In this document: positions 1 to 64,000 of the stretch, one piece after another
Numbering within the stretch: position 1 is the stretch's first letter
How the letters are laid out: the number at the start of each line of letters is the position of its first letter
Assembly (NCBI RefSeq): GCF_029937755.1
Contig: NZ_JAPYPG010000001.1
Span: 744,001 to 808,000 of the forward strand
Direction of reading: 5' to 3'
Length of the DNA stretch: 64,000 nucleotides
DNA from: Henriciella sp.
GTDB lineage: Bacteria > Pseudomonadota > Alphaproteobacteria > Caulobacterales > Hyphomonadaceae
Translations under genes and position numbers: made by a program
The notes under the pieces: generated by a model
Databases searched by the model: none
Seen by the model: only the letters and a program-made list of their open reading frames with translations
What the model was told of the DNA's origin: nothing

Positions 1-444
1 TTCAGCTTTGCGTCCTATGGAGCCGTGCGGAAGAAGGTCAAGGTCGACAGCCGGATCGGATTTGCGGTCGAAACCGCGCTTCTCTTCCCGGTCGCCTTCC
101 TGTGGCTGACCTGGTTTCAGGCGACCGGTCAGGGCGGCTGGGTCGGCGATTATGGCTGGGACTGGCTTGTCCTGCCACTGGCCGGACCGATCACGGCCGT
201 GCCGCTCATCCTGTTCGCCTTGGCGGCCAAAAGGCTGAAACTCGCGACGATCGGAATGATGCAATACATGACACCAACCATCCAGTTCCTGATCGCGGTC
301 CTGATCTTCCGCGAGCCCTTCGGTTTGGTCGACGCCATCGCCTTCGGCCTGATCTGGACGGCCCTCATTGTCTTCACCACAGACAGCGTTCTGGGCGAAC
401 GAAAGGCGCGCCGCCTCGCCCGCGCGGCGAGATTCGCAGAATAA
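1..444 (+). CDS. rarD: RarD-type EamA permease, C-terminal part (5' end outside window)
   Basis: Frame 1 is open from base 1, so the gene begins before the window; only about 147 C-terminal residues are present. The ORF track starts it at an internal GTG at 25, which is not the real start. The visible part has four hydrophobic segments (around FAVETALLFPVAFLWL, WLVLPLAGPITAVPLIL, MMQYMTPTIQFLIAVLIF and AIAFGLIWTALIVF) separated by short polar loops and ends in a basic tail. The MQYMTPTIQFLIAV block followed by an F-x-E-P motif is typical of the RarD branch of the EamA drug/metabolite transporter superfamily. These are inner-membrane exporters whose substrates are mostly unknown. Confidence 0.8.
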   Translation, partial: FSFASYGAVRKKVKVDSRIGFAVETALLFPVAFLWLTWFQATGQGGWVGDYGWDWLVLPLAGPITAVPLILFALAAKRLKLATIGMMQYMTPTIQFLIAVLIFREPFGLVDAIAFGLIWTALIVFTTDSVLGERKARRLARAARFAE

Positions 445-448
445 GGAC

Positions 449-490
449 AAAAAAATGCCCCGGCGCCGAGGAGGACAATGGGCCGGGGCA
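449..490 (-). terminator. Rho-independent terminator for leftward transcription
   Basis: TGCCCCGGC (456-464) and GCCGGGGCA (482-490) form a 9-bp perfect stem with a 17-nt loop. Read on the minus strand it is followed by a run of T (the A run at 449-455). It therefore fits termination of leftward transcripts from the LysE gene, about 110 bp downstream of that stop codon. There is no T run on the plus side, so it is not an obvious terminator for the permease. Confidence 0.65.
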
Positions 491-598
491 GTGGTGCATG
501 GTGAAGTTGGAGAGTCCAAGTTCGCCTTACAGACAGCAAACGCCATGCCAGCTCTCCCTGCAAGCGAATTTTCTATTTTAAAGGCACATTTTTTTCGC

Positions 599-1219
599 TT
601 AGCGTGTGGAAAACGCGATCCAGGCGGCGATCGCCACCAGCGCACCCGCGAAAGCCAGACGGACGGCCAGCAATCGCCGCCAGCGCTCAATCTGCTCGCC
701 AAGCTGCGCGCCCAGCAAGACGAGCCCGGCATGAACCAGGACCGACAGCAGGATGTGGAGACTGCCAAGAACCAGGATCTGCGCCCAGACCGGCCAGGAC
801 TCGCTGGTCGCAAACTGGCCCACAACGGCGATGTAGAACACAAGGGCCTTGGGATTAAGCAGATTGGCAATGAACCCCCGGCGAAACCCCTCGGCCTGGG
901 CCTCATGACCCGGAGACGAATCGCCTGTCTCGGCGAAGGCTGTCCAGGCGAGATACAGCATGAAGGCGACCCCGCCCCAGCGCAGGGTCTGATAGACGAC
1001 CTCATTTCCGGCAACAAAGGTCGAAAACCCGGCGGCTGCGGCGATCAACTGAACGCTAAGGCCGAGCGTAATGCCCAGAACCGCCGTGAACCCGACCCGG
1101 CGGCCCTTCTGGGCCGACACGGCCGTCAGCCACCCCATATTCGGGCCGGGCGTCAGCTCCACGACGGCCATGGCGGCAAGGAACGCGATCCAGTCAATGC
1201 TACCGTTCAATTTCGTCAC
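599..1219 (-). CDS. LysE/RhtB-family amino-acid exporter
   Basis: An inner-membrane protein of about 206 residues, the usual LysE/RhtB length, with about six hydrophobic segments. The N-terminal ELTPGPN motif and the LLNPKALVFY motif in the middle are family hallmarks. The family exports amino acids such as lysine, threonine or homoserine lactone by proton antiport; the substrate cannot be told from sequence. The start is uncertain: the ORF track uses TTG at 1222, and I prefer the adjacent GTG at 1219. No strong ribosome binding site is visible. It is a single gene convergent with the upstream permease and separated from it by a terminator. Confidence 0.8.
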   Translation of the reverse strand: MTKLNGSIDWIAFLAAMAVVELTPGPNMGWLTAVSAQKGRRVGFTAVLGITLGLSVQLIAAAAGFSTFVAGNEVVYQTLRWGGVAFMLYLAWTAFAETGDSSPGHEAQAEGFRRGFIANLLNPKALVFYIAVVGQFATSESWPVWAQILVLGSLHILLSVLVHAGLVLLGAQLGEQIERWRRLLAVRLAFAGALVAIAAWIAFSTR

Positions 1220-1270
1220 CAAAAGTGGGCTGGAATTGGGCTGTCGCTGGAACGTTTCTGGAACGTGATT

Positions 1271-2389
1271 TCAAAGGCATCCGTAAAGAGCGTCCACCAG
1301 CCGTCGCGCCCTTGGGTCCCCCTGAAGATAGCTGGATTGTTTGTTCATGACATAGGCCGCTGACAAGTGCCTGTCGGGATCGCCAAGGGCAAGGGAGCCT
1401 CCCCAGCCGGAATGCGCCAGCGTCTCGGGATTCGGCCCGTATATGCCGAGATTGTTTCGCATCACCCCGGCCGCGAACTCGGTCACGAAAGGCAGGACGA
1501 GATCCTCGCCAATCACGCGACGCTTCGTCAGATCGGCGAAAGACTCCTCTGGAATCTGCTGTTTACCAGCACCATGCCCACGGCTTGCATAAAGTCCGTA
1601 GAGCTGCGCGACCGATTTCGCCGTGCCATGCCCATTGGCGGACGGGATCTCGATCGTCCGCCACTCTGCGCCGCCCCGGTCAGGGGCGGCCCATTTCGTC
1701 AGGAAGGCGACCTTCTTGAATTCATTGAGGTCGCCGAGTTGCGGCATCTCGCGCGGACGCATGATCTCGGCAACCCGGTCATGCTCATGCTCGGGAAGAC
1801 CGATATGGAAATCGATCCCAAGCGGTCCACATATCTCCTCACGCAGCACGGTGCCGAGACTTTTCCCGCTGATGCGTTGCACAATTTCCCCGGCCAGATA
1901 GCCCCAGGTCAGCGGGTGGTACCCATGCGCTGTCCCCGGCTCCCAGAGCGGTTCGAGATCAGCGAGTTCTGCCGCCAGTGCTGGCGGGTCGAGCCAGAGA
2001 CCGGGATCGATCTGCTCTGAAAATCCGACAAGACCGGCCTGATGGGAAAGCATTTCCCCAATCGTGACATCCGCCTTGCCGCCGGCCGAAAACTCCGGCC
2101 AGACCGCGGCAACCTTCGTCTCGTAGCCATCGTCCAGCGCACCGATCACACGCGCGATGACCAGCGAAGCAATTCCCTTGGTTGTCGAATAGATCGGTAC
2201 CAGCGTGGTTTCGTTCCACGCCTTTTCCTTTTTGCGGTCGGCATATCCGCCCTGGATATCCACCACTGTCTCGCCATCAAGAATGGCCGCGAACCCCGCG
2301 CCCAGCTCCTCGCCTGCGACAAAGGTTTCCTCAAAAACATCCCTGACCGGTTCGAACCCTGGCGCCACAGTTCCGCGAATGTCGCTCAT
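1271..2389 (-). CDS. Serine hydrolase of the class C beta-lactamase / esterase (EstB) type
   Basis: A 372-residue protein if translated from ATG at 2389. The longer ORF to 2608 runs into the divergent CoA-lyase gene and its first 73 residues look non-coding. The nucleophile motif S-x-x-K is STTK (Ser68, Lys71). A Tyr in the GYHPLTWG block (about Tyr157) matches the second active-site element, and HSGWGGS near the C-terminus corresponds to the third. The family includes esterases, D-aminopeptidases and beta-lactamase-like proteins, and lacks the classic YxN and KTG forms here, so an esterase is more likely than a resistance enzyme. No signal peptide is seen, suggesting a cytoplasmic location. 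Confidence 0.8.
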   Translation of the reverse strand: MSDIRGTVAPGFEPVRDVFEETFVAGEELGAGFAAILDGETVVDIQGGYADRKKEKAWNETTLVPIYSTTKGIASLVIARVIGALDDGYETKVAAVWPEFSAGGKADVTIGEMLSHQAGLVGFSEQIDPGLWLDPPALAAELADLEPLWEPGTAHGYHPLTWGYLAGEIVQRISGKSLGTVLREEICGPLGIDFHIGLPEHEHDRVAEIMRPREMPQLGDLNEFKKVAFLTKWAAPDRGGAEWRTIEIPSANGHGTAKSVAQLYGLYASRGHGAGKQQIPEESFADLTKRRVIGEDLVLPFVTEFAAGVMRNNLGIYGPNPETLAHSGWGGSLALGDPDRHLSAAYVMNKQSSYLQGDPRARRLVDALYGCL

Positions 2390-2526
2390 CTCGCTGACCT
2401 CATCTTTGCTGAGCGGAGCGATACACGATGAGACGGGGAAGAAAAGGCCTGCACACTTGGCCGCACTGGACATATTGCAGGGGAAAAGGCATCGATTGCG
2501 CCGACAGTACGAGGGATGAAGACCGC

Positions 2527-3417
2527 ATGACCACACAGACCACCCACCGCCCCCGCCGCTCCTGCCTCTACATGCCGGGTGCCAACCCGCGCGCCCTTGA
2601 AAAGGCAAGGTCGCTTCCCGCTGACTCCCTGATCCTCGACCTTGAAGATGCCGTTGCGCCGGACGCCAAGGAAGAAGCGCGCGAAACGGTCTGTTCTGCG
2701 GTAAAAGCAGGCGGGTATGGCAAGCGGGAAGTCGTTATCCGCATCAACGGCCTCGACACCGAATGGGGCCTGGATGACATGAAGGCTGCCGTGGACGCGG
2801 GGCCAGACGCGATCCTCGCGCCGAAAGTCATCGACGGCGGTGACATTGACCGCCTGGACGATGCCATGAGCCGGGCCGGCGCACCGAAGGAGATGGGTCT
2901 CTGGGTGATGATCGAGATGCCCAAAGCCCTGTTTAATATCGTTGATATTGCCGAAGCCGCCGGCAGGACACGTCTGTCTGCCTTCGTCATGGGCACCAAC
3001 GATCTCGCCAAGGAACTTCGCGCCCATGTCGATGCAGACCGTACCGCCTTCCAGACAGCCTTCGGCCTGACCATGGCCGCTGCTCGCGCTTATGACATCG
3101 TTGCCATTGACGGGGTCTACAACGACATCTCGAACGCGGAAGGGCTGGAACACGAAGTGCGCCAAGGGCGCATGCTGGGCTTCGACGGCAAGACGCTGAT
3201 TCACCCTTCCCAGATCGAGACGACCAACCGCATCTTCGCGCCGGAAGAAGCAGCCGTTCAGCAGGCGCGAGATGTCATCGACGCCTTCGCCGACCCGGCC
3301 AACAAGGGCAAAGGCGTATTGAAAGTAAACGGTAAAATGACCGAACTTCTCCACTTGGAAGAAGCCCGGCGTATTGTCGCCGTCGATGAAGCGATCAAGG
3401 CGATGGAGACGGCCTGA
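2527..3417 (+). CDS. HpcH/HpaI-family CoA-ester lyase (malyl-CoA / citrate-lyase-beta-like)
   Basis: A 296-residue TIM-barrel lyase. The start at ATG 2527 is chosen because the upstream extension is poor sequence, the MTTQ start is followed by the conserved R-S-x-LY-x-PGANPRALEKA block, and GAGGGA lies just upstream. Other landmarks are LDLEDAV (metal-binding Glu/Asp), VMIEMPKALFN, GTNDLAKELR and GFDGKTLIHPSQIE, all typical of CitE-like and L-malyl-CoA/beta-methylmalyl-CoA lyases. A mesaconyl-CoA hydratase-like gene two genes downstream supports a role in the ethylmalonyl-CoA pathway (cleavage of beta-methylmalyl-CoA to glyoxylate and propionyl-CoA). That assignment is inference. The stop codon overlaps the next start (TGATG). 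Confidence 0.85.
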   Translation: MTTQTTHRPRRSCLYMPGANPRALEKARSLPADSLILDLEDAVAPDAKEEARETVCSAVKAGGYGKREVVIRINGLDTEWGLDDMKAAVDAGPDAILAPKVIDGGDIDRLDDAMSRAGAPKEMGLWVMIEMPKALFNIVDIAEAAGRTRLSAFVMGTNDLAKELRAHVDADRTAFQTAFGLTMAAARAYDIVAIDGVYNDISNAEGLEHEVRQGRMLGFDGKTLIHPSQIETTNRIFAPEEAAVQQARDVIDAFADPANKGKGVLKVNGKMTELLHLEEARRIVAVDEAIKAMETA

Positions 3418-3764
3418 TGACCTACACCCTGCTTCACCACACCGGCTGCAGCACATCCCGCAAGGGCTTGGCCCTGCTTCAGGAGAACGGCATCGAGCCG
3501 GAAATTCGCAAATACATGAATGCGGGCGAGGCCCTCAGCATCGATGAGCTTAAAGAGATCGCCACGAAGATGGGCAATGCCTCACCGCGCGAATTCCTGC
3601 GCGACAAGGATGCCAAGAAGTTCGACATCCCACCGGGCATGAGTGATGACGATCTCTTTGCTGCGATGGTGGACAATCCAAAGCTGATCCAGAGGCCCAT
3701 CGGAATAAAGGATGGAAAGGCCGTGCTTGGACGGCCAGTCGAAAAACTGCTCGACATCACCTGA
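3417..3764 (+). CDS. ArsC/Spx-family glutaredoxin-like protein
   Basis: A 115-residue thioredoxin-fold protein of the ArsC superfamily. The catalytic Cys is Cys11 in HTGCSTSRKGL, matching the single-Cys ArsC pattern, and the QRPIGIKDG block near residue 93 carries the conserved Arg-Pro. Family members reduce arsenate with glutathione/glutaredoxin, but many chromosomal copies (YffB-like) have no arsenic context. Here there is no arsR, arsB or arsH nearby, and the gene is translationally coupled to the CoA lyase (TGATG overlap), so an arsenate role is unproven. Confidence 0.8.
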   Translation: MTYTLLHHTGCSTSRKGLALLQENGIEPEIRKYMNAGEALSIDELKEIATKMGNASPREFLRDKDAKKFDIPPGMSDDDLFAAMVDNPKLIQRPIGIKDGKAVLGRPVEKLLDIT

Positions 3765-3803
3765 AAAGCCGGAATCGATCAAATTTAACAAGCCGCATAA
3801 GCC

Positions 3804-4067
3804 ATGCAGCAAAGCCTCTGTGCGATGAAGCAGGTCATGACGATCCTGCTTCTCACTGCGGCGGCCTTCCTCGCCCTCTCAATGGCCCTCTTCTTCGGGC
3901 CGCAGTTCGTGGCTTATGGAACGCCGGGCCTGCGCGACGCCTTCCAGCGCCCTGAAGCAAAGCTGATCGCTGGCGGTCTCGCCACAGCTATCGCCCTGCT
4001 GCTTTTTGCCCCGGTCATTTCTTCTGTCTTGATTTCAGACGCTCAGGCAGTGCAGGTGGTCGCCTGA
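3804..4067 (+). CDS. Small membrane protein of unknown function
   Basis: An 87-residue ORF (80 if begun at the second Met, 3825) with two hydrophobic helices, roughly residues 10-33 and 54-76, joined by a short charged loop. I recognise no family. It lies between the ArsC-like and mesaconyl-CoA hydratase-like genes, on the same strand and with short gaps, so it is probably co-transcribed. Neither start has a clear ribosome binding site. Coding is likely, because the frame is open throughout a tight operon gap and the hydrophobic pattern is coherent, but it is not certain. Confidence 0.5.
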   Translation: MQQSLCAMKQVMTILLLTAAAFLALSMALFFGPQFVAYGTPGLRDAFQRPEAKLIAGGLATAIALLLFAPVISSVLISDAQAVQVVA

Positions 4068-4132
4068 GATACTGATGGGGCAGCGAGCCGCTTAAAGCGA
4101 TGCCTGGCCCCGGCAACACACCGAGGCGAAGC

Positions 4133-5167
4133 ATGACGAAATCCAACCCGGGCCACTATTTCGAAGACTTCAAACCCGGCATGGAGCTTGTCCACGCCAC
4201 GCCACTGACAGTCACCTCCGGCGACATTTCCCTGTACCGCGCGCTGACAGGCTCTCGCCATGCGCTTTATTCGGCCGAAACCTTTGCAACAGCCAATCGG
4301 TTCACAGCCCTCCCTATTGATCCGCTGCTGGCTTTCCATGTCGTCTTCGGCAAGACGGTGCCGGATATTTCGCTCAACGCGGTGGCAAACCTTGGCTATG
4401 CCGACGGGAAATTCCTGCAAACGGTCTACCCAGGTGACACGCTGACGGCGATTTCGGACGTGATTGGCGTCAAGGAAAACTCCAATGGCAAGACGGGCGT
4501 GGTCTGGGTGCGGACGCGCGGGGAGAACCAGAAGGGTGAGACCGTGCTCTCCTATGTCCGCTGGGTGATGGTCAACAAGAAGGACCCATCAAACCCTGCG
4601 CCGGAAGCGATTATTCCAGAATTGCCCGAGGCCGTCCCGGCGTCGGCCCTTCCCGCCCCGGCTTATGACGACTGGGATGACGCGCTTGCCGGTTCCAAGT
4701 GGCGTTATGGCGACTATGAGATCGACGAAAAGATCGACCATGTCGACGGGATGACCGTCGAAGAGGCAGAACACCAGATCGCCACGCGGCTCTACCAGAA
4801 TACCGCCAAGGTCCATTTCGACGCCCATGCGCAAAAGGACAGCCGCTTCGGCAAACGCCTGATCTATGGCGGCGTGGTGATCTCGATTGCGCGCGCGCTG
4901 TCTTTCAACGGTCTCGAAAGCGCCGCCCAGATGCTGGCAATCAATGCCGGCACGCATGCCGGGCCGCTCTTTGCCGGAGACACGATCTATGCCTGGTCGG
5001 AAGTCCTGGACAAGGCCACGCTGAACGACACGACCGGTGCGCTTCGCCTTCGGCTGGTGGCCGCGAAGAACCACCCCTGCGCTGACTTCCCGCTGCGCGG
5101 CGAAGACGGGAAATATGCCAGCGATGTCATTCTTGACTTCGATTACTGGGCGGCGGTCCCCATCTGA
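4133..5167 (+). CDS. MaoC-like double hot-dog hydratase, probable mesaconyl-CoA hydratase
   Basis: A 344-residue protein with two MaoC-type hot-dog domains. ATG 4133 is preferred over 4100: it is preceded by GAGGCGA and gives the family-like beginning MTKSNPGHYFEDF. The first half contains FHVVFGKTVPDISLNAVANLGYA and KENSNGKTGVVWVRT, which I associate with mesaconyl-CoA (beta-methylmalyl-CoA) hydratases of the ethylmalonyl-CoA pathway. The second half has YGGVVISIARAL and a THAGPLFAGDT block. The reaction would be reversible hydration of mesaconyl-CoA to beta-methylmalyl-CoA, feeding the CoA lyase encoded just upstream. The family is seen directly; the exact substrate is inferred from similarity and neighbourhood. 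Confidence 0.8.
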   Translation: MTKSNPGHYFEDFKPGMELVHATPLTVTSGDISLYRALTGSRHALYSAETFATANRFTALPIDPLLAFHVVFGKTVPDISLNAVANLGYADGKFLQTVYPGDTLTAISDVIGVKENSNGKTGVVWVRTRGENQKGETVLSYVRWVMVNKKDPSNPAPEAIIPELPEAVPASALPAPAYDDWDDALAGSKWRYGDYEIDEKIDHVDGMTVEEAEHQIATRLYQNTAKVHFDAHAQKDSRFGKRLIYGGVVISIARALSFNGLESAAQMLAINAGTHAGPLFAGDTIYAWSEVLDKATLNDTTGALRLRLVAAKNHPCADFPLRGEDGKYASDVILDFDYWAAVPI

Positions 5168-5176
5168 TCGCTGGCA

Positions 5177-5587
5177 ATGATAAACCTCCTCGAAGGCCTT
5201 TCCCTGTTCGGCGTCGCCATCGCGACGATCCTGATGGCTATTGCCAGCCTGCTCGGCACCATGACGCTGAAGCAGCTAGTGGACCTCGGACATGTCGATG
5301 CGCGCGTCCTCTGCAATCTCACCGGCATCACGGATCCGCGAGAGCTGCAGGATGTTTTCGGCCCGCCGACCATGAATCGCGTCTGGCATGGACTGACGCT
5401 TGCGTATATCGAACGCGAGCGTCGGCCGGCGGGTTATCTCGTCAGCGATGACAGGATCGACTGGATCTCGATCGGCGTCGCTTTTCTTGCTTTTTTCTGG
5501 CGGCATCCGGTTGCCGACCTGCTGCTTATCGTGGCCGCAGTGTCACAGGTGTCGGGCTGGGTGATCGCTGCCCGCCTGCCAAAGTAG
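5177..5587 (+). CDS. Hypothetical membrane protein
   Basis: A 136-residue protein with an N-terminal hydrophobic helix (about residues 8-30) and a hydrophobic C-terminal third (about residues 95-132) flanking a soluble middle part. I do not recognise the family. The start at ATG 5177 is only 9 bp after the hydratase stop, so it is probably the last gene of that operon. Confidence 0.6.
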   Translation: MINLLEGLSLFGVAIATILMAIASLLGTMTLKQLVDLGHVDARVLCNLTGITDPRELQDVFGPPTMNRVWHGLTLAYIERERRPAGYLVSDDRIDWISIGVAFLAFFWRHPVADLLLIVAAVSQVSGWVIAARLPK

Positions 5588-5632
5588 ATTTCGACTTCCG
5601 CTCGCCTGCCCCCTCCCTTACATGACAATCCC

Positions 5633-6442
5633 ATGAAGGTCTGGAAGATGAATGGTGCGGGAAACGCCTTTGCGGTCTTTGACGCAAGGGACAGGACGTT
5701 TGACCCCGATGCTGCGCGCATCCGCGCTATCGCCGAGAAGATGAAGGCCGATCAGGTCATGGCAATCGAGCGCGATGGCAGCGCCGATGCCTTTATTCGC
5801 ATCTGGAATTCTTCCGGCGAGGAAGTGGGCGCTTGCGGCAATGGTACACGGGCGGTGGCGCATCTTCTTCTGGATGAGTCCAACAAGCCTGAAGTGCGTA
5901 TCCGTACCAAGGCAGACGTCCTGAAGGGCCGCAAGGCGGGGGAAAACCTCGTCACTATCGACATGGGCTCACCGCTCATGGCGTGGGAAGACATTCCACT
6001 GTCGGAGAAGATGGACGTGCGCGGCGTCGATGTCCGTATCGGCCCGATGGACAAGCCTTATCTGTCGCGGCCGGCCGTCGTCTCCATGGGGAACCCTCAC
6101 GCTGTCTTCTTTGTCGACGATGTCGACGCTTATGACATCCCGCAGATCGGCCCGCTGGTGGAATGGCACCCGCTATTCCCGGAAGGCACCAATGTCGGCT
6201 TCGCTCAGATTATAGACCGGGAAACCATCCGTCTCCGCGTATGGGAACGGGGTGCCGGGCTCACAAAGGCCTGCGGAACAGGCGCATGCGCCGCTCTCGT
6301 CTGCGCCGCACGTGCCGGCAAGACCGGACGAAAAGCCAGACTCATTCTCGATGGCGGCGACCTGACTATCGACTGGCGCGAAAGTGATGACCACGTTCTG
6401 ATGACCGGTCCGGTCGAGCTGGAGATGAGTTTCGAGGTCTGA
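5633..6442 (+). CDS. dapF: Diaminopimelate epimerase
   Basis: A 269-residue enzyme of normal length. It interconverts LL- and meso-diaminopimelate, the step that supplies meso-DAP for peptidoglycan and for lysine through LysA. Both catalytic cysteines are present in their conserved settings: Cys68 in GACGNGTRA and Cys214 in KACGTGACA. The MGNPHAVFFVDD block is also typical. Its pathway partner lysA lies 7-8 kb away on the other strand. ATG 5633 begins at the usual family start (MKVWKMNGAGN). Confidence 0.96.
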   Translation: MKVWKMNGAGNAFAVFDARDRTFDPDAARIRAIAEKMKADQVMAIERDGSADAFIRIWNSSGEEVGACGNGTRAVAHLLLDESNKPEVRIRTKADVLKGRKAGENLVTIDMGSPLMAWEDIPLSEKMDVRGVDVRIGPMDKPYLSRPAVVSMGNPHAVFFVDDVDAYDIPQIGPLVEWHPLFPEGTNVGFAQIIDRETIRLRVWERGAGLTKACGTGACAALVCAARAGKTGRKARLILDGGDLTIDWRESDDHVLMTGPVELEMSFEV

Positions 6443-6501
6443 TGGGTGGAGGTCTGTGCAACTTCCGGTTAGGCTGACCCAAGCCAACAAGGAGGGACGC
6501 C

Positions 6502-6954
6502 ATGCGCCTGCACGCTCTGACCACAGTAGCCATTACCGCCACACTCATAGCATCGACCGCATCCGCCCAGTCTCTTGGCGTGAAGCCGGGCAAATGGGAA
6601 ACCAGCCACACCTTCACAGGCACCGTGAAGGCTCAGGGCATGTCGATGAGCCTCCCCGGAAAGACGACAACCGACACGCAGTGCATCACCGAGGAGGATG
6701 CCACATTCAAGCCGGAAGACCTGAGCGGCGAAGAGTGCACCACCTCGAACGTCCAATCGACCGGGAAATCGATCAGCTTCGACATTGATTGCAGCCAAAG
6801 CGGTACGTCCATGACGGGCCGGATGGAAACGACGGCCTCCAATGACGGCACATCCATGGAAGGAACGATGACGATGGAAGGCAGTCAGCCCGGCGGCGGA
6901 AGCATCGACATGAAGGGCGATTTCAGCGGCACCCGGATCGGCAGCTGCAGCTGA
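6502..6954 (+). CDS. DUF3617-type secreted protein
   Basis: A 150-residue protein with a cleavable signal peptide (cleavage probably after residue 22, ASA-Q). The mature part opens with the PGKWE motif characteristic of DUF3617, and has cysteines in CITEEDA, EECTTS, IDCSQS and the C-terminal GSCS that could form disulfides. The function of the family is not known. The start is well supported: AAGGAGG lies 6 bases before the ATG. Confidence 0.75.
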   Translation: MRLHALTTVAITATLIASTASAQSLGVKPGKWETSHTFTGTVKAQGMSMSLPGKTTTDTQCITEEDATFKPEDLSGEECTTSNVQSTGKSISFDIDCSQSGTSMTGRMETTASNDGTSMEGTMTMEGSQPGGGSIDMKGDFSGTRIGSCS

Positions 6955-7001
6955 TAAGCCTTGAAACCCGTGGTCAGACGCGCGATCTGGGCGGATTGAC
7001 C

Positions 7002-8282
7002 ATGTCCACCGATACAAAGCCTCTTGTTTCGCCGAAAGTCATCACGCTCGGCTGCCGCCTGAACTCCTATGAGTCCGAGGTCATGAGAGGGCATGCCGAG
7101 AAGGCTGGCCTCGACAATACGGTCATCATCAATACCTGCGCTGTAACTGCAGAAGCCGTGCGCACCGCGCGCCAGACAATCCGCCGCGCGAAGAAGGACA
7201 ATCCAGACGTCGAGATTGTCGTGACCGGCTGTGCCGCGCAGATCAATCCGGGCGAGTTCGCCGCCATGCCGGAAGTCAGCCGCGTGATCGGCAACCAGGA
7301 AAAGATGGACGCCGGCACCTGGTCCTCCCCGGCTCTGCGCCACGGCGAAGAAAAAGTGCTCGTCAACGACATCATGTCGGTGAAAGAGACCGCCGGACAC
7401 CTGATCGACGGCATGGAGGGCCGCGCACGCGCCTATGTGCAGGTCCAGAATGGCTGCGACCACCGCTGCACTTTCTGCATTATCCCTTACGGCCGCGGCA
7501 ATTCACGCTCGGTGCCCGCCGGAGACGTCGTTTCCATGGTCCGCCGCCTGGTGGAGACAGGCCACTATGAAATCGTCCTTACGGGCGTCGACCTGACAAG
7601 CTGGGGCGCGGACCTGCCAGGTCAGCCGCAGCTTGGTAATCTCGTGCAGCGCATCCTGAAACTCATACCAGAGCTGAAGCAGCTTCGGATCTCCTCGATT
7701 GATGCGATCGAAATGGATGATGCGCTCTTCGAAGCGATGAGCGATCCGCGCATGGCGCCTTTCATGCACCTGTCGCTGCAGCATGGCGACAATCTTATCC
7801 TGAAGCGCATGAAGCGCCGCCACTCACGCGAAGATGCCATTGAACTGGCCGGCAAGCTACGCCAGATCCGCCCGGATGTCGCGCTCGGCGCCGATATCAT
7901 TGCCGGTTTCCCGACGGAAACTGAAGCCGCGTTCGAAAATTCGATAAGGCTGGTCGAGGACTGTGGTCTCGCTTTCCTGCACGTCTTCCCCTACAGCCCC
8001 CGCCCCGGCACACCGGCAGCACGGATGCCGCAGCTTGAGAAGGCCCTCATCAAGGCCCGTGCCGCACGCCTGCGCGACGCTGGCGCAGCTGCTTTGTCGC
8101 GCCATCTGGACGGGCATGTCGGCCAGACACACGATGTTCTGGTCGAGCAGGAGGCCAATGGCCGCCTTGGAGACTTCTCCCAGGTGTCACTTGAAGGATT
8201 TCAAGGGCTTGAAGCAGGCCGTCCGGTTGCGGCAAGGATAGTCTCTCAGGACGGACGTAAACTGATCGGTGAGCCTGCATGA
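7002..8282 (+). CDS. mtaB: tRNA t6A37 methylthiotransferase MtaB
   Basis: A 426-residue radical-SAM methylthiotransferase converting t6A to ms2t6A at position 37 of ANN-decoding tRNAs. The N-terminal UPF0004 domain has three cluster-binding cysteines (LGCRLNSYE, NTCAVT, TGCAAQ). The radical-SAM CxxxCxxC is CDHRCTFC, and a C-terminal TRAM-like segment follows. LGCRLN rather than GCQMN separates MtaB from MiaB and RimO. ATG 7002 is preferred to the TTG at 6996. Its stop overlaps the ftsY start by ATGA, so mtaB, ftsY and the cyclo-ligase form one translationally coupled unit. Confidence 0.92.
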   Translation: MSTDTKPLVSPKVITLGCRLNSYESEVMRGHAEKAGLDNTVIINTCAVTAEAVRTARQTIRRAKKDNPDVEIVVTGCAAQINPGEFAAMPEVSRVIGNQEKMDAGTWSSPALRHGEEKVLVNDIMSVKETAGHLIDGMEGRARAYVQVQNGCDHRCTFCIIPYGRGNSRSVPAGDVVSMVRRLVETGHYEIVLTGVDLTSWGADLPGQPQLGNLVQRILKLIPELKQLRISSIDAIEMDDALFEAMSDPRMAPFMHLSLQHGDNLILKRMKRRHSREDAIELAGKLRQIRPDVALGADIIAGFPTETEAAFENSIRLVEDCGLAFLHVFPYSPRPGTPAARMPQLEKALIKARAARLRDAGAAALSRHLDGHVGQTHDVLVEQEANGRLGDFSQVSLEGFQGLEAGRPVAARIVSQDGRKLIGEPA

Positions 8283-9790
8283 TCCTCTGGTTCGGAAAAA
8301 AGAAGAAAAAGAAGGAACTGGAAGAGGCCGGCGCAGCGATGGACGCGCCGGACCTTTCAGCCGAAGAGGTTGCGGCGAAGGACGCTGCCGAGAAAGAGAA
8401 GGCCGAAAGCGAGGCGGCTGAAAAGGCAGAGATCGAGCGCAAGGTCGCCGAGGCCAATCGCGCCTGGGAAGAGCGCCAGAGACGCGAGCGCGAAGAAGCC
8501 GAAACCGAGACCCGCAGGCTTGAGACGCAGGCCCGCGAGGCCGAAGCCGCAAGGGAGCAGGCCCGTAAGGCTGCAGAAGAGGCCAGCCTCAAGGCTGCTG
8601 AGGACGAAGCGGCCCGGAAAGCTGCCGAGGAAGCCGAAGCTCAGGCGCGCCGGGCCGAGGAAGAAGCAGAACGAATTCGCAAGGAAGAGGCTGAGCGCGA
8701 AGCGGCCCGCCAGAAGGCTGAAAACGAGATCCGGATTGCTGAAGAGCGCCGCCGCGCCGAAGCGGAACGTGAGGAAGCCCGCCGCAAGGAAGATGCGGCC
8801 AAGGCGCCCAAACCTCCAGCTCAGAGCGTCGAGCCGGACCCTTATGCGGAAACGAAATCACCCGGCTTCTTCAAGAAGCTGACAAGTGGTCTCTCAAAAT
8901 CCTCTTCTAAGCTCGGCGCCAGCCTGACCGGTACTTTCACGCGTCGTAAGCTCGACGATGAAGCGCTCGAGGAGCTGGAAGACCTGCTCATCACCTCGGA
9001 TATGGGCGCACGCGTTGCCGCCAGGGTCACAACAAACCTGGCGAAGACCCGGTTCGACAAGGATGTGACGGATGACGAGATCAAGGCGGCTCTGGCCGAG
9101 GAGATCGAAGCCATCATGAAGCCGCGAGAGCAGGTCGTCGACTTCTCTGACGGTCCAACGCCGCGCATCGTCCTGTTTGTCGGCGTGAACGGCTCAGGCA
9201 AGACAACGACAATTGGTAAAATTGCGTCGAAGCTGAAAGAACAGGGGGCAAGCGCTCTCCTCGTTGCAGGCGACACGTTCCGCGCTGCAGCCATCGAACA
9301 ACTCACGGTATGGGGCGAGCGCGCCGGGATTCCCGTCATGTCGAAGCCCACCGGCGCCGATGCCGCCGGCCTCGTTTATGAAGCCGTGGAAAAGGCGAAA
9401 GCCGAAAGGCTCGATCTCGTGCTGGTCGATACAGCAGGCCGGCTCCAGAACAAGGCGGAGCTGATGTCGGAACTCGCCAAAATTGTCCGTGTGACCCGCA
9501 AGCTCGATCCGGAAGCGCCGCACGACGTCATCCTCGTCCTCGACGCCACGGTCGGACAGAATGCGCTTTCCCAGGTGGAAGCCTTCCGGCACACCGCAGG
9601 CGTCTCCGGTATCGTGATGACGAAGCTGGACGGGACCGCGAAGGGCGGCGTTCTCGTTGCCATCGCCGAAGCGCATGACCTGCCGATCCACTTCATCGGC
9701 GTTGGGGAAAAAGCCGAAGACCTCCAGCCGTTCAGTGCCGAAGCCTATGCCAAGGCACTTGTCGGGATGGATGAAAAGGAGCCTGCGTGA
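8279..9790 (+). CDS. ftsY: Signal recognition particle receptor FtsY
   Basis: A 503-residue SRP receptor GTPase. Residues 1 to about 195 form an unusually Ala/Glu/Lys/Arg-rich region, probably a long helical or coiled-coil A domain with a basic FGKKKKKKE start that can touch membrane lipid. The N domain follows (about 196-290), then the G domain: P-loop GVNGSGKTTT near residue 302, DTAGRLQ, and TKLDGTAKGG. It docks ribosome-SRP complexes at the inner membrane for co-translational insertion. It overlaps mtaB upstream (ATGA) and the cyclo-ligase downstream (GTGA). Confidence 0.96.
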   Translation: MILWFGKKKKKKELEEAGAAMDAPDLSAEEVAAKDAAEKEKAESEAAEKAEIERKVAEANRAWEERQRREREEAETETRRLETQAREAEAAREQARKAAEEASLKAAEDEAARKAAEEAEAQARRAEEEAERIRKEEAEREAARQKAENEIRIAEERRRAEAEREEARRKEDAAKAPKPPAQSVEPDPYAETKSPGFFKKLTSGLSKSSSKLGASLTGTFTRRKLDDEALEELEDLLITSDMGARVAARVTTNLAKTRFDKDVTDDEIKAALAEEIEAIMKPREQVVDFSDGPTPRIVLFVGVNGSGKTTTIGKIASKLKEQGASALLVAGDTFRAAAIEQLTVWGERAGIPVMSKPTGADAAGLVYEAVEKAKAERLDLVLVDTAGRLQNKAELMSELAKIVRVTRKLDPEAPHDVILVLDATVGQNALSQVEAFRHTAGVSGIVMTKLDGTAKGGVLVAIAEAHDLPIHFIGVGEKAEDLQPFSAEAYAKALVGMDEKEPA

Positions 9791-10422
9791 GCGCTGACGC
9801 CAAGACTACGCTTCGCGCCGACCTGAAGGAATTGCGCGACGAGCTGCATGCCCGGGATCCGGATGCCGGCCTCACACTCGCTGAAAAATTCCCGCTCAAA
9901 CTCCTTGAGCGCTATGGGCCCGTTGTTGCCGGTTACTGGCCAATCGGAAGCGAAGTCGATCCGCGCCCGCTTATGGCAAGACTGGCCGAGGCAGGCGCCC
10001 AGCTCGCCCTGCCGCGTCTGGATGATGATGGCAGCATGTCTTTCCGACTGTGGACCGATGGGGAAGAACTGGAACGCCGCCCATTTGGCCTGAGCGAACC
10101 GCTTCACACAGCGCCACGCATTCAGCCGACCCTGGTGTTGATGCCGCTTCTCGCCTTCGACAAGGTCGGCAACCGCATCGGTTATGGAAAAGGCCATTAC
10201 GACCGGGCGCTTGCCGGTCTTCGCGAGGAGGGCCGTGTCTTCGCCTGCGGTATCGGCTTCTATGGCCAGATGCTCGACGACCTGCCTGCCGAGCCCCACG
10301 ATCAACCGCTGGACTGGGCCATGACCGAGCGCGGCTCGGTGCCGATCTTCATGATGCGGAATTTTGGCGGTAATGATGAGGGCGGCGGCAAGACCAATGG
10401 GAGCGGGCCCAGCGCCGCCTGA
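9787..10422 (+). CDS. 5-formyltetrahydrofolate cyclo-ligase
   Basis: A 211-residue enzyme that converts 5-formyl-THF to 5,10-methenyl-THF using ATP. The signature GNRIGYGKGHYDR (around residues 131-143) and the LMPLLAFDKVG strand are clear. It begins at GTG 9787, overlapping the ftsY stop by 4 bases. The C-terminal 20 residues are Gly/Asn-rich and beyond the usual domain. The tight coupling to ftsY leaves no room for an adjacent 6S RNA, which often neighbours this gene in other bacteria. Confidence 0.92.
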   Translation: MSADAKTTLRADLKELRDELHARDPDAGLTLAEKFPLKLLERYGPVVAGYWPIGSEVDPRPLMARLAEAGAQLALPRLDDDGSMSFRLWTDGEELERRPFGLSEPLHTAPRIQPTLVLMPLLAFDKVGNRIGYGKGHYDRALAGLREEGRVFACGIGFYGQMLDDLPAEPHDQPLDWAMTERGSVPIFMMRNFGGNDEGGGKTNGSGPSAA

Positions 10423-10425
10423 TCC

Positions 10426-13056
10426 CTAGAACCGGTCGAGCAACCGTTCGAGATAATTGCGCTCTTCCTCATCCGGCGTTTCACCGTACCTGCGACGCAG
10501 CTCTTCCAGGATATCCTTGGCACGCTGCCGCTCGGCCTGGTCGGGAATATTGACGTCGCGGCCGTCTGAGACGCCACCCATCGGGTTCCCGAAGGGATCG
10601 GTTTCTTCCGCTCCACCGCCATACTCATCTCCGAGACGCTCACGGCGCAATTCGTCCAGCTGGCCGGCAAGGCCCTCGGCAAGCTGGTTCAAGGCTTCCG
10701 TTGCTTCGCCCTGATTGCGCTGGGCGCGCATCATGTTGCCGTCGCGAAGGGCTTCGGCGGCCCGGCGCTGGGCCCGCTCAATCGCCTCCACGGTTTCCTC
10801 GTCGAGTTCTCCGGCGGCCCTGCCCTGACCTTCGTCGTCCTCTTCCGAACCGCCGCCCTCGCCGCGTTCTTCAGCGAACTGCTCGACCAGATCGCCTAGG
10901 CCTTCCTGTCGATCGGCGAGGCTATTGCCAGATTGGCCCTCACCTTCACCGTTTTCACCGGGCTGTTGCCCCGGTTGCTGGCCGGGCTGCTGATTGCCCC
11001 GGCGCGGGCTTTCACCGCGCTCCTCGGCCAGTGTGTCGTCATTCAATTCACGTTGCTCGCGGAGCAGATCGGAGAGTTCGCGCAGCGTCTCGGAGAGCTC
11101 GCGCTCTTCCTGTGGAACATCCTCATCATTCTCACCCTGTTGTTCACCCGGCATGCCGGGGAAGCCGTCGCCGGATCCATTGCCCTGCTGGAATTGCAAA
11201 TTTTCCAACATGTTGGTGATGTCGGAAAGCAGCTGGCGTGCCTGATCGGTGGCACCCGTTTCCGTCAGATCCGAAAGCGCGTCGAGCATGTCGGCAAAGT
11301 CAGACCCGCCAAGGCTTGATCCACCACCTTGCTGGGCGCTGTCTGTATCATTCTGCGGCGCCTCAAGACCGTTGGCCATTGCTTCCGCCATACGTGCGGC
11401 GAGGTAATTCTGGGCGGCCTGCCTGAACGCTTCGAGCCGGCGCTTGATCTCGGCTTCGGATGCGCCATCCCTCAACGCCTCCTCGAGCGCTTCCCGGGCA
11501 GCCTGAAGGGCTCTTAGCGCGTCAGCCGCACTGCCATACTCCGCGCGCAGGGCAAGCGACCAGAGCAGCGGTTCGGTGGTCTCCGCCTCATCAGTCGAGA
11601 CCGACGATTGCAGGATCGCATCGGCATGGCGCAGGCCGAGATAGATGCTCACATCCTCGAAGTACCGGGCTGGCTTGTAGGTGACTGCCTCGATCATGCG
11701 CGAGGCGCGCTGTATACCGTGCGGGGCATAGCCAATACGCTGGGTCGCAGCCGTGTAGACGGCGTCTTCTGTCAGCGCCTCGTCATTCTTCGGCATCGCC
11801 TCATAGGCGGCATCCTCGCGCAGGATAGTGACCCGAATATCCTGAATGGCCCGGGCCAGCGGCTGCAGCAAGAGCTTCTCCGGAATGACAAAGTTGACTG
11901 GCTCACTAAGACCGGTCTGTCCGGCACCATCTGTCGCACGAAGACGAACCTCGGTCTCAAGGCCCGCCCAGCGGTGGCGGGTGAGGTCGATTGCGGTTGT
12001 GTCTTCAGCCTCCTTCGGCGAGATCGCAGGCAGTTGGACAGTGACCGTATCCGGCGAGCCGTCGCCGCCGCCATCGATGCGCCTGAAAACCAGTTCGAGA
12101 TTTTCGACGCCATAGTCATCCGAGGCTTTCCAGCCGAATTCGGTCTTGTCGTTCGGGGTCAGCTCCGGCTCGGAGACCCACTCCACCTCCGGCGGCGCAT
12201 CCGGTGAGGCCCGAACAGTCCAGCTGGCGCGCGTGCCCCACCAAGCGACACTTATCTCGCTGTCAGTGGTGATGGTAGCCTTGGCTTCATAAGCACCTTC
12301 AGGTGTCGTCTCGAAGCGAAGTTTCTGATCACTATCCTGCCCATCGACAATCAGCTTCGGGGCCGATGGGGCCTGGGCGCGAACAGTCACTTCAGAGCCT
12401 GCGGGTACGCGCACGGCCTGTTGATCGTCCTGAAGAAAAATCGGTGGCCTGCCGGTATGCGAAGGCGGCGTGATCCAGGCCTCTATGCGAATGGTTTCGG
12501 CGCCGAAGAGACTGCCAATATCCGGCGACAAAGCCCGCTGGAGGCGCCCCCCCGTCGCATCCCAGGCAAAAAGGATGGCAAGGGCGACAAACACCGGAAT
12601 GACATAGCGCAGATAGAAGGGATCGGCGGCCTTCCACTCATTCGAGAAACTCGGAATGCTGAGCCGCCGGGCCGCATCGGTAAGGCGTGTCTCATGCGCG
12701 CGCCAGAGCGCAACGCCATCGGCTTCGGGCCGGGCCGGACGGTCACTCAGCGTTGCGAGCGGGCGCAGGTCGGACTGACGGTCGAGAGCGCGGACGGCCT
12801 GCTGCCTGTCGGGCGGCGCAAACCGGGCCCAGCCAAGAACACCAAGAATAACCAGTCCGGCGACAAAGATGATCAGTGAAAGCGAGGCGAGCTTCTCGCT
12901 CGCCGCATCGATGACACCTGTGAGTGCAAAGATCAGGAACAGGCTGACAAGAACGGCAAATGGCCAGAAAGCGCGCGCGGCCGCGAGGCGCCACAGATTG
13001 CCGCGCGTGCGGGCGATCTTGGGCTCTACGCCGGGAATACGCTTCAGGTCAGCCAA
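10426..13056 (-). CDS. TIGR02302 / DUF4175-family large membrane protein
   Basis: An 876-residue protein. The N-terminus has two close membrane helices (about 30-80) and a third near 150-170. A large probably periplasmic beta-rich region follows (about 190-400), then a helical part rich in Ala/Glu/Arg (about 470-600), and a low-complexity Gln/Gly/Glu tail including repeated GQQP units. This architecture matches the alphaproteobacterial TIGR02302/DUF4175 family, whose role is unknown. It is last in the argH-lptM-lysA operon and overlaps the lysA 3' end by 13 bp, so it is expressed with lysine/arginine biosynthesis genes. Confidence 0.8.
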   Translation of the reverse strand: MADLKRIPGVEPKIARTRGNLWRLAAARAFWPFAVLVSLFLIFALTGVIDAASEKLASLSLIIFVAGLVILGVLGWARFAPPDRQQAVRALDRQSDLRPLATLSDRPARPEADGVALWRAHETRLTDAARRLSIPSFSNEWKAADPFYLRYVIPVFVALAILFAWDATGGRLQRALSPDIGSLFGAETIRIEAWITPPSHTGRPPIFLQDDQQAVRVPAGSEVTVRAQAPSAPKLIVDGQDSDQKLRFETTPEGAYEAKATITTDSEISVAWWGTRASWTVRASPDAPPEVEWVSEPELTPNDKTEFGWKASDDYGVENLELVFRRIDGGGDGSPDTVTVQLPAISPKEAEDTTAIDLTRHRWAGLETEVRLRATDGAGQTGLSEPVNFVIPEKLLLQPLARAIQDIRVTILREDAAYEAMPKNDEALTEDAVYTAATQRIGYAPHGIQRASRMIEAVTYKPARYFEDVSIYLGLRHADAILQSSVSTDEAETTEPLLWSLALRAEYGSAADALRALQAAREALEEALRDGASEAEIKRRLEAFRQAAQNYLAARMAEAMANGLEAPQNDTDSAQQGGGSSLGGSDFADMLDALSDLTETGATDQARQLLSDITNMLENLQFQQGNGSGDGFPGMPGEQQGENDEDVPQEERELSETLRELSDLLREQRELNDDTLAEERGESPRRGNQQPGQQPGQQPGENGEGEGQSGNSLADRQEGLGDLVEQFAEERGEGGGSEEDDEGQGRAAGELDEETVEAIERAQRRAAEALRDGNMMRAQRNQGEATEALNQLAEGLAGQLDELRRERLGDEYGGGAEETDPFGNPMGGVSDGRDVNIPDQAERQRAKDILEELRRRYGETPDEEERNYLERLLDRF

Positions 13057-14309
13057 TCAGGGGTCGCCTCCAATGCAACCATTTCGTCAAACGTCGGTCG
13101 CCTGCGAACGATGGCATAACGGTCGCCATCGACAAGCACTTCCGCCGCGAGTGGTCTGGCATTGTATTGCGACGAAAGAACGGCACCGTAAGCGCCCGCC
13201 GACATGAAGGCGAGGCGGTCACCGGACTGTATCACCGGCAGGTTCCGTTCAGCCGCAAACTTGTCCGTGGACTCGCAGATCGGACCGACGACATCGTAGC
13301 TGATCTGGTCGGCACTGTCAGGACGCTCCCTGAGCGGCAGGATGTCATGATGGGCCTGATAGAGGGCAGGCCGCATCAGATCGTTCATCCCGGCATCAAC
13401 GATAAGGAAGGTCCGCTTCGGCGAAGGCTTCGTGAAAAGCGCTTCGGTGACAAGGACGCCGGCATTGCCTGCAATCACCCGGCCGGGCTCAAGAATGACC
13501 TGAACGCCCAGACCCTCGGTAACCTCGCGGATCATGGCGGCATACTCATCCGGCGGCGGGGGATTGTCCCATGTCCTGTAAGGGATGCCGAGGCCACCGC
13601 CGAGGTCGATACGGCGAATGTCATTGCCCTGCTCCCGCAGGCGCTTCACCAGCGAGACAACACGCTCGAAGGCTGCCCGCATCGGCGCAATGACATCGAT
13701 TTGCGAACCAATATGCACGTCAACGCCGACCGCCTCGACACCCTCAAGCCTGGCGATGCGCGCATAAAGCGTTTCGGCATCGTCCCACGGCACGCCGAAT
13801 TTGTCGCCAGCCTTGCCGGTAGAGATGTTGGGATGACCGCCTGCGGCAACGTCCGGGTTTACGCGAACCGCAACCTCGGCCGTCTGTCCCAGAGCGCTCG
13901 CCACCTCGGAAAGCACCTCGACTTCCGCGGCACTCTCGACATTGAACTGGTGGATACCCTCTTCCAATGCGAGACGCATTTCTGCGCGTGTCTTGCCAAC
14001 GCCGGAGAAGACGATTTTCGAGGCCGGGATGCCCGCCTTGCGGGCGCGCAGCAATTCGCCCCCGCTCACAACATCCGCACCGCAGCCTTCCGCCGCGAGC
14101 GTTTTCAGGACACCGAGATTGCCATTCGCTTTCACCGAATAAGCAATCAGGCAGTCCATGCCCTCAAAGGCTGTTGCAATCACACGGGCATGCCGGCGCA
14201 ACGTCGCAGATGAGTACACATAGACAGGCGTTCCGACCTCGTCGGCAATCGCATCCAGCGAAACGTCCTCACAATGGAGACGCCCGTCCTTGTAGTGAAA
14301 ATGATGCAA
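13044..14309 (-). CDS. lysA: Diaminopimelate decarboxylase
   Basis: A 421-residue PLP enzyme catalysing the last step of lysine synthesis, meso-DAP to L-lysine and CO2. The PLP lysine is Lys60 in AYSVKANGN. Other landmarks are GCGADVVSGGELLRA, the glycine-rich DLGGGLGIPY phosphate loop, EPGRVIAGNAG and a C-terminal CESTDKFA block with the active-site Cys contributed across the dimer. The start is 9 bp after the lptM stop. The neighbouring small lipoprotein gene upstream of lysA is a common arrangement. Confidence 0.96.
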   Translation of the reverse strand: MHHFHYKDGRLHCEDVSLDAIADEVGTPVYVYSSATLRRHARVIATAFEGMDCLIAYSVKANGNLGVLKTLAAEGCGADVVSGGELLRARKAGIPASKIVFSGVGKTRAEMRLALEEGIHQFNVESAAEVEVLSEVASALGQTAEVAVRVNPDVAAGGHPNISTGKAGDKFGVPWDDAETLYARIARLEGVEAVGVDVHIGSQIDVIAPMRAAFERVVSLVKRLREQGNDIRRIDLGGGLGIPYRTWDNPPPPDEYAAMIREVTEGLGVQVILEPGRVIAGNAGVLVTEALFTKPSPKRTFLIVDAGMNDLMRPALYQAHHDILPLRERPDSADQISYDVVGPICESTDKFAAERNLPVIQSGDRLAFMSAGAYGAVLSSQYNARPLAAEVLVDGDRYAIVRRRPTFDEMVALEATPDWLT

Positions 14310-14318
14310 CGGTCTTAC

Positions 14319-14594
14319 TCAGCCAGGTTCGATGTCACCGAGCCCGCCTTCGCCAACATCTGCTGCCGGATCGGGTTTCGGAATCTCGCCGCCAAGCTCA
14401 TTGTAGTACGCTTCGTCAGAGCCTTTTTCCGGCCCAAGCGCCAGTTCCACAGGAGATGCGACAGGGGTCATCGCCTCTTCGTCCGGCGGATCGGAGAAGA
14501 TTGGCGGCGGACGCTCAAGGTCGCCGCGAATACCACAGGCCGCCATCATGGCGCAGGCGCTAAGCGCGAGTATCAGCTTGGTGGGTCGTCTCAT
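14319..14594 (-). CDS. lptM: LptM-like small lipoprotein
   Basis: A 91-residue lipoprotein when started at ATG 14594, whose ATG overlaps the argH stop (ATGA). A short hydrophobic signal ([14 protein letters not shown]) ends in a lipobox and is followed by [11 protein letters not shown]. That matches the CGxKGxLxxP pattern of the YifL/LptM family just after the lipidated Cys. In E. coli LptM assists disulfide maturation of the LptD/LptE translocon. The rest is Pro/Glu/Asp-rich and probably disordered, longer than E. coli LptM. Position just upstream of lysA supports the call. Identification rests on the motif and synteny only. Confidence 0.7.
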
Positions 14595-16009
14595 TCGGAT
14601 ATATCGGCCTCCAGGCCCAGTCTTGTCTTCCAAAGCGTCACCTGTTCGGCCACGCGCACAGGAGATGCGCCGCCATAACTCTGGCGGCTTGCTGCTGAAG
14701 CCTCAACGCTTAGCACGGAAAACACATCATCCGTAAGTCGCGGCTCGACAGTCTGCATCTTTTGTAATGGCAGTGCCGCCAAGTCCACGCCATCAGCCTC
14801 CGCCAACGCCACAATACGTCCTGTAACGTGGTGCGCGTCGCGGAAAGGCATCTTCATCTCACGGACGAGATAGTCGGCAAGATCTGTCGCCGTAGAAAAG
14901 CCTTTTGCTGCCGCTGCGCGCATATTCGCGGCATTGAAGCTTACCGTCTCGATCATTCCCGTCATGGCCTTCACGCACAGGCCGTATGTATCGAATGCCT
15001 CGAAAGTGAGCCGCTTGTCGTCCTGCAAATCCTTCGCATAGGCCAGAGGAAGCGCTTTCACGGCCCCCTGCAGGCTCGCGAACTGTCCGGCAATCAGCGA
15101 AGCTTTCGCCCGGATAAGTTCGGCAGCGTCAGGATTGCGTTTCTGCGGCATGATCGAGGAGCCGGTCGACCACTCGTCCGACAAGACGGCGAAACCGAAC
15201 TGGGCACTCGTCCACAAAACCAGCTCTTCGGCCAGCCTGGAGAGGTGCGTTGCGGCAATGGAAAGCGCGGCCAGCGCCTCAAGCGCAAAGTCGCGCGCCG
15301 AGACCGCATCCAGCGAATTTGCCATGGGCCGGTCAAAACCGAGCGCTTCAGCGGTCATGTCCCGGTCGATCGGGAATCCGGTGCCCGCAAGCGCAGCAGC
15401 GCCAAGCGGCGACTCATTCAGCCGAAGCGCAGCGTCGTGCAGCCGACCGCGATCCCGCTCGGCCATTTCGACATAAGCCAGCAGGTGGTGGCCGAGTGTC
15501 ACGGGCTGCGCCGTCTGCAGGTGGGTGAAACCCGGCATTACAGTCTCTGCGGTCTCGCCAGCCCGGCGGACCAGCACCTTCTGCAGCGCCAGAAGGCCAG
15601 CCTGCGCTTCGGTCAGCGCGCCGCGAACCCAGAGACGGAAATCGGTCACCACCTGGTCATTGCGCGAACGCGCTGTGTGCAGGCGGCCCGCTGGTTCACC
15701 GATCAGCTCCTTGAGGCGCGCCTCGACATTCATGTGAATGTCTTCCAGCTCGACGCGATACGGGAAGGTGCCGGCCTTGACCTCGTCCAGAACCTGGTCG
15801 AGGCCGCCCTGGATTTTTTCATTATCCTCTTCAGAGATGATGCCACACTCTGCCAGCATGTCCGCATGAGCCCGGCTGCCCGCCACATCCTGCAGCACCA
15901 TACGCTTGTCGATATCGATCGAGGCGTTGATCGACTGCATGATGTCGGACGGTTGCGCGGCAAAGCGTCCACCCCACATCTGCTGGCCTTTGTTTTCCGT
16001 ATCGCTCAT
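14591..16009 (-). CDS. argH: Argininosuccinate lyase
   Basis: A 472-residue member of the fumarase/aspartase superfamily that splits argininosuccinate into arginine and fumarate. The signature [11 protein letters not shown] is intact, as are [10 protein letters not shown] and the THLQTAQP block. It is first in a four-gene minus-strand operon (argH-lptM-lysA-TIGR02302) and is divergent from the TlpA gene, with only 32 bp between the starts, so the two promoters must overlap or sit inside the neighbouring 5' ends. Confidence 0.96.
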
Positions 16010-16041
16010 GTCATCTCATTCCGTGGAGTTTGGAGCTTTCT

Positions 16042-16632
16042 ATGCCCCGTATAGCGAAATACGCCATAGTGTTGATGCTCGCCGGACTTGTTGTCGCGGT
16101 GTCTTTTGCACTGCTGAGCGCAACATCCAAGGGCGGAAGCAAGGACCCGGTGGAAAAACTCGCGACAGGGACGCTCGCAAAGCTCGATGTCTCTCAGCGC
16201 GGTGAGGGTATGTCAGACGCCACTTTTGAAGGCCCCGATGGCACTGAAGCGACACTGGCCGACTTCAAAGGGAAGGTAACGCTCGTGAATTTCTGGGCGA
16301 CCTGGTGTGGCCCATGCGAACGCGAGATGCCGTCACTGGCGGCCCTGGAAAGCGCGAAGGGCAGCGACAACTTCCAGGTTATTGCCATCAGCGTCGATGC
16401 CACGGAAGACAAGGATTATGCGATCCAGCGCCTGCAGGAACTCACGGGCGGCGTGCTCGACTTCTACTTTGCTCCACCGGAAAACTGGGACGTCGTCTAC
16501 GATGCCGGTGCACGCGGATTTCCGACCACCATCATCTACGATGCCAATGGCGAAGAGATCGCGCGGCTCTCTGGCGAAGCCCAGTGGGATTCCTATGAAG
16601 CCGCCGCGCTGATCGACACCATCACGGACTAG
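16042..16632 (+). CDS. TlpA-family thiol:disulfide reductase
   Basis: A 196-residue thioredoxin-like protein anchored or secreted by an N-terminal hydrophobic segment (about residues 7-27). The redox motif WATWCGPCE and the cis-Pro region GFPTTIIYD are present. TlpA-like proteins act in the periplasm, often in cytochrome c or copper-site maturation. ATG 16042 is chosen over TTG 16030 because TGGAG lies 6 bases upstream. It ends 4 bp inside the convergent lipoprotein gene. Divergent from argH. Confidence 0.88.
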   Translation: MPRIAKYAIVLMLAGLVVAVSFALLSATSKGGSKDPVEKLATGTLAKLDVSQRGEGMSDATFEGPDGTEATLADFKGKVTLVNFWATWCGPCEREMPSLAALESAKGSDNFQVIAISVDATEDKDYAIQRLQELTGGVLDFYFAPPENWDVVYDAGARGFPTTIIYDANGEEIARLSGEAQWDSYEAAALIDTITD

Positions 16633-17465
16633 CGGATCGCCGAAAGTTCCAGTTGTACGCGTGAGACCTGCGACGCCACCTGATCGACGGGGGCGGGGCT
16701 GGAATCGGCGAGCGGCGCATCCGCCCACATCGCGGCCAACACTTCCAGCTCTTCGCGAACGGCCTCTCCCGCCTCCCCTTCGAGGCCCGAGGCATAGTCA
16801 GACGCCACTTTTATGAAACCGAAGGCGTCCGCATACTCACCAGCATTGACGATCTCACCATCGGTGACCCCGACACGATACTCCTCAAGCGTAGTGTCGA
16901 GCAGGAAGTTGAGGATGTCCTTGTCACTGCCCCCCGCCTCATCGGCCAGCATGGCCAGGTTTTCCTCGGCCTGGGCGAGTTTGTCCTCGATATCATCGGA
17001 AGCCGTACCGGCCTCGAGTTCATCGGAAATCTCGACAAACAGCTCTCCATTGAAGCCAAGCTCATCCAGGCCTTCGCGTTCCTGCGCGTGTGTTTCGGAA
17101 ACAGGGTGAAGCAGGTGCTTCGCCGCCTGCTCCGGCGCACCGGCACGATAAAGCGCAAGCCCTGCTGCGACGTGACCGCGCATGAAGGCGAGCCGGTTCT
17201 CGATCGGCAAGGTTTCCATTGTGTGGGCGCCGCCTTCTCCACCTTCGCCCTCACCGCCTTCACCGGCTTCACCGGCATAAGCACCTTCTCCGCCTTCACC
17301 GGAAGGCGCCGAGACCTGGCTGGCTTCTCCGGCTTCACCGGCGACTTCGGCTTCTGCGCCTTCCCCTGTCTCGCCAGCTTCGCCACCGCACGCCGCGAGA
17401 GACGTGGAGCCGAGCAGGGCGGCGGTCAGGCCGAGGCGGACGAAGTTGCGAGGCGTGAAGGTCAT
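16629..17465 (-). CDS. Gly/Glu/Ala-rich lipoprotein of unknown function, possibly iron-regulated
   Basis: A 278-residue predicted lipoprotein: hydrophobic signal ending in SLAAC at residue 26, then about 55 residues made largely of GE, GEA and GEGG units, then a helical domain. That domain holds GHVAAGLALY, a KHLLHPVSETHAQE segment with several His and Glu, and acidic stretches. I recognise no family with certainty. The clustered His/Glu would suit metal binding, which is only a suggestion. Its start is 50 bp from a Fur-like box shared with the divergent PKHD hydroxylase, which would place both under iron control. Confidence 0.65.
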   Translation of the reverse strand: MTFTPRNFVRLGLTAALLGSTSLAACGGEAGETGEGAEAEVAGEAGEASQVSAPSGEGGEGAYAGEAGEGGEGEGGEGGAHTMETLPIENRLAFMRGHVAAGLALYRAGAPEQAAKHLLHPVSETHAQEREGLDELGFNGELFVEISDELEAGTASDDIEDKLAQAEENLAMLADEAGGSDKDILNFLLDTTLEEYRVGVTDGEIVNAGEYADAFGFIKVASDYASGLEGEAGEAVREELEVLAAMWADAPLADSSPAPVDQVASQVSRVQLELSAIR

Positions 17466-17505
17466 TGCAGGCTCCAGCTATGTGCGGGGTGACTTTTTGA
17501 TGCTC

Positions 17506-17529
17506 TTGCATTAATGCAAATCATTCTCA
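17506..17529. promoter_or_regulatory. Candidate Fur box with adjoining palindrome
   Basis: TGCAAATCATTCTCA at 17515-17529 matches 11 of 14 defined positions of the 7-1-7 Fur core TGATAATnATTATCA. It overlaps a perfect 14-bp palindrome TTGCATTAATGCAA (17506-17519). It lies between the divergent lipoprotein (start 17465) and PKHD hydroxylase (start 17547), where a repressor would cover both promoters. PiuC/YbiX-type hydroxylases are commonly iron-regulated, which fits. Confidence 0.6.
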
Positions 17530-17546
17530 AGCTCAACGGCGTCCTC

Positions 17547-18212
17547 ATGTATTTTTCAGTCCCCGATGTCCTGCCGCCGGAAGATGTTCACCGGGTCCGC
17601 AAAAAGGCCGCCCAGCTCGACTGGGCCGATGGCCGCTCAACTGCAGGCCGCACCGCCAAGACGGTAAAATCCAACCTCCAGGCCGACCTGACCAGCGATC
17701 TTGGGCAAGGCCTTCACGATTTCCTGATGAAAGCGATTTCCGGACACAGCCTTGTAAAACGCTCCGCCCGGCCCAAACGCTTTTCCCGGCTGCTCCTCAG
17801 CCGAACAGAAGGCGGCGGGCATTATGGCTACCATGTCGATAATGCGATCATGGGCCGGGATGGACACCAGCTCCGGACCGACCTCTCCTTCACGCTCTTC
17901 CTGTCCGACCCAGAGAGCTATGACGGCGGTGAACTGAACATGATGCTTCCCGCCGGGGACTTCGATGCCAAGCCCGCTGCCGGTACGCTGATCCTGTACC
18001 CCTCAGGCGCACTCCATCAGGTGAAGCCCGTGACCTCCGGCTCACGACTGGCCTGTGTCGGCTGGATCGAGAGCCGGATCCAGCGGCAGGACCAGCGCGA
18101 ACTTCTCTTCGACCTGGAAACGGTTCGCGCCTCCCTTCAATCCGGTCAGAACGAACAGCGCCTGGTGATAGACAAGTCGATCTCGAACCTCATCCGGATG
18201 TGGGCCGGCTAG
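17547..18212 (+). CDS. Fe(II)/2-oxoglutarate PKHD-type hydroxylase (YbiX/PiuC family)
   Basis: A 221-residue protein close to the family length (about 226). ATG 17547 gives the family-like start MYFSVPDVL. The ORF-track start at 17514 lies inside the Fur-like box and is unlikely. The iron ligands are His96 and Asp98 (YGYHVDNA) and His157 (SGALHQVKPV), with Arg about ten residues on for 2-oxoglutarate. LFLSDPESYDGGEL and LILYPSGALH are strongly conserved in YbiX/PiuC. Members are linked to iron and siderophore uptake; the substrate is unknown. Convergent with and overlapping the phytase-like gene by 4 bp. Confidence 0.9.
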   Translation: MYFSVPDVLPPEDVHRVRKKAAQLDWADGRSTAGRTAKTVKSNLQADLTSDLGQGLHDFLMKAISGHSLVKRSARPKRFSRLLLSRTEGGGHYGYHVDNAIMGRDGHQLRTDLSFTLFLSDPESYDGGELNMMLPAGDFDAKPAAGTLILYPSGALHQVKPVTSGSRLACVGWIESRIQRQDQRELLFDLETVRASLQSGQNEQRLVIDKSISNLIRMWAG

Positions 18213-19288
18213 CCCACTGTTGAGCGCACGCGGAAGGCAAAAAGCAACGTCCTCTGCTTCTCGCTGAAATTGTCGTCAGCAATGATGAAGAGGCGTATAT
18301 CGCCGTCCGGACCCTCGCTGACGGCGATGCCCTCGAAATTGTCGACGGTTATCGGACGGGCGATGCGGCCAAGGATGCGCGTCTTCTTCTGCGGACCTGT
18401 TGCCGTAATCAGGATCGAGTTGCCCGTCAGCGGATTGTAGGCGCGGTGCAGGCTGTAAAGAGTCCCATCCTTTGCATCCAGCCCGACGAGCGGAAGACCC
18501 TCTCCGTCGATCCACTCGCGCGCGGCAAATTGCGGAACACCGCCTTCGTCAATCACGGCGACAGGACCAAGCCGGTCGATGACGGTTTCGAGGCCGACAA
18601 GTAGCTGGCGGTCGAGCTGGGCCAGGCCTTCGGCACCGGAATTTCCTCTGATCGAGGCGCCTAGCGAGGCTGGAGAGCTGGTGATGTCGGAGACCGGGAT
18701 ACCCCGCGCATTGCTGCCGCAGGTGCCGTAGGCATAGGCCAGCACACGGTGATGACGCTCGAAACTGATAAACGCCAGACCATCATCGTATTCCAAACCC
18801 TCCGAGTCCGCCTCGGCCTTGCCGGGCATGATTTCGCCGGAGGCATCGCGCAAGAAGGCAAGGGTCGCCTGTCCGGTCGGCGCCAATTCCGAGGGGTCAA
18901 ACCCGATCTCCACCAGCGCTCCGCCATCGGAGACCGCGAGCAAGTCTCCTGTAGGCAGGACCTTCAGACCTGACAGACCACCAAAGGACCCGGGCGCCGC
19001 TGAAAGCGCCCAGCCGCCAAGATAGTCCAGTCCGCCGAGCGCCTCGCTGGCTGTCGCTTCATCCCCGAGCGTGACAGGCTTCACATCCAGCAGGAAGGAC
19101 ATCGCGAAACCATCGCCCGTCCCGTCCGGGCAGGACTGCATGATCAAGTCATCGCGATGGTCTGCAACGTGCCATGCACTTTCAGCCGGAAGAGGCGAAA
19201 ACTCTTCCGGGGCAGACCCACGGCACGCCGGTAGCAAACAGATGAGAAGCGCGAGACCAATGCATGCCGATGGTTTCATGGCCCTCAT
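18209..19288 (-). CDS. Phytase-like esterase-family lipoprotein (PF13449 type)
   Basis: A 359-residue predicted lipoprotein with a signal ending in LLPAC (Cys22, or Cys19 if the second Met is the start). The mature part resembles the 'esterase-like activity of phytase' family: FGGLSGLKVLPTGDLLAVSD, a D-S-E-G-L-E motif, NSGAEGLAQL and VDNFEGIAV near the end, as expected for a beta-propeller. Enzyme activity of this family is poorly defined. It is downstream of cobT on the same strand with a 27-bp gap, so it may be read through from cobS-cobT. Confidence 0.75.
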   Translation of the reverse strand: MRAMKPSACIGLALLICLLPACRGSAPEEFSPLPAESAWHVADHRDDLIMQSCPDGTGDGFAMSFLLDVKPVTLGDEATASEALGGLDYLGGWALSAAPGSFGGLSGLKVLPTGDLLAVSDGGALVEIGFDPSELAPTGQATLAFLRDASGEIMPGKAEADSEGLEYDDGLAFISFERHHRVLAYAYGTCGSNARGIPVSDITSSPASLGASIRGNSGAEGLAQLDRQLLVGLETVIDRLGPVAVIDEGGVPQFAAREWIDGEGLPLVGLDAKDGTLYSLHRAYNPLTGNSILITATGPQKKTRILGRIARPITVDNFEGIAVSEGPDGDIRLFIIADDNFSEKQRTLLFAFRVRSTVG

Positions 19289-19315
19289 TCCTCTTTGGCG
19301 TAGCGGGCCCGGGCC

Positions 19316-21328
19316 CTAGGGTTTTGAGGCTTTTCGTGCGGCTTCCTGAAGGCTGGTCGTGCGCACATCGCGCCCCGCACCGACCTTCGAGCCATAGCGT
19401 GGACCGCCAGACCCGGTCGCGGAAACCCCGCTCGAATAGGAGCGCTTCTCGCCCCGAAGAGGCGGCACCGACATGGCGGTCGGGTCGGGCGCGTTACCCT
19501 TTTCGTCAAACAGGCTGGCAAGCTGCTCGGTCATCGCACCGCCGAGCTGTTCAGCGTCAACGATGGTCACAGCACGGCGATAGTAGCGCGTGACATCGTG
19601 GCCGATGCCGATAGCGATCAGTTCGACCGGGCTGCGGTTCTCGATTTCGGCGATGACCTGACGCAGGTGACGCTCAAGATAGTTGCCGACATTCACGCTC
19701 AGCGTTGAATCGTCGACCGGCGCACCGTCAGAAATCACCATCATGATCTTGCGCTGCTCCGGCCGGCCGAGAAGCCGCTCATGCGCCCAGAGCAGGGCTT
19801 CGCCGTCAATATTCTCCTTGAGAAGGCCCTCGCGCATCATCAGGCCAAGATTACGCCGCGCCCGGCGCCATGGCGCATCGGCGGACTTGTAGATGATATG
19901 GCGTAAATCATTGAGGCGACCCGGCCCCGCCGGTTTGTTCGCCTTGACCCAGTCCTCGCGTGAGAGGCCGCCTTTCCAGGCCTTGGTCGTGAAGCCAAGA
20001 ATCTCGACCTTTACCCCACAGCGCTCGAGTGTCCGCGCGAGGATGTCCGCACAAAGGGCCGCAACCATGATGGGACGGCCGCGCATTGAGCCCGAATTGT
20101 CGAGCAGCAGCGTGACAACTGTGTCGCGGAATTCGCTGTCGTCTTCCTGCTTGAAGGAAAGTGGTACCGTTGGATCGGTGATGACCCGCGTCAGGCGGGC
20201 TGTATCGAGCACGCCTTCTTCCAGGTCGAAGGACCAGGACCGGTTCTGCTGCGCCATGAGACGGCGCTGCAAGCGGTTAGCCAGTTTGGACACCGCGCCC
20301 TGCAGAGACTGGAGCTGGTGGTCCAGATAGGCGCGCAGGCGTGCCAGCTCCTCCGGATCACAGAGATCGGGCGCATTGGCGACCTCGTCATGCGCCTTCG
20401 TATAGGTGCGGTAGACGAAGTCCTGCTTGTCGTCGCCTTCGCGGAAATTCGGACGCAGCGGCTTTGAGCCATCATCGCTCTCATCGACATCATCGTCGCC
20501 CTCGGCGTCAGCATCGGCGTCGACCTGGACGTTCGTCTCGTCGCCATCGACCTCGTCACTGTCACCTGCTTCCATCTCCTCGGTGGAGCTACCCTCGGTC
20601 TCATCACCCGCTTCCGGGTCATCGCTTGCCGTGCTCTGGTCTTCGGAGTCGGATTCTTCTTCGGCCTGACTGTCGTCTTCGCTATCCTCGCCGGACTCTT
20701 CACCCTCGGTCAGGTCCTTGATGAGCTTCTGCACCGTCTTTGCGAAAGCACGCTGGTCGTTCAGCTGCTCCATCAGCTTTTCGAGGGTATCGCCCCCCTT
20801 CTCGGTGATCTCGTCACGCCAGAGCGAAGCAATGCCCTCGGCTTCTGGCGGAAGGGCCCGTCCGGTCAGTCTCTCCCGAAGAAGGAATTCGAGTGCCGGG
20901 GCAATCGGCGCCTCGGTACGGTCCTGCATGCGGGTATAGCCCGCCTTCTCGCAGCGGGCTGCAAGTGCGGCATCCAGATTGTTGGCCGTACCGTCCATCG
21001 CGCGCGAGCCGATCGACTCGATGCGCGCGCGCTCCGCGGCTTCATAGACCTGCCGGGCCATCTCGCCGCTCGGACGCTCGGCATTGTGTGCCTCAGGGTC
21101 GTGATGCGCCATGCGCAGGGATAATGCGTCGGCTTCACCGCGCGCCCGCGCCGCCTGACGTTCTGAAAGTTCGCGCGGCGGCGTTTGCAGAACAAGCCTT
21201 TCACCCTCCGCTCTGCCAGCCTCAGCAGTGAACGACGCCTCGACATCGCGGGTCTGACTCATCGCCTTGGCGGTGGTTGCCAGCGCCTGCTTGAAGAGTT
21301 CGAATGGCGTGTCGTCGGTCTTGGCCAT
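19316..21328 (-). CDS. cobT: Cobaltochelatase subunit CobT
   Basis: A 670-residue protein starting at MAKTDDTPF (ATG 21328; a GTG three codons earlier is the ORF-track start). Three parts are visible: a helical N-terminal region, a highly acidic linker of Asp/Glu/Ser (about residues 205-300), and a C-terminal von Willebrand A domain with the MIDAS motif [13 protein letters not shown]. With the AAA+ partner CobS it powers cobalt insertion by CobN in aerobic cobalamin synthesis. No cobN or other cobalamin gene is in this window, so another chelatase-like role is possible. Confidence 0.9.
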
Positions 21329-21401
21329 GGGACTCACATAGCGATTCTGCTCGCGGATGCGAAGCGTGATCGCAGGGAAAGGGTTCGGGCCGCGCCGCCG
21401 A

Positions 21402-22385
21402 TTAAGCGACGCGCACCATCAGGGCACTCTCGGGCAGATCCTCGTCGAAGCAACGCTGATACATCTCCGCCACCAGCGGCCGCTCGAGTTCGTCGCACTT
21501 GTTCAGGAAGGTCATCCGGAACGAATGGCCCAGATCCCCGAAAATCTTGTAGTTCTCAGCCCAGGTAATCACCGTCCGCGGGCTCATCACGGTCGAAATA
21601 TCCCCGTTCATGAAGGCATTCCGCGTAAGGTCGGCGAGCCGCACCATCTTGGAGAGCAGTTCCTTGTCGAGATCAGCCGCCTTCGTTGCGATGATCTCCA
21701 CTTCGGCGTCATGCTCAAGATAGTTGAGCGTGGTGACGATGCTCCAGCGGTCCATCTGGCCCTGATTGAGCTGCTGCGTGCCGTGATAGAGACCCGTGGT
21801 ATCGCCGAGCCCAACCGTATTGGTTGTGGCGAAAAGCCGGAAATAGGGGTTCGGCGAGATGACGCGGTTCTGGTCAAGCAGCGTCAGCCGTCCTGATGCT
21901 TCAAGAACGCGCTGGATCACGAACATCACGTCCGGGCGCCCGGCATCATACTCATCGAAGGTGATCGCAACCGGGCGCTGAAGCGCCCAGGGAAGGATAC
22001 CTTCGCGGAATTCGGTCACCTGCTTGCCGTCGCGCAGCACGATCGCATCCTTGCCAACCATGTCGATCCGGCTGACATGACTGTCGAGGTTGATCCGGAT
22101 CATCGGCCAGTTGAGGCGGGCGGCAACCTGCTCAATGTGGGTCGACTTGCCGGTACCGTGATAGCCCTGGACCATAACGCGGCGGTTGTGCTCGAAACCG
22201 GCAAGGATCGCCAGGGTCGTCTGAGGATCAAAGCGATAGGCGTCGTCGAATTCCGGCACATACTCCGTTTTGTCCTTGAATCCGTGAACGACCATGTCGG
22301 TGTCGATGCCGAACACGTCGCGGACCTTGATTTCTTCAGTCGGTTCAAGGCCGGTCAGAGCATCGGTTTCGCTGGTCAGGCTCAT
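21402..22385 (-). CDS. cobS: Cobaltochelatase subunit CobS (AAA+ ATPase)
   Basis: A 327-residue MoxR-like AAA+ ATPase. ATG 22385 is chosen over the longer ORF because GGAG lies upstream and MSLTSETD begins a plausible N-terminus. Walker A is GYHGTGKST, Walker B is ITFDEYD, and sensor 1 is the [14 protein letters not shown] region. [16 protein letters not shown] is typical of CobS. It precedes cobT by 73 bp, so the pair form an operon. Confidence 0.93.
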
Positions 22386-22473
22386 TAGGTGTAGTCTCCG
22401 AAATTCGCTTTCGTCTGTCAGATGGGGTTCTAGCACGCGAATGAAATGCGACTAGTGCGACGCAGGGTAAAGA

Positions 22474-24150
22474 TCAGTCAGCCTGTTGCCACACTATTTC
22501 GCCCTGAACCACCGTCATGACGGGTTTTGCGTCGAGTATATTTTCCTCAGCCACGGTCAAGAGGTCGCGGTCGAAAACGGTAAAATCGGCGATCTTTCCG
22601 GCTTCGATCGTGCCGAGGTCGGTCTCCATGAACGAGGCATAGGCAGCTGCAGACGTGAAGAGCTCAAGCGCGCTGGTGCGCGAGATTGCCTGCTCCGGGT
22701 GCCAACCCTTGCCGGACAGGCCTTCAAGATCCTTGCGCACAACAGCGGCATAATACTCGATCAGCGGCGAGCCCACCTCCACGGGTGCGTCTGATCCACC
22801 GACGATAACGGCACCGGCGTCCAGAAGATCCTGCCAGGCATAAGCCCCGTCGAGACGCTCCATGCCGAGGCGGGCCGGCGCAAATTTCAGGTCGCCAATC
22901 GCGTGCGAGGGCTGCATCGATGCAATAAGGCCGAGATCCGCAATGCGCTGGATATCGGCCGGATCGAGAATTTGCGTGTGCTCAATGCGCCAGCGTTTGG
23001 CTTCGGTATAGCCGCCAGCGTCAAACGCCTCGATGATCCTGTGATTGGCAAGATCACCGATTGCATGAATGGCGAGCTGGTAACCGGCCTTATCGGCGTT
23101 TCGCATCTGCGCCTTCAGCCCCTCCGGCTCCAGAAGCGATAACCCTGACGTGTCGGGCCGGTCGGAATAGGGCTCCATGAGCAGCGCACCGCGGGAGCCG
23201 AGCGCGCCGTCCATATACAGCTTGACCGCCCGATTTGTTATAGTGTCCGTCTCGAAGGCGTGCTCGGCGGCAATCCCCGCGCCGGACTTGTCGTAGGCAT
23301 TCCAGAGACGAAGCGGCATCAACCCTTCAGCATCAAGGTCTGCAAGAATTTCCGCATGCTCCGGCGGCACCGACATGTTGTGCACACCCGTCCAGCCACG
23401 GGACACATAGACTTTCGCACCCTCGATATAGGCGCGGCGGATATCATCTTCGCTCGGTTCGGCCAGCAATGCCCACACCGGCGACATGGCATTGTCGATC
23501 AGGATGCCCGTAGCCCGACCTGTCTCGTCGCGCTCGATCTTGCCGCCGGCAGGATCGGGCGTGGTCTCATCAATTCCGGCCGCTTCCAGCGCTGCCGAAC
23601 TTGCGACCAGCGCATGTCCGTCCGAGCGTCCCAGAATGACGATCCGGTCGCCGACGGCAGCATCAAGATCAGCGGCTGACGGCATGCGCTCCTCCGGCCA
23701 CCCGGTTTCGATCCACCCGCGCCCGGCGATGATGGCATCTGCCGGCACGGTATCAGCCTCCGCCTCAACCCGCGAAACCAGATCAGCGACAGACGCCGTC
23801 CCCGTAAGGTCGAGCGACAATTCCCGCTGCCCGATGCCGAGCAAGTGGGCATGACCATCGACAAAACCCGGATACATGACCGCCCCATCCAGGCTGATGA
23901 TGCGAACCTCATCCTCCGACCAGTCTTGCGACAGCGGTGGAGCCGTCCCGACAATCCGACCGGCAGCATCGACTGTAACGGCCTCAACTGTCTCCGGGGT
24001 ATCGAGACCGGTATAGATCGTACCGCCTGTATAGATGGTAAGGCGCCCGTCAGCTGCGGCGGTCTGAGTTTCCGTGTCGGGCGTGTCCGGAGCGGTTCCA
24101 CACCCAGCCAGCAAGGCCGCGCTCACAGCAAGAAGTAATCTATGGATCAT
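22474..24150 (-). CDS. YtcJ-like amidohydrolase, lipoprotein
   Basis: A 558-residue metal-dependent hydrolase of the amidohydrolase-3 type. The signal peptide ends in a lipobox, LLAGC (Cys17), so it is probably attached to a membrane on the periplasmic side. Metal-site motifs are present: PGFVDGHAHL (HxH), AIHAIGDLANHRII, RIEHTQ and GSDAPVE. The carboxylated Lys is probably in KLYMDGALGSRGA. Members act on varied amides and N-substituted compounds; the substrate cannot be deduced. It stands alone between rpmB and cobS. Confidence 0.85.
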   Translation of the reverse strand: MIHRLLLAVSAALLAGCGTAPDTPDTETQTAAADGRLTIYTGGTIYTGLDTPETVEAVTVDAAGRIVGTAPPLSQDWSEDEVRIISLDGAVMYPGFVDGHAHLLGIGQRELSLDLTGTASVADLVSRVEAEADTVPADAIIAGRGWIETGWPEERMPSAADLDAAVGDRIVILGRSDGHALVASSAALEAAGIDETTPDPAGGKIERDETGRATGILIDNAMSPVWALLAEPSEDDIRRAYIEGAKVYVSRGWTGVHNMSVPPEHAEILADLDAEGLMPLRLWNAYDKSGAGIAAEHAFETDTITNRAVKLYMDGALGSRGALLMEPYSDRPDTSGLSLLEPEGLKAQMRNADKAGYQLAIHAIGDLANHRIIEAFDAGGYTEAKRWRIEHTQILDPADIQRIADLGLIASMQPSHAIGDLKFAPARLGMERLDGAYAWQDLLDAGAVIVGGSDAPVEVGSPLIEYYAAVVRKDLEGLSGKGWHPEQAISRTSALELFTSAAAYASFMETDLGTIEAGKIADFTVFDRDLLTVAEENILDAKPVMTVVQGEIVWQQAD

Positions 24151-24219
24151 GGCTCACCCTCCGGTATGACTGGTCCGGCTTAACCGCTCGCCGTGGAAGG
24201 CACAACGTGATCGCAACGC

Positions 24220-24248
24220 AAAAAAAATGCGTCCCGGAGGACGCATTT
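24220..24248 (-). terminator. Rho-independent terminator downstream of rpmB
   Basis: AAATGCGTCC (24225-24234) pairs perfectly with GGACGCATTT (24239-24248) around a CGGA loop. On the minus strand it is followed by a run of T (A run at 24220-24227). It lies 27 bp beyond the rpmB stop and is the clearest intrinsic terminator in the window. The stem's terminal T residues could give weak termination on the plus strand too. Confidence 0.9.
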
Positions 24249-24274
24249 CTCAATTCGTGTCAGTTTGCGGTGAT

Positions 24275-24571
24275 TCAGGCTTCCGCGCCTTCTTCGGCCC
24301 GCTTCTGGATATCGCGCTTGATCTTCAGCGCTTTCGGCGAAAGCTTCTCGTCCTTCGCCTTGGCGAGATAGCCGTCAAGGCCGCCGAGCTTGTCGACCGT
24401 GCGCAGCGTTTTCGCCGCAATCCGCATCGAGAAAGCCTGGTTGAGGGCTTCCGACCGAAGGGTCACGTTCACCAGGTTCGGCAGGAACCGGCGCTTGGTC
24501 TTGATGTTCGAGTGGCTGACGGAGTGGCCGATAATCGGCTTGACGCCAGAAAGTTCGCATTCGCGTGCCAT
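24275..24571 (-). CDS. rpmB: 50S ribosomal protein L28
   Basis: A 98-residue basic protein of normal alphaproteobacterial length. ATG 24571 gives MARECELSG; the ORF-track extension (MSERP) is probably not translated. The block GHSVSHSNIKTKRRFLPNL followed by LRSEALNQAFSMRIAAKTLRTVDK is diagnostic for bL28. It is monocistronic with its own terminator and divergent from a DUF3108 gene, an arrangement I associate with other alphaproteobacteria. Confidence 0.96.
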   Translation of the reverse strand: MARECELSGVKPIIGHSVSHSNIKTKRRFLPNLVNVTLRSEALNQAFSMRIAAKTLRTVDKLGGLDGYLAKAKDEKLSPKALKIKRDIQKRAEEGAEA

Positions 24572-24786
24572 GGGGCGCTCGCTCAATCTAGATGTTCATG
24601 TAAAACAGAAGCGGCGCTCTTACGCGGCGATCGAACCCACGTCAACCGCTAGCCTCAGCAGGGAACGAATGACGTAACAGTGATTTAATTGCGGCAAAGC
24701 GGGGGCAGCCCTGTTCAGGCCGCATTCGGCAAGGCACATATAGACCCTCTCCCGTGGACTGGAGATAATAGAGGACACTCGCGACC

Positions 24787-25659
24787 ATGAAACGACTGAT
24801 CGCTGCAACCAGCCTTCTCGGCCTTATGTCTGTCGGCTCAATGGCCGCTGACACCGCTCCGCCCGCGCAGACGCCGCTCTCGGCGGTCAAGGCAGGGGAG
24901 CCGATGAAGATGGTTTACGAGGTCAAGGCGAATGCCTGGGCCCTGATCATCCCCATTACCGGCAAGGCCAACTTCCGCGTGGACATGAAGCCCGAAACCT
25001 ACTCCATCAAAGGCAAGGTGAAGACGACGGGCCTGGCTGACATCCTCGTCAATTACGACATGGAGCTCGCAGCGAGCGGCTACGTCCGTGACGACCATCT
25101 CGAGACCTACGCCTATGTCTCACAGAATAGTGACGGCAAGAAGAACCGGCGAGTCGAGATGACCTATGGCAAGACCGATGTCGATATGACGGCCAAACCG
25201 AAATTCGGCAGCCTTGGTGAGCCGCCAGCCACCCCTGAACAGAAGCTCAACGCCAGCGATCCGCTGACGGCTTTCCTTGGCCACGGCTTCATTCCGCGCG
25301 CAGCCGGCGAGGATCCATGTGGCGGGCCGATGAAGATTTTCGACGGGCGTCAGCTGACCTGGCTTCACTTCGAGAACCATGGCCTCAAGCCGATCAAGAC
25401 GCAGGGCTACAAGGGCGAGGCCTATGAATGCCATGTGAGCATGGATCGCATCGCAGGCTACGAAGAAGACGAGATCAACAAGGACACGCTGACCGGCATC
25501 GATGGCCCGCTTCGCATGTGGATGGCCCCGCTGCCCAACGGCGCAATCATGCCAGTGAAGATCCAGGCGGATACCGAGGACATCGGCACGGTAACGCTGC
25601 AGGTCTCGAAACTGAAATTCCTGCCCCTTGAAACGGAAGTGGCGGGCAATCCCGACTGA
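24787..25659 (+). CDS. DUF3108-type secreted protein
   Basis: A 290-residue protein with a signal peptide (cleavage after about residue 20, SMA-A). The mature region is beta-rich and resembles DUF3108: MVYEVKANAWALIIPITGKANFRV near the start, DPLTAFLGHGF in the middle, and a DGRQLTWLHF block. Two cysteines (DPCGG, YECHV) may pair. The family is periplasmic and of unknown function. A GAGGA sequence lies upstream of ATG 24787. Confidence 0.75.
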   Translation: MKRLIAATSLLGLMSVGSMAADTAPPAQTPLSAVKAGEPMKMVYEVKANAWALIIPITGKANFRVDMKPETYSIKGKVKTTGLADILVNYDMELAASGYVRDDHLETYAYVSQNSDGKKNRRVEMTYGKTDVDMTAKPKFGSLGEPPATPEQKLNASDPLTAFLGHGFIPRAAGEDPCGGPMKIFDGRQLTWLHFENHGLKPIKTQGYKGEAYECHVSMDRIAGYEEDEINKDTLTGIDGPLRMWMAPLPNGAIMPVKIQADTEDIGTVTLQVSKLKFLPLETEVAGNPD

Positions 25660-25727
25660 TCGTCGCCATGAAGGATGCGTCCGGCCCGCGTTGACCAATT
25701 ATGGCGGCGCGGGCTAAGGGCGTGCAA

Positions 25728-26543
25728 ATGTCGAATTCGTCTTTCAAGATCACCACCTGGAACATCAACTCCGTACGCCTGCGGGCCCCGAATGTGCAGA
25801 AGTTTCTGGTGGCTGAGGCACCGGATGTCCTTTGCCTTCAGGAGATCAAGTGCCAGACAGGCGAATTTCCGGCCAAGGCCTTCAACGAGATCGGCTACAA
25901 GCATCATCAGGTGCTTGGCCAGTCGGGCGGTCATCATGGCGTCGCGATTGTCTCAAAACATCCGATCGAGCCGCTCACAGCCCTTCCGCTCTGCCGGGAG
26001 GGCCACTCCCGCGTACAGGCGGCGCTAATCGAAGGCTTCGAGATCCATAATATCTACCTGCCGGCTGGCGGCGATGTGCCTGATCCTGACGCAAACGAGA
26101 AGTTCGCGCACAAACTCGATTTTCTGGGGTGCATGGCACGCGACTACGCCAAAGCGCCGAATGGGCCCGTACCGCGCGTGCTGGTGGGGGACCTCAACGT
26201 CGCGCCGCACGAGAACGATGTTTGGTCGCACAAGCAACTGCTCAAGATTGTCTCTCATACGCCGGTGGAAACCGAAGCGTTGGAGAAAGCGCGCAAGGAT
26301 GGCGGCTTCACCGACATTGCACGCGAACTCCATGAGGACGATCAGAAGCTCTACACCTGGTGGTCCTATCGGGCGAAAGACTGGGCCGCATCCAATCGCG
26401 GCCGTCGGCTTGATCATATCTGGGCGAACGACAAGGGAATGGGCCTTGTCGATCCGAGCAGCTATCGCATCCATCTAGGCTGGCGCGGCGGCTGGAAGCC
26501 ATCGGATCACGCACCCGTCAGCACAACTTTCGCACGCGCCTGA
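25728..26543 (+). CDS. xthA: Exodeoxyribonuclease III / AP endonuclease
   Basis: A 271-residue member of the exonuclease-endonuclease-phosphatase fold that acts in base-excision repair. Motifs are in order: TTWNINSVRLR, LCLQEIKCQ (metal Glu), the GDLNVAPHENDVW block (catalytic Asp/Asn), RLDHIWA and SDHAPV (catalytic His). A start at ATG 25728 (MSNSSFKITTWN) is preferred because AAGGG lies upstream. The ORF-track start at 25701 adds nine residues and cannot be excluded. It ends 3 bp from the convergent cenR stop. Confidence 0.93.
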   Translation: MSNSSFKITTWNINSVRLRAPNVQKFLVAEAPDVLCLQEIKCQTGEFPAKAFNEIGYKHHQVLGQSGGHHGVAIVSKHPIEPLTALPLCREGHSRVQAALIEGFEIHNIYLPAGGDVPDPDANEKFAHKLDFLGCMARDYAKAPNGPVPRVLVGDLNVAPHENDVWSHKQLLKIVSHTPVETEALEKARKDGGFTDIARELHEDDQKLYTWWSYRAKDWAASNRGRRLDHIWANDKGMGLVDPSSYRIHLGWRGGWKPSDHAPVSTTFARA

Positions 26544-26546
26544 CCG

Positions 26547-27236
26547 TCAGCTGGCGTGGAGGCGGTAGCCGCCGGTTTCCGTCAGGAGCAGACGCGCATT
26601 CGCCGGATCGGGCTCAATCTTCTGGCGCAGCCGATAGACATGGGTTTCGAGCGTATGCGTCGTGACAGCCGCATTGTATCCCCACACTTCGGACAATAGT
26701 TCATCGCGCGGCACCGACTTCCCGCCCGCCCGGTAGAGGTATTTCAGGATATTGGTTTCCTTCTCAGTGAGCCTGATTTTGCGCTCGTCTTCGCGAACCA
26801 GAAGCTTCATCGCCGGATGGAACTCGTACGGCCCGACCATGAAGGTTGCGTCCTCGCTCTGCTCGAAACTCCTCAAATGGGCTCGCACGCGGGCAAGAAG
26901 GACCGAAAAGCGGAAAGGCTTGGTGACATAGTCATTGGCACCGGAATCGAGCCCCAGGATGGCATCGGCATCCGTATCCTGCCCTGTCAGCATGACAATG
27001 GGCGCGCGAACGCCGCGTGAGCGCATCACCTTGCAGGCTTCGCGTCCATCCATGTCCGGCAGCTCGACATCAAGCAGGATCAGGTCCAGCCGGTCACGCT
27101 CCGCGATCTTGAGGGCTTCGGTCGCATTCTCCGCTTCGAGACACTCGAAGCCATCATGGAGACCAAACTGCTCAGCGAGCGCGGCGCGCAAATCTTCATC
27201 ATCATCGACAAGCAGGATTGTCTTCTTGCTCATCAT
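26547..27236 (-). CDS. cenR: OmpR-family response regulator, CenR-like
   Basis: A 229-residue regulator (ATG 27236, or the next ATG at 27233; the longer ORF overlaps the divergent gene). The receiver domain has the acidic pair LLVDDDEDLR, the phosphorylation site LILLDVELPDMDG and GANDYVTKPFRF. The winged-helix domain shows KIRLTEKETNILKYLYRAGGK and TTHTLETHVYRLRQKIEPD. From memory it resembles Caulobacter CenR closely, a response regulator essential for envelope integrity and paired there with kinase CenK, which is not in this window. It is divergent from an L,D-transpeptidase, a fitting envelope gene. Confidence 0.75.
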   Translation of the reverse strand: MMSKKTILLVDDDEDLRAALAEQFGLHDGFECLEAENATEALKIAERDRLDLILLDVELPDMDGREACKVMRSRGVRAPIVMLTGQDTDADAILGLDSGANDYVTKPFRFSVLLARVRAHLRSFEQSEDATFMVGPYEFHPAMKLLVREDERKIRLTEKETNILKYLYRAGGKSVPRDELLSEVWGYNAAVTTHTLETHVYRLRQKIEPDPANARLLLTETGGYRLHAS

Positions 27237-27334
27237 TGGCCATCTCCGACGTAATAAGTGTTGCGCTCTTAAAAGCGCGTCCGGTGAGCTATCATCAAAT
27301 CTTAGCCCCGGGGTCATATCACAATTTTGGGAGC

Positions 27335-27850
27335 ATGCGCGTGACCGCACGATTCAAGACCACTTCCAGAGGCGGACTCGAAGGCGAGGGACTGTCGCTG
27401 ATGTGCGCACATGGAAAGGGCGGTTTCATTGCAGCTGAGCAGAAAAGGGAAGGCGATGGCGCCTCTCCCATCGGAGTCTGGACCATGAAGCGCGTCTTCT
27501 GGCGGCCTGACCGCCTGTCCCGTCCCATAACCGGTCTGCCAACTGTGCCGCTTCGCGAACATGACGGGTGGTGCGATGAGGCAAGCGACCCACTCTATAA
27601 CAGGCCCGTACGCTTGCCCTATCCAGCCAGTTGCGAGCGCCTGTGGCGCGATGACGCCATCTACGACATCATCGTGGAACTCGATCACAACAGCGCCCCG
27701 GTAGTGCCTGCCGCCGGCAGCGCGATCTTCTTTCACCTCGCGCGTCCGGACTATGCGGACACACAGGGCTGCATTGCCATTGCAAAAACCGACATGCTGG
27801 ATGTCCTGGCCCTGAGTGGGCCGGGCAGCATTCTGGAAATCGCAGCCTAG
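27335..27850 (+). CDS. L,D-transpeptidase (YkuD) family protein
   Basis: A 171-residue protein starting at ATG 27335, with GGGAG just upstream. It carries a YkuD catalytic core: FFHLARPDYADTQGCIAI with the His and the nucleophile Cys in a (T/S)xGC(I/V) setting, and the upstream SPIGVWTMKRVFWR block. It belongs to the COG3786-like branch, whose members are cytoplasmic or periplasmic; no clear signal peptide is visible. Such enzymes cross-link or anchor peptidoglycan, though this branch is poorly characterised. It overlaps convergent yggS by 4 bp. Confidence 0.8.
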   Translation: MRVTARFKTTSRGGLEGEGLSLMCAHGKGGFIAAEQKREGDGASPIGVWTMKRVFWRPDRLSRPITGLPTVPLREHDGWCDEASDPLYNRPVRLPYPASCERLWRDDAIYDIIVELDHNSAPVVPAAGSAIFFHLARPDYADTQGCIAIAKTDMLDVLALSGPGSILEIAA

Positions 27851-28515
27851 GCTGCTTCCCGCTCACCGAAAAAGGCGCTGCCGACACGGACATGCGTGGC
27901 GCCAAACTGGGCAGCGAGCTCAAAATCGGAACTCATGCCCATGGACAAACCCTCCAGCCCGTTTTCTTTCGCGAGTTTGGCCAGAAGCGCAAAATGCGGT
28001 CCGGCCGGCTCATCGACTGGGGGGATGCACATGAGACCTTTGAGATAGCCGGGATAAGTCTCTCGGGTCTGCTTTACGAGATCTGCAAGTCCGGACGGTG
28101 CAACGCCAGCCTTTTGCGGCTCTTCGCCCGTGTTCACCTGGATGAACAGGTCAGGCGTGCGCCCGAGCTTTTCTGCAGCGTCGCTCAATGTCCGCACGAT
28201 CTTTGGCCTGTCGACCGTCTGGATCACATCGAACAGGGCCACGGCATCTTCGGATTTGTTACTCTGCAATGGCCCGATCAGATGAAGCTTGAGGCCTTCG
28301 ATATTGCGACGTTCCGACCAGTGGTCCTGTGCCTCCTGGACACGGTTCTCGCCGAACACGCGTTGACCACAATCAAGCGCGGCTTTTATGCGCTCGTCGG
28401 GCTGGCGTTTGGACACGGCGATCAGCTCGATCTCCCGCGATGATGCAGCTTCAAGCTGCTTCAGTATGGAGGCGCGATGAGCCGCTATCGTATCGGCAAG
28501 GGCGGTGCTAGTCAT
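27847..28515 (-). CDS. yggS: PLP-binding YggS/PLPBP family protein
   Basis: A 222-residue PLP homeostasis protein with an alanine-racemase-like barrel. ATG 28515 (MTSTALADT) is chosen since the upstream extension overlaps the divergent gene. Landmarks are the PLP lysine in LIAVSKRQPDE, FGENRVQEAQDHW, LHLIGPLQSNK, VNTGEEPQKAGV, GLSMGMSSDFELA and VRVGSAFFG. It influences PLP pools and amino-acid metabolism. Its start codon overlaps the divergent ThiE-like start. Confidence 0.94.
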   Translation of the reverse strand: MTSTALADTIAAHRASILKQLEAASSREIELIAVSKRQPDERIKAALDCGQRVFGENRVQEAQDHWSERRNIEGLKLHLIGPLQSNKSEDAVALFDVIQTVDRPKIVRTLSDAAEKLGRTPDLFIQVNTGEEPQKAGVAPSGLADLVKQTRETYPGYLKGLMCIPPVDEPAGPHFALLAKLAKENGLEGLSMGMSSDFELAAQFGATHVRVGSAFFGEREAA

Positions 28516-29146
28516 GGCGCCGATGAAGCATGAAGGCGCCAGTGACCGCAAGTTCCGTAATGCCGTGAGGCTAGCACACCGCCACGTTTCGAATGGCCTG
28601 CCACCCGGACTCTTCGTAACGGATCCATCGCGCACAAGCGATATACTCGAAACCGTCCACGCGCTGCCGGATGGTATAGGGGTGCTGTTTCGCCATTTCG
28701 GAAACCCGGACCAACTCACCCTGGCCCCGGATCTGGGACTACTTTGCCGGAGACAGGGAAGACCCCTGATCGTCAGTGCAGACCCGGAGCTGTGCGCGCA
28801 AATTCGCGCCTCCGGCGTTCACTGGCCGGCACGAATGACCGAAAGCAAACCCGTAAACCTCCGCACAGACCAGCTCAACACGATGAGCGTGCATGCCATT
28901 CGGGACGTCAGGAGGGCACAAACGCTTCATATGGACGCCGTTCTCATTTCCCCAGTTTTCGCTTCTGACAGCCCGAGTGCAGGCGCGCCGTTGGGGTTGC
29001 CGAGGCTCACAAGCTATGCGCGCAGGGCAGGCATGAATGTGTATGCGCTGGGAGGTGTGACAGCCAACAATGCAGAGCGCGTCGCCCGGATTGCCGGGTT
29101 TGCTTCTGTATCAGGTCTGGAAAAAGTCTACGGCCCTAGAACTTGA
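28514..29146 (+). CDS. Thiamine-phosphate-synthase-like (ThiE/TenI fold) protein
   Basis: About 210 residues; ATG 28514 or 28523 are both possible, and the ORF-track GTG at 28505 less so. The barrel motifs fit the ThiE/TenI superfamily: GLFVTDP, a SGVHWPAR counterpart of GVHLGQ, TMSVHAIRD in place of GxSxH, LISPVFAS in the pyrophosphate region, and NVYALGGVTANNAERV. Several canonical ThiE residues are altered, so it may not make thiamine phosphate. No other thiamine gene is nearby. It is divergent from yggS and ends 11 bp inside the convergent ntrZ-like gene. Confidence 0.6.
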   Translation: MAPMKHEGASDRKFRNAVRLAHRHVSNGLPPGLFVTDPSRTSDILETVHALPDGIGVLFRHFGNPDQLTLAPDLGLLCRRQGRPLIVSADPELCAQIRASGVHWPARMTESKPVNLRTDQLNTMSVHAIRDVRRAQTLHMDAVLISPVFASDSPSAGAPLGLPRLTSYARRAGMNVYALGGVTANNAERVARIAGFASVSGLEKVYGPRT

Positions 29147-29576
29147 AGGCCGACCGCAGCCGGATGCCGGTCTCGACGGCCTCATCCTGAAGCTGGTCGA
29201 AGGCGCCATTGAGCTCGTTGGCCCCGACGCTGAGTGTGCCGCCAACGCTAATGCGTGGCGTGATGCGGAATTCGGCGCCGGCGCGCATTTCTTCCCGAGG
29301 AAGCGGCGAGTCGTCGGGGCGCGACGTCAGGTCGACGCTTAGTTGCCACTTGTCACCCTTAACCCAGGCGAGTCTCACTTCCTTGCTCGGGCGGCTCTGC
29401 CAGATCGGAGCATCTTCGGAAGGCGTGCTCAGCGTGAACTGGCGATACCAGTCCGGCTCGGCTTTTTCGGTTTCAGAAATGGAAGGTGCGGGCACATCAA
29501 CGGGATTCACCTGCGCGACCGAATGGCCGGCAGCGCAGAGTGCAATCGCTGAAACTGTTACGAATCGTAGCCGCAT
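29136..29576 (-). CDS. ntrZ: NtrZ-like periplasmic regulatory protein
   Basis: A 146-residue secreted protein with a signal peptide (cleavage near SVA-Q, residue 22). The mature part resembles NtrZ proteins of Caulobacterales, especially the EEMRAGAEFRITPRISVGGTLS block and a C-terminal VETGIRLRSAFKF strand. In Caulobacter NtrZ restrains the NtrY sensor kinase from the periplasm. No ntrYX genes are in the window. The assignment is from recalled family resemblance, so moderate. A perfect CtrA-type box lies about 38 bp upstream of the start. Confidence 0.6.
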   Translation of the reverse strand: MRLRFVTVSAIALCAAGHSVAQVNPVDVPAPSISETEKAEPDWYRQFTLSTPSEDAPIWQSRPSKEVRLAWVKGDKWQLSVDLTSRPDDSPLPREEMRAGAEFRITPRISVGGTLSVGANELNGAFDQLQDEAVETGIRLRSAFKF

Positions 29577-29613
29577 TGTTCACCTTTGATCCCTAATTAA
29601 GGGGGAACAGCGT

Positions 29614-29628
29614 TTAAGAGAAGATTAA
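29614..29628. promoter_or_regulatory. CtrA-type box upstream of the ntrZ-like gene
   Basis: TTAA-GAGAAGA-TTAA matches the full CtrA consensus TTAA-N7-TTAA with exact spacing. It lies 38 bp upstream of the ntrZ-like start and just touches the stop codon of the porin gene. A further TTAA is at 29597-29600. A chance match is possible in this AT-rich gap. Confidence 0.45.
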
Positions 29629-30791
29629 TTGCCATTCATTCGGAAAAAATTGCCACTAAGTGTGATTTCTACCACAACACCGCGACCCCCAAGATCGTTG
29701 CCAGACGCAGCGAGCGTCTCGTCCTGATAGGCGACCGCAAGTTCGAGACCGTCAGCAATGTCGCGCCGCGCCGCGAGGCTCAATCCATCCCCCGCGAGGC
29801 GCGCGAGATCGTCGTCGGCCTCGCCATAATTCAGGGAAAGCTCCGTCTCGCCAATCTTCGTAGCCGCCCCGATTTCCCAAGCCGTGTAATCACCGGACTG
29901 GAAACCATTGTCGCTCGAGAGCCACGAGCCGCCAAACTCGAACGTATCGAATTCGAAATTTGCGCCTGCTGATACAGTACTGACGTTATCGCGCACACCT
30001 GTCGCTGGTGTGTCGACCTGTGCGGTAGACCAGGCAAGCGCCGTTTCGATCCGCACGCCTGACTGGCGAAGGGTCCGCGACAGGTTGAGCGCGATCTCCG
30101 CCGCATTCGAGAGCTCCACGCCCGTATCCTCCGGGCGCACATTGCGATCGAGACCGGCAGCCTCGGGCTCTGGTGTGAATGAGGCGGCCGCCCGAAGGCC
30201 CAGGATCCTTGGTGTTGCGTAGGTGATTTTGGCCGACGGGCCTGTCAGGTCGTGATTGGTACGAATGATCTTGATGCCGTCCGGGTCAATATACGGGTTG
30301 GCGATGGCCGCATGGGTCAGGACCGAAGGCGCGCCTTCGAAAAACCGGGCGGCCGCGCCTCGATCGCGCCCAACGCGTAATTCTCCATAGCCCCCGTCAA
30401 GCTCCAGATAGGCCGTCTCAAGCTGACCTCGTGCCCCCGTATCGGGGCGCTGCGGATCGCCCGAAAGGCCGGAAAACGCGCCCGCCGGTCCGGGCGCACC
30501 ACCAAAATTGCCAAGAAATCCCGGTCGTGACGGATGGTCTCGCTGTCCACGCAAGGTCAGCCGCCCGCCAATCTGCAGCCCATTTTCGAGGACTTTTTCG
30601 AATCGGTTGTCGAGCGTGATCTCGTAGAGAACATCCTCGCTGTCCGTACCCGGCTTGGTATCGTGAAAGGCTGCGATCACCGTCACAGCCTCGATCTCGG
30701 ACTCAAATTCGAAAGGTGCCCCCTGCGCCCACGCGGCCCCGCCCAGCGCACTTGCCGTCAGCAGTGCTGCACCAAAACGTGTCACTCGCAT
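29625..30791 (-). CDS. Outer-membrane porin
   Basis: A 388-residue protein from ATG 30791 (the ORF track adds ten residues). A signal peptide ends near WAQG (about residue 23). The mature chain is beta-strand-like with alternating residues, VYxELDGGYGELRVGRD-like strand pairs and no long hydrophobic helix, as in general Gram-negative porins (trimeric, 16 strands). The C-terminus ends FFRMNGN rather than a terminal Phe, slightly unusual for outer-membrane recognition. Specificity cannot be told. Confidence 0.75.
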   Translation of the reverse strand: MRVTRFGAALLTASALGGAAWAQGAPFEFESEIEAVTVIAAFHDTKPGTDSEDVLYEITLDNRFEKVLENGLQIGGRLTLRGQRDHPSRPGFLGNFGGAPGPAGAFSGLSGDPQRPDTGARGQLETAYLELDGGYGELRVGRDRGAAARFFEGAPSVLTHAAIANPYIDPDGIKIIRTNHDLTGPSAKITYATPRILGLRAAASFTPEPEAAGLDRNVRPEDTGVELSNAAEIALNLSRTLRQSGVRIETALAWSTAQVDTPATGVRDNVSTVSAGANFEFDTFEFGGSWLSSDNGFQSGDYTAWEIGAATKIGETELSLNYGEADDDLARLAGDGLSLAARRDIADGLELAVAYQDETLAASGNDLGGRGVVVEITLSGNFFRMNGN

Positions 30792-30902
30792 ATCGCAGTC
30801 TTCCTCCGATTTTCCAACCACCGCAGAACGGCACTGGTCCGCAAGGTCGCAGATGCTATACAGGCCGGGAATGATAAAGATATTGCTGACAGGATTCTCG
30901 TC

Positions 30903-31331
30903 ATGAAGCGCACAATTCAGATAGCCGTGGCGGTGGCCAGCGCCTTTGCCTTGTCCGGCTGCATTTTTGGCGGTGGCAAAAACCAGCCGACCAGTGTCGT
31001 CCAGGATTTCAAGGGCGGCGTGAACCCCTATCTCTGGCGCGCCAGCCTCGATACACTCGACACACTGCCTCTACAGACAGCCGATCCTGTGGGCGGCATC
31101 ATCAATTACGACTGGAAGTCCTATCAGGGCGCCGAAGGTGAGCGTATCAAGGCGACAGTCTACATTCTCGACTCCCGTCTGCGTGCCGACGGCGTGAAAG
31201 TGTCGGTGTTCCGCCAGGTTCAAGAGGATGGCGAATGGCGTGATGCCGCTATCGATCCCGCCACCGGCATCCAGCTTGAAAATGCCATCCTGACCCGCGC
31301 CAGGGTTCTGAAATCATCCGAGCTGAGCTAG
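30903..31331 (+). CDS. DUF3576-type lipoprotein
   Basis: A 142-residue lipoprotein from ATG 30903; the much longer ORF to 30534 runs antisense through the porin. The signal ends in ALSGC (Cys20). The mature part has VNPYLWRASLDTLDTLPLQTADPVGG and IINYDWKS, which fit DUF3576, an alphaproteobacterial envelope family of unknown role usually found next to leuS, as here (38-bp gap). Genes downstream include lptE, so an outer-membrane assembly connection is plausible. Confidence 0.85.
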   Translation: MKRTIQIAVAVASAFALSGCIFGGGKNQPTSVVQDFKGGVNPYLWRASLDTLDTLPLQTADPVGGIINYDWKSYQGAEGERIKATVYILDSRLRADGVKVSVFRQVQEDGEWRDAAIDPATGIQLENAILTRARVLKSSELS

Positions 31332-31369
31332 GCGAAGAGTCTTAGACAACAAACAATCGGGAGGGGCGC

Positions 31370-33931
31370 GTGTCGTCTCGCTATGATCCGCAGGCTGCGG
31401 AAGCCAAATGGCGTAAGGCCTGGAAAGACGCTGACCTGTTCAGGGCGAAACGTCCGGCAGAGGCTGGTGACCGCCCTAAATCCTATGTCCTCGAGATGTT
31501 TCCCTATCCCTCGGGGCGCATTCATATGGGCCATGTGCGCAACTATGCGATGGGCGATGTTGTGGCCCGCCACAAGCGCGCCCACGGCCATAATGTCCTT
31601 CACCCGATGGGCTGGGATGCCTTCGGCTTGCCGGCGGAGAATGCCGCCATCGAACGGGGCATTCATCCCGGCGACTGGACCTACAAGAATATCGACGCCA
31701 TGCGCGCGCAGCTCGACAAGCTTGGCCTGACGCTCGACTGGAGCCGCGAGTTCGCGACCTGCGATGAAGACTACTACGGCGAACAGCAGCGTATCTTCCT
31801 GAAGCTGCTGGAAGCCGGCCTTGTTTATCGTAAAGCCAGCAAGGTCAATTGGGACCCCGTCGACAATACCGTCCTGGCGAACGAGCAGGTCATAGACGGC
31901 AAGGGCTGGCGCAGCGGTGCGCCCGTCGAGCAGCGCGAGCTGACCCAGTGGTTCTTCAAGATCACGCATTATGCCGACGAGCTGCTGGACGGCATCTCAA
32001 CCCTGAAGGACTGGCCGGAAAAAGTCCGTACCATGCAGGCAAACTGGATCGGCCGCTCCGAAGGCCTCCAGATGCGCTTCCTCTTCGATGGCGGCATGCC
32101 GGACGATTTCCAGCAGGGGATCGAAATCTTCACCACCCGGCCGGACACACTGTTTGGCGCGAGCTTCATTGCACTGTCGCCGGATCATCCGCTGGCGCTG
32201 CAACTGGCCGACAGCAATGAAGCGATCGAGGCTTTCCGCAAGAAAACCGCTCAGATGGGCACAAGCGAGGAAGCCATTGAGAAGGCCGAGAAAGTCGGGG
32301 TCGATACTGGCTTGCGTGTCAGCCATCCTTTCGATCCGTCGATCACATTGCCGGTCTGGGTCGCGAATTTCGTCCTCATGGGATATGGCACAGGCGCCAT
32401 CTTCGGTTGCCCGGCGCATGACCAGCGTGACCTTGATTTTGCACGAAAATATGAGCTGCCGGTGCGTCCGGTCGTTCTGCCGCCTGACGCCGATCCGGCG
32501 AGCTTTGATGTCGCCGACGAGGCTTATGTGGGCCCTGGTACCATCTTCAACTCCGATTTCCTCGATGGCATGGAAATCGATGCCGCCAAATCCGAAGTGA
32601 TCCAGCGAATCGAGACCATGGAGCGCGGGCAGGGCACGGTGAACTATCGCCTGCGCGACTGGGGTGTTTCGCGCCAGCGCTATTGGGGCTGTCCGATACC
32701 CGTGATTCACTGCGATGCCTGTGGTGTTGTTTCGGTACCGGAAGCCGACCTTCCCGTCGTGCTGCCGAAGGATGTCAGCTTCGACAAGCCCGGCAACCCG
32801 CTCGCGCATCATCCAAGCTGGAAACATGTCGACTGCCCCAAATGCGGCGGCAAGGCCGAGCGGGAGACCGATACGCTCGACACATTCGTGGATTCCTCCT
32901 GGTACTATGCGCGCTTTGCCAGCACCGAGGACAAGGAAGAGCGTGATTACTGGCTGCCCGTCGACCAGTATGTCGGCGGTGTCGAACATGCCGTGCTTCA
33001 CCTGCTCTATTCCCGCTTCATTGCCCGCGCCCTGCGGGATGTCGGCGAACTGGACCTGCCCTCCGGCGAACCCTTCTCGGGCCTGTTCACCCAGGGCATG
33101 GTCACCCACGAGACCTATAAGGGCCCTGACGGCAAATGGGTTGAACCCGCGGCGGTTGAGAAACGCGGAGACGCGTTGGTGCTCGCCGACACGGGTCAGC
33201 CTGTAACTGTTGGCCCGATCGAAAAAATGTCGAAGTCGAAGAAGAATGTCGTCGATCCGGACGAAATTATTCAGACATTCGGCGCCGATACCGCGCGATG
33301 GTTCGTTCTGTCCGACAGTCCGCCTGAGCGTGATGTGGAATGGACCCAGTCTGGAGCCGAAGGGGCTGGCCGCTTTGTGCAGCGGGTATGGGCGATCTTT
33401 GATGATCTGCAGGCTGCCGGCACCATCGGCGAAACGACAAACGTCACACCGCTGGTAAAATATTCGCACCGTTCTGCAGCCGCCATCGACAAGGCCATCC
33501 TGGAGTTCCGGTTCAACGCAGCGATCGCGGCCTGCCATGACTGGGTGAACACGCTCAAGAAGGCTGAAAGCGCGAGCGACGAGACGCCTGAAACACGCAA
33601 ACAAAGCGCCCGGATGCTCGCCGTCTGCCTCACACCCTTCATGCCGCACCTGGCTGAGGAGTGCTGGCGTGCGCTCGGCGAAGACAGCTTCGTGTCGGAT
33701 GCGCCCTGGCCAAAGTCTGACCCGGCGCTCATGGAAGAGTCGACCCTCACCCTGCCAATCCAGGTAAACGGGAAACGACGCGGCGAAATCGAAGTCGAAA
33801 AGGCGGCACTGCCCGCCGATATCGAGAAGATCGCGCTCGCCAGTCCGGATGTCGCAACCTTTCTTGACGGGAAAGTCATCAAGAAAGTGATTGTCGTACC
33901 CGGCCGGATCGTGAATATCGTAGCTGCATGA
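31370..33931 (+). CDS. leuS: Leucyl-tRNA synthetase
   Basis: An 853-residue class I synthetase charging tRNA-Leu. The HIGH motif appears as HMGH in [13 protein letters not shown] and KMSKS is intact in KMSKSKKNV. The CP1 editing domain contains [12 protein letters not shown]. Cysteines in IHCDACG and DCPKCGG form a Zn-ribbon-like module. It starts at GTG 31370 after a GGGAGGGG sequence. Its stop overlaps the lptE start (ATGA), so leuS-lptE-holA form one unit. Confidence 0.97.
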
Positions 33932-34410
33932 TCCGTCTCGTCGCTGTCCTTTTTGCCCTCTCCACCCTGGCCGCCTGCGGGTTTCGCCCCCTTTATGCCG
34001 GGCAGGGCGGCAGTGGTGCGGTCTCAGGACAGAATATCTCCGTCGAAGAGATTCCCGGACGATCCGGCTACAATCTCCGCCAGTCGCTTATCCGGGATCT
34101 CTCGATAGGTGTGCCCGGGCTTGAAGAGAGCACGGTTCTGAGCGTTTCTCTCAAGGAGGATATAGCACGGGCAACCCTGCTCCCTGATGGTGCCGTGTCT
34201 CGCTCATTCTACAATGCGACCGGGCGTTATACGCTCGCAACAGCAGACGGCGCGATCAGCGGTAGCGCAAGCGTGCAGGTCCCGTTTGCGGCCTCACAGA
34301 CACCTTATACTGACGTGTCAGCCCAGACCTACGCTGCCGAGCGCGCCATGACGGAACTTTCGCGGCGCATTACCGAACAGATCAGAATTCAGGTCCAGAC
34401 CCAGAAATGA
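33928..34410 (+). CDS. lptE: LPS-assembly lipoprotein LptE
   Basis: A 160-residue lipoprotein: signal ending [10 protein letters not shown], the standard LptE beginning with lipidated Cys17. A beta/helix domain follows with [11 protein letters not shown] and a C-terminal amphipathic helix ([18 protein letters not shown]). It plugs the LptD barrel and delivers LPS to the outer leaflet. It lies between leuS and holA, its standard place, overlapping both by 4 bp. A second Lpt-related candidate, LptM, is at 14.3 kb. Confidence 0.9.
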
Positions 34411-35459
34411 TCCTGAAGCCCGCAGCGGTTTCCGGTCGGGCGCGCAAGCTCGATCCCGATATTTGGTGCGTCCTGGTCTTCGGAAATGATGAAGGTGTTG
34501 TCAGCGACATTGCCGAACAGGTCGCGGCGACATGGACAAAATCTGCGGGAGGGGAGGCCAAGATGCTGACCCTGGACGATGACGAAATCCGACGTGAGCC
34601 GCATCAGCTCTTCGACCGGATAGAGACGAACTCCCTCCTCGGAGAAACCGATATCATCCGCGTGCGCACGTCGGGAGAAAAGATCTCGAAACCCGTGCTC
34701 GACCTCATTGCCCAGGCTGATCAGTCAGGATCACCCTTCAACAACAAACTGATTATCCTGAATGGCACCCTCAACAAGCGCTCGAAACTTCGCAGCACGA
34801 TGGAAGCGGCCAAGACAGCCGCGGCCATCCAGGTGTTCGCCGACAATGACCAATCCGTGCGTGACCTGGTCCAGTCCCGGCTTGAGGCAGAGAGCGTAAC
34901 AATTGACCTGGACGCCCTTGACCGATTCGCCGCTCAACTGCCCGGTCACCGCGGCCTTGCCAATCAGGAGACGGAGAAACTCGTCCTGTTCGGGCGTGAT
35001 TTAGGCCGTGCGATTTCTCTCGACGACATTCGCGCCCTTTCGCTAACGGATGCAGATTCAAGTCTCCGCGAGATGATCCAGCTGGCACTCGACGGGGAAG
35101 GGGAGGCGTGCCTCGCACAATACGAGCGTGTGGCAGAGGCCGGGACATCGGCAATCTCCATCCTCAGGCTTCTTGAACTTGAAGTGAAGCGCCTCCTGCA
35201 GGCGCGTAGCCTGATGGGCACGGGCGGCAATATCGGCATGAAGCTGAAACCCCCGGTCTTCCAGTCGGAGTGGTCAACTTTCCGCTCCCGGCTCGACCGA
35301 TGGACCTCACCAGCGCTTACCCGGCTATTGGCGGCCATCCACGACCACGAAATCCAGGCCAAACGGGCGGGCGCTGCGGCCGATCCGTCTGTCCGTATAT
35401 TGCTGCTGAATATAATCAGGTCGGCGGCCGGACGCGCTAGGAGCCCCGCTTCGCGGTAA
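34407..35459 (+). CDS. holA: DNA polymerase III delta subunit
   Basis: A 350-residue clamp-loader subunit. The N-terminal segment VLVFGNDEGVVSDIAEQV corresponds to the P-loop-like region, TNSLLGETDIIRVRT to the beta-clamp-binding area, and LPGHRGLANQETEKLVLF to the conserved middle helix. The C-terminus is the helical collar domain. It opens and loads the sliding clamp. It overlaps lptE upstream by 4 bp and the convergent parB 3' end by 23 bp, a rather long antisense overlap. Confidence 0.92.
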   Translation: MILKPAAVSGRARKLDPDIWCVLVFGNDEGVVSDIAEQVAATWTKSAGGEAKMLTLDDDEIRREPHQLFDRIETNSLLGETDIIRVRTSGEKISKPVLDLIAQADQSGSPFNNKLIILNGTLNKRSKLRSTMEAAKTAAAIQVFADNDQSVRDLVQSRLEAESVTIDLDALDRFAAQLPGHRGLANQETEKLVLFGRDLGRAISLDDIRALSLTDADSSLREMIQLALDGEGEACLAQYERVAEAGTSAISILRLLELEVKRLLQARSLMGTGGNIGMKLKPPVFQSEWSTFRSRLDRWTSPALTRLLAAIHDHEIQAKRAGAAADPSVRILLLNIIRSAAGRARSPASR

Positions 35460-36360
35460 GCTTTCGACAGAGATCGTCCAGCTGCTCCAAGTCCCTGTAT
35501 TTTATACGTAATTCTCCGCCTGAGGTCTTGTGGCGAATATCCACGGCTAGGCCGAGAGCACGTGACAGGTCAGCTTCGAGCGCCTCGGTGTCGACATCCT
35601 TTTCGTTCGCCGTCACCTTTTTGGCAATGGCATCCATGGAGCCGTCATTCTTGGTGTTCTTGACGAGTTTTTCCACGTCGCGAACATTCAGATTCTTCTG
35701 CACCGCCATAGCGACCACGGCATCAGGATCCGGTGCGCCGAGCGCGGCACGTGCATGCCCCGCCGTGATCCGCCCTTCACGAAGATGATTGCGCGCGGTC
35801 TCAGACAGGTTGAGTAGCCTAATCGTGTTCGCGATATGGGCGCGGCTCTTCCCGACACTTTCGGCAAGGCCCTCCTGGGTCCGCCCAAAGCGCTTCATTA
35901 GCGCCCCATAGGCTTCGGCCTCTTCAATCGGATTCAAATCCGTCCGCTGAACGTTTTCAATGATGCCGATTTCAAGCAGTTCGAGTTCGTCCAGCGCCCT
36001 TATCGTTGCCGGAATCTCGGCAAGGCCCGCCTGTTTGGCTGCGCGCCAGCGTCGTTCGCCCGCAATGATCTGGTACTTGGATTCGTCCTTGGGATCAGGA
36101 CGGACAAGAATCGCCTGGAGGACACCCTTGGCGCGAATGGACTCCGCGAGTTCGGCAAGCTCCGCTTCAGCAAAATGCCGTCTTGGCTGTTGCGGGTTCG
36201 GGCGAATATCCTTGATCGCGATTGTCGACGCTTCCGACACCGGGGGCGATGTCGACTCGCCTTCCTCGGAATAGGAGCTGACGCCTTCGACTTCACCGAT
36301 CAGGGCGGAAAGACCGCGGCCGAGCCGCTTCTGTTTGGACTTCGGTTCTGCCGCCATCAT
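35437..36360 (-). CDS. parB: Chromosome partitioning protein ParB
   Basis: A 307-residue CTPase that loads at parS and spreads. The N-terminus opens RLGRGLSALIGE. The CTP-binding boxes are GERRWRA and IIENVQRTDLN. A helix-turn-helix lies around GLAESVGKSRAHIANTIRLL, and the C-terminal dimerisation domain ends KLTAKRGS. Its start overlaps the parA stop by ATGA. Six parS or parS-like sites occur in the window, the closest 1.4 kb away in rsmG. Confidence 0.97.
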   Translation of the reverse strand: MMAAEPKSKQKRLGRGLSALIGEVEGVSSYSEEGESTSPPVSEASTIAIKDIRPNPQQPRRHFAEAELAELAESIRAKGVLQAILVRPDPKDESKYQIIAGERRWRAAKQAGLAEIPATIRALDELELLEIGIIENVQRTDLNPIEEAEAYGALMKRFGRTQEGLAESVGKSRAHIANTIRLLNLSETARNHLREGRITAGHARAALGAPDPDAVVAMAVQKNLNVRDVEKLVKNTKNDGSMDAIAKKVTANEKDVDTEALEADLSRALGLAVDIRHKTSGGELRIKYRDLEQLDDLCRKLTAKRGS

Positions 36361-37172
36361 GCCACCGCTCGGTTCCGTTCGCGCTGAAGCATCTCGGATG
36401 CAAGCCGGATATAGGCCTCGCTACCCGGGCAGCGATAATCATAGAGCAGGGCCGGCTTGCCGAAACTCGGCGCCTCAGATAGCCGGACATTACGCGGAAT
36501 AACCGTCTTGTAGACCTTGTTTCCGAGCACCTGACGGACCTCGTCTGCAACCTGGTCGGACAGATTGTTGCGCTTGTCATACATGGTAAGCACCACACCC
36601 TGGATATCGAGATGTGGATTCAGACCGGACCGGACGACTTCGACCGTGCGAAGCAACTGGCTCAGCCCTTCCAGTGCCAGGAACTCGCACTGCAGGGGAA
36701 CAAGCAGGGCATCAGCCGCCGTCATGGCATTGATGGTCAGCGAAGAAAGCGATGGCGGGCAGTCGATCAGGATGAAGTCATAACGTTTGTCCGGATCATG
36801 GGCGACCTTTGCCACATGATCCCGGATGGCCTCACGCAAACGGTATGACCGGCGCGGATCTTCAGCGAGTTCGGTCTCTACACCCGAAAGGTTCTCATCG
36901 CCGGGCACGATTTCCAGCCGGGGGACAAGGGTAGGGAGGATGGCTTCTTCGAGCGGCATCCGATCGACCACAACATCATAGCTCGTCAGCCGACGGTCGG
37001 CCCGCATGATCCCGAGACCCGTGGAAGCATTGCCCTGCGCATCGAAATCTACGACGAGGACCCGGCGACCGACGGCGGCCAGTGCCGTACCGAGGTTGAT
37101 CGAGGTGGTCGTCTTGCCGACGCCGCCCTTCTGATTGGCCACTGCCAGAATACGGGTGCCGGAATCAGACAC
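36357..37172 (-). CDS. parA: Chromosome partitioning ATPase ParA
   Basis: A 271-residue deviant Walker ATPase. NQKGGVGKTTTSINLG gives the deviant Walker A with signature Lys, VDFDAQGNASTGLG is the A' motif, and LIDCPPSLSSL is Walker B. The C-terminal basic part binds DNA non-specifically. With ParB it segregates the origin region. It overlaps rsmG by 8 bp and parB by 4 bp. Confidence 0.97.
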   Translation of the reverse strand: MSDSGTRILAVANQKGGVGKTTTSINLGTALAAVGRRVLVVDFDAQGNASTGLGIMRADRRLTSYDVVVDRMPLEEAILPTLVPRLEIVPGDENLSGVETELAEDPRRSYRLREAIRDHVAKVAHDPDKRYDFILIDCPPSLSSLTINAMTAADALLVPLQCEFLALEGLSQLLRTVEVVRSGLNPHLDIQGVVLTMYDKRNNLSDQVADEVRQVLGNKVYKTVIPRNVRLSEAPSFGKPALLYDYRCPGSEAYIRLASEMLQRERNRAVA

Positions 37173-37785
37173 GTTTCACCTCCATGATTTTCAGAATGAC
37201 CCCGGTCTCACTTGTCCGACTCGGAATCGCCTCATAGGCGAGAGTCCAGTATTCCTGCGCTTGCGTCAATTCTTCTCGCCAGTGTTCCCCCTTGAAAAAG
37301 AAAGCTGTTGCGCCGCGGTCAATCCAGGGCGCCGCGTAGCTGATCAACTTCGACAAGGGGGCCAGGGCGCGCGCTGTAATAAAATCAGCGCGTTCCCCGT
37401 TAACCGCCTCGATGCGCTTGTTTATTGCACGTGCCGGCAGGCCGAGCTCTGAAATAACCGCGCTGAGAAAGGCGCACTTCTTTCCGACCGATTCGACCAT
37501 ACTGACATGGCCATCACCGCCGACAGCCTCGCAAGCCAGAACAATTCCGGGAAAGCCGGCGCCGGAGCCAATATCGACAATGCGTGAGCCGTGACCCATC
37601 AGGGGCAGAAGTTGGGCACTGTCATAGACATGCCGCGCCCAGATTTGATCCATCTCCCTGGGGCCAATCAGGTTCATGCGCTGGCGCCATTCACCGAGCA
37701 TGCTGACATAGCGCTCCAGCCGGAGCTGTGTTTCACGTGAAACACCGAGCGCCGAAAGCGCGTCCTTCGCTTCGTTTTCCGTCAT
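37165..37785 (-). CDS. rsmG: 16S rRNA G527 N7-methyltransferase RsmG (GidB)
   Basis: A 206-residue SAM-dependent methyltransferase. The SAM-binding motif VDIGSGAGFPGIVLA and the preceding NLIGPREMDQIWARHVYDS block identify RsmG. FITARALAPLSKL is the catalytic-region strand. A perfect parS (37729-37744) is embedded near the 5' end and encodes GVSRET. It is followed by parA with an 8-bp overlap and is preceded by mnmG with a 2-bp gap. Confidence 0.96.
   Translation of the reverse strand: MTENEAKDALSALGVSRETQLRLERYVSMLGEWRQRMNLIGPREMDQIWARHVYDSAQLLPLMGHGSRIVDIGSGAGFPGIVLACEAVGGDGHVSMVESVGKKCAFLSAVISELGLPARAINKRIEAVNGERADFITARALAPLSKLISYAAPWIDRGATAFFFKGEHWREELTQAQEYWTLAYEAIPSRTSETGVILKIMEVKRV
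37729..37744. other. parS site 1, perfect (in rsmG)
   Basis: TGTTTCACGTGAAACA, identical to the consensus ParB-binding 16-mer, within rsmG and 557 bp upstream of the parA start. Confidence 0.97.
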
Positions 37786-37787
37786 AC

Positions 37788-39662
37788 CTATCCCGCTGCG
37801 CGCTGAGGCCGCCGCCGCTTAACATGGGCAAGCAAGGTCAATAGGGCGCCCGGCGTCACACCTTCGATGCGGGCCGCCTGGCCAAGCGTCGCCGGGCGTA
37901 CAGTCTCAAGCTTGGACCGGACTTCATTAGACAGGCCACCCACTCGGCCAAAGTCCATGTCCGCGGGGATTTCCAAATTCTCGTCACGACGCAATTGTTC
38001 CACGTCTGCTTTTTGCCGCTCGAGGTATCCCGCATAGGTCGCTTCGATTGCAAGCTGCTTGCGATGATCCCCCGAGATGTCAGCAACCTCCGGAAAAGCG
38101 CTGGCGATATCGCTGAACGAAATATCGGGGTAAGCGAGATAATCCCAGGCGCTCCGTCTCTGGCCATCCTGATTGACCTTCCAGCCCTGTTGCGCCGCCT
38201 CATTGGGCGTCATCACGAGAGACCCGAGAAGGGCCCGTCCTTTTTCCAGACCCTGGTGTTTCACGTGAAACATTTCGGCGCGTGGTGTTTTGACCAGCCC
38301 CAGCGCTACCCCCCGGCCAGTCAGTCGCTGGTCTGCATTGTCAGCGCGAAGCGCCAGACGATACTCGGCGCGTGACGTAAACATACGATACGGCTCACTC
38401 ACGCCATGGGTTACGAGATCATCGATAAGCACGCCGATATAGGCTTCTGCCCGATCAAATACCGCAGCTTTTTCGTCACGAACAGACCGTGCTGCATTCA
38501 GTCCGGCAACGAGACCCTGAGCCCCCGCCTCCTCATAGCCTGTCGTTCCGTTGATCTGCCCCGCAAGGAAAAGGCCTGGCATACGTTTGACTTCCAGGCC
38601 ATGATTCAGTGCCCGCGGATCGACATAATCATATTCGATTGCATAGCCGGGCTGAACAATCTGCACCCTTTCGAGGCCCTCGATCGTACGGATGAAGGCT
38701 TCCTGGACGTCCGTTGGAAGAGATGTCGAAATGCCATTTGGATAGACCGTGTCATCGTCCAGCCCTTCGGGCTCCAGGAAAATCTGGTGGCGTGTCTTGT
38801 CCGCAAAGCGATGAACCTTGTCCTCGATTGAGGGGCAGTAGCGCGGGCCCTTTCCGGCGATCGCCCCCGAATAAACTGCGGAGCGACCAAGATTTTCAGC
38901 AATGATGCGATGGGTCTCTTCATTCGTATACGTGATACCGCATGAAATCTGCGGAACATCGATCCGTTCGCTCAGGAAGGAGAAGGGCACAGGGCTCTCA
39001 TCGGCGGGCTGCATTTCAAGGCGGTCCCACTCGATGGTCTTACCGTCCAACCGTGCCGGCGTCCCTGTTTTCAGGCGCCCCATCGGAAGGTCCAACCGGT
39101 AGAGCCGATCGGACAGACCGATCGCCGGCTTCTCGCCGATACGGCCTGCTTCAATCCGCTCTTCCCCGCGATGGATAATGCCTTTCAGGAAGGTACCTGT
39201 TGTAATGACGACAGCAGCGGCGCGGTAGTGCTCACCCGTCTGACCGATCACACCAGCAGTGCGGCTATTCTCTACAATCAGATCTTCAACGCCGTCTTCG
39301 ATCAGCGTCAGATTTTCATAATTCGCCAGCTCCGATTGCATCGCCTGACGATAGAGCTTGCGGTCGATCTGCGCGCGCGGTCCCCAAACGGCTGGCCCTT
39401 TGGAGCGGTTGAGCAGACGGAACTGGATGCCAGCCTTGTCGGCCATTCTGGCCATAACCCCGTCAAGCGCATCAATCTCGCGAACGAGATGGCCCTTGCC
39501 GAGACCGCCAATCGCCGGGTTGCAGGACATCTCGCCGATTGTCGAAAGCTTGTGCGTGATCAGAGCGGTACGGGCGCCGGTGCGCGCAGCCGCCGTCGCG
39601 GCTTCGCAGCCAGCATGTCCGCCGCCAACAACAATTACATCAAAATCAAATGCGCCTGGCAT
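37788..39662 (-). CDS. mnmG: tRNA uridine-5-carboxymethylaminomethyl modification enzyme MnmG
   Basis: A 624-residue FAD enzyme that with MnmE makes cmnm5U34 in tRNA. The N-terminal FAD motif is [14 protein letters not shown]; further signatures are [38 protein letters not shown] and the [15 protein letters not shown] block. A perfect parS (38257-38272) forces the peptide MFHVKH. Partner mnmE is directly upstream on the same strand. Confidence 0.97.
38257..38272. other. parS site 2, perfect (in mnmG)
   Basis: TGTTTCACGTGAAACA, identical to consensus. On the coding strand it encodes MFHVKH. Confidence 0.97.
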
Positions 39663-39714
39663 TCGTCGCTCCGCTCGTCTGCATTTGAGTGCTAGGGGCG
39701 CCGCTATACATCAT

Positions 39715-39741
39715 CTCCGCCTCCAAACACAGGGGGCGGAG
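39715..39741 (-). terminator. Strong GC hairpin directly after mnmE, no U tract
   Basis: CTCCGCCTCC (39715-39724) pairs with GGGGGCGGAG (39732-39741) as a ten-base stem with one G-T wobble and a 7-nt loop. It abuts the mnmE stop and precedes mnmG by about 50 bp. Without a T run on the minus side it may be a pause site, RNA-stability element or Rho-assisted stop rather than a full terminator. Confidence 0.4.
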
Positions 39742-41064
39742 TCATTTCCCGATACAGAAGGAAGAAAAGACAGCCCCTAGAATTTCTTCGACACCGATCT
39801 CACCAATCAGTCCAGACAATTGCCGGGAGGCCAGACGGACATCTTCGGCGACCAGTTCCGCCCCGCCGCCGTGCTCAAGAAGGTTAAGAGCATGTTTCAC
39901 GTGAAACAGTGCGGATTCCAGAGCCAGCCTGTGGCGCCGCCGTGTAATCAGGGGCGCTCCAGCAGATCCGGCCCTGTTGCGGATAACCTCGGCAATGCGC
40001 GCCTCAATCTCCGAAAACCCCTCGCCCGTGAGGGCCGACATCGTCAGAACACCCTCCGGCCAGGATCCGGACTGAGCAAGATCGCGCTTGTTCACGATCA
40101 GGAGGTCATCCGCCGGACAGTCCGAAAAGTCCGGATTCTCGTCGGCTGATCGCAGCTGAATTCGCAAATCCGCCGAGGCCGCCCGTTCCTGGGCGCGGCG
40201 CACGCCTTCCGCCTCGATCTGATCGGCCGCTTCGCGCAGCCCGGCCGTATCAGCAACCCAGGCAATCTGGCCACCAATCTTCAGACGAACCTCAACCACA
40301 TCACGCGTTGTCCCCGGAATATCCGAAACGATAGCGGCTTCCCGGCGAGCCAACCGGTTAAGCAGCGAGGATTTTCCAGCATTCGGCGGCCCGACAATCG
40401 CAATGTGAAACCCCTCGCGAATCCGTTCACCGACTTCATCATCCGCGAGTGCTCTCTCGAGGCTTTCAGCGATCAGCCGCAGCGCCGCCTCGACGGGCCC
40501 ACCTGTCTCATCCGGGGCATCTTCCTCGTCCGGGAAGTCGATGCTCACTTCGAGCAAGGCCAACACATCCACCAGGCCCGCGCGCCATTCCGCATACTGA
40601 CGCGACAGCCGGCCCTCCAGCTGGTCGAGTGCCAGCGATTTCTGGGCGCGCGTTTCCGCGTCGATCAGGTCTGCAACACCTTCCGCCTCGACCAGGTCCA
40701 TTCGCCCGTTTTCAAAAGCGCGGCGTGTGAATTCACCCGGTTCGGCCAGACGTGCGCCCAGCGCGCAGATCGTATCCAGCGCATGGTCGATAACCGCCGC
40801 GCCGCCGTGGAGATAGAGCTCGGCTGTATCCTCGCCCGTATAGGAGTTGGGGCCCGGCATGAACACGGCCAGGCCCTCATCGATTGTGTCACGTGAAACG
40901 TCGAGGAATCGGCCAAACACGGCGCGGCGCGGCTTTGGCACACCCCGTTCTAGAACAGACGCGCAAATCTCACGGACTTTCGGCCCACTGATCCGGACAA
41001 TCGCAATTGCGGATGGAGGCGGCCCGGAAGCGAGCGCGCAGATCGTGTCGCGCGCATCGGTCAT
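39742..41064 (-). CDS. mnmE: tRNA modification GTPase MnmE
   Basis: A 440-residue GTPase. An N-terminal formyl-THF-binding domain (SGPKVREI, GPNSYTGEDTAELYLHGG) is followed by a helical domain split by the G domain. The P-loop is GPPNAGKSSLLN, with DIPGTTRD and DTAGLRE, and the C-terminus is the catalytic CIGK. The protein carries two parS footprints: ALFHVKHAL (perfect site) and DVSRDT (imperfect site). It forms a complex with MnmG, encoded next. Confidence 0.97.
   Translation of the reverse strand: MTDARDTICALASGPPPSAIAIVRISGPKVREICASVLERGVPKPRRAVFGRFLDVSRDTIDEGLAVFMPGPNSYTGEDTAELYLHGGAAVIDHALDTICALGARLAEPGEFTRRAFENGRMDLVEAEGVADLIDAETRAQKSLALDQLEGRLSRQYAEWRAGLVDVLALLEVSIDFPDEEDAPDETGGPVEAALRLIAESLERALADDEVGERIREGFHIAIVGPPNAGKSSLLNRLARREAAIVSDIPGTTRDVVEVRLKIGGQIAWVADTAGLREAADQIEAEGVRRAQERAASADLRIQLRSADENPDFSDCPADDLLIVNKRDLAQSGSWPEGVLTMSALTGEGFSEIEARIAEVIRNRAGSAGAPLITRRRHRLALESALFHVKHALNLLEHGGGAELVAEDVRLASRQLSGLIGEIGVEEILGAVFSSFCIGK
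39893..39908. other. parS site 3, perfect (in mnmE)
   Basis: TGTTTCACGTGAAACA, identical to consensus; encodes LFHVKH in the C-terminal part of MnmE. Confidence 0.97.
40885..40900. other. parS-like site 4 (in mnmE), two mismatches
   Basis: TGTGTCACGTGAAACG differs from consensus at positions 4 and 16. The coding strand reads as VSRDT. The TCACGTGAAAC core is intact, so ParB binding is plausible but weaker. Confidence 0.65.
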
Positions 41065-41067
41065 GGC

Positions 41068-42366
41068 CTAGTTCTTCATGGCCTCGAAGAATTCGTCATT
41101 GGTCTTGGTCTGACGAAGCTTGTCGAGCAGGAAGTCCACGGCATCCGAGGTGCCCATCGGATTGAGGATACGGCGCAGGATATAGATCTTCTGCAGCTGT
41201 TCCTTCGGCGTGATGAGCTCTTCCTTGCGGGTACCTGACTTCATGATGTCGATGGCCGGGAAGGTCCGCTTGTCGGCGATCTTCCGGTCGAGGACGATTT
41301 CCGAGTTACCCGTGCCCTTGAACTCTTCGAAAATCACTTCGTCCATCCGCGAGCCGGTATCGATCAGGGCTGTCGCGATAATTGTCAGCGAACCGCCGCC
41401 TTCAATATTCCGCGCGGCGCCAAAGAAGCGCTTCGGACGTTGAAGCGCATTGGCGTCGACACCGCCAGTCAGCACCTTGCCGGAACTCGGAACGGTCGTG
41501 TTGTAGGCACGGCCCAGACGCGTGATGGAGTCGAGCAGGATAACCACATCGCGGCCATGCTCGGCCAGGCGTTTGGCCTTTTCGATCACCATTTCAGCAA
41601 CAGCCACGTGGCGGGTCGCCGGCTCATCGAAGGTCGAGGAAATAACCTCACCCTTCACCGAGCGCTTCATGTCCGTCACTTCTTCCGGGCGCTCATCGAT
41701 CAGCAGGACGATGAGATAGCAGTCCGGGTGATTTTCCTCGATCGAGGCGGCGATGTTCTGGAGAAGAACGGTCTTACCGGTCCGCGGCGGCGCGACGATC
41801 AGGGCGCGCTGGCCCTTGCCGATCGGCGAAACGATGTCGATGACGCGGCCGGAGCGGTCTTTCTTGGTCGGATCCTGGCTCTCCATATGGAGACGCTCTT
41901 CAGGATAAAGCGGAACCAGATTGTCAAAGTGGACTTTCTGGCGTGCCTTTTCCGGTTCCTCGAAATTGATCGAGTTCACGCTCATCAGCGCGAAATAGCG
42001 TTCCCCGTCGCCAGGCTCCTTGATCGGGCCTTCAACGGTATCGCCGGTTTTCAGGCCAGCCTGCTTCAGCAGCTTGGGATTGACATAGATGTCGTCCGGC
42101 CCGGGAAGATAGTTCGACTCCGGCGAGCGCATGAAGCCAAACCCGTCGGTCAGGACTTCGAGAACACCGCGACCGATGATCGTAATATCGCGCTCAGCGA
42201 GTTCCCGGAGGATGGCATAGAGCATGTCCTGCGTTCGGAGCGAGGAAGCGTTCTCAACCTCGAGGCTTTCGGCATAGGCAAGCAGCTCGGTCGGGCTCTT
42301 GGCTTTCAGGTCGCGCAGGTAAACGTGGCGCTGGTCGTTTTCGGATTCGATGACGATGTCGGACAT
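41068..42366 (-). CDS. rho: Transcription termination factor Rho
   Basis: A 432-residue hexameric RNA helicase. ATG 42366 (MSDIVIES) is chosen, as the ORF-track extension is unlike Rho. The RNA-binding OSB fold contains [21 protein letters not shown]. Walker A is [12 protein letters not shown], with [13 protein letters not shown] and [13 protein letters not shown], and the Q/R-loop region is near [15 protein letters not shown]. Rho next to the origin region is common in alphaproteobacteria. The leader between rho and hemJ is 140 bp. Confidence 0.97.
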
Positions 42367-42506
42367 GGATGCTCTGATAGGGTCGTCCGGCCGGTATGGC
42401 TGGAGAAAAGCTGTATCGGGAAGCGCGCCCACCCAGGACGGGCAGCGACTATATGGCCCCGCTTATGATCCTCGAAGGCTCAATCGTCAAGAGTGGAAGT
42501 CCAGCC

Positions 42507-42932
42507 TCAGAAGGGACGGACAATCACCATGATCACAATAACGATCAGGAGGATAAACGGTACCTCGTTCATCATCTTCAGTCGCTTGGCTGAAACGGTT
42601 TCGCCCCGGTCAATTTTCTTGCCAACCGAGATGAAATACCCGTGCAGCCCCGTCAGGATCAGGACAAACAGAAGTTTCACGTGAAACCAGCCCATCTGAA
42701 GAAGCGCCGGATTCATGACCACCATCGCAATCCCCAATACCCAGACCAGGATAACCGATGGTGTCAGAATGATATGGCGAAGCTTGGTCGATGCCGACTT
42801 CATCGTCTCGAAGAGCGGTTCGCCCGGTTTCGATCCAAGCTGATGAAGCTTGTAACGCGGCTGGATCAGCATGCCGGCCATGAAGGCGACGACAAAGATA
42901 AGATGAAGAGCCTTGACCCAGAGATACGCCAT
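42507..42932 (-). CDS. hemJ: Protoporphyrinogen IX oxidase HemJ
   Basis: A 141-residue membrane protein with four hydrophobic helices. The conserved His in ALHLIFVVAFMAGM and the QPRYKLH block match HemJ, as do WVLGIAMVVM and LHGYFI. It oxidises protoporphyrinogen IX to protoporphyrin IX in the inner membrane. It follows hemE on the same strand, giving a small heme module beside the origin. A parS-like core (42673-42688) encodes WFHVKL. Confidence 0.85.
   Translation of the reverse strand: MAYLWVKALHLIFVVAFMAGMLIQPRYKLHQLGSKPGEPLFETMKSASTKLRHIILTPSVILVWVLGIAMVVMNPALLQMGWFHVKLLFVLILTGLHGYFISVGKKIDRGETVSAKRLKMMNEVPFILLIVIVIMVIVRPF
42673..42688. other. parS-like site 5 (in hemJ), core perfect
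   Basis: AGTTTCACGTGAAACC keeps the 14-bp palindromic core GTTTCACGTGAAAC; only the two outermost bases differ from consensus. It is the parS closest to the origin, about 1.3 kb from hemE's start. Confidence 0.85.
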
Positions 42933-42955
42933 TCAATTGTTCCGTATACTGTATA

Positions 42956-44002
42956 TTATTTGGCAGCCTGCGCCCGCACGAGCTCCACAACCCGCTCGAC
43001 ATGCTTGATCGGGGTCGTCGGCAGGACGCCATGCCCAAGATTGAAAATGTGCGGGCGGTCCCGATAGGCATCGATCAGTTCGATCACCCGGCGTTCCATC
43101 TTGTCACCGCCGGCCATCAGGAGCAGGGGATCAAGATGGCCCTGGACCGGGAAATGGTCCGGCAATTCACGATTGACGAAAGCGGGCGAGACCGCCGTAT
43201 CGAGACCGACTGCGCTGACACCCGTTACATCAGTATAGGCTGGCAACATGGTTGCTGCCCCACGCGGAAACCCGATAATCGGGACGGTGACGCCGAGCTC
43301 GCGCAGACGAACAACCAGTTTCCGGTTTGGCTCGATGACGATCTGTTCGAACACATCGTCGGCGAGCCCTTCCGCCCAGGATTCGAACATCATCAGGGCA
43401 TCCGCCCCCGCTTCGACCTGTGCGGCCATATAGTGCGCGGTCACTTCGACAAGATCATCCAGTAGAAGATCCAGCCCGGCCGGATTTTCATGCGCCCACA
43501 GGCGCGCGGTATTCTTGTCGGTGCCACCACGGCCTTCGATCGCATAAAGTGCAACGGTCCAGGGCGCGCCGGCAAAGCCGATCAGCGTCTTGGAGGGATC
43601 AAGTTTCTCCTTCACGCGAGAGACTGTTTCGTAAACCGGGGAAAGCCGTTCTTTCGCAGTCTGCACAGGCACCTTGTTCAGGCGACCGCCTGGAGAGACA
43701 GGCTCAACGATTGGGCCAACGCCCTTCTCGAACCGCACACCCTGTCCAAGCGCATCAAGTACGAGAAGAATGTCCGCAAAGAGGATGGCCCCGTCCATGT
43801 CATAGCGCTGGATGGGTTGAAGCGTTGCTTCCGTGGCAAGGGACGGCGTGTAGCAAAAGTCCAGGAAGTTCTTCGCTGTGGACCTGAGCTCCATATATTC
43901 GGGCAGGTGACGTCCTGCCTGCCGCATCATCCAGATGGGAACTGGGTCCCTGCGATTGCCCAGCAGAACATCCAGAAGTGGTTTTTGCGCACTGTCAGCC
44001 AT
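42956..44002 (-). CDS. hemE: Uroporphyrinogen decarboxylase
   Basis: A 348-residue enzyme converting uroporphyrinogen III to coproporphyrinogen III. ATG 44002 (MADSAQKPLLDVL) follows a GAAGGGAG ribosome site; the ORF-track extension runs into the origin region and is not family sequence. Signatures are PIWMMRQAGRHLPEYM, the catalytic Asp region ILLVLDALGQ, FAGAPWTVALYAIEG and the FESWAEGL block. hemE flanking the origin is the Caulobacter arrangement. Confidence 0.97.
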   Translation of the reverse strand: MADSAQKPLLDVLLGNRRDPVPIWMMRQAGRHLPEYMELRSTAKNFLDFCYTPSLATEATLQPIQRYDMDGAILFADILLVLDALGQGVRFEKGVGPIVEPVSPGGRLNKVPVQTAKERLSPVYETVSRVKEKLDPSKTLIGFAGAPWTVALYAIEGRGGTDKNTARLWAHENPAGLDLLLDDLVEVTAHYMAAQVEAGADALMMFESWAEGLADDVFEQIVIEPNRKLVVRLRELGVTVPIIGFPRGAATMLPAYTDVTGVSAVGLDTAVSPAFVNRELPDHFPVQGHLDPLLLMAGGDKMERRVIELIDAYRDRPHIFNLGHGVLPTTPIKHVERVVELVRAQAAK

Positions 44003-44132
44003 CTGGCTCCCTTCAAACTCCAAACTCGAATTTCTGCTCTTATCATTCTTAAGCGCTGGAAATCGTGGACAAACCGTCTCAGGGCGGGTTGTCACCATGA
44101 ATTCCACAGCGAGTCCAATTCTGCGGTGAAAA

Positions 44133-44147
44133 TTTACCTTCTGTTAA
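44133..44147. promoter_or_regulatory. CtrA-type box in oriC, one mismatch
   Basis: TTTA-CCTTCTG-TTAA has correct N7 spacing and one mismatch to TTAA-N7-TTAA. Its centre is 31 bp, about three helical turns, from the next box. Confidence 0.6.
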
Positions 44148-44163
44148 GTCTTTGGAATCGCCG

Positions 44164-44178
44164 TTAATTCCTCGTTAA
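44164..44178. promoter_or_regulatory. CtrA-type box in oriC, perfect
   Basis: TTAA-TTCCTCG-TTAA, exact consensus, followed by CC. A GAATC methylation site (44155-44159) lies between the two boxes. In Caulobacter CtrA bound at such boxes blocks initiation. Confidence 0.75.
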
Positions 44179-44222
44179 CCATTTGAGAGACCCGGCTGAT
44201 TGGAACAAGGCAGGAATTCCGG

Positions 44223-44296
44223 CTGTGGGACTCGTCGGCATGTGGATTTCCGGTGAATGATTGTGGGGAAGATTCTCTACCCACAGCGTGTCCACA
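44223..44296. other. Cluster of DnaA-box-like sequences in oriC
   Basis: TGTGGATTT (44241), CTACCCACA (44277) and GTGTCCACA (44288) each keep the CCACA core and differ from TTATCCACA at two positions. CTGTGGGA (44223) and TTGTGGGGA (44261) resemble the weaker Caulobacter W-type boxes. None is a perfect match, as is usual in Caulobacter-type origins. Confidence 0.55.
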
Positions 44297-44357
44297 GGGG
44301 TTGTCGATTTCCTCAGGACGCTGCAGGTTCGCGCGAACCAAGAGGTCCGGAGAATCG

Positions 44358-45191
44358 ATGCGTCCGAGCATATACTTCAATGTCCATCTCGTCTCCGATT
44401 CTACAGGCGAGACGCTGAATGCTGTGATGCGTGCTGCCGCCGCGCAGTTCGAAAACGTCATCCCGCTAGAACACAATTACTATCTCGTTCGTTCCGAACG
44501 ACAGCTTGAGCGTGTGATGCGCGACATCGAAGCGGCCCCCGGCGTTGTCTGGTTCACCATTTCGGACGAGTCGCTTCGCATGAAGCTCGAGCAGTTCTGC
44601 CGGGCCAACCAGATCCCGATGCTGGCAGTGCTGGATGCGTCCATCCATCTTCTGAGCCGGCATCTTGGCGTGGCCGCGACAGACCGTGTCGCCGGCCAGC
44701 ATGCGCTGAACCAGGAATATTTCGAGCGGATCGAGGCCATCAACTTTGCGCTCGCCCATGATGACGGGCAAAATCTGCAAGGGCTGATACATGCCGATGT
44801 GATTCTTGTCGGGGTGAGCCGGACCTCGAAGACGCCAACCTGTGTCTATCTCGCCAATCGAGGCGTGAAGGCGGGGAATATCCCGCTTGTGCCAGGCGTT
44901 CCGCCGCCGCCTGTCCTGGATGAACTCGACCCGGATAAGGGCCCGCTGGTCATTGGCCTCAAGATCGGCGTGGAGCGGCTGGTCCAGATCCGCAGCCAGC
45001 GCCTGATTGCGCTGAACGAGACCTCGACCACCGACTACACCGATGAAGAAGCCGTGCGCGCCGAGGTGACGCAAGCCAGCCGGCTGTTTCAGCGCAAGAA
45101 GTGGACGATGATCGACGTCTCGCGCCGTAGTGTGGAAGAAACCGCGGCGGCCATCCTCAATAAGCTCAATGAAAAACGAGGCCAGGGATGA
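44358..45191 (+). CDS. PPDK/PEP-synthase regulatory protein (PPSR, DUF299)
   Basis: A 277-residue bifunctional kinase/pyrophosphorylase that in other bacteria controls pyruvate phosphate dikinase or PEP synthetase by Thr phosphorylation. ATG 44358 starts MRPSIYFNVHLVSDSTGETL, the standard beginning; the 35-residue ORF extension lies in the origin. The nucleotide-binding loop is VGVSRTSKTPTCVYLANRG and the SRQR-like C-terminal LVQIRSQRL block follows. It is the RP001-type gene next to the origin and leads an overlapping operon with maf, aroE, coaE and dnaQ. Confidence 0.92.
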   Translation: MRPSIYFNVHLVSDSTGETLNAVMRAAAAQFENVIPLEHNYYLVRSERQLERVMRDIEAAPGVVWFTISDESLRMKLEQFCRANQIPMLAVLDASIHLLSRHLGVAATDRVAGQHALNQEYFERIEAINFALAHDDGQNLQGLIHADVILVGVSRTSKTPTCVYLANRGVKAGNIPLVPGVPPPPVLDELDPDKGPLVIGLKIGVERLVQIRSQRLIALNETSTTDYTDEEAVRAEVTQASRLFQRKKWTMIDVSRRSVEETAAAILNKLNEKRGQG

Positions 45192-45784
45192 GCACGGCCG
45201 TCATTCTTGCTTCGGGCAGTGAAAGCCGGCGAAACCTGCTGGCCAATGCCGGTGTGGCCGCGACCGGTATCAAGCCGAATGTCGATGAAGATGCCGCCAA
45301 GGCTGCCTTCCGCGCTGAGCGGATGCGTGTGTCCGATCAGGCGATGCGGCTTGCCGAACTGAAGGCGGTAAAGGTCTCTCGAGGGCGGGAAGGCCTGGTT
45401 ATCGGCGGCGACCAGATGCTGAACCTTGATGGCGAGGCAATGGACAAGCCGGTTGATATGGATGAAGCGGCCAGCCATTTGCGCCGTTTCTCCGGCAAGA
45501 CGCACCGGCTGGAAACGGCCATTGTGATTGCCGAAAATGGCGAGCCGGTCTGGCGTCATCTCACCTCACCAAAACTGACGGTCCGGCCGCTTACGGACGA
45601 CTACATCCAGACCTATCTGGACATGGCCGGTCCGGACATCCTCAAGACGGTCGGGGCCTATCAGCTTGAAGGTTTCGGGGCGCAACTCTTCAGCCGGATC
45701 GAGGGCGACTATTTCTCCATCCTCGGACTACCCCTGCTGCCCCTACTGGATTATTTGCGCACAAGAGGCGTAATAGCGTCATGA
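45188..45784 (+). CDS. maf: Maf-family nucleotide pyrophosphatase
   Basis: A 198-residue Maf-like house-cleaning enzyme that hydrolyses non-canonical or modified nucleoside triphosphates. It opens ILASGSESRRNLL, with the metal/substrate motif VIGGDQMLNLDG, the FSGKTHRLETA block and GAYQLEGFGAQLFSRIEGDYFSILGLPL. SESRR in place of SPRR is a minor variation. The ATGA start overlaps the PPSR stop, and its stop overlaps aroE. Confidence 0.93.
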   Translation: MSTAVILASGSESRRNLLANAGVAATGIKPNVDEDAAKAAFRAERMRVSDQAMRLAELKAVKVSRGREGLVIGGDQMLNLDGEAMDKPVDMDEAASHLRRFSGKTHRLETAIVIAENGEPVWRHLTSPKLTVRPLTDDYIQTYLDMAGPDILKTVGAYQLEGFGAQLFSRIEGDYFSILGLPLLPLLDYLRTRGVIAS

Positions 45785-46605
45785 TTCAGCGCCTTGCCGT
45801 CATTGGAGACCCTGTCGGGCACTCCCTGTCGCCACAAATCCACATGACGTGGATCGATGCGCAGAAGCGCAATGCGTCCTACGAATCCATTCGCGTGCCG
45901 AAAGGTGAGGCGGATCGGGCGCTACAGGATTTTGCCCGCAAGGAATTCCGGGGACTGAACGTTACGCTTCCTCACAAGGAAGCCATACTCGAAACGGTCA
46001 GCGATCGTTCGCCAGCTGTCGAAGCCATAGGCGCAGCGAATACACTGACCCGAAACCCCGATGGGAGCTGGCGTGCTGACAATACGGATGCGCCCGGTCT
46101 TATGTGCGCCCTTGAGCGTGTGGGCGTATCATCTGTAGACGGAAAGACAGTGCTGGTGCTTGGGGCCGGCGGTGCTGCCCGGGCCGCGCTCTATGCGCTT
46201 GATGGGGGCGGGGCTGACCTCATCGTCCTCAATCGGACAGTCGAGAAAGCTGGCATGGTCATCGAGGCTTGTTGCGACCGGGATCATCGGTTCGGACCGC
46301 TGGAAGATATTGATAGGCATGCGGCCAAGGCAGATTTCATTGTCAATACGACAAGCGCCGGCCATGCCGGGGAGCATTTCGTTTTGCCTGATGGCAATGG
46401 ACGCCTGTTCTTCGAGATGAGTTACGGAGCGCCCGGCAAAGCGCAGATCGCGCATGCAAAAGCCCAGGGGTGGGAAGTCGAGGATGGCCTTGGCATGCTG
46501 GTTTGCCAGGCCGCCGAAAGCTTCCGCATCTGGTTTGACTGCGATCTGCCCGACATCGAGATGGCTCTTGAAGCCTGCCGCGAAACGCTCAAACTGCACG
46601 AATGA
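45781..46605 (+). CDS. aroE: Shikimate dehydrogenase
   Basis: A 274-residue NADPH enzyme reducing 3-dehydroshikimate in the chorismate pathway. Shikimate-binding residues are in GDPVGHSLSPQIH and the catalytic Lys/Asp in NVTLPHKEA and GAANTLTR...NTDAPG. The NADP motif is VLGAGGAARAALYAL, and the C-terminal GLGMLVCQAAESFRIW is typical. Overlaps maf and coaE by 4 bp. Confidence 0.96.
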   Translation: MIQRLAVIGDPVGHSLSPQIHMTWIDAQKRNASYESIRVPKGEADRALQDFARKEFRGLNVTLPHKEAILETVSDRSPAVEAIGAANTLTRNPDGSWRADNTDAPGLMCALERVGVSSVDGKTVLVLGAGGAARAALYALDGGGADLIVLNRTVEKAGMVIEACCDRDHRFGPLEDIDRHAAKADFIVNTTSAGHAGEHFVLPDGNGRLFFEMSYGAPGKAQIAHAKAQGWEVEDGLGMLVCQAAESFRIWFDCDLPDIEMALEACRETLKLHE

Positions 46606-47207
46606 TCATTCTCGGCCTGACAGGCTCCATCGGGATGGGAAAGAGCGCCACGGCGGCGATGTTCGCCGAGGCCGGCATTCCCGTCTATGACGCAGATGCG
46701 GCAGTCCATTCCATCTACACCAAAGGTGGTCTGGCAGTGGAGCCTCTGAGCGAACGCTTTCCCGGCGTGGTCGTCGACGGAGCGATCAGCCGCCAGCGCC
46801 TGCGCGACATCGTGATGGAAGACCCCGAGGCGATGAAAGACCTTGAGGCCATCGTCCATCCCCTTGTCGGTGAGACACAGGCACAGTTCCGGCGTGATGC
46901 CATTCACTCAGGTGCGAAGCTCGCCGTCCTCGATATCCCCCTGCTTTACGAGACGGGCGGCGACAGCCGCTGCGATTATGTCGCTGTCGTCAGCGCACCC
47001 CCGGACATCCAGCGCGCGCGCGTCATGATGCGTGAGGAGATGTCGGAATCCGACCTCGAAAAAATTCTCGCCAAGCAGATGCCGGACGCCGACAAGCGCG
47101 CCCGGGCCGACTTCGTGATTTCTACAGCCTTCGGTTTCGATTTCACGCGAACCCATGTAAACGCAATCGTAGAATTGCTGACCCGCATGGAGCGTGAAGA
47201 GAGATGA
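46602..47207 (+). CDS. coaE: Dephospho-CoA kinase
   Basis: A 201-residue P-loop kinase for the last step of CoA synthesis. Walker A is GLTGSIGMGKSATA; IPVYDADAAVH is the CoA-substrate region, LDIPLLYETGGD the second motif, and the lid has RAR/MMREEMSE residues. Overlaps aroE and dnaQ. Confidence 0.96.
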   Translation: MIILGLTGSIGMGKSATAAMFAEAGIPVYDADAAVHSIYTKGGLAVEPLSERFPGVVVDGAISRQRLRDIVMEDPEAMKDLEAIVHPLVGETQAQFRRDAIHSGAKLAVLDIPLLYETGGDSRCDYVAVVSAPPDIQRARVMMREEMSESDLEKILAKQMPDADKRARADFVISTAFGFDFTRTHVNAIVELLTRMEREER

Positions 47208-47908
47208 CGACACAGCTTCGCGAGATTGCCTTCGATACCGAAACAACAGGCCTCAACTGGTCCGGTGAGGACCGGATCATCGAGGTGGGCGCGGTTGAGC
47301 TCATCAATCATGTCGCCACCGGCCGTACCTTCCATCAGCGCATCAATCCCCGCCGCAAGGTTTCGGAAAAGACAATCGAGATTACCGGCATCACGGACGA
47401 GATGCTGGTCGATATGCCTTTCTTTGAGGATGCCTGCATCGTGGATGCCTTGCTCGAATTTATCGACGAGTCCCCGATTGTCGCCCACAATGCGAGCTTC
47501 GACCGGGGGTTTCTGAATGCTGAACTGGTTCGCTGCGGGCGGCCCGAGATCATCGTCGACCGCTGGGTCGATACCCTCGACATTGCCAAGAAGCGCTATC
47601 CGGGTGCGCCGGCATCGCTTGATGCGCTGTGCAAGCGTTTCAATATCGGGCTTGAGGCGCGGACCCTTCACGGCGCCCTGCTCGACAGCCAGCTTCTGGC
47701 CGAAGTTTATCTTGAGCTTCGTGGCGGACGGGCCCGCAGCTTCGACTTCAATGACGGGTTCGGAGATGGCAACAAGGCCCGCTTCAGCACGGCACGCCAG
47801 CGGCCTGAGCCCCTTGTGTCACTCGTGACAAAAGAAGAGGCCGAGCGTCACTCGGCCTTCCTCGAAGAACTTGGTGAAGACTCGATCTGGGCGAAGCTTC
47901 GCGCCTGA
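47204..47908 (+). CDS. dnaQ: DNA polymerase III epsilon subunit (proofreading exonuclease)
   Basis: A 234-residue 3'-5' exonuclease of the DEDDh type. ExoI is AFDTETTGLNW, ExoII VAHNASFDRGFLNAEL, and ExoIII HGALLDSQLLAEVY. The C-terminal tail beyond residue 180 would bind the alpha subunit. Last gene of the PPSR-maf-aroE-coaE-dnaQ run; convergent with secB (15-bp gap). Confidence 0.96.
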   Translation: MTTQLREIAFDTETTGLNWSGEDRIIEVGAVELINHVATGRTFHQRINPRRKVSEKTIEITGITDEMLVDMPFFEDACIVDALLEFIDESPIVAHNASFDRGFLNAELVRCGRPEIIVDRWVDTLDIAKKRYPGAPASLDALCKRFNIGLEARTLHGALLDSQLLAEVYLELRGGRARSFDFNDGFGDGNKARFSTARQRPEPLVSLVTKEEAERHSAFLEELGEDSIWAKLRA

Positions 47909-47923
47909 TCGTCAGGGACCAGC

Positions 47924-48481
47924 CTAGACCTGGCCGCCTGTACCGCCGCCATTTTCCGGCGTGGAGGTGTCCGGCATCGGCTGTTGTGGTGCAGCCTCTC
48001 CGCCCGTCTGGCCTGCAGCCTGTGCCGCCGTGCCCTGTTGGCGCTGCTGGCGATAAAGTGCGGTAAAATCGACCGGGTCGATCCGAAGCGCCGGGAAGCC
48101 GCCTTCCTGTGTGAGGTCAGCCACGATGCGGCGGGCGAACGGGAAAAGCATGCGCGGGCATTCGATCAGAAGCATGGCCTCCATGTCAGCCTGCGAGGCG
48201 CCGCGAAGCTGGAACAGACCGGCATATTGTAGCTCGATCAGGAAGAGCGCGGTGTCCTGCGTCCCGGCGCGGGCATTCATCTTCAGGACGACTTCATAGA
48301 CGCCTTCGCTCTGGTTCTGCGGAATGGCTTGCACGTCGATGCCGAGATCCACATTCGGTTGCTCGTTCACCCGGGCACCGGGATTTTCAAAGGACAGGTC
48401 CTTGATATACTGGTTTAGCACGCGCAAGCTGGGCCCCGTAGGCTGCTGGGGCTGGGGTGCGGCGTCCGACGTGTCGCTCAT
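47924..48481 (-). CDS. secB: Protein-export chaperone SecB
   Basis: A 185-residue SecB from ATG 48481 (MSDTSDAAP); the ORF-track extension is non-family sequence. Core motifs are YIKDLSFENPGA, VNEQPNVDLGIDV, ECPRMLFPFARRIVADLTQEGGFPAL and IDPVDFTALY. The C-terminal tail (about residues 153-185) is longer than E. coli SecB and Gln/Ala/Gly-rich. It holds precursors for SecA; SecB near the origin is usual in alphaproteobacteria. Confidence 0.95.
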   Translation of the reverse strand: MSDTSDAAPQPQQPTGPSLRVLNQYIKDLSFENPGARVNEQPNVDLGIDVQAIPQNQSEGVYEVVLKMNARAGTQDTALFLIELQYAGLFQLRGASQADMEAMLLIECPRMLFPFARRIVADLTQEGGFPALRIDPVDFTALYRQQRQQGTAAQAAGQTGGEAAPQQPMPDTSTPENGGGTGGQV

Positions 48482-48609
48482 GGGCAGAATTTCCTCTACA
48501 AACTGGGTCTGGCGCCTATCATGTGCCCACTTCATGCGCAACACTGGGTGGCACAGCAGAAAAGACCCCTATATGGGTGAGTGGTACACGCAATTCTAGT
48601 GGAGACACT

Positions 48610-49215
48610 ATGTCATCCTCGATCATCGAACTGGCCCTGCTGGCCGCCATTGCCGCGTTTGTCGGCTGGCGCCTTTACACGACGCTGGGCAGCGACAATG
48701 GCACCCCGGACGGGCGTGCGCGTTCCGAGGCGCCGCAGCCGCGCCCGGCCAGTGAGACGAGACAGCCCCAGCCCGATTCAGGCCTGCGCCCGGCCTTTAC
48801 GGGCCCTGCGGCTGCCGGGCTGGAAGCCATTCATGCGGCTGATCCATCCTTCAATCCGAGCGAGTTCCTGCAGGGGGCGCGCAGCGCTTATGAAATGCTG
48901 GCCGCGGCCTTCGCGCGCGGTGACCGGGAGACTCTGAAACCCTGGCTCGACACCGATGTCTATGAAGCCTGGGATGCCGCGATCGCCGAGCGTGAGAAGA
49001 CCGGCGCCGAGGCCCCGCAACTCCTGCGCATGCGGCATAGCGAAATCGAGGAGGCCCGGCTCGACGGAAGCATGGCCCGGGTCACCGTGCGCTTCGAGGC
49101 TGAGCTCGGCGAAGGCGACCTGACGCGCAAGTCCGAAGAATACTGGACCTTCATGCGCGATACGAGTTCCGAGGATCCAAACTGGCTGCTCGACGATGTC
49201 GACGTGGCCGGCTAG
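48610..49215 (+). CDS. timA: Tim44-like domain protein (TimA type)
   Basis: A 201-residue protein from ATG 48610, preceded by TGGAG. One N-terminal membrane helix (about 4-24), a Pro-rich linker (25-60), and a Tim44-like domain (FLQGARSAYEMLAAAFARGD, VTVRFEAEL, EYWTFMRD). TimA-like proteins resemble the mitochondrial import motor anchor; their bacterial role is unclear. Divergent from secB (128-bp gap), and followed by mltA and the Smr gene, the common order in alphaproteobacteria. Confidence 0.85.
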   Translation: MSSSIIELALLAAIAAFVGWRLYTTLGSDNGTPDGRARSEAPQPRPASETRQPQPDSGLRPAFTGPAAAGLEAIHAADPSFNPSEFLQGARSAYEMLAAAFARGDRETLKPWLDTDVYEAWDAAIAEREKTGAEAPQLLRMRHSEIEEARLDGSMARVTVRFEAELGEGDLTRKSEEYWTFMRDTSSEDPNWLLDDVDVAG

Positions 49216-49393
49216 GCTAGGCCTCTCATGACATGAGCGCACATTCAGCGCGCTTGGGCCTGTCATTCAGTTCAGTATGAGAGATCGAAGGTCGTGTTCG
49301 CTGGGCGCTGACTTGGTGCCAGGCTGAATGAGGGGTCAGGATCGCCGATATTAGGAGTTGTCGGTCTGCCAGAAGCCCGGCAACCTTAAGCCC

Positions 49394-50620
49394 ATGTTGC
49401 GCCCCCTCTTCTTCGCATCGCTTCTGCTGCTGTCGGCCTGTGCTTCCTCACCTCGTCAGGAACCGGAACCGCCACCATTTGAGCAGGGCCCCGACACCAG
49501 CACCGAAGCCCCTGCCCCGATGCGGCCGCCCGTTCCGGCAGCATTCGCTTCGCTTCCTGGCTGGGCGAGTGCTGATGTTCTTCCGGGTCTCGAGGCCTTC
49601 CGGAAAAGCTGTGCCGTTTTCCAGAGGCGGGATCGCTCGGCCTTGCTTTCACAAGCCTCCCCATGGGCGGGCCGGATCGAGGACTGGCTGCCGGCCTGTG
49701 CGACGCTTGATGTCGCAATGGACGAAGCCAGCGCACGCACCGTCATGCAGACCCTCTTCCAGCCGGTGGAGATCCGTAGTTCCGATGGTGAGTCGCGCTT
49801 CACGGGCTATTTCGAGCCGGTTTATGACGCGCGCTATTACCCTCAATATCCTTACACCGAGCCGGTCCCGGCCTTGCCTGAAGATCTCGTTTCCGAAGGC
49901 GGTGACAATGTCTACCAGCGTCTATCGGGCGGCAGTCGGCGACCCTATCCGGCGCGTGCGGAGATCACACGAAATGGCGTCGGGCCGCTTGCCTATGCTC
50001 ACCCCGCCGATGTCTTCTTTCTGCAGATCCAGGGCTCCGGCAAGCTCCGCTTTCCGGATGGTCGTGTCGTGAAAGCCGCCTACGCTGCCCATAATGGCCG
50101 GCCGTTCCGATCGACCGCCAACTGGCTTTATGAGCGCGGCTGGATTTCGCGGGGCGAGCGCAGCATGCAGGGCATTCGCGCCTGGATGGACCGGGCAAGC
50201 CCGGAGCGTGTGCGCCAGGCCATGAACGCCAATCCGCGCTTTGTTTTCTTCACGCTGGAAGAGACCAATGCTAGCGCCAGTGGTCCGAAAGGGGCGATGA
50301 CGGTTCCGCTCACCCCGCTCGGCTCCATGGCGGTTGACCGCTCCTTCCATCCGCTTGGTGTCCCGGTTTTCGTAAACACCTCCGCCCCGGGCCTCGGCGG
50401 CGACTGGGCGGGCCTCCTCAATGCGCAGGATACAGGCGGCGCGATTACAGGCGCGGTACGAGGTGACATCTATTTCGGCACCGGTCCCGAAGCCGGCGAC
50501 AGGGCCGGCACGATGAATGCGCCCGGCCGGCTGTGGGTTCTCCTTCCGCGCGCCGTGGCCGCCCGCCTCAATGGCCGGGATGCCTATGCGGCTCTTGGAT
50601 CACCGACCCCATCGCCTTAA
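49394..50620 (+). CDS. mltA: Membrane-bound lytic murein transglycosylase A
   Basis: A 408-residue lipoprotein transglycosylase from ATG 49394 (MLRPLFF; the ORF-track start adds 12 residues). Lipobox LLSAC lies at residue 15. Landmarks are RFTGYFEPVYDA, the double-psi-barrel region YAHPADVFFLQIQGSGKL, PLTPLGSMAVDRSFHPLGVPVFV, the catalytic AQDTGGAITGAVRGDIYFG and PGRLWVLLPR. It cleaves peptidoglycan glycan strands to anhydro-muropeptides. It ends immediately before the Smr gene. Confidence 0.95.
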   Translation: MLRPLFFASLLLLSACASSPRQEPEPPPFEQGPDTSTEAPAPMRPPVPAAFASLPGWASADVLPGLEAFRKSCAVFQRRDRSALLSQASPWAGRIEDWLPACATLDVAMDEASARTVMQTLFQPVEIRSSDGESRFTGYFEPVYDARYYPQYPYTEPVPALPEDLVSEGGDNVYQRLSGGSRRPYPARAEITRNGVGPLAYAHPADVFFLQIQGSGKLRFPDGRVVKAAYAAHNGRPFRSTANWLYERGWISRGERSMQGIRAWMDRASPERVRQAMNANPRFVFFTLEETNASASGPKGAMTVPLTPLGSMAVDRSFHPLGVPVFVNTSAPGLGGDWAGLLNAQDTGGAITGAVRGDIYFGTGPEAGDRAGTMNAPGRLWVLLPRAVAARLNGRDAYAALGSPTPSP

Positions 50621-51160
50621 ATGTCGCGCATGGCGAAGCGGCGGCTGACAGAAGAAGAAGAGAAAGCCTGGGACCGGGTGCGCCAGACGGTGCGGCCGAT
50701 AAAATCCGGTGGCTCTCCGAAAGTGAAGCGTGATGTGAGCGAACATCCGTTGCTCAAACCGGTCAAACCCGAGCCGGATCCTGTTTCACGTGAAAAACCT
50801 GCCAAAACCGGACTGAAACCGGACTATAACCGGACTGTTTCCGGACCCCAGAATCGGGGCTCCGAAAAGAAGGTCAGGCGTGGGAAAATCGAGGTCTCTG
50901 CCAGTTTCGACCTGCATGGTCATACCCAGGATTCTGCTTGGTCTGCCCTGCCAGCATTCCTCATGCGTGAGCAGGCGCGCGGCTCGCGATGCGTAATTGT
51001 CATTACAGGAAAGGGGAAGTACGGGGAAGGCGTATTGCGACGTAACTTCCTGCGCTGGCTAGAGATGCCAAATGCCGGGGGCCTCATCTCCGGCTACGCC
51101 CAGGCCCACCCCCGACACGGTGGCGCAGGCGCCTTTTACGTGTTCCTGAGGCGCCGCTAA
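50621..51160 (+). CDS. Smr-domain endonuclease-like protein
   Basis: A 179-residue protein (ATG 50621, or Met4 at 50630) adjoining the mltA stop. A basic, low-complexity N-terminal region (1-85) leads to a C-terminal Smr domain: FDLHGHTQDSA, VIVITGKGK, LRRNFLRWL and the HPRHGGAGAFYVFL ending. Smr domains are nicking or RNA endonucleases related to MutS2. The linker carries a parS-like site encoding PVSREK, the only parS on the right of the origin in this window. Ends 4 bp inside hisE. Confidence 0.9.
   Translation: MSRMAKRRLTEEEEKAWDRVRQTVRPIKSGGSPKVKRDVSEHPLLKPVKPEPDPVSREKPAKTGLKPDYNRTVSGPQNRGSEKKVRRGKIEVSASFDLHGHTQDSAWSALPAFLMREQARGSRCVIVITGKGKYGEGVLRRNFLRWLEMPNAGGLISGYAQAHPRHGGAGAFYVFLRRR
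50782..50797. other. parS-like site 6 (in the Smr gene), one mismatch
   Basis: TGTTTCACGTGAAAAA differs from consensus only at position 15. It lies in the low-complexity linker of the Smr protein, about 6.6 kb right of the origin. Confidence 0.88.
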
Positions 51161-51513
51161 GCCTTTGTTTGTCTTGAGGCTTTTTCGGCCAGCCCTGATA
51201 CGCCGCGCCGCTCCGCTAACGCATCGGCGACCATGTCCAGCGTGACCCCTTTTGCCCTCAGTCCAACAAGTAGATGGAAGATCAGATCGGCGGCTTCAGA
51301 CGCGGTTTCCTTCCGCCCCTCAGCGGCAATGGCAAGGGCGACTTCACCGGCTTCTTCCACGATTTTCTTTCCGCAACGAAGCTCGCCGCTGTTCAGCAGT
51401 TTGGCCGTATACGATTTTTCGGGATTACCGCCCGCCCGACTATCGACGGTCTCGGCGAGCGCCGCGAGCAGGCCCGTCAGTCTATCTGCTGATCCAAGGG
51501 GTTGTTTTGCCAT
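51157..51513 (-). CDS. hisE: Phosphoribosyl-ATP pyrophosphatase
   Basis: A 118-residue MazG-like enzyme hydrolysing PR-ATP to PR-AMP, the second step of histidine synthesis. SYTAKLLNSGELRCGKKIVEEAGEVALA and SEAADLIFHLLVGL carry the metal-binding Glu/Asp helices. Last of the hisH-A-F-E run, 12 bp after hisF. hisI is not in the window. Confidence 0.95.
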   Translation of the reverse strand: MAKQPLGSADRLTGLLAALAETVDSRAGGNPEKSYTAKLLNSGELRCGKKIVEEAGEVALAIAAEGRKETASEAADLIFHLLVGLRAKGVTLDMVADALAERRGVSGLAEKASRQTKA

Positions 51514-51525
51514 GGGTTTTCTGCC

Positions 51526-52290
51526 TCACGTCTCGAAGGGTCTGACCGGCGCACCAGCGTCTGTCATAGCGGCTCGGGCTTCGGCCAGGGTGACTTCGCC
51601 GAAGTGAAAAATAGAGGCTGCCAATACAGCATTTGCTCCGCCTTCCAAAACAGCGGGCGCCAGATCGGCTGCCGAGCCTGCGCCACCAGAAGCGACCACG
51701 GGAATGGAGACCGTCTTCGTAATCGCCTTCAACAACGGGATGTCAAAGCCTGATTTTGTCCCGTCCTTATCCATCGAGGTCAGCAGAATCTCGCCAGCAC
51801 CCCGCTGCTCGGCTTCCATAGCAAATTCAACAGCATCAATACCCGTGGGCTTGCGACCTCCATGGGTGAAGATCTCCCAGTGATCCCCTGTCTTGCGGGC
51901 ATCGATCGCGACAACGACGGCCTGACTGCCACCTTTCGCGGCACATTCGGAGATAACCGCAGGATTGGCGACGGCCGCCGAGTTGATCGCCACCTTGTCT
52001 GCCCCGGAGCGCAACAGTTGGACCAGGTCTGACGCCGATCTCACCCCACCGCCAACTGTCAGCGGCATGAAGCATTGTTCGGCGGTTCGTCTGACGATAT
52101 CCAGCATTGTCCCGCGCCCTTCATGGCTCGCCGTGATGTCCAGAAAGCAAAGTTCGTCAGCACCTTGTGAATCATAGGCTTTTGCAAGAGCCACAGGGTC
52201 TCCGGCATCGCGCAGGTCGACGAAATTAACACCTTTGACCGTGCGTCCATCTTTCACATCCAGGCAGGGAATGATGCGCGTTTTAAGCAT
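51526..52290 (-). CDS. hisF: Imidazole glycerol phosphate synthase cyclase subunit HisF
   Basis: A 254-residue TIM barrel. Catalytic Asp residues are in [15 protein letters not shown] and [24 protein letters not shown] and VVASGGAGS form phosphate sites. It uses ammonia delivered by HisH to make IGP and AICAR. 6 bp after hisA. Confidence 0.97.
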
Positions 52291-52296
52291 GGCAGA

Positions 52297-53031
52297 TCAA
52301 GCCCTCGCAGCCTCAATGGCTTCAGCCGGGTCGATATCGCCATCATAAAGCGCGCGGCCGAGAATCGTGCCGGAGATGGGGCGCTTTCCACCCGATTTCC
52401 TGAGGTTTTTGATGTCTTCCACGCTTGCTACACCGCCAGACGCAATGACCGGAATCGAAACAGCGTCGGCCATCTCACTGGTAAACGCGACATTCACACC
52501 CGTTTTCATGCCATCGCGGGAAATATCGGTCACGACAAGACCTGCAACGCCGCATCCCTCGAAGATTTTTGCAAGCTCAATAGCTTTTATGTCGGAGGTC
52601 TCGGCCCAGCCCTCCACGGCGACATAGCCATCCTTTGCGTCTACCCCAACGACAATCTTTTCCGGCAGATCGCGGGCTGCGGACTTGACCAGGTCTGGGT
52701 CCCGAAGGGCAGCGGTGCCAAGAATTACGCGGGAGATGCCGGCTTCGAGCCAGGCATCGATCTGGGCACGGGTGCGGATGCCGCCGCCAAGCTGCACAGG
52801 CACATCGGTTGCCTTGAGGATGCCACGCACCGCTTCACCATTAGCGCTGTCGCCTGCAAAGGCGCCATTCAGGTCGACTACGTGTAACCGGTCAAACCCC
52901 ATGGTCTTGAACTGGTATGCCTGGTCTGACGGGTCCGGATTGAACGCGGTCGCCTTGTCCATTTCGCCCCGCAGCAGACGAACGCACTGTCCGTCCTTGA
53001 GGTCGATAGCCGGGTACAGGTTAAAACTCAT
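52297..53031 (-). CDS. hisA: ProFAR isomerase
   Basis: A 244-residue TIM barrel homologous to His[16 protein letters not shown] carries the catalytic Asp, VQLGGGIRT and VIASGGVAS are phosphate-binding loops, and [15 protein letters not shown] has the second Asp. It isomerises ProFAR to PRFAR. Overlaps hisH by ATGA. Confidence 0.97.
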
Positions 53032-53672
53032 GCCGGCTCCCAGGTCAGGAAATTGGCGAGCAGGCGCAAGCCTACACGCTGGCTCTTCTCCGGATGAAAC
53101 TGCGTTCCGAAGAGATTGTCGCGGGCGACCGCTGCCGTGATTTCTCCGCCGTATTCGGTCGTCGCTGCAATATCTGCGGGATTGGTCGGTACCATAGCGT
53201 AGGAATGTGTGAAATAGACGTGTGGGTCATCGCCAAGCCCCGCCAGAACGGGGTGGTCCTGTTTCAATGACAATCCGTTCCACCCCATGTGGGGCACCGC
53301 CAGCCCACCGCCGGGCTTGATGCGGTCGACATCCCCGGCAATCCAGCCAAGGCCAGGCGTCTTTCCATCCTCAAGGCCCCACTCGGCGATGAGTTGCATG
53401 CCGACACAGATGCCGAGAAAGGGTTTGCGGCTGTGTATGACGGCCTCCTGCAACGCACTCTCCATGCCTTCAACGGCACGAAGACCGGCGGCGCAATCTG
53501 CGAAATGGCCGACGCCTGGCAGTACGATTCGGTCAGCCTTCTGCACGCGATCAGCGTCACCCGTGACCTCGATATCGACGGCAGCGGCGCACATTTCTGC
53601 CGCCGCCCGCAAGGCGCGCTCGGCGGAGTGCAGGTTGCCCGATCCGTAATCTATCAACACAAGTGAGGTCAT
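53028..53672 (-). CDS. hisH: Imidazole glycerol phosphate synthase glutaminase subunit HisH
   Basis: A 214-residue class I glutamine amidotransferase. The oxyanion strand is IVLPGVGHF, the nucleophile elbow is [11 protein letters not shown], and the His-Glu pair is in [11 protein letters not shown]. It hands ammonia to HisF. First gene of hisHAFE; separated from hisB by an oppositely oriented M20 gene, so it needs its own promoter in the 114-bp gap upstream. Confidence 0.97.
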
Positions 53673-53786
53673 CAGGCGCGCTCATAACGGGGGCTGCGCC
53701 TGGAGGAAAGAGGCGTCAGCGCCTTGATCCGCCGAATTTGCTGCAGCAAGCTGACACATATCAGTTTCTGAATGGAGTTTTCCCTC

Positions 53787-55214
53787 ATGCGCATCCTGCC
53801 TTCCCTCTGTCTTGCGGCCAGCCTTGCCTTGGCGCCAGCGTATGCCGACACCTCTACTGAGAAAGCAATGAGCCTTGTCGAGCAGCAGGAGGCTCTGACC
53901 GGGAGTCTCGCAAGCCAGCTCTGGGAGTGGGCTGAGGTTGGCTATCAGGAGACAAAGTCGTCCGGCCTGCTGCAGGACACGCTGTCGAATGAAGGCTTTG
54001 AGGTCGAGGCCGGTGTGGCTGGAATTCCGACTGCCTTCGTTGCCGAATATGGGTCCGGGGAGCCGGTGATTGCTGTGCTGGCGGAGTTCGACGCCCTGCC
54101 GGGGATCAATCAGTCCAGCGAGCCAACGAGACAACAGATAGATGGCAAGCATGCCGGGCAGGCCTGCGGACATAATCTCTTTGGCGCGGGTTCCGTGTCC
54201 GCAGCGATCGCCATTCGCCATTGGCTTGAAGATACCGGAACCACGGGCACGATCCGTGTTTACGGCACACCAGCGGAAGAGGGGGGTAGCGGCAAGGTCT
54301 ATATGACGCGTGCCGGCCTGTTCGATGATGTCGACATCGCGATGCACTGGCACCCGGACGACCAGAATTCGGCGGCGGCCAACACCTCGCTGGCCAATCG
54401 CTCGGCCAAGTTCCGGTTTCATGGCAAGTCAGCTCATGCCGCCGGCGCACCCGAACGCGGTCGCTCGGCCCTCGATGGGGTCGAGGCTTTCAATATGATG
54501 GCCAATATGCTCCACGAACACATTCCGCAGGATGCACGCATTCACTACGTGATCACGCAAGGCGGTAATGCGCCCAACGTGGTGCCGGACTTCGCCGAAG
54601 TCTTCTACTATGTCCGCCATCCGGAAGCCGACGGCGTCGACAAGATCTGGGCGCGGCTGGAAAATGCGGCTCGTGGCGCCGCCATGGGCACAGGCACGGA
54701 AGTCGATTGGGAAGTCATTCATGGCAATAACCCGCTGCTGGTCAATGAGACGCTGGCGCGGATGATGGACAGTAAGCTGCGAGAAGCCGGCGGGATTACC
54801 TATACGGCCGAAGAAAAAGCTTATGCGGAAAAACTGGCTGCGAGCTTCGACAATCCGGAGCTCAAGATTGGCTCACAGGAAGAGATTCAGCCCTTCGAGA
54901 TTTCGCTTGGCTACGGCTCAACCGATGTGGGCGATGTCTCTTGGGCGGTTCCGACCGTTGGCCTGCGCACAGCAACCTGGGTTCCGGGTACTTCTGCGCA
55001 TAGCTGGCAAGCGGTCGCTGCAAGCGGCATGTCGATCGGCCAAAAAGGCGCGCAACTGGCTGCGGAGGCACTGACGCTTGCTGCCGTTGAACTTTACCAG
55101 AACGACAACCTCATCGACGAAGCTTGGGAAGAGTTCGAGGACAAGCGCGGCCCGGACTATGAATACAAGTCGCTGCTCGGCGACCGTGATCCACCGCTGG
55201 ATTATCGGAAGTAG
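53787..55214 (+). CDS. Secreted M20-family amidohydrolase (AbgB-like)
   Basis: A 475-residue metallopeptidase-like hydrolase with a signal peptide (MRILPSLCLA..., cleavage near AYA-D). ATG 53787 is chosen since GGAG lies 9 bases upstream. Metal-site features are CGHNLFGAGSVSAA, GTPAEEGGSGKVYM and a HWHPDD segment, with STDVGDVSWAVPT near the end. It resembles aminobenzoyl-glutamate hydrolase subunit B and related N-acyl amino-acid hydrolases. The substrate is unknown. It sits antisense inside the his cluster between hisB and hisH, and converges on hisB (3-bp gap). Confidence 0.85.
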   Translation: MRILPSLCLAASLALAPAYADTSTEKAMSLVEQQEALTGSLASQLWEWAEVGYQETKSSGLLQDTLSNEGFEVEAGVAGIPTAFVAEYGSGEPVIAVLAEFDALPGINQSSEPTRQQIDGKHAGQACGHNLFGAGSVSAAIAIRHWLEDTGTTGTIRVYGTPAEEGGSGKVYMTRAGLFDDVDIAMHWHPDDQNSAAANTSLANRSAKFRFHGKSAHAAGAPERGRSALDGVEAFNMMANMLHEHIPQDARIHYVITQGGNAPNVVPDFAEVFYYVRHPEADGVDKIWARLENAARGAAMGTGTEVDWEVIHGNNPLLVNETLARMMDSKLREAGGITYTAEEKAYAEKLAASFDNPELKIGSQEEIQPFEISLGYGSTDVGDVSWAVPTVGLRTATWVPGTSAHSWQAVAASGMSIGQKGAQLAAEALTLAAVELYQNDNLIDEAWEEFEDKRGPDYEYKSLLGDRDPPLDYRK

Positions 55215-55217
55215 TTC

Positions 55218-55814
55218 CTAGAGACTGCCCTTGGTGGAGGCCGGTTTGCCCTGAAGGCGCGGATCGGCCGTCACTGCCATGCGCAGGGCTCGGGCGGTTG
55301 CCTTGAAGCAGCTCTCGGCAATATGGTGATTATTCTCACCATAGAGATTTTCGACGTGCAGGCACATGCCGCCATTGCCTGCGAGGGCGTGGAAGAACTC
55401 CTTGAAGAGTTCTGTGTCCATGTCGCCGATCTTGTCGCGCCGGAAATCCACCTTCCAGACGAGATAGGGGCGCTTGCAAAGGTCAATTGACGCGCGGCTC
55501 AGCGTTTCGTCCATCGGAATATAGGCGTGACCGAAACGATTAATGCCGGCAAAATCGCCCAACGCCTTCATGATTGCCTGGCCTATGACGATGCCGGCAT
55601 CCTCCACCGTGTGGTGGAAGTCGATGTGCAGGTCACCCTTCGCCTTGACGGTCAGATCGATGAAGCTGTGGCGCGACAGTGAATCCAGCATATGGTCGAA
55701 GAAGCCGACACCGGTCTGAATGTCTGACTTTCCTGTCCCGTCTATATCGACGGTGACGGTGATATCGGTCTCGCGCGTGGTGCGCGTTACGGTGGCGGTA
55801 CGATGATTGGTCAT
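55218..55814 (-). CDS. hisB: Imidazoleglycerol-phosphate dehydratase
   Basis: A 198-residue Mn enzyme forming imidazole acetol phosphate. The paired His motifs are [24 protein letters not shown] and [13 protein letters not shown]. Monofunctional, without the phosphatase domain of enteric HisB. It is separated from the other his genes by the M20 gene on the opposite strand. Divergent from the GGDEF-EAL gene. Confidence 0.97.
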
Positions 55815-55895
55815 ATCGGCTTCAGATAGTCTCTCCAGTTCGAAAGAGCTACACCAGATTCATTCACGGAATTCTAAAGTTTCAGTGGGAGTTAT

Positions 55896-55918
55896 GCTTC
55901 AGCGTTCAGATCTGAAGC
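55896..55918. repeat. Inverted repeat in the hisB / GGDEF-EAL promoter gap
   Basis: GCTTCAG (55896-55902) and CTGAAGC (55912-55918) form a 7-bp inverted repeat; inside it TTCAGATCTGAA (55905-55916) is a perfect palindrome. It could be an operator for either divergent gene or a hairpin in the GGDEF-EAL leader. Confidence 0.4.
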
Positions 55919-55967
55919 ACGAACCCGCCGAGGCCCCCTCCTGCAAGTACTTGTCAAACTCACCCGC

Positions 55968-57923
55968 ATGCTTGCCAAGGCACGCTTTTCAACGGTTGTT
56001 CCGGCAACGGCCGGAGTACTCGCGCTGGTTTTGTCGATCCTGTTCGATGTGGCGTATTTAACTGCGGCACATTCCCGCACCGAGGAGGCCAATGATATCC
56101 TCGCCGCACGGATTGCGGAGGCGGTCGCGCCGCCTTTTGCCGCGGGAGATATGGCCGAGGTTGAGAACATCGTGTCAGCGATCGCGCCTGGCGATGTCGT
56201 TGTGACAGACATGAACGGGACTGTCGTAGCCGGATCTGGTGATGCAAATCAACGCGGCGAGACCTTTTCCGTTATGGCGGGCGGGCAGCAGATCGCAACG
56301 ATCCATGCCGACCAGATTATGTCCAATGGCTTTCTTATCCCCCTGCCAGTCATGCTCACCACGACGCTGATCGTTGTCGGGCTGGCCTTCTGGCTATCGA
56401 GCTTTTTCGGGCGCATCACCAGTTCCCAGATTGAGGGTCTTGCGGAAACCCTCAAGCGACTTGGCGAGGGGCGATTGTCACAAGCCAGCAGCACACAGCT
56501 GAGTTTTGAAGAGTTTCGCTATCTTCAGGTCGATCTCGTGAGAACGATGCGACGGCTGCGGGCGGAGAATATCAAGTTACAGCAAGCCGCCTACAGCGAT
56601 GAGCGAACCGGCTTGGGCAATTCGGCAAAACTGACCGAGCAGCTGACGGATGTGATCTCCGGCTGTTCGTTCGAGGAGCCGGCGGCCTACGTTCTTCTGG
56701 ATGCGGAAGGCCTGCAGCATTTTTCCGAGTCGCATGGCATGATCATGCCGAATGAAGTCCATGCCGCCCTTGCGCGGCGCCTCTCTCAATATGTTGCCGA
56801 TCAGGAAAAGGAATACTCAATGCCGGCCGGAAGCTGGCCGGTCTTTGCGCTGCAGTCAGATGAATTTGCCGTTCTGGTTGACAGGATCGGGACCCGAGCG
56901 GATGTGATGCGGTTTGTGCGCCAGATGCTGGATCTGCTGCGGCAACCCTATGAAATTGGCGGCCAGTCCTTCCGTCTGCCGGCGCGCGCCGGGATCGTCA
57001 TTATTCCAGAGGATGGTCAGTCACCGACCGAAATCCGCAAGCGCGCTGAATCTGCGCTTTATCAGGCACGCCGCGCCGAGACTGTGAATTTCCAGTTCTA
57101 TTCGCCAAAGTTCGACCGCCAGACCGCCGCCCGCAAGCGACTTGAGGCGGAAGTCCGCGCGGCTGTCGAAAATCGGCGCTTCGTACCTGTTTTCCAGCCC
57201 AAGGTGGATTTGCGTACAGGCCGTATAGTCGGTGCAGAGGCCCTGGCACGCTGGAAGCTGGAAAGTGGGCGCATCGTTTCGCCGAGCGTTTTTATTCCTG
57301 TGGCCGAAGCGACGGGGCAGATCGGTCAGATCGGTATGCAGATTACCGAGCAAGCCTGCCGCGCTGCCGCGCAGTGGCATGCCCGGGGCTTCCGGGATGT
57401 CTCGGTTGCCGTCAATGTCTCACCGTTACAGTTCGAGTCCGAGGACCTGGGCGCCATGATCATCCGTGCGATGAGTGAGGCCGGGCTTCCCCCACGGCTG
57501 TTGCAGCTGGAGATCACCGAGAGTGTTGCCGTCTCCGATCCAGACCGGCTGAAAGATGTTATCAATCCGCTCAAGACAATGGGAGTTAGGCTCGCCATCG
57601 ACGATTTTGGCACCGGCCACTCCAACCTGTCCATGCTGGGTCGACTGCCTTATGACGTGTTCAAGATCGACCGCGCTTTTATTTCCAGCCTCTATACCGA
57701 CAAGCAGGCGCCCGCGATTGTCGAGATGATCCTTGGCATGGCCGAGACGCTTGGCATGGAGACGGTGGCTGAAGGTGTCGAGACCGAGGCCCAGCAGAAT
57801 TTCCTGCGCAGACGCGGTTGCGACCAGTACCAAGGCTATTATTACAGCCCGCCCGTATCGATGGAGAAATTCATCGAGATGCTCATCGTCGACCGGGATA
57901 ATTCAACAGCCAATGCAGGCTGA
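55968..57923 (+). CDS. Membrane c-di-GMP phosphodiesterase with degenerate GGDEF
   Basis: A 651-residue protein. Two membrane helices (about 13-33 and 121-146) bracket a periplasmic segment, followed by a HAMP-like linker, a GGDEF domain (about 205-380) and an EAL domain (about 390-645). The GGDEF signature is degraded to LQSDEF, so cyclase activity is unlikely. The EAL motif [18 protein letters not shown] and [10 protein letters not shown] are intact, predicting active c-di-GMP hydrolysis. The signal sensed is unknown. No clear ribosome site precedes ATG 55968. Upstream of hslVU on the same strand. Confidence 0.88.
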
Positions 57924-57973
57924 GCACTGGCAGGCCCTTGCGAAGTGATCGTGGGTGCGCCACATCCCCTTTC

Positions 57974-58543
57974 GTGACAGAGAACGATACTTCCCGCTCC
58001 CCGCTGTGGCACGGCACGACAATTCTTGCCGTGCGCACCGAAGACAAGGTTGTGATCCTGAGTGATGGACAGGTCTCGATGGGCCAGACCGTCATGAAAG
58101 GGAATGCCCGCAAGGTGCGCCGCCTTGGCAGTGACAATGCGATCCTGGCCGGCTTTGCCGGGGCCACTGCCGACGCCTTCACCTTGTTTGAACGCCTCGA
58201 ACAGAAACTCGAGCGCCACCCCAACCAGCTGCAGCGCGCTGCCGTTGAGCTTGCCAAGGACTGGCGAACGGAAAAATACCTTCAGAAGCTCGAAGCGCTG
58301 CTGATCGTTGCCGATAAGGAAGTGACCCTGGTCATTACGGGCGCCGGGGATGTTCTTGAGCCCGAACACAATGTTGTCGCTGTTGGCTCTGGCGGGAACT
58401 ACGCGCTTGCTGCGGCGCGTGCGCTCTACGCCTACGAAAAGGATGCCGAGGCGCTCGGTCGTCAGGCCATGGAGATCGCCGCCGACATCTGCGTCTACAC
58501 AAATGCGAATTTTTCTGTCGAGACCCTGGATCTCAAGACCTAA
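57974..58543 (+). CDS. hslV: ATP-dependent protease peptidase subunit HslV
   Basis: A 189-residue threonine peptidase. GTG 57974 ([10 protein letters not shown]) is preferred; the ORF track uses a TTG at 57938. A short propeptide precedes the catalytic Thr in [23 protein letters not shown] and [16 protein letters not shown] are typical. Twelve subunits pair with HslU; the stop overlaps the hslU start (TAATG). The start codon is uncertain because no strong ribosome site is visible. Confidence 0.92.
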
Positions 58544-59847
58544 TGGATATGTTGACCCCGAAAGAAATCGTTGCGGAGCTCGACCGCCATATTGTTGGCC
58601 AGGCAGATGCCAAGCGTGCTGTGGCGCTCGCGCTGCGTAATCGCTGGCGCCGGAAGCAGGCGCCTGAGAACCTACGGGACGAAATTACGCCGAAGAATAT
58701 CTTGATGATTGGCCCGACCGGTGTCGGCAAGACCGAGGTTTCGCGCCGTCTGGCCAAGCTCGCGAACGCTCCCTTTCTCAAGGTCGAAGCCACGAAGTTC
58801 ACTGAAGTCGGCTATGTCGGACGCGATGTGGAACAGATTATTCGGGATCTGGTCGAGTCTGCAGTCAGCATGGTGAAGCAGCAGCGGCGCAAGACTGTCG
58901 AGGAACAGGCGCGCGAGGCTGCGGAAGACCGCCTGCTAGATTCGCTGGTGGGCGAGGATGCTCAAAGCTCTACGCGCGAAGTGTTTCGCAACAAGCTGCG
59001 CACTGGTGAGCTCGACGATAAGGATATCGATATCGAGCTTTCAGATTCGAGTAATCCCATGCCCATGATGGACCTGCCCGGTGGCGGTGGGTCCATGGGA
59101 ATGGTCAATCTCGGCGATCTGCTTGGCAAGGCCATGGGCGGGCGTACCAAGCGTGTGCGCACAACCGTACGCGATGCCTACAAGCCGCTTATTGGCGAGG
59201 AGGCCGACAAGCTGATTGATGAGGAAAGCGTGCAGCGCGAGGCAATCCGGCTGGTTGAGTCGGATGGCATCGTCTTTCTTGATGAGATCGACAAGGTTGC
59301 CGGCGCGAGCCAGCGCAGCGGCGCCGACGTCAGCCGCGAAGGCGTGCAGCGCGACCTGCTTCCCTTGATTGAGGGAACCACGGTCTCCACCCGCCGTGGA
59401 CCGGTGCAGACCGATCACATCCTGTTCATTGCGTCGGGCGCGTTTCATGTTGCCAAGCCATCGGATCTGCTGCCGGAATTGCAGGGCCGGTTGCCGATCC
59501 GGGTTGAGCTGAACGCTCTGTCCCGGGATGACATGCGCCGCATCCTTGTAGAACCTGAAGCCTCTCTGATCCGGCAGTATGAAGCCCTGATGAAGTCGGA
59601 AGGCATTGAGCTGAAGTTCGATGATGCTGCTATCGATGCCCTTGCCGATATTGCGGTGCGCGTAAACGATACGGTTGAGAATATCGGTGCGCGGCGCCTG
59701 CAGACGGTACTTGAGCGCCTGCTGGATGAGATCAGCTTTACTGCGCCTGACCGCTCAGGCGAGACTGTGACCATCACGGCTGATTATGTGGAGGCCCAGC
59801 TCTCGGACCTGGCCGGCAATACCGATCTGTCGAAATTTATCCTTTAG
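58543..59847 (+). CDS. hslU: HslU unfoldase ATPase
   Basis: A 434-residue AAA+ protein that unfolds substrates for HslV. Walker A is [16 protein letters not shown], the pore loop GYVGRD, Walker [11 protein letters not shown], with an intermediate (I) domain around residues 110-230 containing a Met/Gly-rich loop. The C-terminus DLSKFIL activates HslV. Ends 11 bp inside the convergent HxlR gene. Confidence 0.97.
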
Positions 59848-60184
59848 CAGCGCTGGCTGAGCGCCGCACGGGCAGATGTTTCTTGCCCCAGTCGCGGAAG
59901 GTCATCAGAGCAGGGCCGAACTCCCGTCCCTTTTCGGTGAGCAGATATTCGTAACGTTTGGGCCGCTCTACATAGAGCTTGCGCTCAAGAATGCCTGCTT
60001 CCACAAGCCGCTTGAGTCGGCTGGAGATAATATGGCGCGTTGCTCCCGTATTGGCGGCAAATTCCTCGAACTTTGAGCTCCCGAGAAAGCAGTCCCGCAG
60101 GATCAGCAGGGTCCAGCGATCGCCAACCAGGGTCAGCGTTCGCGCCACGGGGCACCAATTTTCTTCGAGTTCGGTCCATTTCAT
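59837..60184 (-). CDS. HxlR-family transcriptional regulator
   Basis: A 115-residue winged-helix regulator. The family Cys is in [24 protein letters not shown], followed by [30 protein letters not shown] and a wing with [14 protein letters not shown]. HxlR proteins often respond to reactive carbonyls or thiol-modifying compounds through that Cys. It is divergent from an SDR gene; a perfect inverted repeat lies between them and is its likely operator. Confidence 0.9.
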
Positions 60185-60212
60185 GATGACAGACCATAAA
60201 CCAATTTGCTAG

Positions 60213-60229
60213 AGTTCCAAAATGGAACT
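60213..60229. promoter_or_regulatory. Probable HxlR operator
   Basis: AGTTCCA-AAA-TGGAACT, a perfect 7-3-7 inverted repeat. It is 28 bp from the hxlR start and 9 bp from the SDR start, so binding could control both. Confidence 0.65.
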
Positions 60230-60238
60230 GAAATCGGC

Positions 60239-60961
60239 ATGAAACAGGCAGCGATCATCATAGGCGCAGGAGACGCGACGGGCGGGGCAATTGCAAGACG
60301 TTTTGCGCGTGGCGGATTTGCTGCCATTTGTGTGAGAAGGACAGAAGAGGCGGTGCTGCCACTGGTCGAAAGTATCCGTGCAGCGGGTCTTGAGGCGGAA
60401 GCGGCCGGGTGCGACGCGCGCGACGAGGACCAGATGATCGCGCTGTTCGATCGTGTGGAGCGCGAGGCCGGTCCAGTTGGCGCGATGATCTTCAATATCG
60501 GCGCGAATGTCCATTTCCCAATCACCGACACGACGGCGCGTATTTATCGCAAGGTCTGGGAAATGGCGGCTTTCGCCGGTTTTCTCGCAGGCAGGGAAGC
60601 AGCGCGCGTAATGCTGCCCCGCAAGACGGGCACAATAATCTTTACTGGTGCGACGGCCTCGATGCGTGGCGGCGCGGGCTTTTCGGCCTTTGCAGGGGCA
60701 AAGTTCGCCTTACGCGCGCTCGCCCAATCCATGGCGCGTGAATTGGGACCACAAGGAATCCATGTGGCGCACTCAGTCATTGATGGAGCGATCGATACGG
60801 CATTTATCCGGAAGAACTTTCCTGATCGCTATAAGCTTAAGGATGAGGATGGCATCCTGGACCCGGAAGCCATCGCCGAAGCCTATTGGATGCTCCACAA
60901 TCAACCACGAACGGCATGGACGCATGAGCTCGACCTCAGGCCTTGGATTGAAAAGTTCTAA
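60239..60961 (+). CDS. Atypical short-chain dehydrogenase/reductase-like protein
   Basis: A 240-residue Rossmann-fold protein from ATG 60239. The cofactor loop is IIIGAGDATGGAIAR. The active-site YxxxK is FAGAK (Phe151, Lys155), so the catalytic Tyr is replaced, and the usual Ser about 13 residues before is Ala in TGATAS. The C-terminal part GPQGIHVAHSVIDGAIDTAFIR is typical of a subgroup I recall with the same Phe. It may bind a nucleotide without normal SDR redox chemistry. Divergent from the HxlR regulator and followed by the HCCA-isomerase-like gene. Confidence 0.82.
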   Translation: MKQAAIIIGAGDATGGAIARRFARGGFAAICVRRTEEAVLPLVESIRAAGLEAEAAGCDARDEDQMIALFDRVEREAGPVGAMIFNIGANVHFPITDTTARIYRKVWEMAAFAGFLAGREAARVMLPRKTGTIIFTGATASMRGGAGFSAFAGAKFALRALAQSMARELGPQGIHVAHSVIDGAIDTAFIRKNFPDRYKLKDEDGILDPEAIAEAYWMLHNQPRTAWTHELDLRPWIEKF

Positions 60962-60970
60962 ATTGGAATG
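60954..60970. promoter_or_regulatory. Second copy of the HxlR-operator-like sequence
   Basis: AGTTCTAAATTGGAATG shares 13 of 17 bases with the operator at 60213; the core TTC(C/T)A-N3-TGGAA is kept. It covers the SDR stop codon and is 14 bp before the next start. Confidence 0.35.
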
Positions 60971-60984
60971 CGCTGGAGATAAGA

Positions 60985-61593
60985 ATGACCCGAAAACTTG
61001 AATTCTGTTTCGATTTTATCAGCCCTTACTCCTATGTCGCCTTTCATGCGTTGCCTCACTATCTGAAAGGCGTCGAAGCGCAGTTGGTCTACCGACCCGT
61101 CTTCCTTGGCGCGATCATGAAGAATACCGGCAACCGCCCTCCTGGAATGGTGCCTGCAAAGGCGACCTACATGCAGAAGGACCTGCAGCGCAGCTGTGAT
61201 CGCTACGGAATCAGTTTTCGTATGAATCCTCATTTCCCGATGATGAACACTCGGCCGGTCCTTCGTATCGCTTGCGCATTGACCGGTTCTGATCAGGAGA
61301 GCTTCATCCGGACTATCTTTCATCACGTATGGGCTGCCCCCGAGCCGTTGAAGACAGATGAACTCGACCAGGTTAAGGCGGTCTGCGAAGCGGCCGGACT
61401 GGATGGGACGAAAATGGTCGCTCTGTCAGAAGATACAAACGCCAAATCAGCGATGATCGCCAACACGGAGAATGCACTTGAGCGCGGCGCGTTCGGCACC
61501 CCCAGCTTTTTCGTTGGAGACACACTCTTCTTCGGCCATGACCGGCTTGACTATGCGGCTGAGCTTCTCAAGGGGCCTCAACCCGTCGGCTGA
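60985..61593 (+). CDS. 2-hydroxychromene-2-carboxylate isomerase-like (kappa-GST/DsbA fold)
   Basis: A 202-residue thioredoxin-fold protein. The N-terminus FCFDFISPYSYVA has the glutathione-contacting Ser in place of a CxxC. The YRPVFLGAIMKNTGNRPP and GAFGTPSFFVGDTLFFGHDRLDY blocks mark the HCCA isomerase family. Members are glutathione-dependent isomerases of aromatic degradation, though many act on unknown substrates. Same strand as the SDR (23-bp gap), so part of an HxlR-controlled pair. Overlaps the convergent phyR by 16 bp. Confidence 0.88.
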   Translation: MTRKLEFCFDFISPYSYVAFHALPHYLKGVEAQLVYRPVFLGAIMKNTGNRPPGMVPAKATYMQKDLQRSCDRYGISFRMNPHFPMMNTRPVLRIACALTGSDQESFIRTIFHHVWAAPEPLKTDELDQVKAVCEAAGLDGTKMVALSEDTNAKSAMIANTENALERGAFGTPSFFVGDTLFFGHDRLDYAAELLKGPQPVG

Positions 61594-62330
61594 GCCCGTG
61601 ACTGAAGCAAGGCCTGGCCAATTATGGCCTTGATGGTTTTCGGTGTGAACGGCTTTTCCACGAGAAAGGTCGGCTCTCCTGTTTCGCCGCGCAACAAGGC
61701 GTGTGGGAAGGCGGTGATGAAGACAACCGGAATCCCGTAAAGTGAGGCGATTTCAGTTGCCACATCGGCGCCCGAAGCCTCATCGTTCAGGATGACATCA
61801 GAGAGGACCAGGCCTGGCCGCAGGTCCTGGCAAGCTGTCATGGCGGCTCTGGCTTCTGATGCGGTTCCGATCACGGTGTGACCCATGCCGTGGATAATAC
61901 TGGCAATATGGGCAGCGATAAGTGCCTCGTCCTCTATCATGTAGACATCTGTAGGGAGGGCGGAGGCTTCTTTTTGTCGGGCAGCGAGGAGTAGATCGAG
62001 GACCTCAATCTCCGGCTTTCCCATGATCGTGGCGACTTCTGCAACCGAAAAGTTTTCCAGCTCCGTTAGCAGGAGGGCTCTGCGCTCGGAACTGGCGAGC
62101 GACCGGGTGGCATTAGCACCTGCATCCGGAAATCTTGTTACCAAATGTGCATCAAGCACGCCATATAGATGGCATCGCAGGCCCGGTTCGTGCGGATCCG
62201 GATCGGATTCCGAAATCTTTTCAAGCATGACCGCGACCAGCTCATCGGCTGAGGCCCTGTTACCCGTGGCGGCCCGCGCATACCGCCTCAGGAAGGGTAT
62301 TGTCGCCTCGATCTGGTCCATTCTGGTCAC
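61578..62330 (-). CDS. phyR: PhyR-type general stress response regulator
   Basis: A 250-residue protein with an N-terminal sigma-factor-like domain (about 1-120: ATIPFLRRYARAATGNRASADELV, SSERRALLLTELENFSVAEVATIMG) and a C-terminal receiver domain. The receiver has VYMIEDEALIAAHI, the phospho-Asp in LVLSDVILND, ITAFP and VEKPF. In alphaproteobacteria phosphorylated PhyR sequesters the anti-sigma factor NepR and frees EcfG. nepR, ecfG and a PhyK-like kinase, often adjacent, are not visible here. Confidence 0.92.
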   Translation of the reverse strand: MTRMDQIEATIPFLRRYARAATGNRASADELVAVMLEKISESDPDPHEPGLRCHLYGVLDAHLVTRFPDAGANATRSLASSERRALLLTELENFSVAEVATIMGKPEIEVLDLLLAARQKEASALPTDVYMIEDEALIAAHIASIIHGMGHTVIGTASEARAAMTACQDLRPGLVLSDVILNDEASGADVATEIASLYGIPVVFITAFPHALLRGETGEPTFLVEKPFTPKTIKAIIGQALLQSRAQPTG

Positions 62331-62502
62331 AACTTTTGTCTGTCTTCCGCTTTGCGGAATGCTCGCAGCTTTATGCGGCGAGGTATAGGAACCATTGCCT
62401 CCGCTGTCGTCGCGCGAGCAGCAGTTTGGCTGAAGGAATGGAAGGCAGCTTGGAGCAGCTACCGCAGCACCTGCCAGGCGCTACGGTGGCAAGATTGCCT
62501 GA

Positions 62503-63501
62503 TCAGGCCAGAATGGCAGCCTTTTTCGCGAGCTCTGCATAAGGCGTCTCGGGTCGGGGCCCATAGTGAGAAATCACCTCGGCTGCAGCGATATGCCCAA
62601 GCTTGGCGCAAATCTGTAATGGAAGGCCCTTCGAGACCCCGAACAGGAAACCGGCTGCATACTGGTCGCCGGCGCCTGTCGTATCGATCACGTCTTTCAC
62701 TGGCTCGGCAGCAACATGGATCGGCTCTCCGTCTCCAATGACGACAGAGCCCTTCTCCGATCGGGTAACCGCAGCAAGGGCTGTGTCCTCGCGAAGTTTT
62801 TCGACTGCGGCATCGAAGTCATCCGTTTCGTAGAGGGACAGCAGTTCATCCTCATTGGCGAACAGGATGTCGACATGGTTTCGGATAAGATGGAGGAAGC
62901 TCTCGCGGTGACGTTCCACACAGAAGCTGTCCGATAGCGTAAGTGACACCTGGCGGCCTGCAGCCTTCGCGATTTCGGACGCATGCACGAAGGCGGCTTT
63001 CGCGGCTTCCTGATCGAAGAGATAGCCTTCCAGATAGAGAATGGCCGCTTTCGAGACCATGTCTTCCTGGACGTCTTCAGGCGAGAAGAGCACTGACGCC
63101 CCGAGAAAGGTGTTCATGCTGCGTGCCCCGTCAGGGGTTACGAAGATGATCGAGCGCGCCGTAGCCGGACCTTCAGCAAGCGGCGGCGTGGTGAAGGGAA
63201 TGCCGCTGTCATTCATGTCCTTGCGGAAGACATCGCCCAGCGCATCTTTCGAGACCTTCCCGATATAGCCGGCTCGGGCACCAAAGCTGGCGAGCCCGGC
63301 AATCGTATTGGCTCCCGAACCACCTGATAGCTGGCGAGCATCCGGAGCGGCTTTGGTCAGCGTATCGGCGCGCGGTTCATCGATCAGGGTCATGCCGTTC
63401 TTGCGAATTTCGTACTCCTCCAGAAAGGAGTCCTCGACCGGGGCAATCATGTCCACAATTGCGTTTCCAAGACCAACGACGTCGAACTCGATATCTGCCA
63501 C
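62503..63501 (-). CDS. Adenosine-kinase-like PfkB family sugar kinase
   Basis: A 332-residue ribokinase-fold enzyme from GTG 63501, with GAGAGG upstream; GTG 63507 (ORF track) is the alternative. VVGLGNAIVDMIAPV, GGSGANTIAGLASFGA and the catalytic DTTGAGDQYAAGFLFG with its Asp are present. Annotated homologues are called adenosine kinase, but PfkB members phosphorylate many sugars and nucleosides. Downstream on the same strand is phyR, 172 bp away. Confidence 0.85.
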   Translation of the reverse strand: MADIEFDVVGLGNAIVDMIAPVEDSFLEEYEIRKNGMTLIDEPRADTLTKAAPDARQLSGGSGANTIAGLASFGARAGYIGKVSKDALGDVFRKDMNDSGIPFTTPPLAEGPATARSIIFVTPDGARSMNTFLGASVLFSPEDVQEDMVSKAAILYLEGYLFDQEAAKAAFVHASEIAKAAGRQVSLTLSDSFCVERHRESFLHLIRNHVDILFANEDELLSLYETDDFDAAVEKLREDTALAAVTRSEKGSVVIGDGEPIHVAAEPVKDVIDTTGAGDQYAAGFLFGVSKGLPLQICAKLGHIAAAEVISHYGPRPETPYAELAKKAAILA

Positions 63502-63620
63502 GCGCACCTCTCTTTATTGACGGGAACAGCGCTTGGCTTCGCAAACCTTGAGCGCCGAAGCAAGCTAGTACCGGAATATTACTTCGCTTGTCCGCAGTCG
63601 CCTGCCCTAAAAGGCTGGCT

Positions 63621-64000
63621 CTAGATCGTAACGCCGGCCTTCTGTGCATCGGCCAGGAAGGCGGCAAGCCCCTTATCGGTCAGTGGATGATTGATCAGAC
63701 TGCGCAGGACGGCCGGTGGAACGGTGGCAACATCAGCGCCCGCTAGCGCAGACTCCTTCACATGGTTCGGTCCACGGATAGAGGCGGCCAGAATCTGGGT
63801 CTCGAACATATAGTTATCGTAGATCGTGCGGATGTCCTCGATAAGTTCCATACCATCAATGTTGAGGTCATCGAGCCGCCCGATGAAGGGCGATATATAG
63901 GTTGCGCCTGCCTTGGCGGCGAGAAGGGCCTGGTTTGCGGAAAAGCACAGGGTGACATTCACCGCGGTACCTTCATTGGCAAGTGTACGGCAGGCCTTCA
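63621..64000 (-). CDS. Small transaldolase / fructose-6-phosphate aldolase-like, N-terminus outside window
   Basis: The reading frame is open to the window edge: translation runs [20 protein letters not shown], so the ORF-track start at 63962 is internal. The block [24 protein letters not shown] and [17 protein letters not shown] mark the small transaldolase (TAL/FSA) family, a TIM barrel. The Schiff-base Lys would be just beyond the edge. It transfers dihydroxyacetone units in the pentose phosphate pathway. The gap to the PfkB kinase is about 120 bp. Confidence 0.9.

Follow-up and report, generated by a model that had tools for sequence, protein, structure and literature searches.

A predicted Caulobacter-type chromosomal replication origin in the hemE-PPSR gap of Henriciella

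Where does chromosome replication start in Henriciella? The question is raised by a 355-bp non-coding gap between the divergent genes hemE and PPSR, which a first-pass annotation had proposed as the chromosomal oriC. The DNA stretch analyzed here, referred to as the window, comprises 64,000 nucleotides and corresponds to positions 744001-808000 of contig C18 of a 3.78-Mb draft genome consisting of 36 contigs. It is concluded that this gap is very probably the chromosomal oriC, situated at the hemE/PPSR location of the Caulobacter type and predicted to operate by a mechanism of the same type. The proposed origin is supported by GC skew, synteny, motif conservation, the clustering of parS sites, and marker-frequency data from Hyphomonas neptunium.

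The gap, its flanking genes and the nearby segregation locus

The gap is bordered by two genes that point away from it on both sides, as annotated initially, and both of them were confirmed by Pfam:

44003..44357, no strand assigned: predicted oriC, the 355-bp gap between the divergent hemE and PPSR genes, 51% GC
42956..44002, minus strand: hemE, uroporphyrinogen decarboxylase, left flank (Pfam URO-D, E=8e-100)
44358..45191, plus strand: PPSR gene (Kinase-PPPase/COG1806, "RP001-type"), right flank (Pfam PF03618, E=1.2e-88)

By the PPSR protein, the closest named relatives are Henriciella mobilis (96%) and H. aquimarina (95%), which assigns the genome to Henriciella or its immediate vicinity within the Hyphomonadaceae. 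The GC content of the gap compares with approximately 60% for the window. The gap had also been described as the longest non-coding one in the window, which held once three false gaps were discounted. A codon-usage gene finder left three nominally longer gaps at 28.5, 30.8, and 49.2 kb, of which the first two contain overlooked ORFs (one at 28505-29146 and one that ends at 31331, respectively), whereas the third resulted from an MltA gene start that was set too short. Because the longer gaps are due to missed ORFs or a mis-set gene start, 44003-44357 is the longest true gap. The overlooked ORF at 28505-29146 encodes 213 amino acids and was judged by eye to be thiamine phosphate synthase-like. 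No Rfam family match was obtained within the window.

The proximity of parAB and parS was borne out as well, since parA and parB were confirmed by Pfam at 35.4-37.2 kb and parS sites were detected in the vicinity of the gap:

35437..37172, minus strand: parB-parA operon (Pfam; parB 35437-36360, parA 36357-37172)
37729..39908, no strand assigned: three perfect parS sites TGTTTCACGTGAAACA, at 37729, 38257, and 39893 (sequence scan)
50782..50797, plus strand: single-mismatch parS site, on the PPSR side (sequence scan)

Throughout the genome, no other parS site has one mismatch or fewer; all four are within 6.5 kb of the gap and they bracket it. Between the perfect sites and the gap are two more parS-like sites, each with two mismatches, at 40885-40900 inside mnmE and at 42673-42688 inside a UPF0093 (hemJ-like) gene. 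A similar arrangement is known from the origin of H. neptunium, a member of the same family, in which parAB is located about 7 kb from hemE and accompanied by parS (PMC6650430, PMC7200025).

Motif content and conservation of the gap

CtrA-type, DnaA-like, and GANTC sites had all been reported for this gap, and all three were recovered, with 2, 7, and 5 sites, respectively. DnaA-like sites were defined as TNTCCACA with at most one mismatch, of which the gap contains seven, and CtrA sites as TTAA-N7-TTAA. The GANTC sites are at 44111, 44155, 44229, 44271, and 44352. The remaining elements, including a conserved GGAACA, are as follows:

44055..44063, minus strand: second DnaA-like box ATTTCCAGC, weak and contiguous with the box at 44064 (sequence, genus comparison)
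44064..44072, minus strand: DnaA box TTGTCCACG, with a GTGGA core invariant in 28 same-genus genomes (motif scan, conservation)
44101..44109, plus strand: DnaA-like box ATTCCACAG, with a CACAG block conserved to at least 96% (motif scan, conservation)
44133..44147, no strand assigned: CtrA site 1 TTTACCTTCTGTTAA, one mismatch, perfect in several relatives (motif scan, conservation)
44164..44178, no strand assigned: CtrA site 2 TTAATTCCTCGTTAA, perfect, followed by CC (motif scan, conservation)
44202..44207, no strand assigned: conserved GGAACA, near-invariant in the genus
44241..44249, minus strand: DnaA box AAATCCACA (motif scan, conservation)
44262..44270, minus strand: weak DnaA/W-box-like site TTCCCCACA (motif scan)
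44277..44285, plus strand: DnaA box CTACCCACA, which reads TTATCCACA in some sister species (motif scan, conservation)
44288..44296, plus strand: DnaA box GTGTCCACA, 11 bp downstream of the 44277 box, with a TCCACAGGG block conserved to at least 93% (motif scan, conservation)

The background was established from 355-bp windows across 646 kb of the same genome. The observed number of DnaA-like sites was reached by none of these windows, those of CtrA and GANTC sites by a fraction of 1.5e-3 each, and the joint DnaA and CtrA count was equalled nowhere. The gap is the densest DnaA-like cluster found, the next-densest clusters having at most 6 sites. It is also AT-rich, with 174 of its 355 positions being A or T as compared to a background mean of 137, which places it in the top 1.1% of windows. 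Each of its DnaA-like boxes has at least two mismatches to TTATCCACA, and the boxes are therefore individually weak. Weak DnaA boxes, TTAA-N7-TTAA CtrA sites, and a location between hemE and CC0001 (COG1806) are likewise features of the Caulobacter crescentus origin Cori (PMC1914354, PMC4468827, PMC8959179). In a comparison of location and motifs, two CtrA sites are recognizable in the Henriciella gap, whereas Cori has five.

A divergent hemE-PPSR gap of 338-565 bp was present in all 49 genomes measured, which include the source genome, extend beyond the genus to further families of the order, and are those in which both genes could be placed; one further locus had no hemE match and is not part of this set. 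Among 28 same-genus genomes, mean conservation was 0.87 for the DnaA and CtrA cores as compared to 0.61 for positions outside the motifs; when the motif mask was shifted circularly, none of the 354 shifts did as well. The conserved part of the gap within the genus consists of the DnaA and CtrA sites. In addition, two conserved blocks in these 28 genomes were not accounted for by known sites, namely, CTTATCATT at 44039 and GAACA at 44203. Inspection by eye also revealed GGAACA in several further genera of this order, in the stretch separating the CtrA sites from the PPSR-end DnaA boxes.

GC skew and alternative start sites

Cumulative GC skew had been suggested as a check of the proposed origin. 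On contig C18, the 740 kb to the left of the window were sampled by 13 stretches, every one of which had negative skew, and each of the 5 stretches taken on the right had positive skew, so that the change of sign falls inside the window. For a complete chromosome, stretches of a closed genome of the same genus (G028) were sampled, and the sign was found to change at hemE/PPSR: this locus is at 2913.5 kb, with the last negative stretch ending at 2913 kb and the first positive one beginning at 2915 kb. In this chromosome, negative skew extends between about 1.3 Mb and 2.91 Mb, and positive skew from 2.915 Mb past position 1 to 1.1 Mb, the latter except for one slightly negative stretch at 3.45 Mb, and the opposite switch is located at about 1.2 Mb, roughly across the chromosome from hemE/PPSR. 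In H. neptunium, GC skew gave no clear result, whereas the large-scale skew shows the origin here. For that species, a marker-frequency peak close to hemE was reported, dnaA being shown as a locus of its own (PMC6650430), and CtrA ChIP-seq showed binding next to ori (PMC7200025).

These data bear on the possibility that the gap is solely the divergent promoter region of hemE and PPSR, at which DnaA and CtrA act as transcription factors, and that the origin is elsewhere. Since the two genes are divergent, their promoters must be in the gap, and a promoter-like match is indeed present at 44147-44118 on the minus strand; furthermore, Caulobacter DnaA and CtrA also regulate transcription (PMC4468827). 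However, promoter function leaves unexplained the skew switch, the clustering of parS, the densest DnaA-like cluster, and the Hyphomonas marker-frequency peak near hemE (PMC6650430). Promoter and origin roles can also coexist, as in Caulobacter, and a role restricted to transcription is considered very unlikely.

Skew alone cannot single out the 355-bp gap because the fine minimum is broad (41-54 kb). Within the window, cumulative skew is lowest at 53.9 kb and has a second, shallower low at 41-44 kb; third-position skew is weak near the gap. In a second closed genome (G018), of which 960-1360 kb were sampled, cumulative skew reaches its local minimum 10 kb away from hemE/PPSR on the PPSR side, and distant stretches have mixed skew. 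Both minima would fit a true start some kilobases toward the PPSR side, near 53.9 kb. However, the dip in the window falls where four minus-strand genes (51157-53672) end. Of these genes, all four have negative plus-strand skew at codon position 1 and three have positive skew at codon position 3, so that the 53.9-kb minimum is due, at least in part, to the skew of these genes. Moreover, no dense DnaA/CtrA cluster and no long non-coding gap were found near 53.9 kb, which makes a start at this position highly improbable. An ORF at 53682-54422 was discarded from the codon-position analysis as spurious, since it overlaps a Pfam-supported plus-strand gene. The four genes stand out on an otherwise plus-strand PPSR side and shift the local minimum by about 10 kb; a similar 10-kb shift is seen in G018.

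An origin adjoining dnaA, as in many bacteria, is a common arrangement outside the alphaproteobacteria, and a skew minimum there had been named as the observation that would speak against the hemE/PPSR gap. Such a minimum is absent: skew at dnaA is uniformly negative and without a sign change, so that this objection fails, and the switch in G028 is at hemE instead. The gene sits together with dnaN on another contig (C1, 286696), and its distance from hemE is 397 kb and about 547 kb in G018 and G028, respectively. With DnaA-like boxes only scattered at this locus and no parS site of at most one mismatch found there in the genome-wide scan, a dnaA-side origin can be dismissed almost entirely.

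A candidate unwinding module and the proposed mechanism

Of the conserved blocks in the predicted origin, the one at its hemE end deserves separate consideration:

44039..44053, minus strand: CTTATCATTCTTAAG block, candidate DnaA-trio/unwinding element, near-invariant in the genus

On the minus strand this block reads GC, followed by TTA AGA ATG ATA. Most sampled members of the genus possess, on the minus strand toward hemE, a TTKTCCAC box, an 11-nt spacer, and TTA RTA ATG ATA, so that the second trio is intact in most of the genus and interrupted (AGA) in the source genome. Trios were placed on the strand opposite that reading TTATCCACA, which is the orientation in B. subtilis. A BUS was defined by three or more trios (3'-NAN-5') following one another no farther than 16 bp from a DnaA box. 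Such runs were detected in most sampled genus members, whereas in the source genome, with its second trio reading AGA, the scan found no run reaching the score threshold. The box, spacer, and trios of most sampled Henriciella resemble the BUS of Bacillus subtilis and others, for which a layout with a spacer peak of 10-13 bp was published (PMC8287927); given the opposite-strand orientation of the trios, the 11-nt spacer falls in this range. The source genome differs from this layout by having fewer consecutive trios than the published minimum of three, and outside the genus the element is patchy. Shuffling gave p values of 0.004-0.034 per single genome, for genomes that are related to each other. 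That the module is common to the whole order is unproven, as most other genera had no match or p values of about 0.04-0.13, with one exception at p 0.01.

The combination of box and trio-like element in the genus is suggestive of an unwinding module, with an element of the hemE promoter being a rival role for the block at 44039. This conserved hemE-side DnaA box with its DnaA-trio-like element is possibly a new detail. A more far-reaching proposal is that the hemE-end box and CTTATCATTNTTAAG form a Hyphomonadaceae unwinding module that is drifting from the DnaA-trio rule in this lineage, and that GGAACA is the site of an undescribed origin-binding factor; this is regarded as speculative and rather unlikely.

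The location and the motif content of the origin were observed here, and from Caulobacter and Hyphomonas we infer the steps of binding and firing. DnaA would load cooperatively on the array of weak boxes, formed by the tandem cluster at the PPSR end (44277-44296, plus 44241 and 44262) and the hemE-end box at 44064-44072, and would then melt an AT-richer part of the gap, with the hemE-end box and the adjacent CTTATCATTNTTAAG element as a candidate starting point. Exclusion of DnaA from weak DnaA boxes by CtrA~P has been proposed for Caulobacter (PMC4468827). Likewise, CtrA~P bound to the two central sites (44133-44178) may exclude DnaA and block replication in swarmer-type cells. CcrM methylation at GANTC would mark the replication state, and ParB bound to the nearby parS sites would segregate the new origins. 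According to profile matches, the genome encodes proteins of the CtrA and GcrA types and with a RAMA domain (CcrM-type); the RAMA match concerns the domain only, and the CtrA model, although one of Rhodobacterales, scored over its cut-off.

That this is a chromosomal origin of the Caulobacter/Hyphomonas type, ordinary in kind, is well supported, and as far as the searched literature shows, an origin of this type is new for Henriciella. The hemE-side origin, known experimentally in Caulobacter and Hyphomonas, is hereby extended to this genus, in a group in which dnaA is unusable as an origin marker. The footprint of 28 genomes sets the constrained sites apart from the rest of the gap, and the hemE-end box with its trio-like element as well as GGAACA are targets for understanding how an origin made of weak boxes may open.

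Follow-up and report, generated by a model that had tools for sequence, protein, structure and literature searches.

A conserved pair of predicted CtrA boxes in the hemE–ppsR gap, the putative chromosomal replication origin of Henriciella

The hemE–ppsR gap and its elements

The window (the whole stretch of 64,000 nucleotides of Henriciella DNA that was analysed) contains hemE and ppsR in divergent orientation, separated by an intergenic gap of 355 bp. Further out, as named from their translations, lie what we take to be mnmE and rho and, across the gap from these, maf, aroE, coaE, dnaQ and secB. The GC content of the gap is 51%, compared with 60% for the window, so that its AT content lies above that of the surroundings. 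The four exact parS sites are the only ones in the genome, and all of them lie 1.3–6.6 kb from the gap; parS sites are likewise found near Cori, the replication origin of Caulobacter. Within the window, the GC skew switches sign close to the gap, and in a complete congeneric chromosome (G017), whose skew was computed from sampled stretches, the cumulative minimum lies at about 1164 kb and the gap at 1181 kb; this skew signal is weak. The order hemE–gap–ppsR was found in all 90 genomes of the family where the locus was taken, with a gap of 344–411 bp. The closest named relatives of the window genome are H. mobilis and H. aquimarina.

In the literature searched, we found nothing relevant on replication origins in Henriciella. 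The identification of the gap as the chromosome replication origin of this Henriciella species is well supported, though not proven, because the hemE/ppsR locus, the parS cluster, the turnover of the skew and the lower GC content all point to it. It places the origin to within 355 bp. We regard it as a Cori-type hemE/COG1806 origin of compact form, which is new for Henriciella, while the control system is already known.

Table 1. Features of the hemE–ppsR region, in positions of the window
Feature	Position	Strand	Basis or remark
hemE–ppsR intergenic gap, predicted chromosomal replication origin	44003..44357	.	gene order, parS cluster, skew turnover, GC
hemE, uroporphyrinogen decarboxylase	42956..44002	-	TIGR01464, 353.8 bits (cut-off 303)
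ppsR / COG1806 / RP001, PPDK/PEP synthase regulator	44358..45191	+	NF003742, 317 bits (cut-off 225)
Four exact parS sites	37730, 38258, 39894, 42674 (span 37730..42687)	.	
Most conserved gap block, cTTATCATTa.TAA	44039..44052	.	
DnaA-box-like TTGTCCACG	44064..44072	-	2 mismatches to TTATCCACA; conserved block
Conserved TTCCACAG element, counted among the DnaA-like flanking elements	44102..44110	+	block at 44100
Predicted CtrA box 1, TTTA-N7-TTAA, one mismatch	44133..44147	.	TTTACCTTCTGTTAA; conserved column set, 29 genomes
GANTC (GAATC) between the boxes	44155..44159	.	one of five GANTC in the gap
Predicted CtrA box 2, perfect TTAA-N7-TTAA, then C	44164..44178	.	TTAATTCCTCGTTAA
DnaA-box-like AAATCCACA	44241..44249	-	2 mismatches
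Tandem DnaA-box-like CTACCCACA and GTGTCCACA (44277, 44288), then conserved AGGGGTTGTC	44277..44296	+	

Two CtrA-type boxes with a GAATC between them, noticed in a preliminary description of this DNA, are exact to the base in sequence and coordinates. Their centres are 31 bp apart, which corresponds to 2.95 helical turns at 10.5 bp per turn. Single boxes with at most one mismatch are about as frequent as expected (5 in the window vs 3.4 expected), and no enrichment of perfect boxes was found across the whole genome (12 vs 19 for the reversed control pattern). A pair, defined as two boxes 15–50 bp apart of which one is perfect, did not arise once when the gap sequence was dinucleotide-shuffled 5,000 times. 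Similarly, 800 kb of G017 outside the origin contain 27 boxes with at most one mismatch, one of them perfect, and no such pair. Thus the pair is unusual, while a lone box is uninformative, and conservation across relatives is stronger evidence than the shuffles. One further pair is present in the window at 29586–29628, where boxes TTGATCCCTAATTAA and TTAAGAGAAGATTAA start at 29586 and 29614 (spacing 28) in a short gap between two minus-strand ORFs; this is possibly a CtrA promoter.

DnaA-like elements lie on both sides of the box pair (44064, 44102, 44241, 44277 and 44288) without overlapping it. DnaA boxes in the gap number five at two mismatches and none perfect, and the gap is the joint-densest 355-bp stretch of the window in this respect; clade B relatives carry a perfect TTATCCACA at the site of the tandem element. 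The most conserved block extends to 44075, with cTTATCATTA.TAAG at a constant distance from GTGGA.AA, and is a candidate for the hemE promoter (-10/-35, minus strand) or for another origin element; the DnaA-box-like element at 44064..44072 might double as the -35 part of this promoter. A match to the IHF consensus (WATCAN5WTR), which is a weak test, was absent from the gap and present in 9 of 90 family gaps; such a site is secondary to position as a mark of a Cori-type origin. The idea that the boxes lie on the AT-richest (unwinding) segment was rejected, as the AT-richest 40 bp are at 44012–44051. To the right of the boxes, almost every one of the 29 genomes in the genus retains a GGAACA element (44201–44206).

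Conservation of the box pair and likeness to known origins

We extracted the gap from 29 Henriciella-group genomes (14 in clade A, which are the closer relatives of the window genome, and 15 in clade B, the second clade of the genus) and from 90 genomes of the family. In the 29-genome alignment, the 16 TTAA columns have a mean identity of 0.914, compared with 0.634 for the other gap columns and 0.628 for the N7 spacers, and the two-box template ranks 1st of 310 placements by conservation. Half-sites that are kept while the N7 spacers drift are the pattern expected of a site read as TTAA-N7-TTAA. Both boxes are present in 25 of the 29 genomes, 31 bp apart in every one, and the remaining four have lost the second box. 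Conservation in close relatives at a fixed spacing was the test that the preliminary description had proposed for itself, and the boxes passed it. We therefore predict from the alignment that the two boxes are conserved CtrA binding sites in Henriciella. Indels may simply be rare in this gap within the genus, which would account for the constant spacing.

Across the family, 68 of 90 gaps contain a box pair, as compared to 10 of 1,800 shuffled gaps (0.6%). Some members have neither box, and the pair is not indispensable because of these members and the four genomes of the genus that lack the second box. The spacings differ by genus: 36 bp in g2, 23 in g3, 32–34 in g4 (labelled Hyphomonas-like, a genus assignment that is inferred), 28 in g7, 36–37 in g8, and 23 or 35 in g9. 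In g7, the boxes are displaced by about 100 bp towards hemE and still form a pair. Expressed in turns of 10.5 bp, some of the family spacings are in phase and others deviate by as much as half a turn (up to 171 degrees). For the evolution of CtrA control of the origin, this would mean that the pair is kept in most of the family while its spacing, its position and the neighbouring methylation sites vary.

The gap was also compared with origins from other Alphaproteobacteria. The origins of Caulobacter (Cori) and Rickettsia are both at the hemE locus (PMC1914354). C. crescentus Cori (hemE–CC_0001) shares with the Henriciella gap the flanking genes, the CtrA box sequence, DnaA-like boxes and GANTC (PMC1914354, PMC4468827, PMC3973325). 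A likeness to Cori in a more compact form was already remarked in the preliminary description. The Henriciella gap has two boxes in 355 bp, the Caulobacter-like gaps five in about 530 bp, and the likeness is true in a stronger sense than was claimed, since the locus itself is the same. Two Caulobacter-like genomes (G188 and G277) have five boxes in a 530-bp gap, in agreement with the published number for Cori. In Cori, each of the two G-boxes lies near a CtrA site or overlaps one (PMC4468827), whereas the Henriciella boxes are central and off the DnaA-like boxes, and the gap has no clear IHF site or G-box. The hemE–RP001 origin of Rickettsia prowazekii has, by description, the same flanking genes and reported CtrA sites (PMC1914354), but it is far more AT-rich than the Henriciella gap, again by description.

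Hyphomonas neptunium belongs to the same family as Henriciella. Its origin is close to hemE, as located by marker-frequency sequencing (PMC6650430). Its CtrA motif is TTAA-N7-TTAAC, and CtrA gives a ChIP-seq signal next to the origin (PMC7200025). Box 2 fits this motif fully, while box 1 has one mismatch in TTAA and G in place of the final C. The Hyphomonas-like gaps of g4 differ from those of Henriciella in their wider spacing and in GANTC sites fused to DnaA-box-like elements, which are nearly absent in Henriciella.

The factors expected to act on such sites are encoded in the genome. The ctrA ortholog is 78% identical to Caulobacter CtrA, and the Caulobacter recognition stretch KIIDVFICKLRKKL is intact in its DNA-binding domain, in a comparison by eye. 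A full-length ORF encodes a CcrM-like methylase (PF01555, 229 bits).

Proposed role of the box pair and rival explanations

We consider it very likely that the gap is the origin and that its two central boxes bind CtrA~P, which represses initiation by blocking DnaA. CtrA binding in Henriciella, repression over any other effect, and the steric step are each likely. At Caulobacter Cori, CtrA excludes DnaA (PMC4468827), and it represses that origin. CtrA~P on the two boxes would cover about 46 bp in the middle of the gap, with weak DnaA-box-like elements grouped to the left and to the right, and DnaA would then be unable to complete an initiation complex across the origin. Motile or new-born cells would thereby be held from starting replication, and dephosphorylation or removal of CtrA would allow DnaA assembly and the onset of replication. 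Because the boxes overlap no DnaA-like box, unlike in Caulobacter, a steric block would need to operate over some distance. The poor DnaA boxes (all with at least two mismatches) and the absent IHF consensus count against this explanation, as do the weak skew signal and the relatives that lack one box or both, and in Caulobacter the removal of CtrA sites from Cori disturbs the cycle only mildly (PMC4468827).

The main rival is that the boxes are CtrA sites selected for control of the divergent hemE (or ppsR) promoter, with secondary effects on replication. Promoters are a common place of CtrA action, and a sigma70-like TTAACA-18-CAGAAT on the minus strand (44147–44118; 9/12, mean of 0.3 in shuffles) overlaps box 1. 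However, no matching -10 was seen by eye in other clade A genomes, a better-conserved candidate hemE promoter (blocks at 44039 and 44064) lies closer to the gene, and the g7 pair, which has moved towards hemE yet is kept, fits a whole origin better than one fixed promoter. We consider this promoter role improbable. It is far less probable still, to the point of being almost negligible, that the boxes are TTAA strings which arose by chance because intergenic DNA is rich in AT: single boxes do occur about as often as expected and the window contains another pair, but the shuffled gaps almost never yield a pair, the AT-richest part of the gap is located elsewhere (44012), and kept half-sites with free spacers in 29 genomes are a pattern that strongly disfavours chance.

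The preliminary description had read the three-turn layout as one that would permit cooperative binding of CtrA and marking of the same patch by CcrM methylation. Spelled out in full, this model has cooperative CtrA dimers on one face of the DNA through three-turn phasing, together with a GANTC whose methylation marks replicated origins. The phasing part holds within Henriciella, where all 25 genomes with both boxes have the same 31 bp, and is no general rule in other genera, with their spacings of 23, 28 and 32–37 bp. Judging from these spacings, three-turn phasing appears to be a property of Henriciella, roughly common to part of g4, and no requirement of the system. The methylation part draws on the presence of a CcrM-like methylase, on a local enrichment of GANTC (five sites in the 355-bp gap vs 1.9 per kb in the window), and on the between-box site itself, which 13 of 14 clade A genomes retain and which belongs to a block with a conservation of 0.943. 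On the other side, this site is found in only 3 of 15 clade B gaps, and C. crescentus with ccrM deleted keeps a normal DNA-content profile, from which the authors concluded that CcrM is dispensable for the control of initiation (PMC3973325). For these two reasons a methylation-mark role for the between-box GANTC is unsupported, and we give the complete proposal little credence. Repression by CtrA across the origin is the reading that we prefer, and the natural spacing variants (23 to 37 bp) are suited to testing whether the helical phasing of CtrA dimers matters.

GANTC sites and DnaA in the family

GANTC sites in the origins of Caulobacter and close relatives have already been reported (PMC3973325). 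We found a mean of 6.46 GANTC in the family gaps vs 1.72 in shuffles, with a maximum of 13 in 394 bp, while the enrichment in eight Caulobacteraceae-like gaps is far weaker (2.88 vs 2.13 expected). In all 37 Hyphomonas-like (g4) genomes, GANTC is fused to a CACA core (GANTCACA) at 4.14 copies per gap vs 0.065 in shuffles; for example, L073 (= G035) has this element at gap positions 113, 194, 256 and 293. These elements align with the DnaA-box-like TCCACAG of Henriciella, where they occur at 0.03 per gap. The 10-mer GANTCACAGG was considered as exclusive to the origin in Hyphomonas and rejected, as G071 has 12 sites of which 2 are in the origin gap; it is enriched only.

The C-terminal domains of DnaA were compared among L197, L199 and L200–L226. 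The signature GGRDHTTV, which Caulobacter retains, is changed to KKKDHTTV in the window genome (L199) and in most of the Henriciella sampled, and to GKRDHTTV or GRRDHTTV in Hyphomonas-like genomes; it is variable elsewhere in the family, with DHTT kept throughout. The altered signature may go with weak, CCACA-only DnaA boxes. GANTC sites concentrated in origins, their fusion to CACA cores and the shifted DnaA signature suggest the idea of a rewired Hyphomonadaceae origin at which initiation responds directly to CcrM methylation, which we hold to be rather unlikely. If true, such an origin would be a counterpart, based on GANTC, of the methylation-controlled origin of E. coli. In G010, two DnaA-like C-terminal domains were found in long open frames (L206 and L226), one with GGRDHTTV and one with a Henriciella-type KKQDHTTV, which may represent contamination or a second dnaA.
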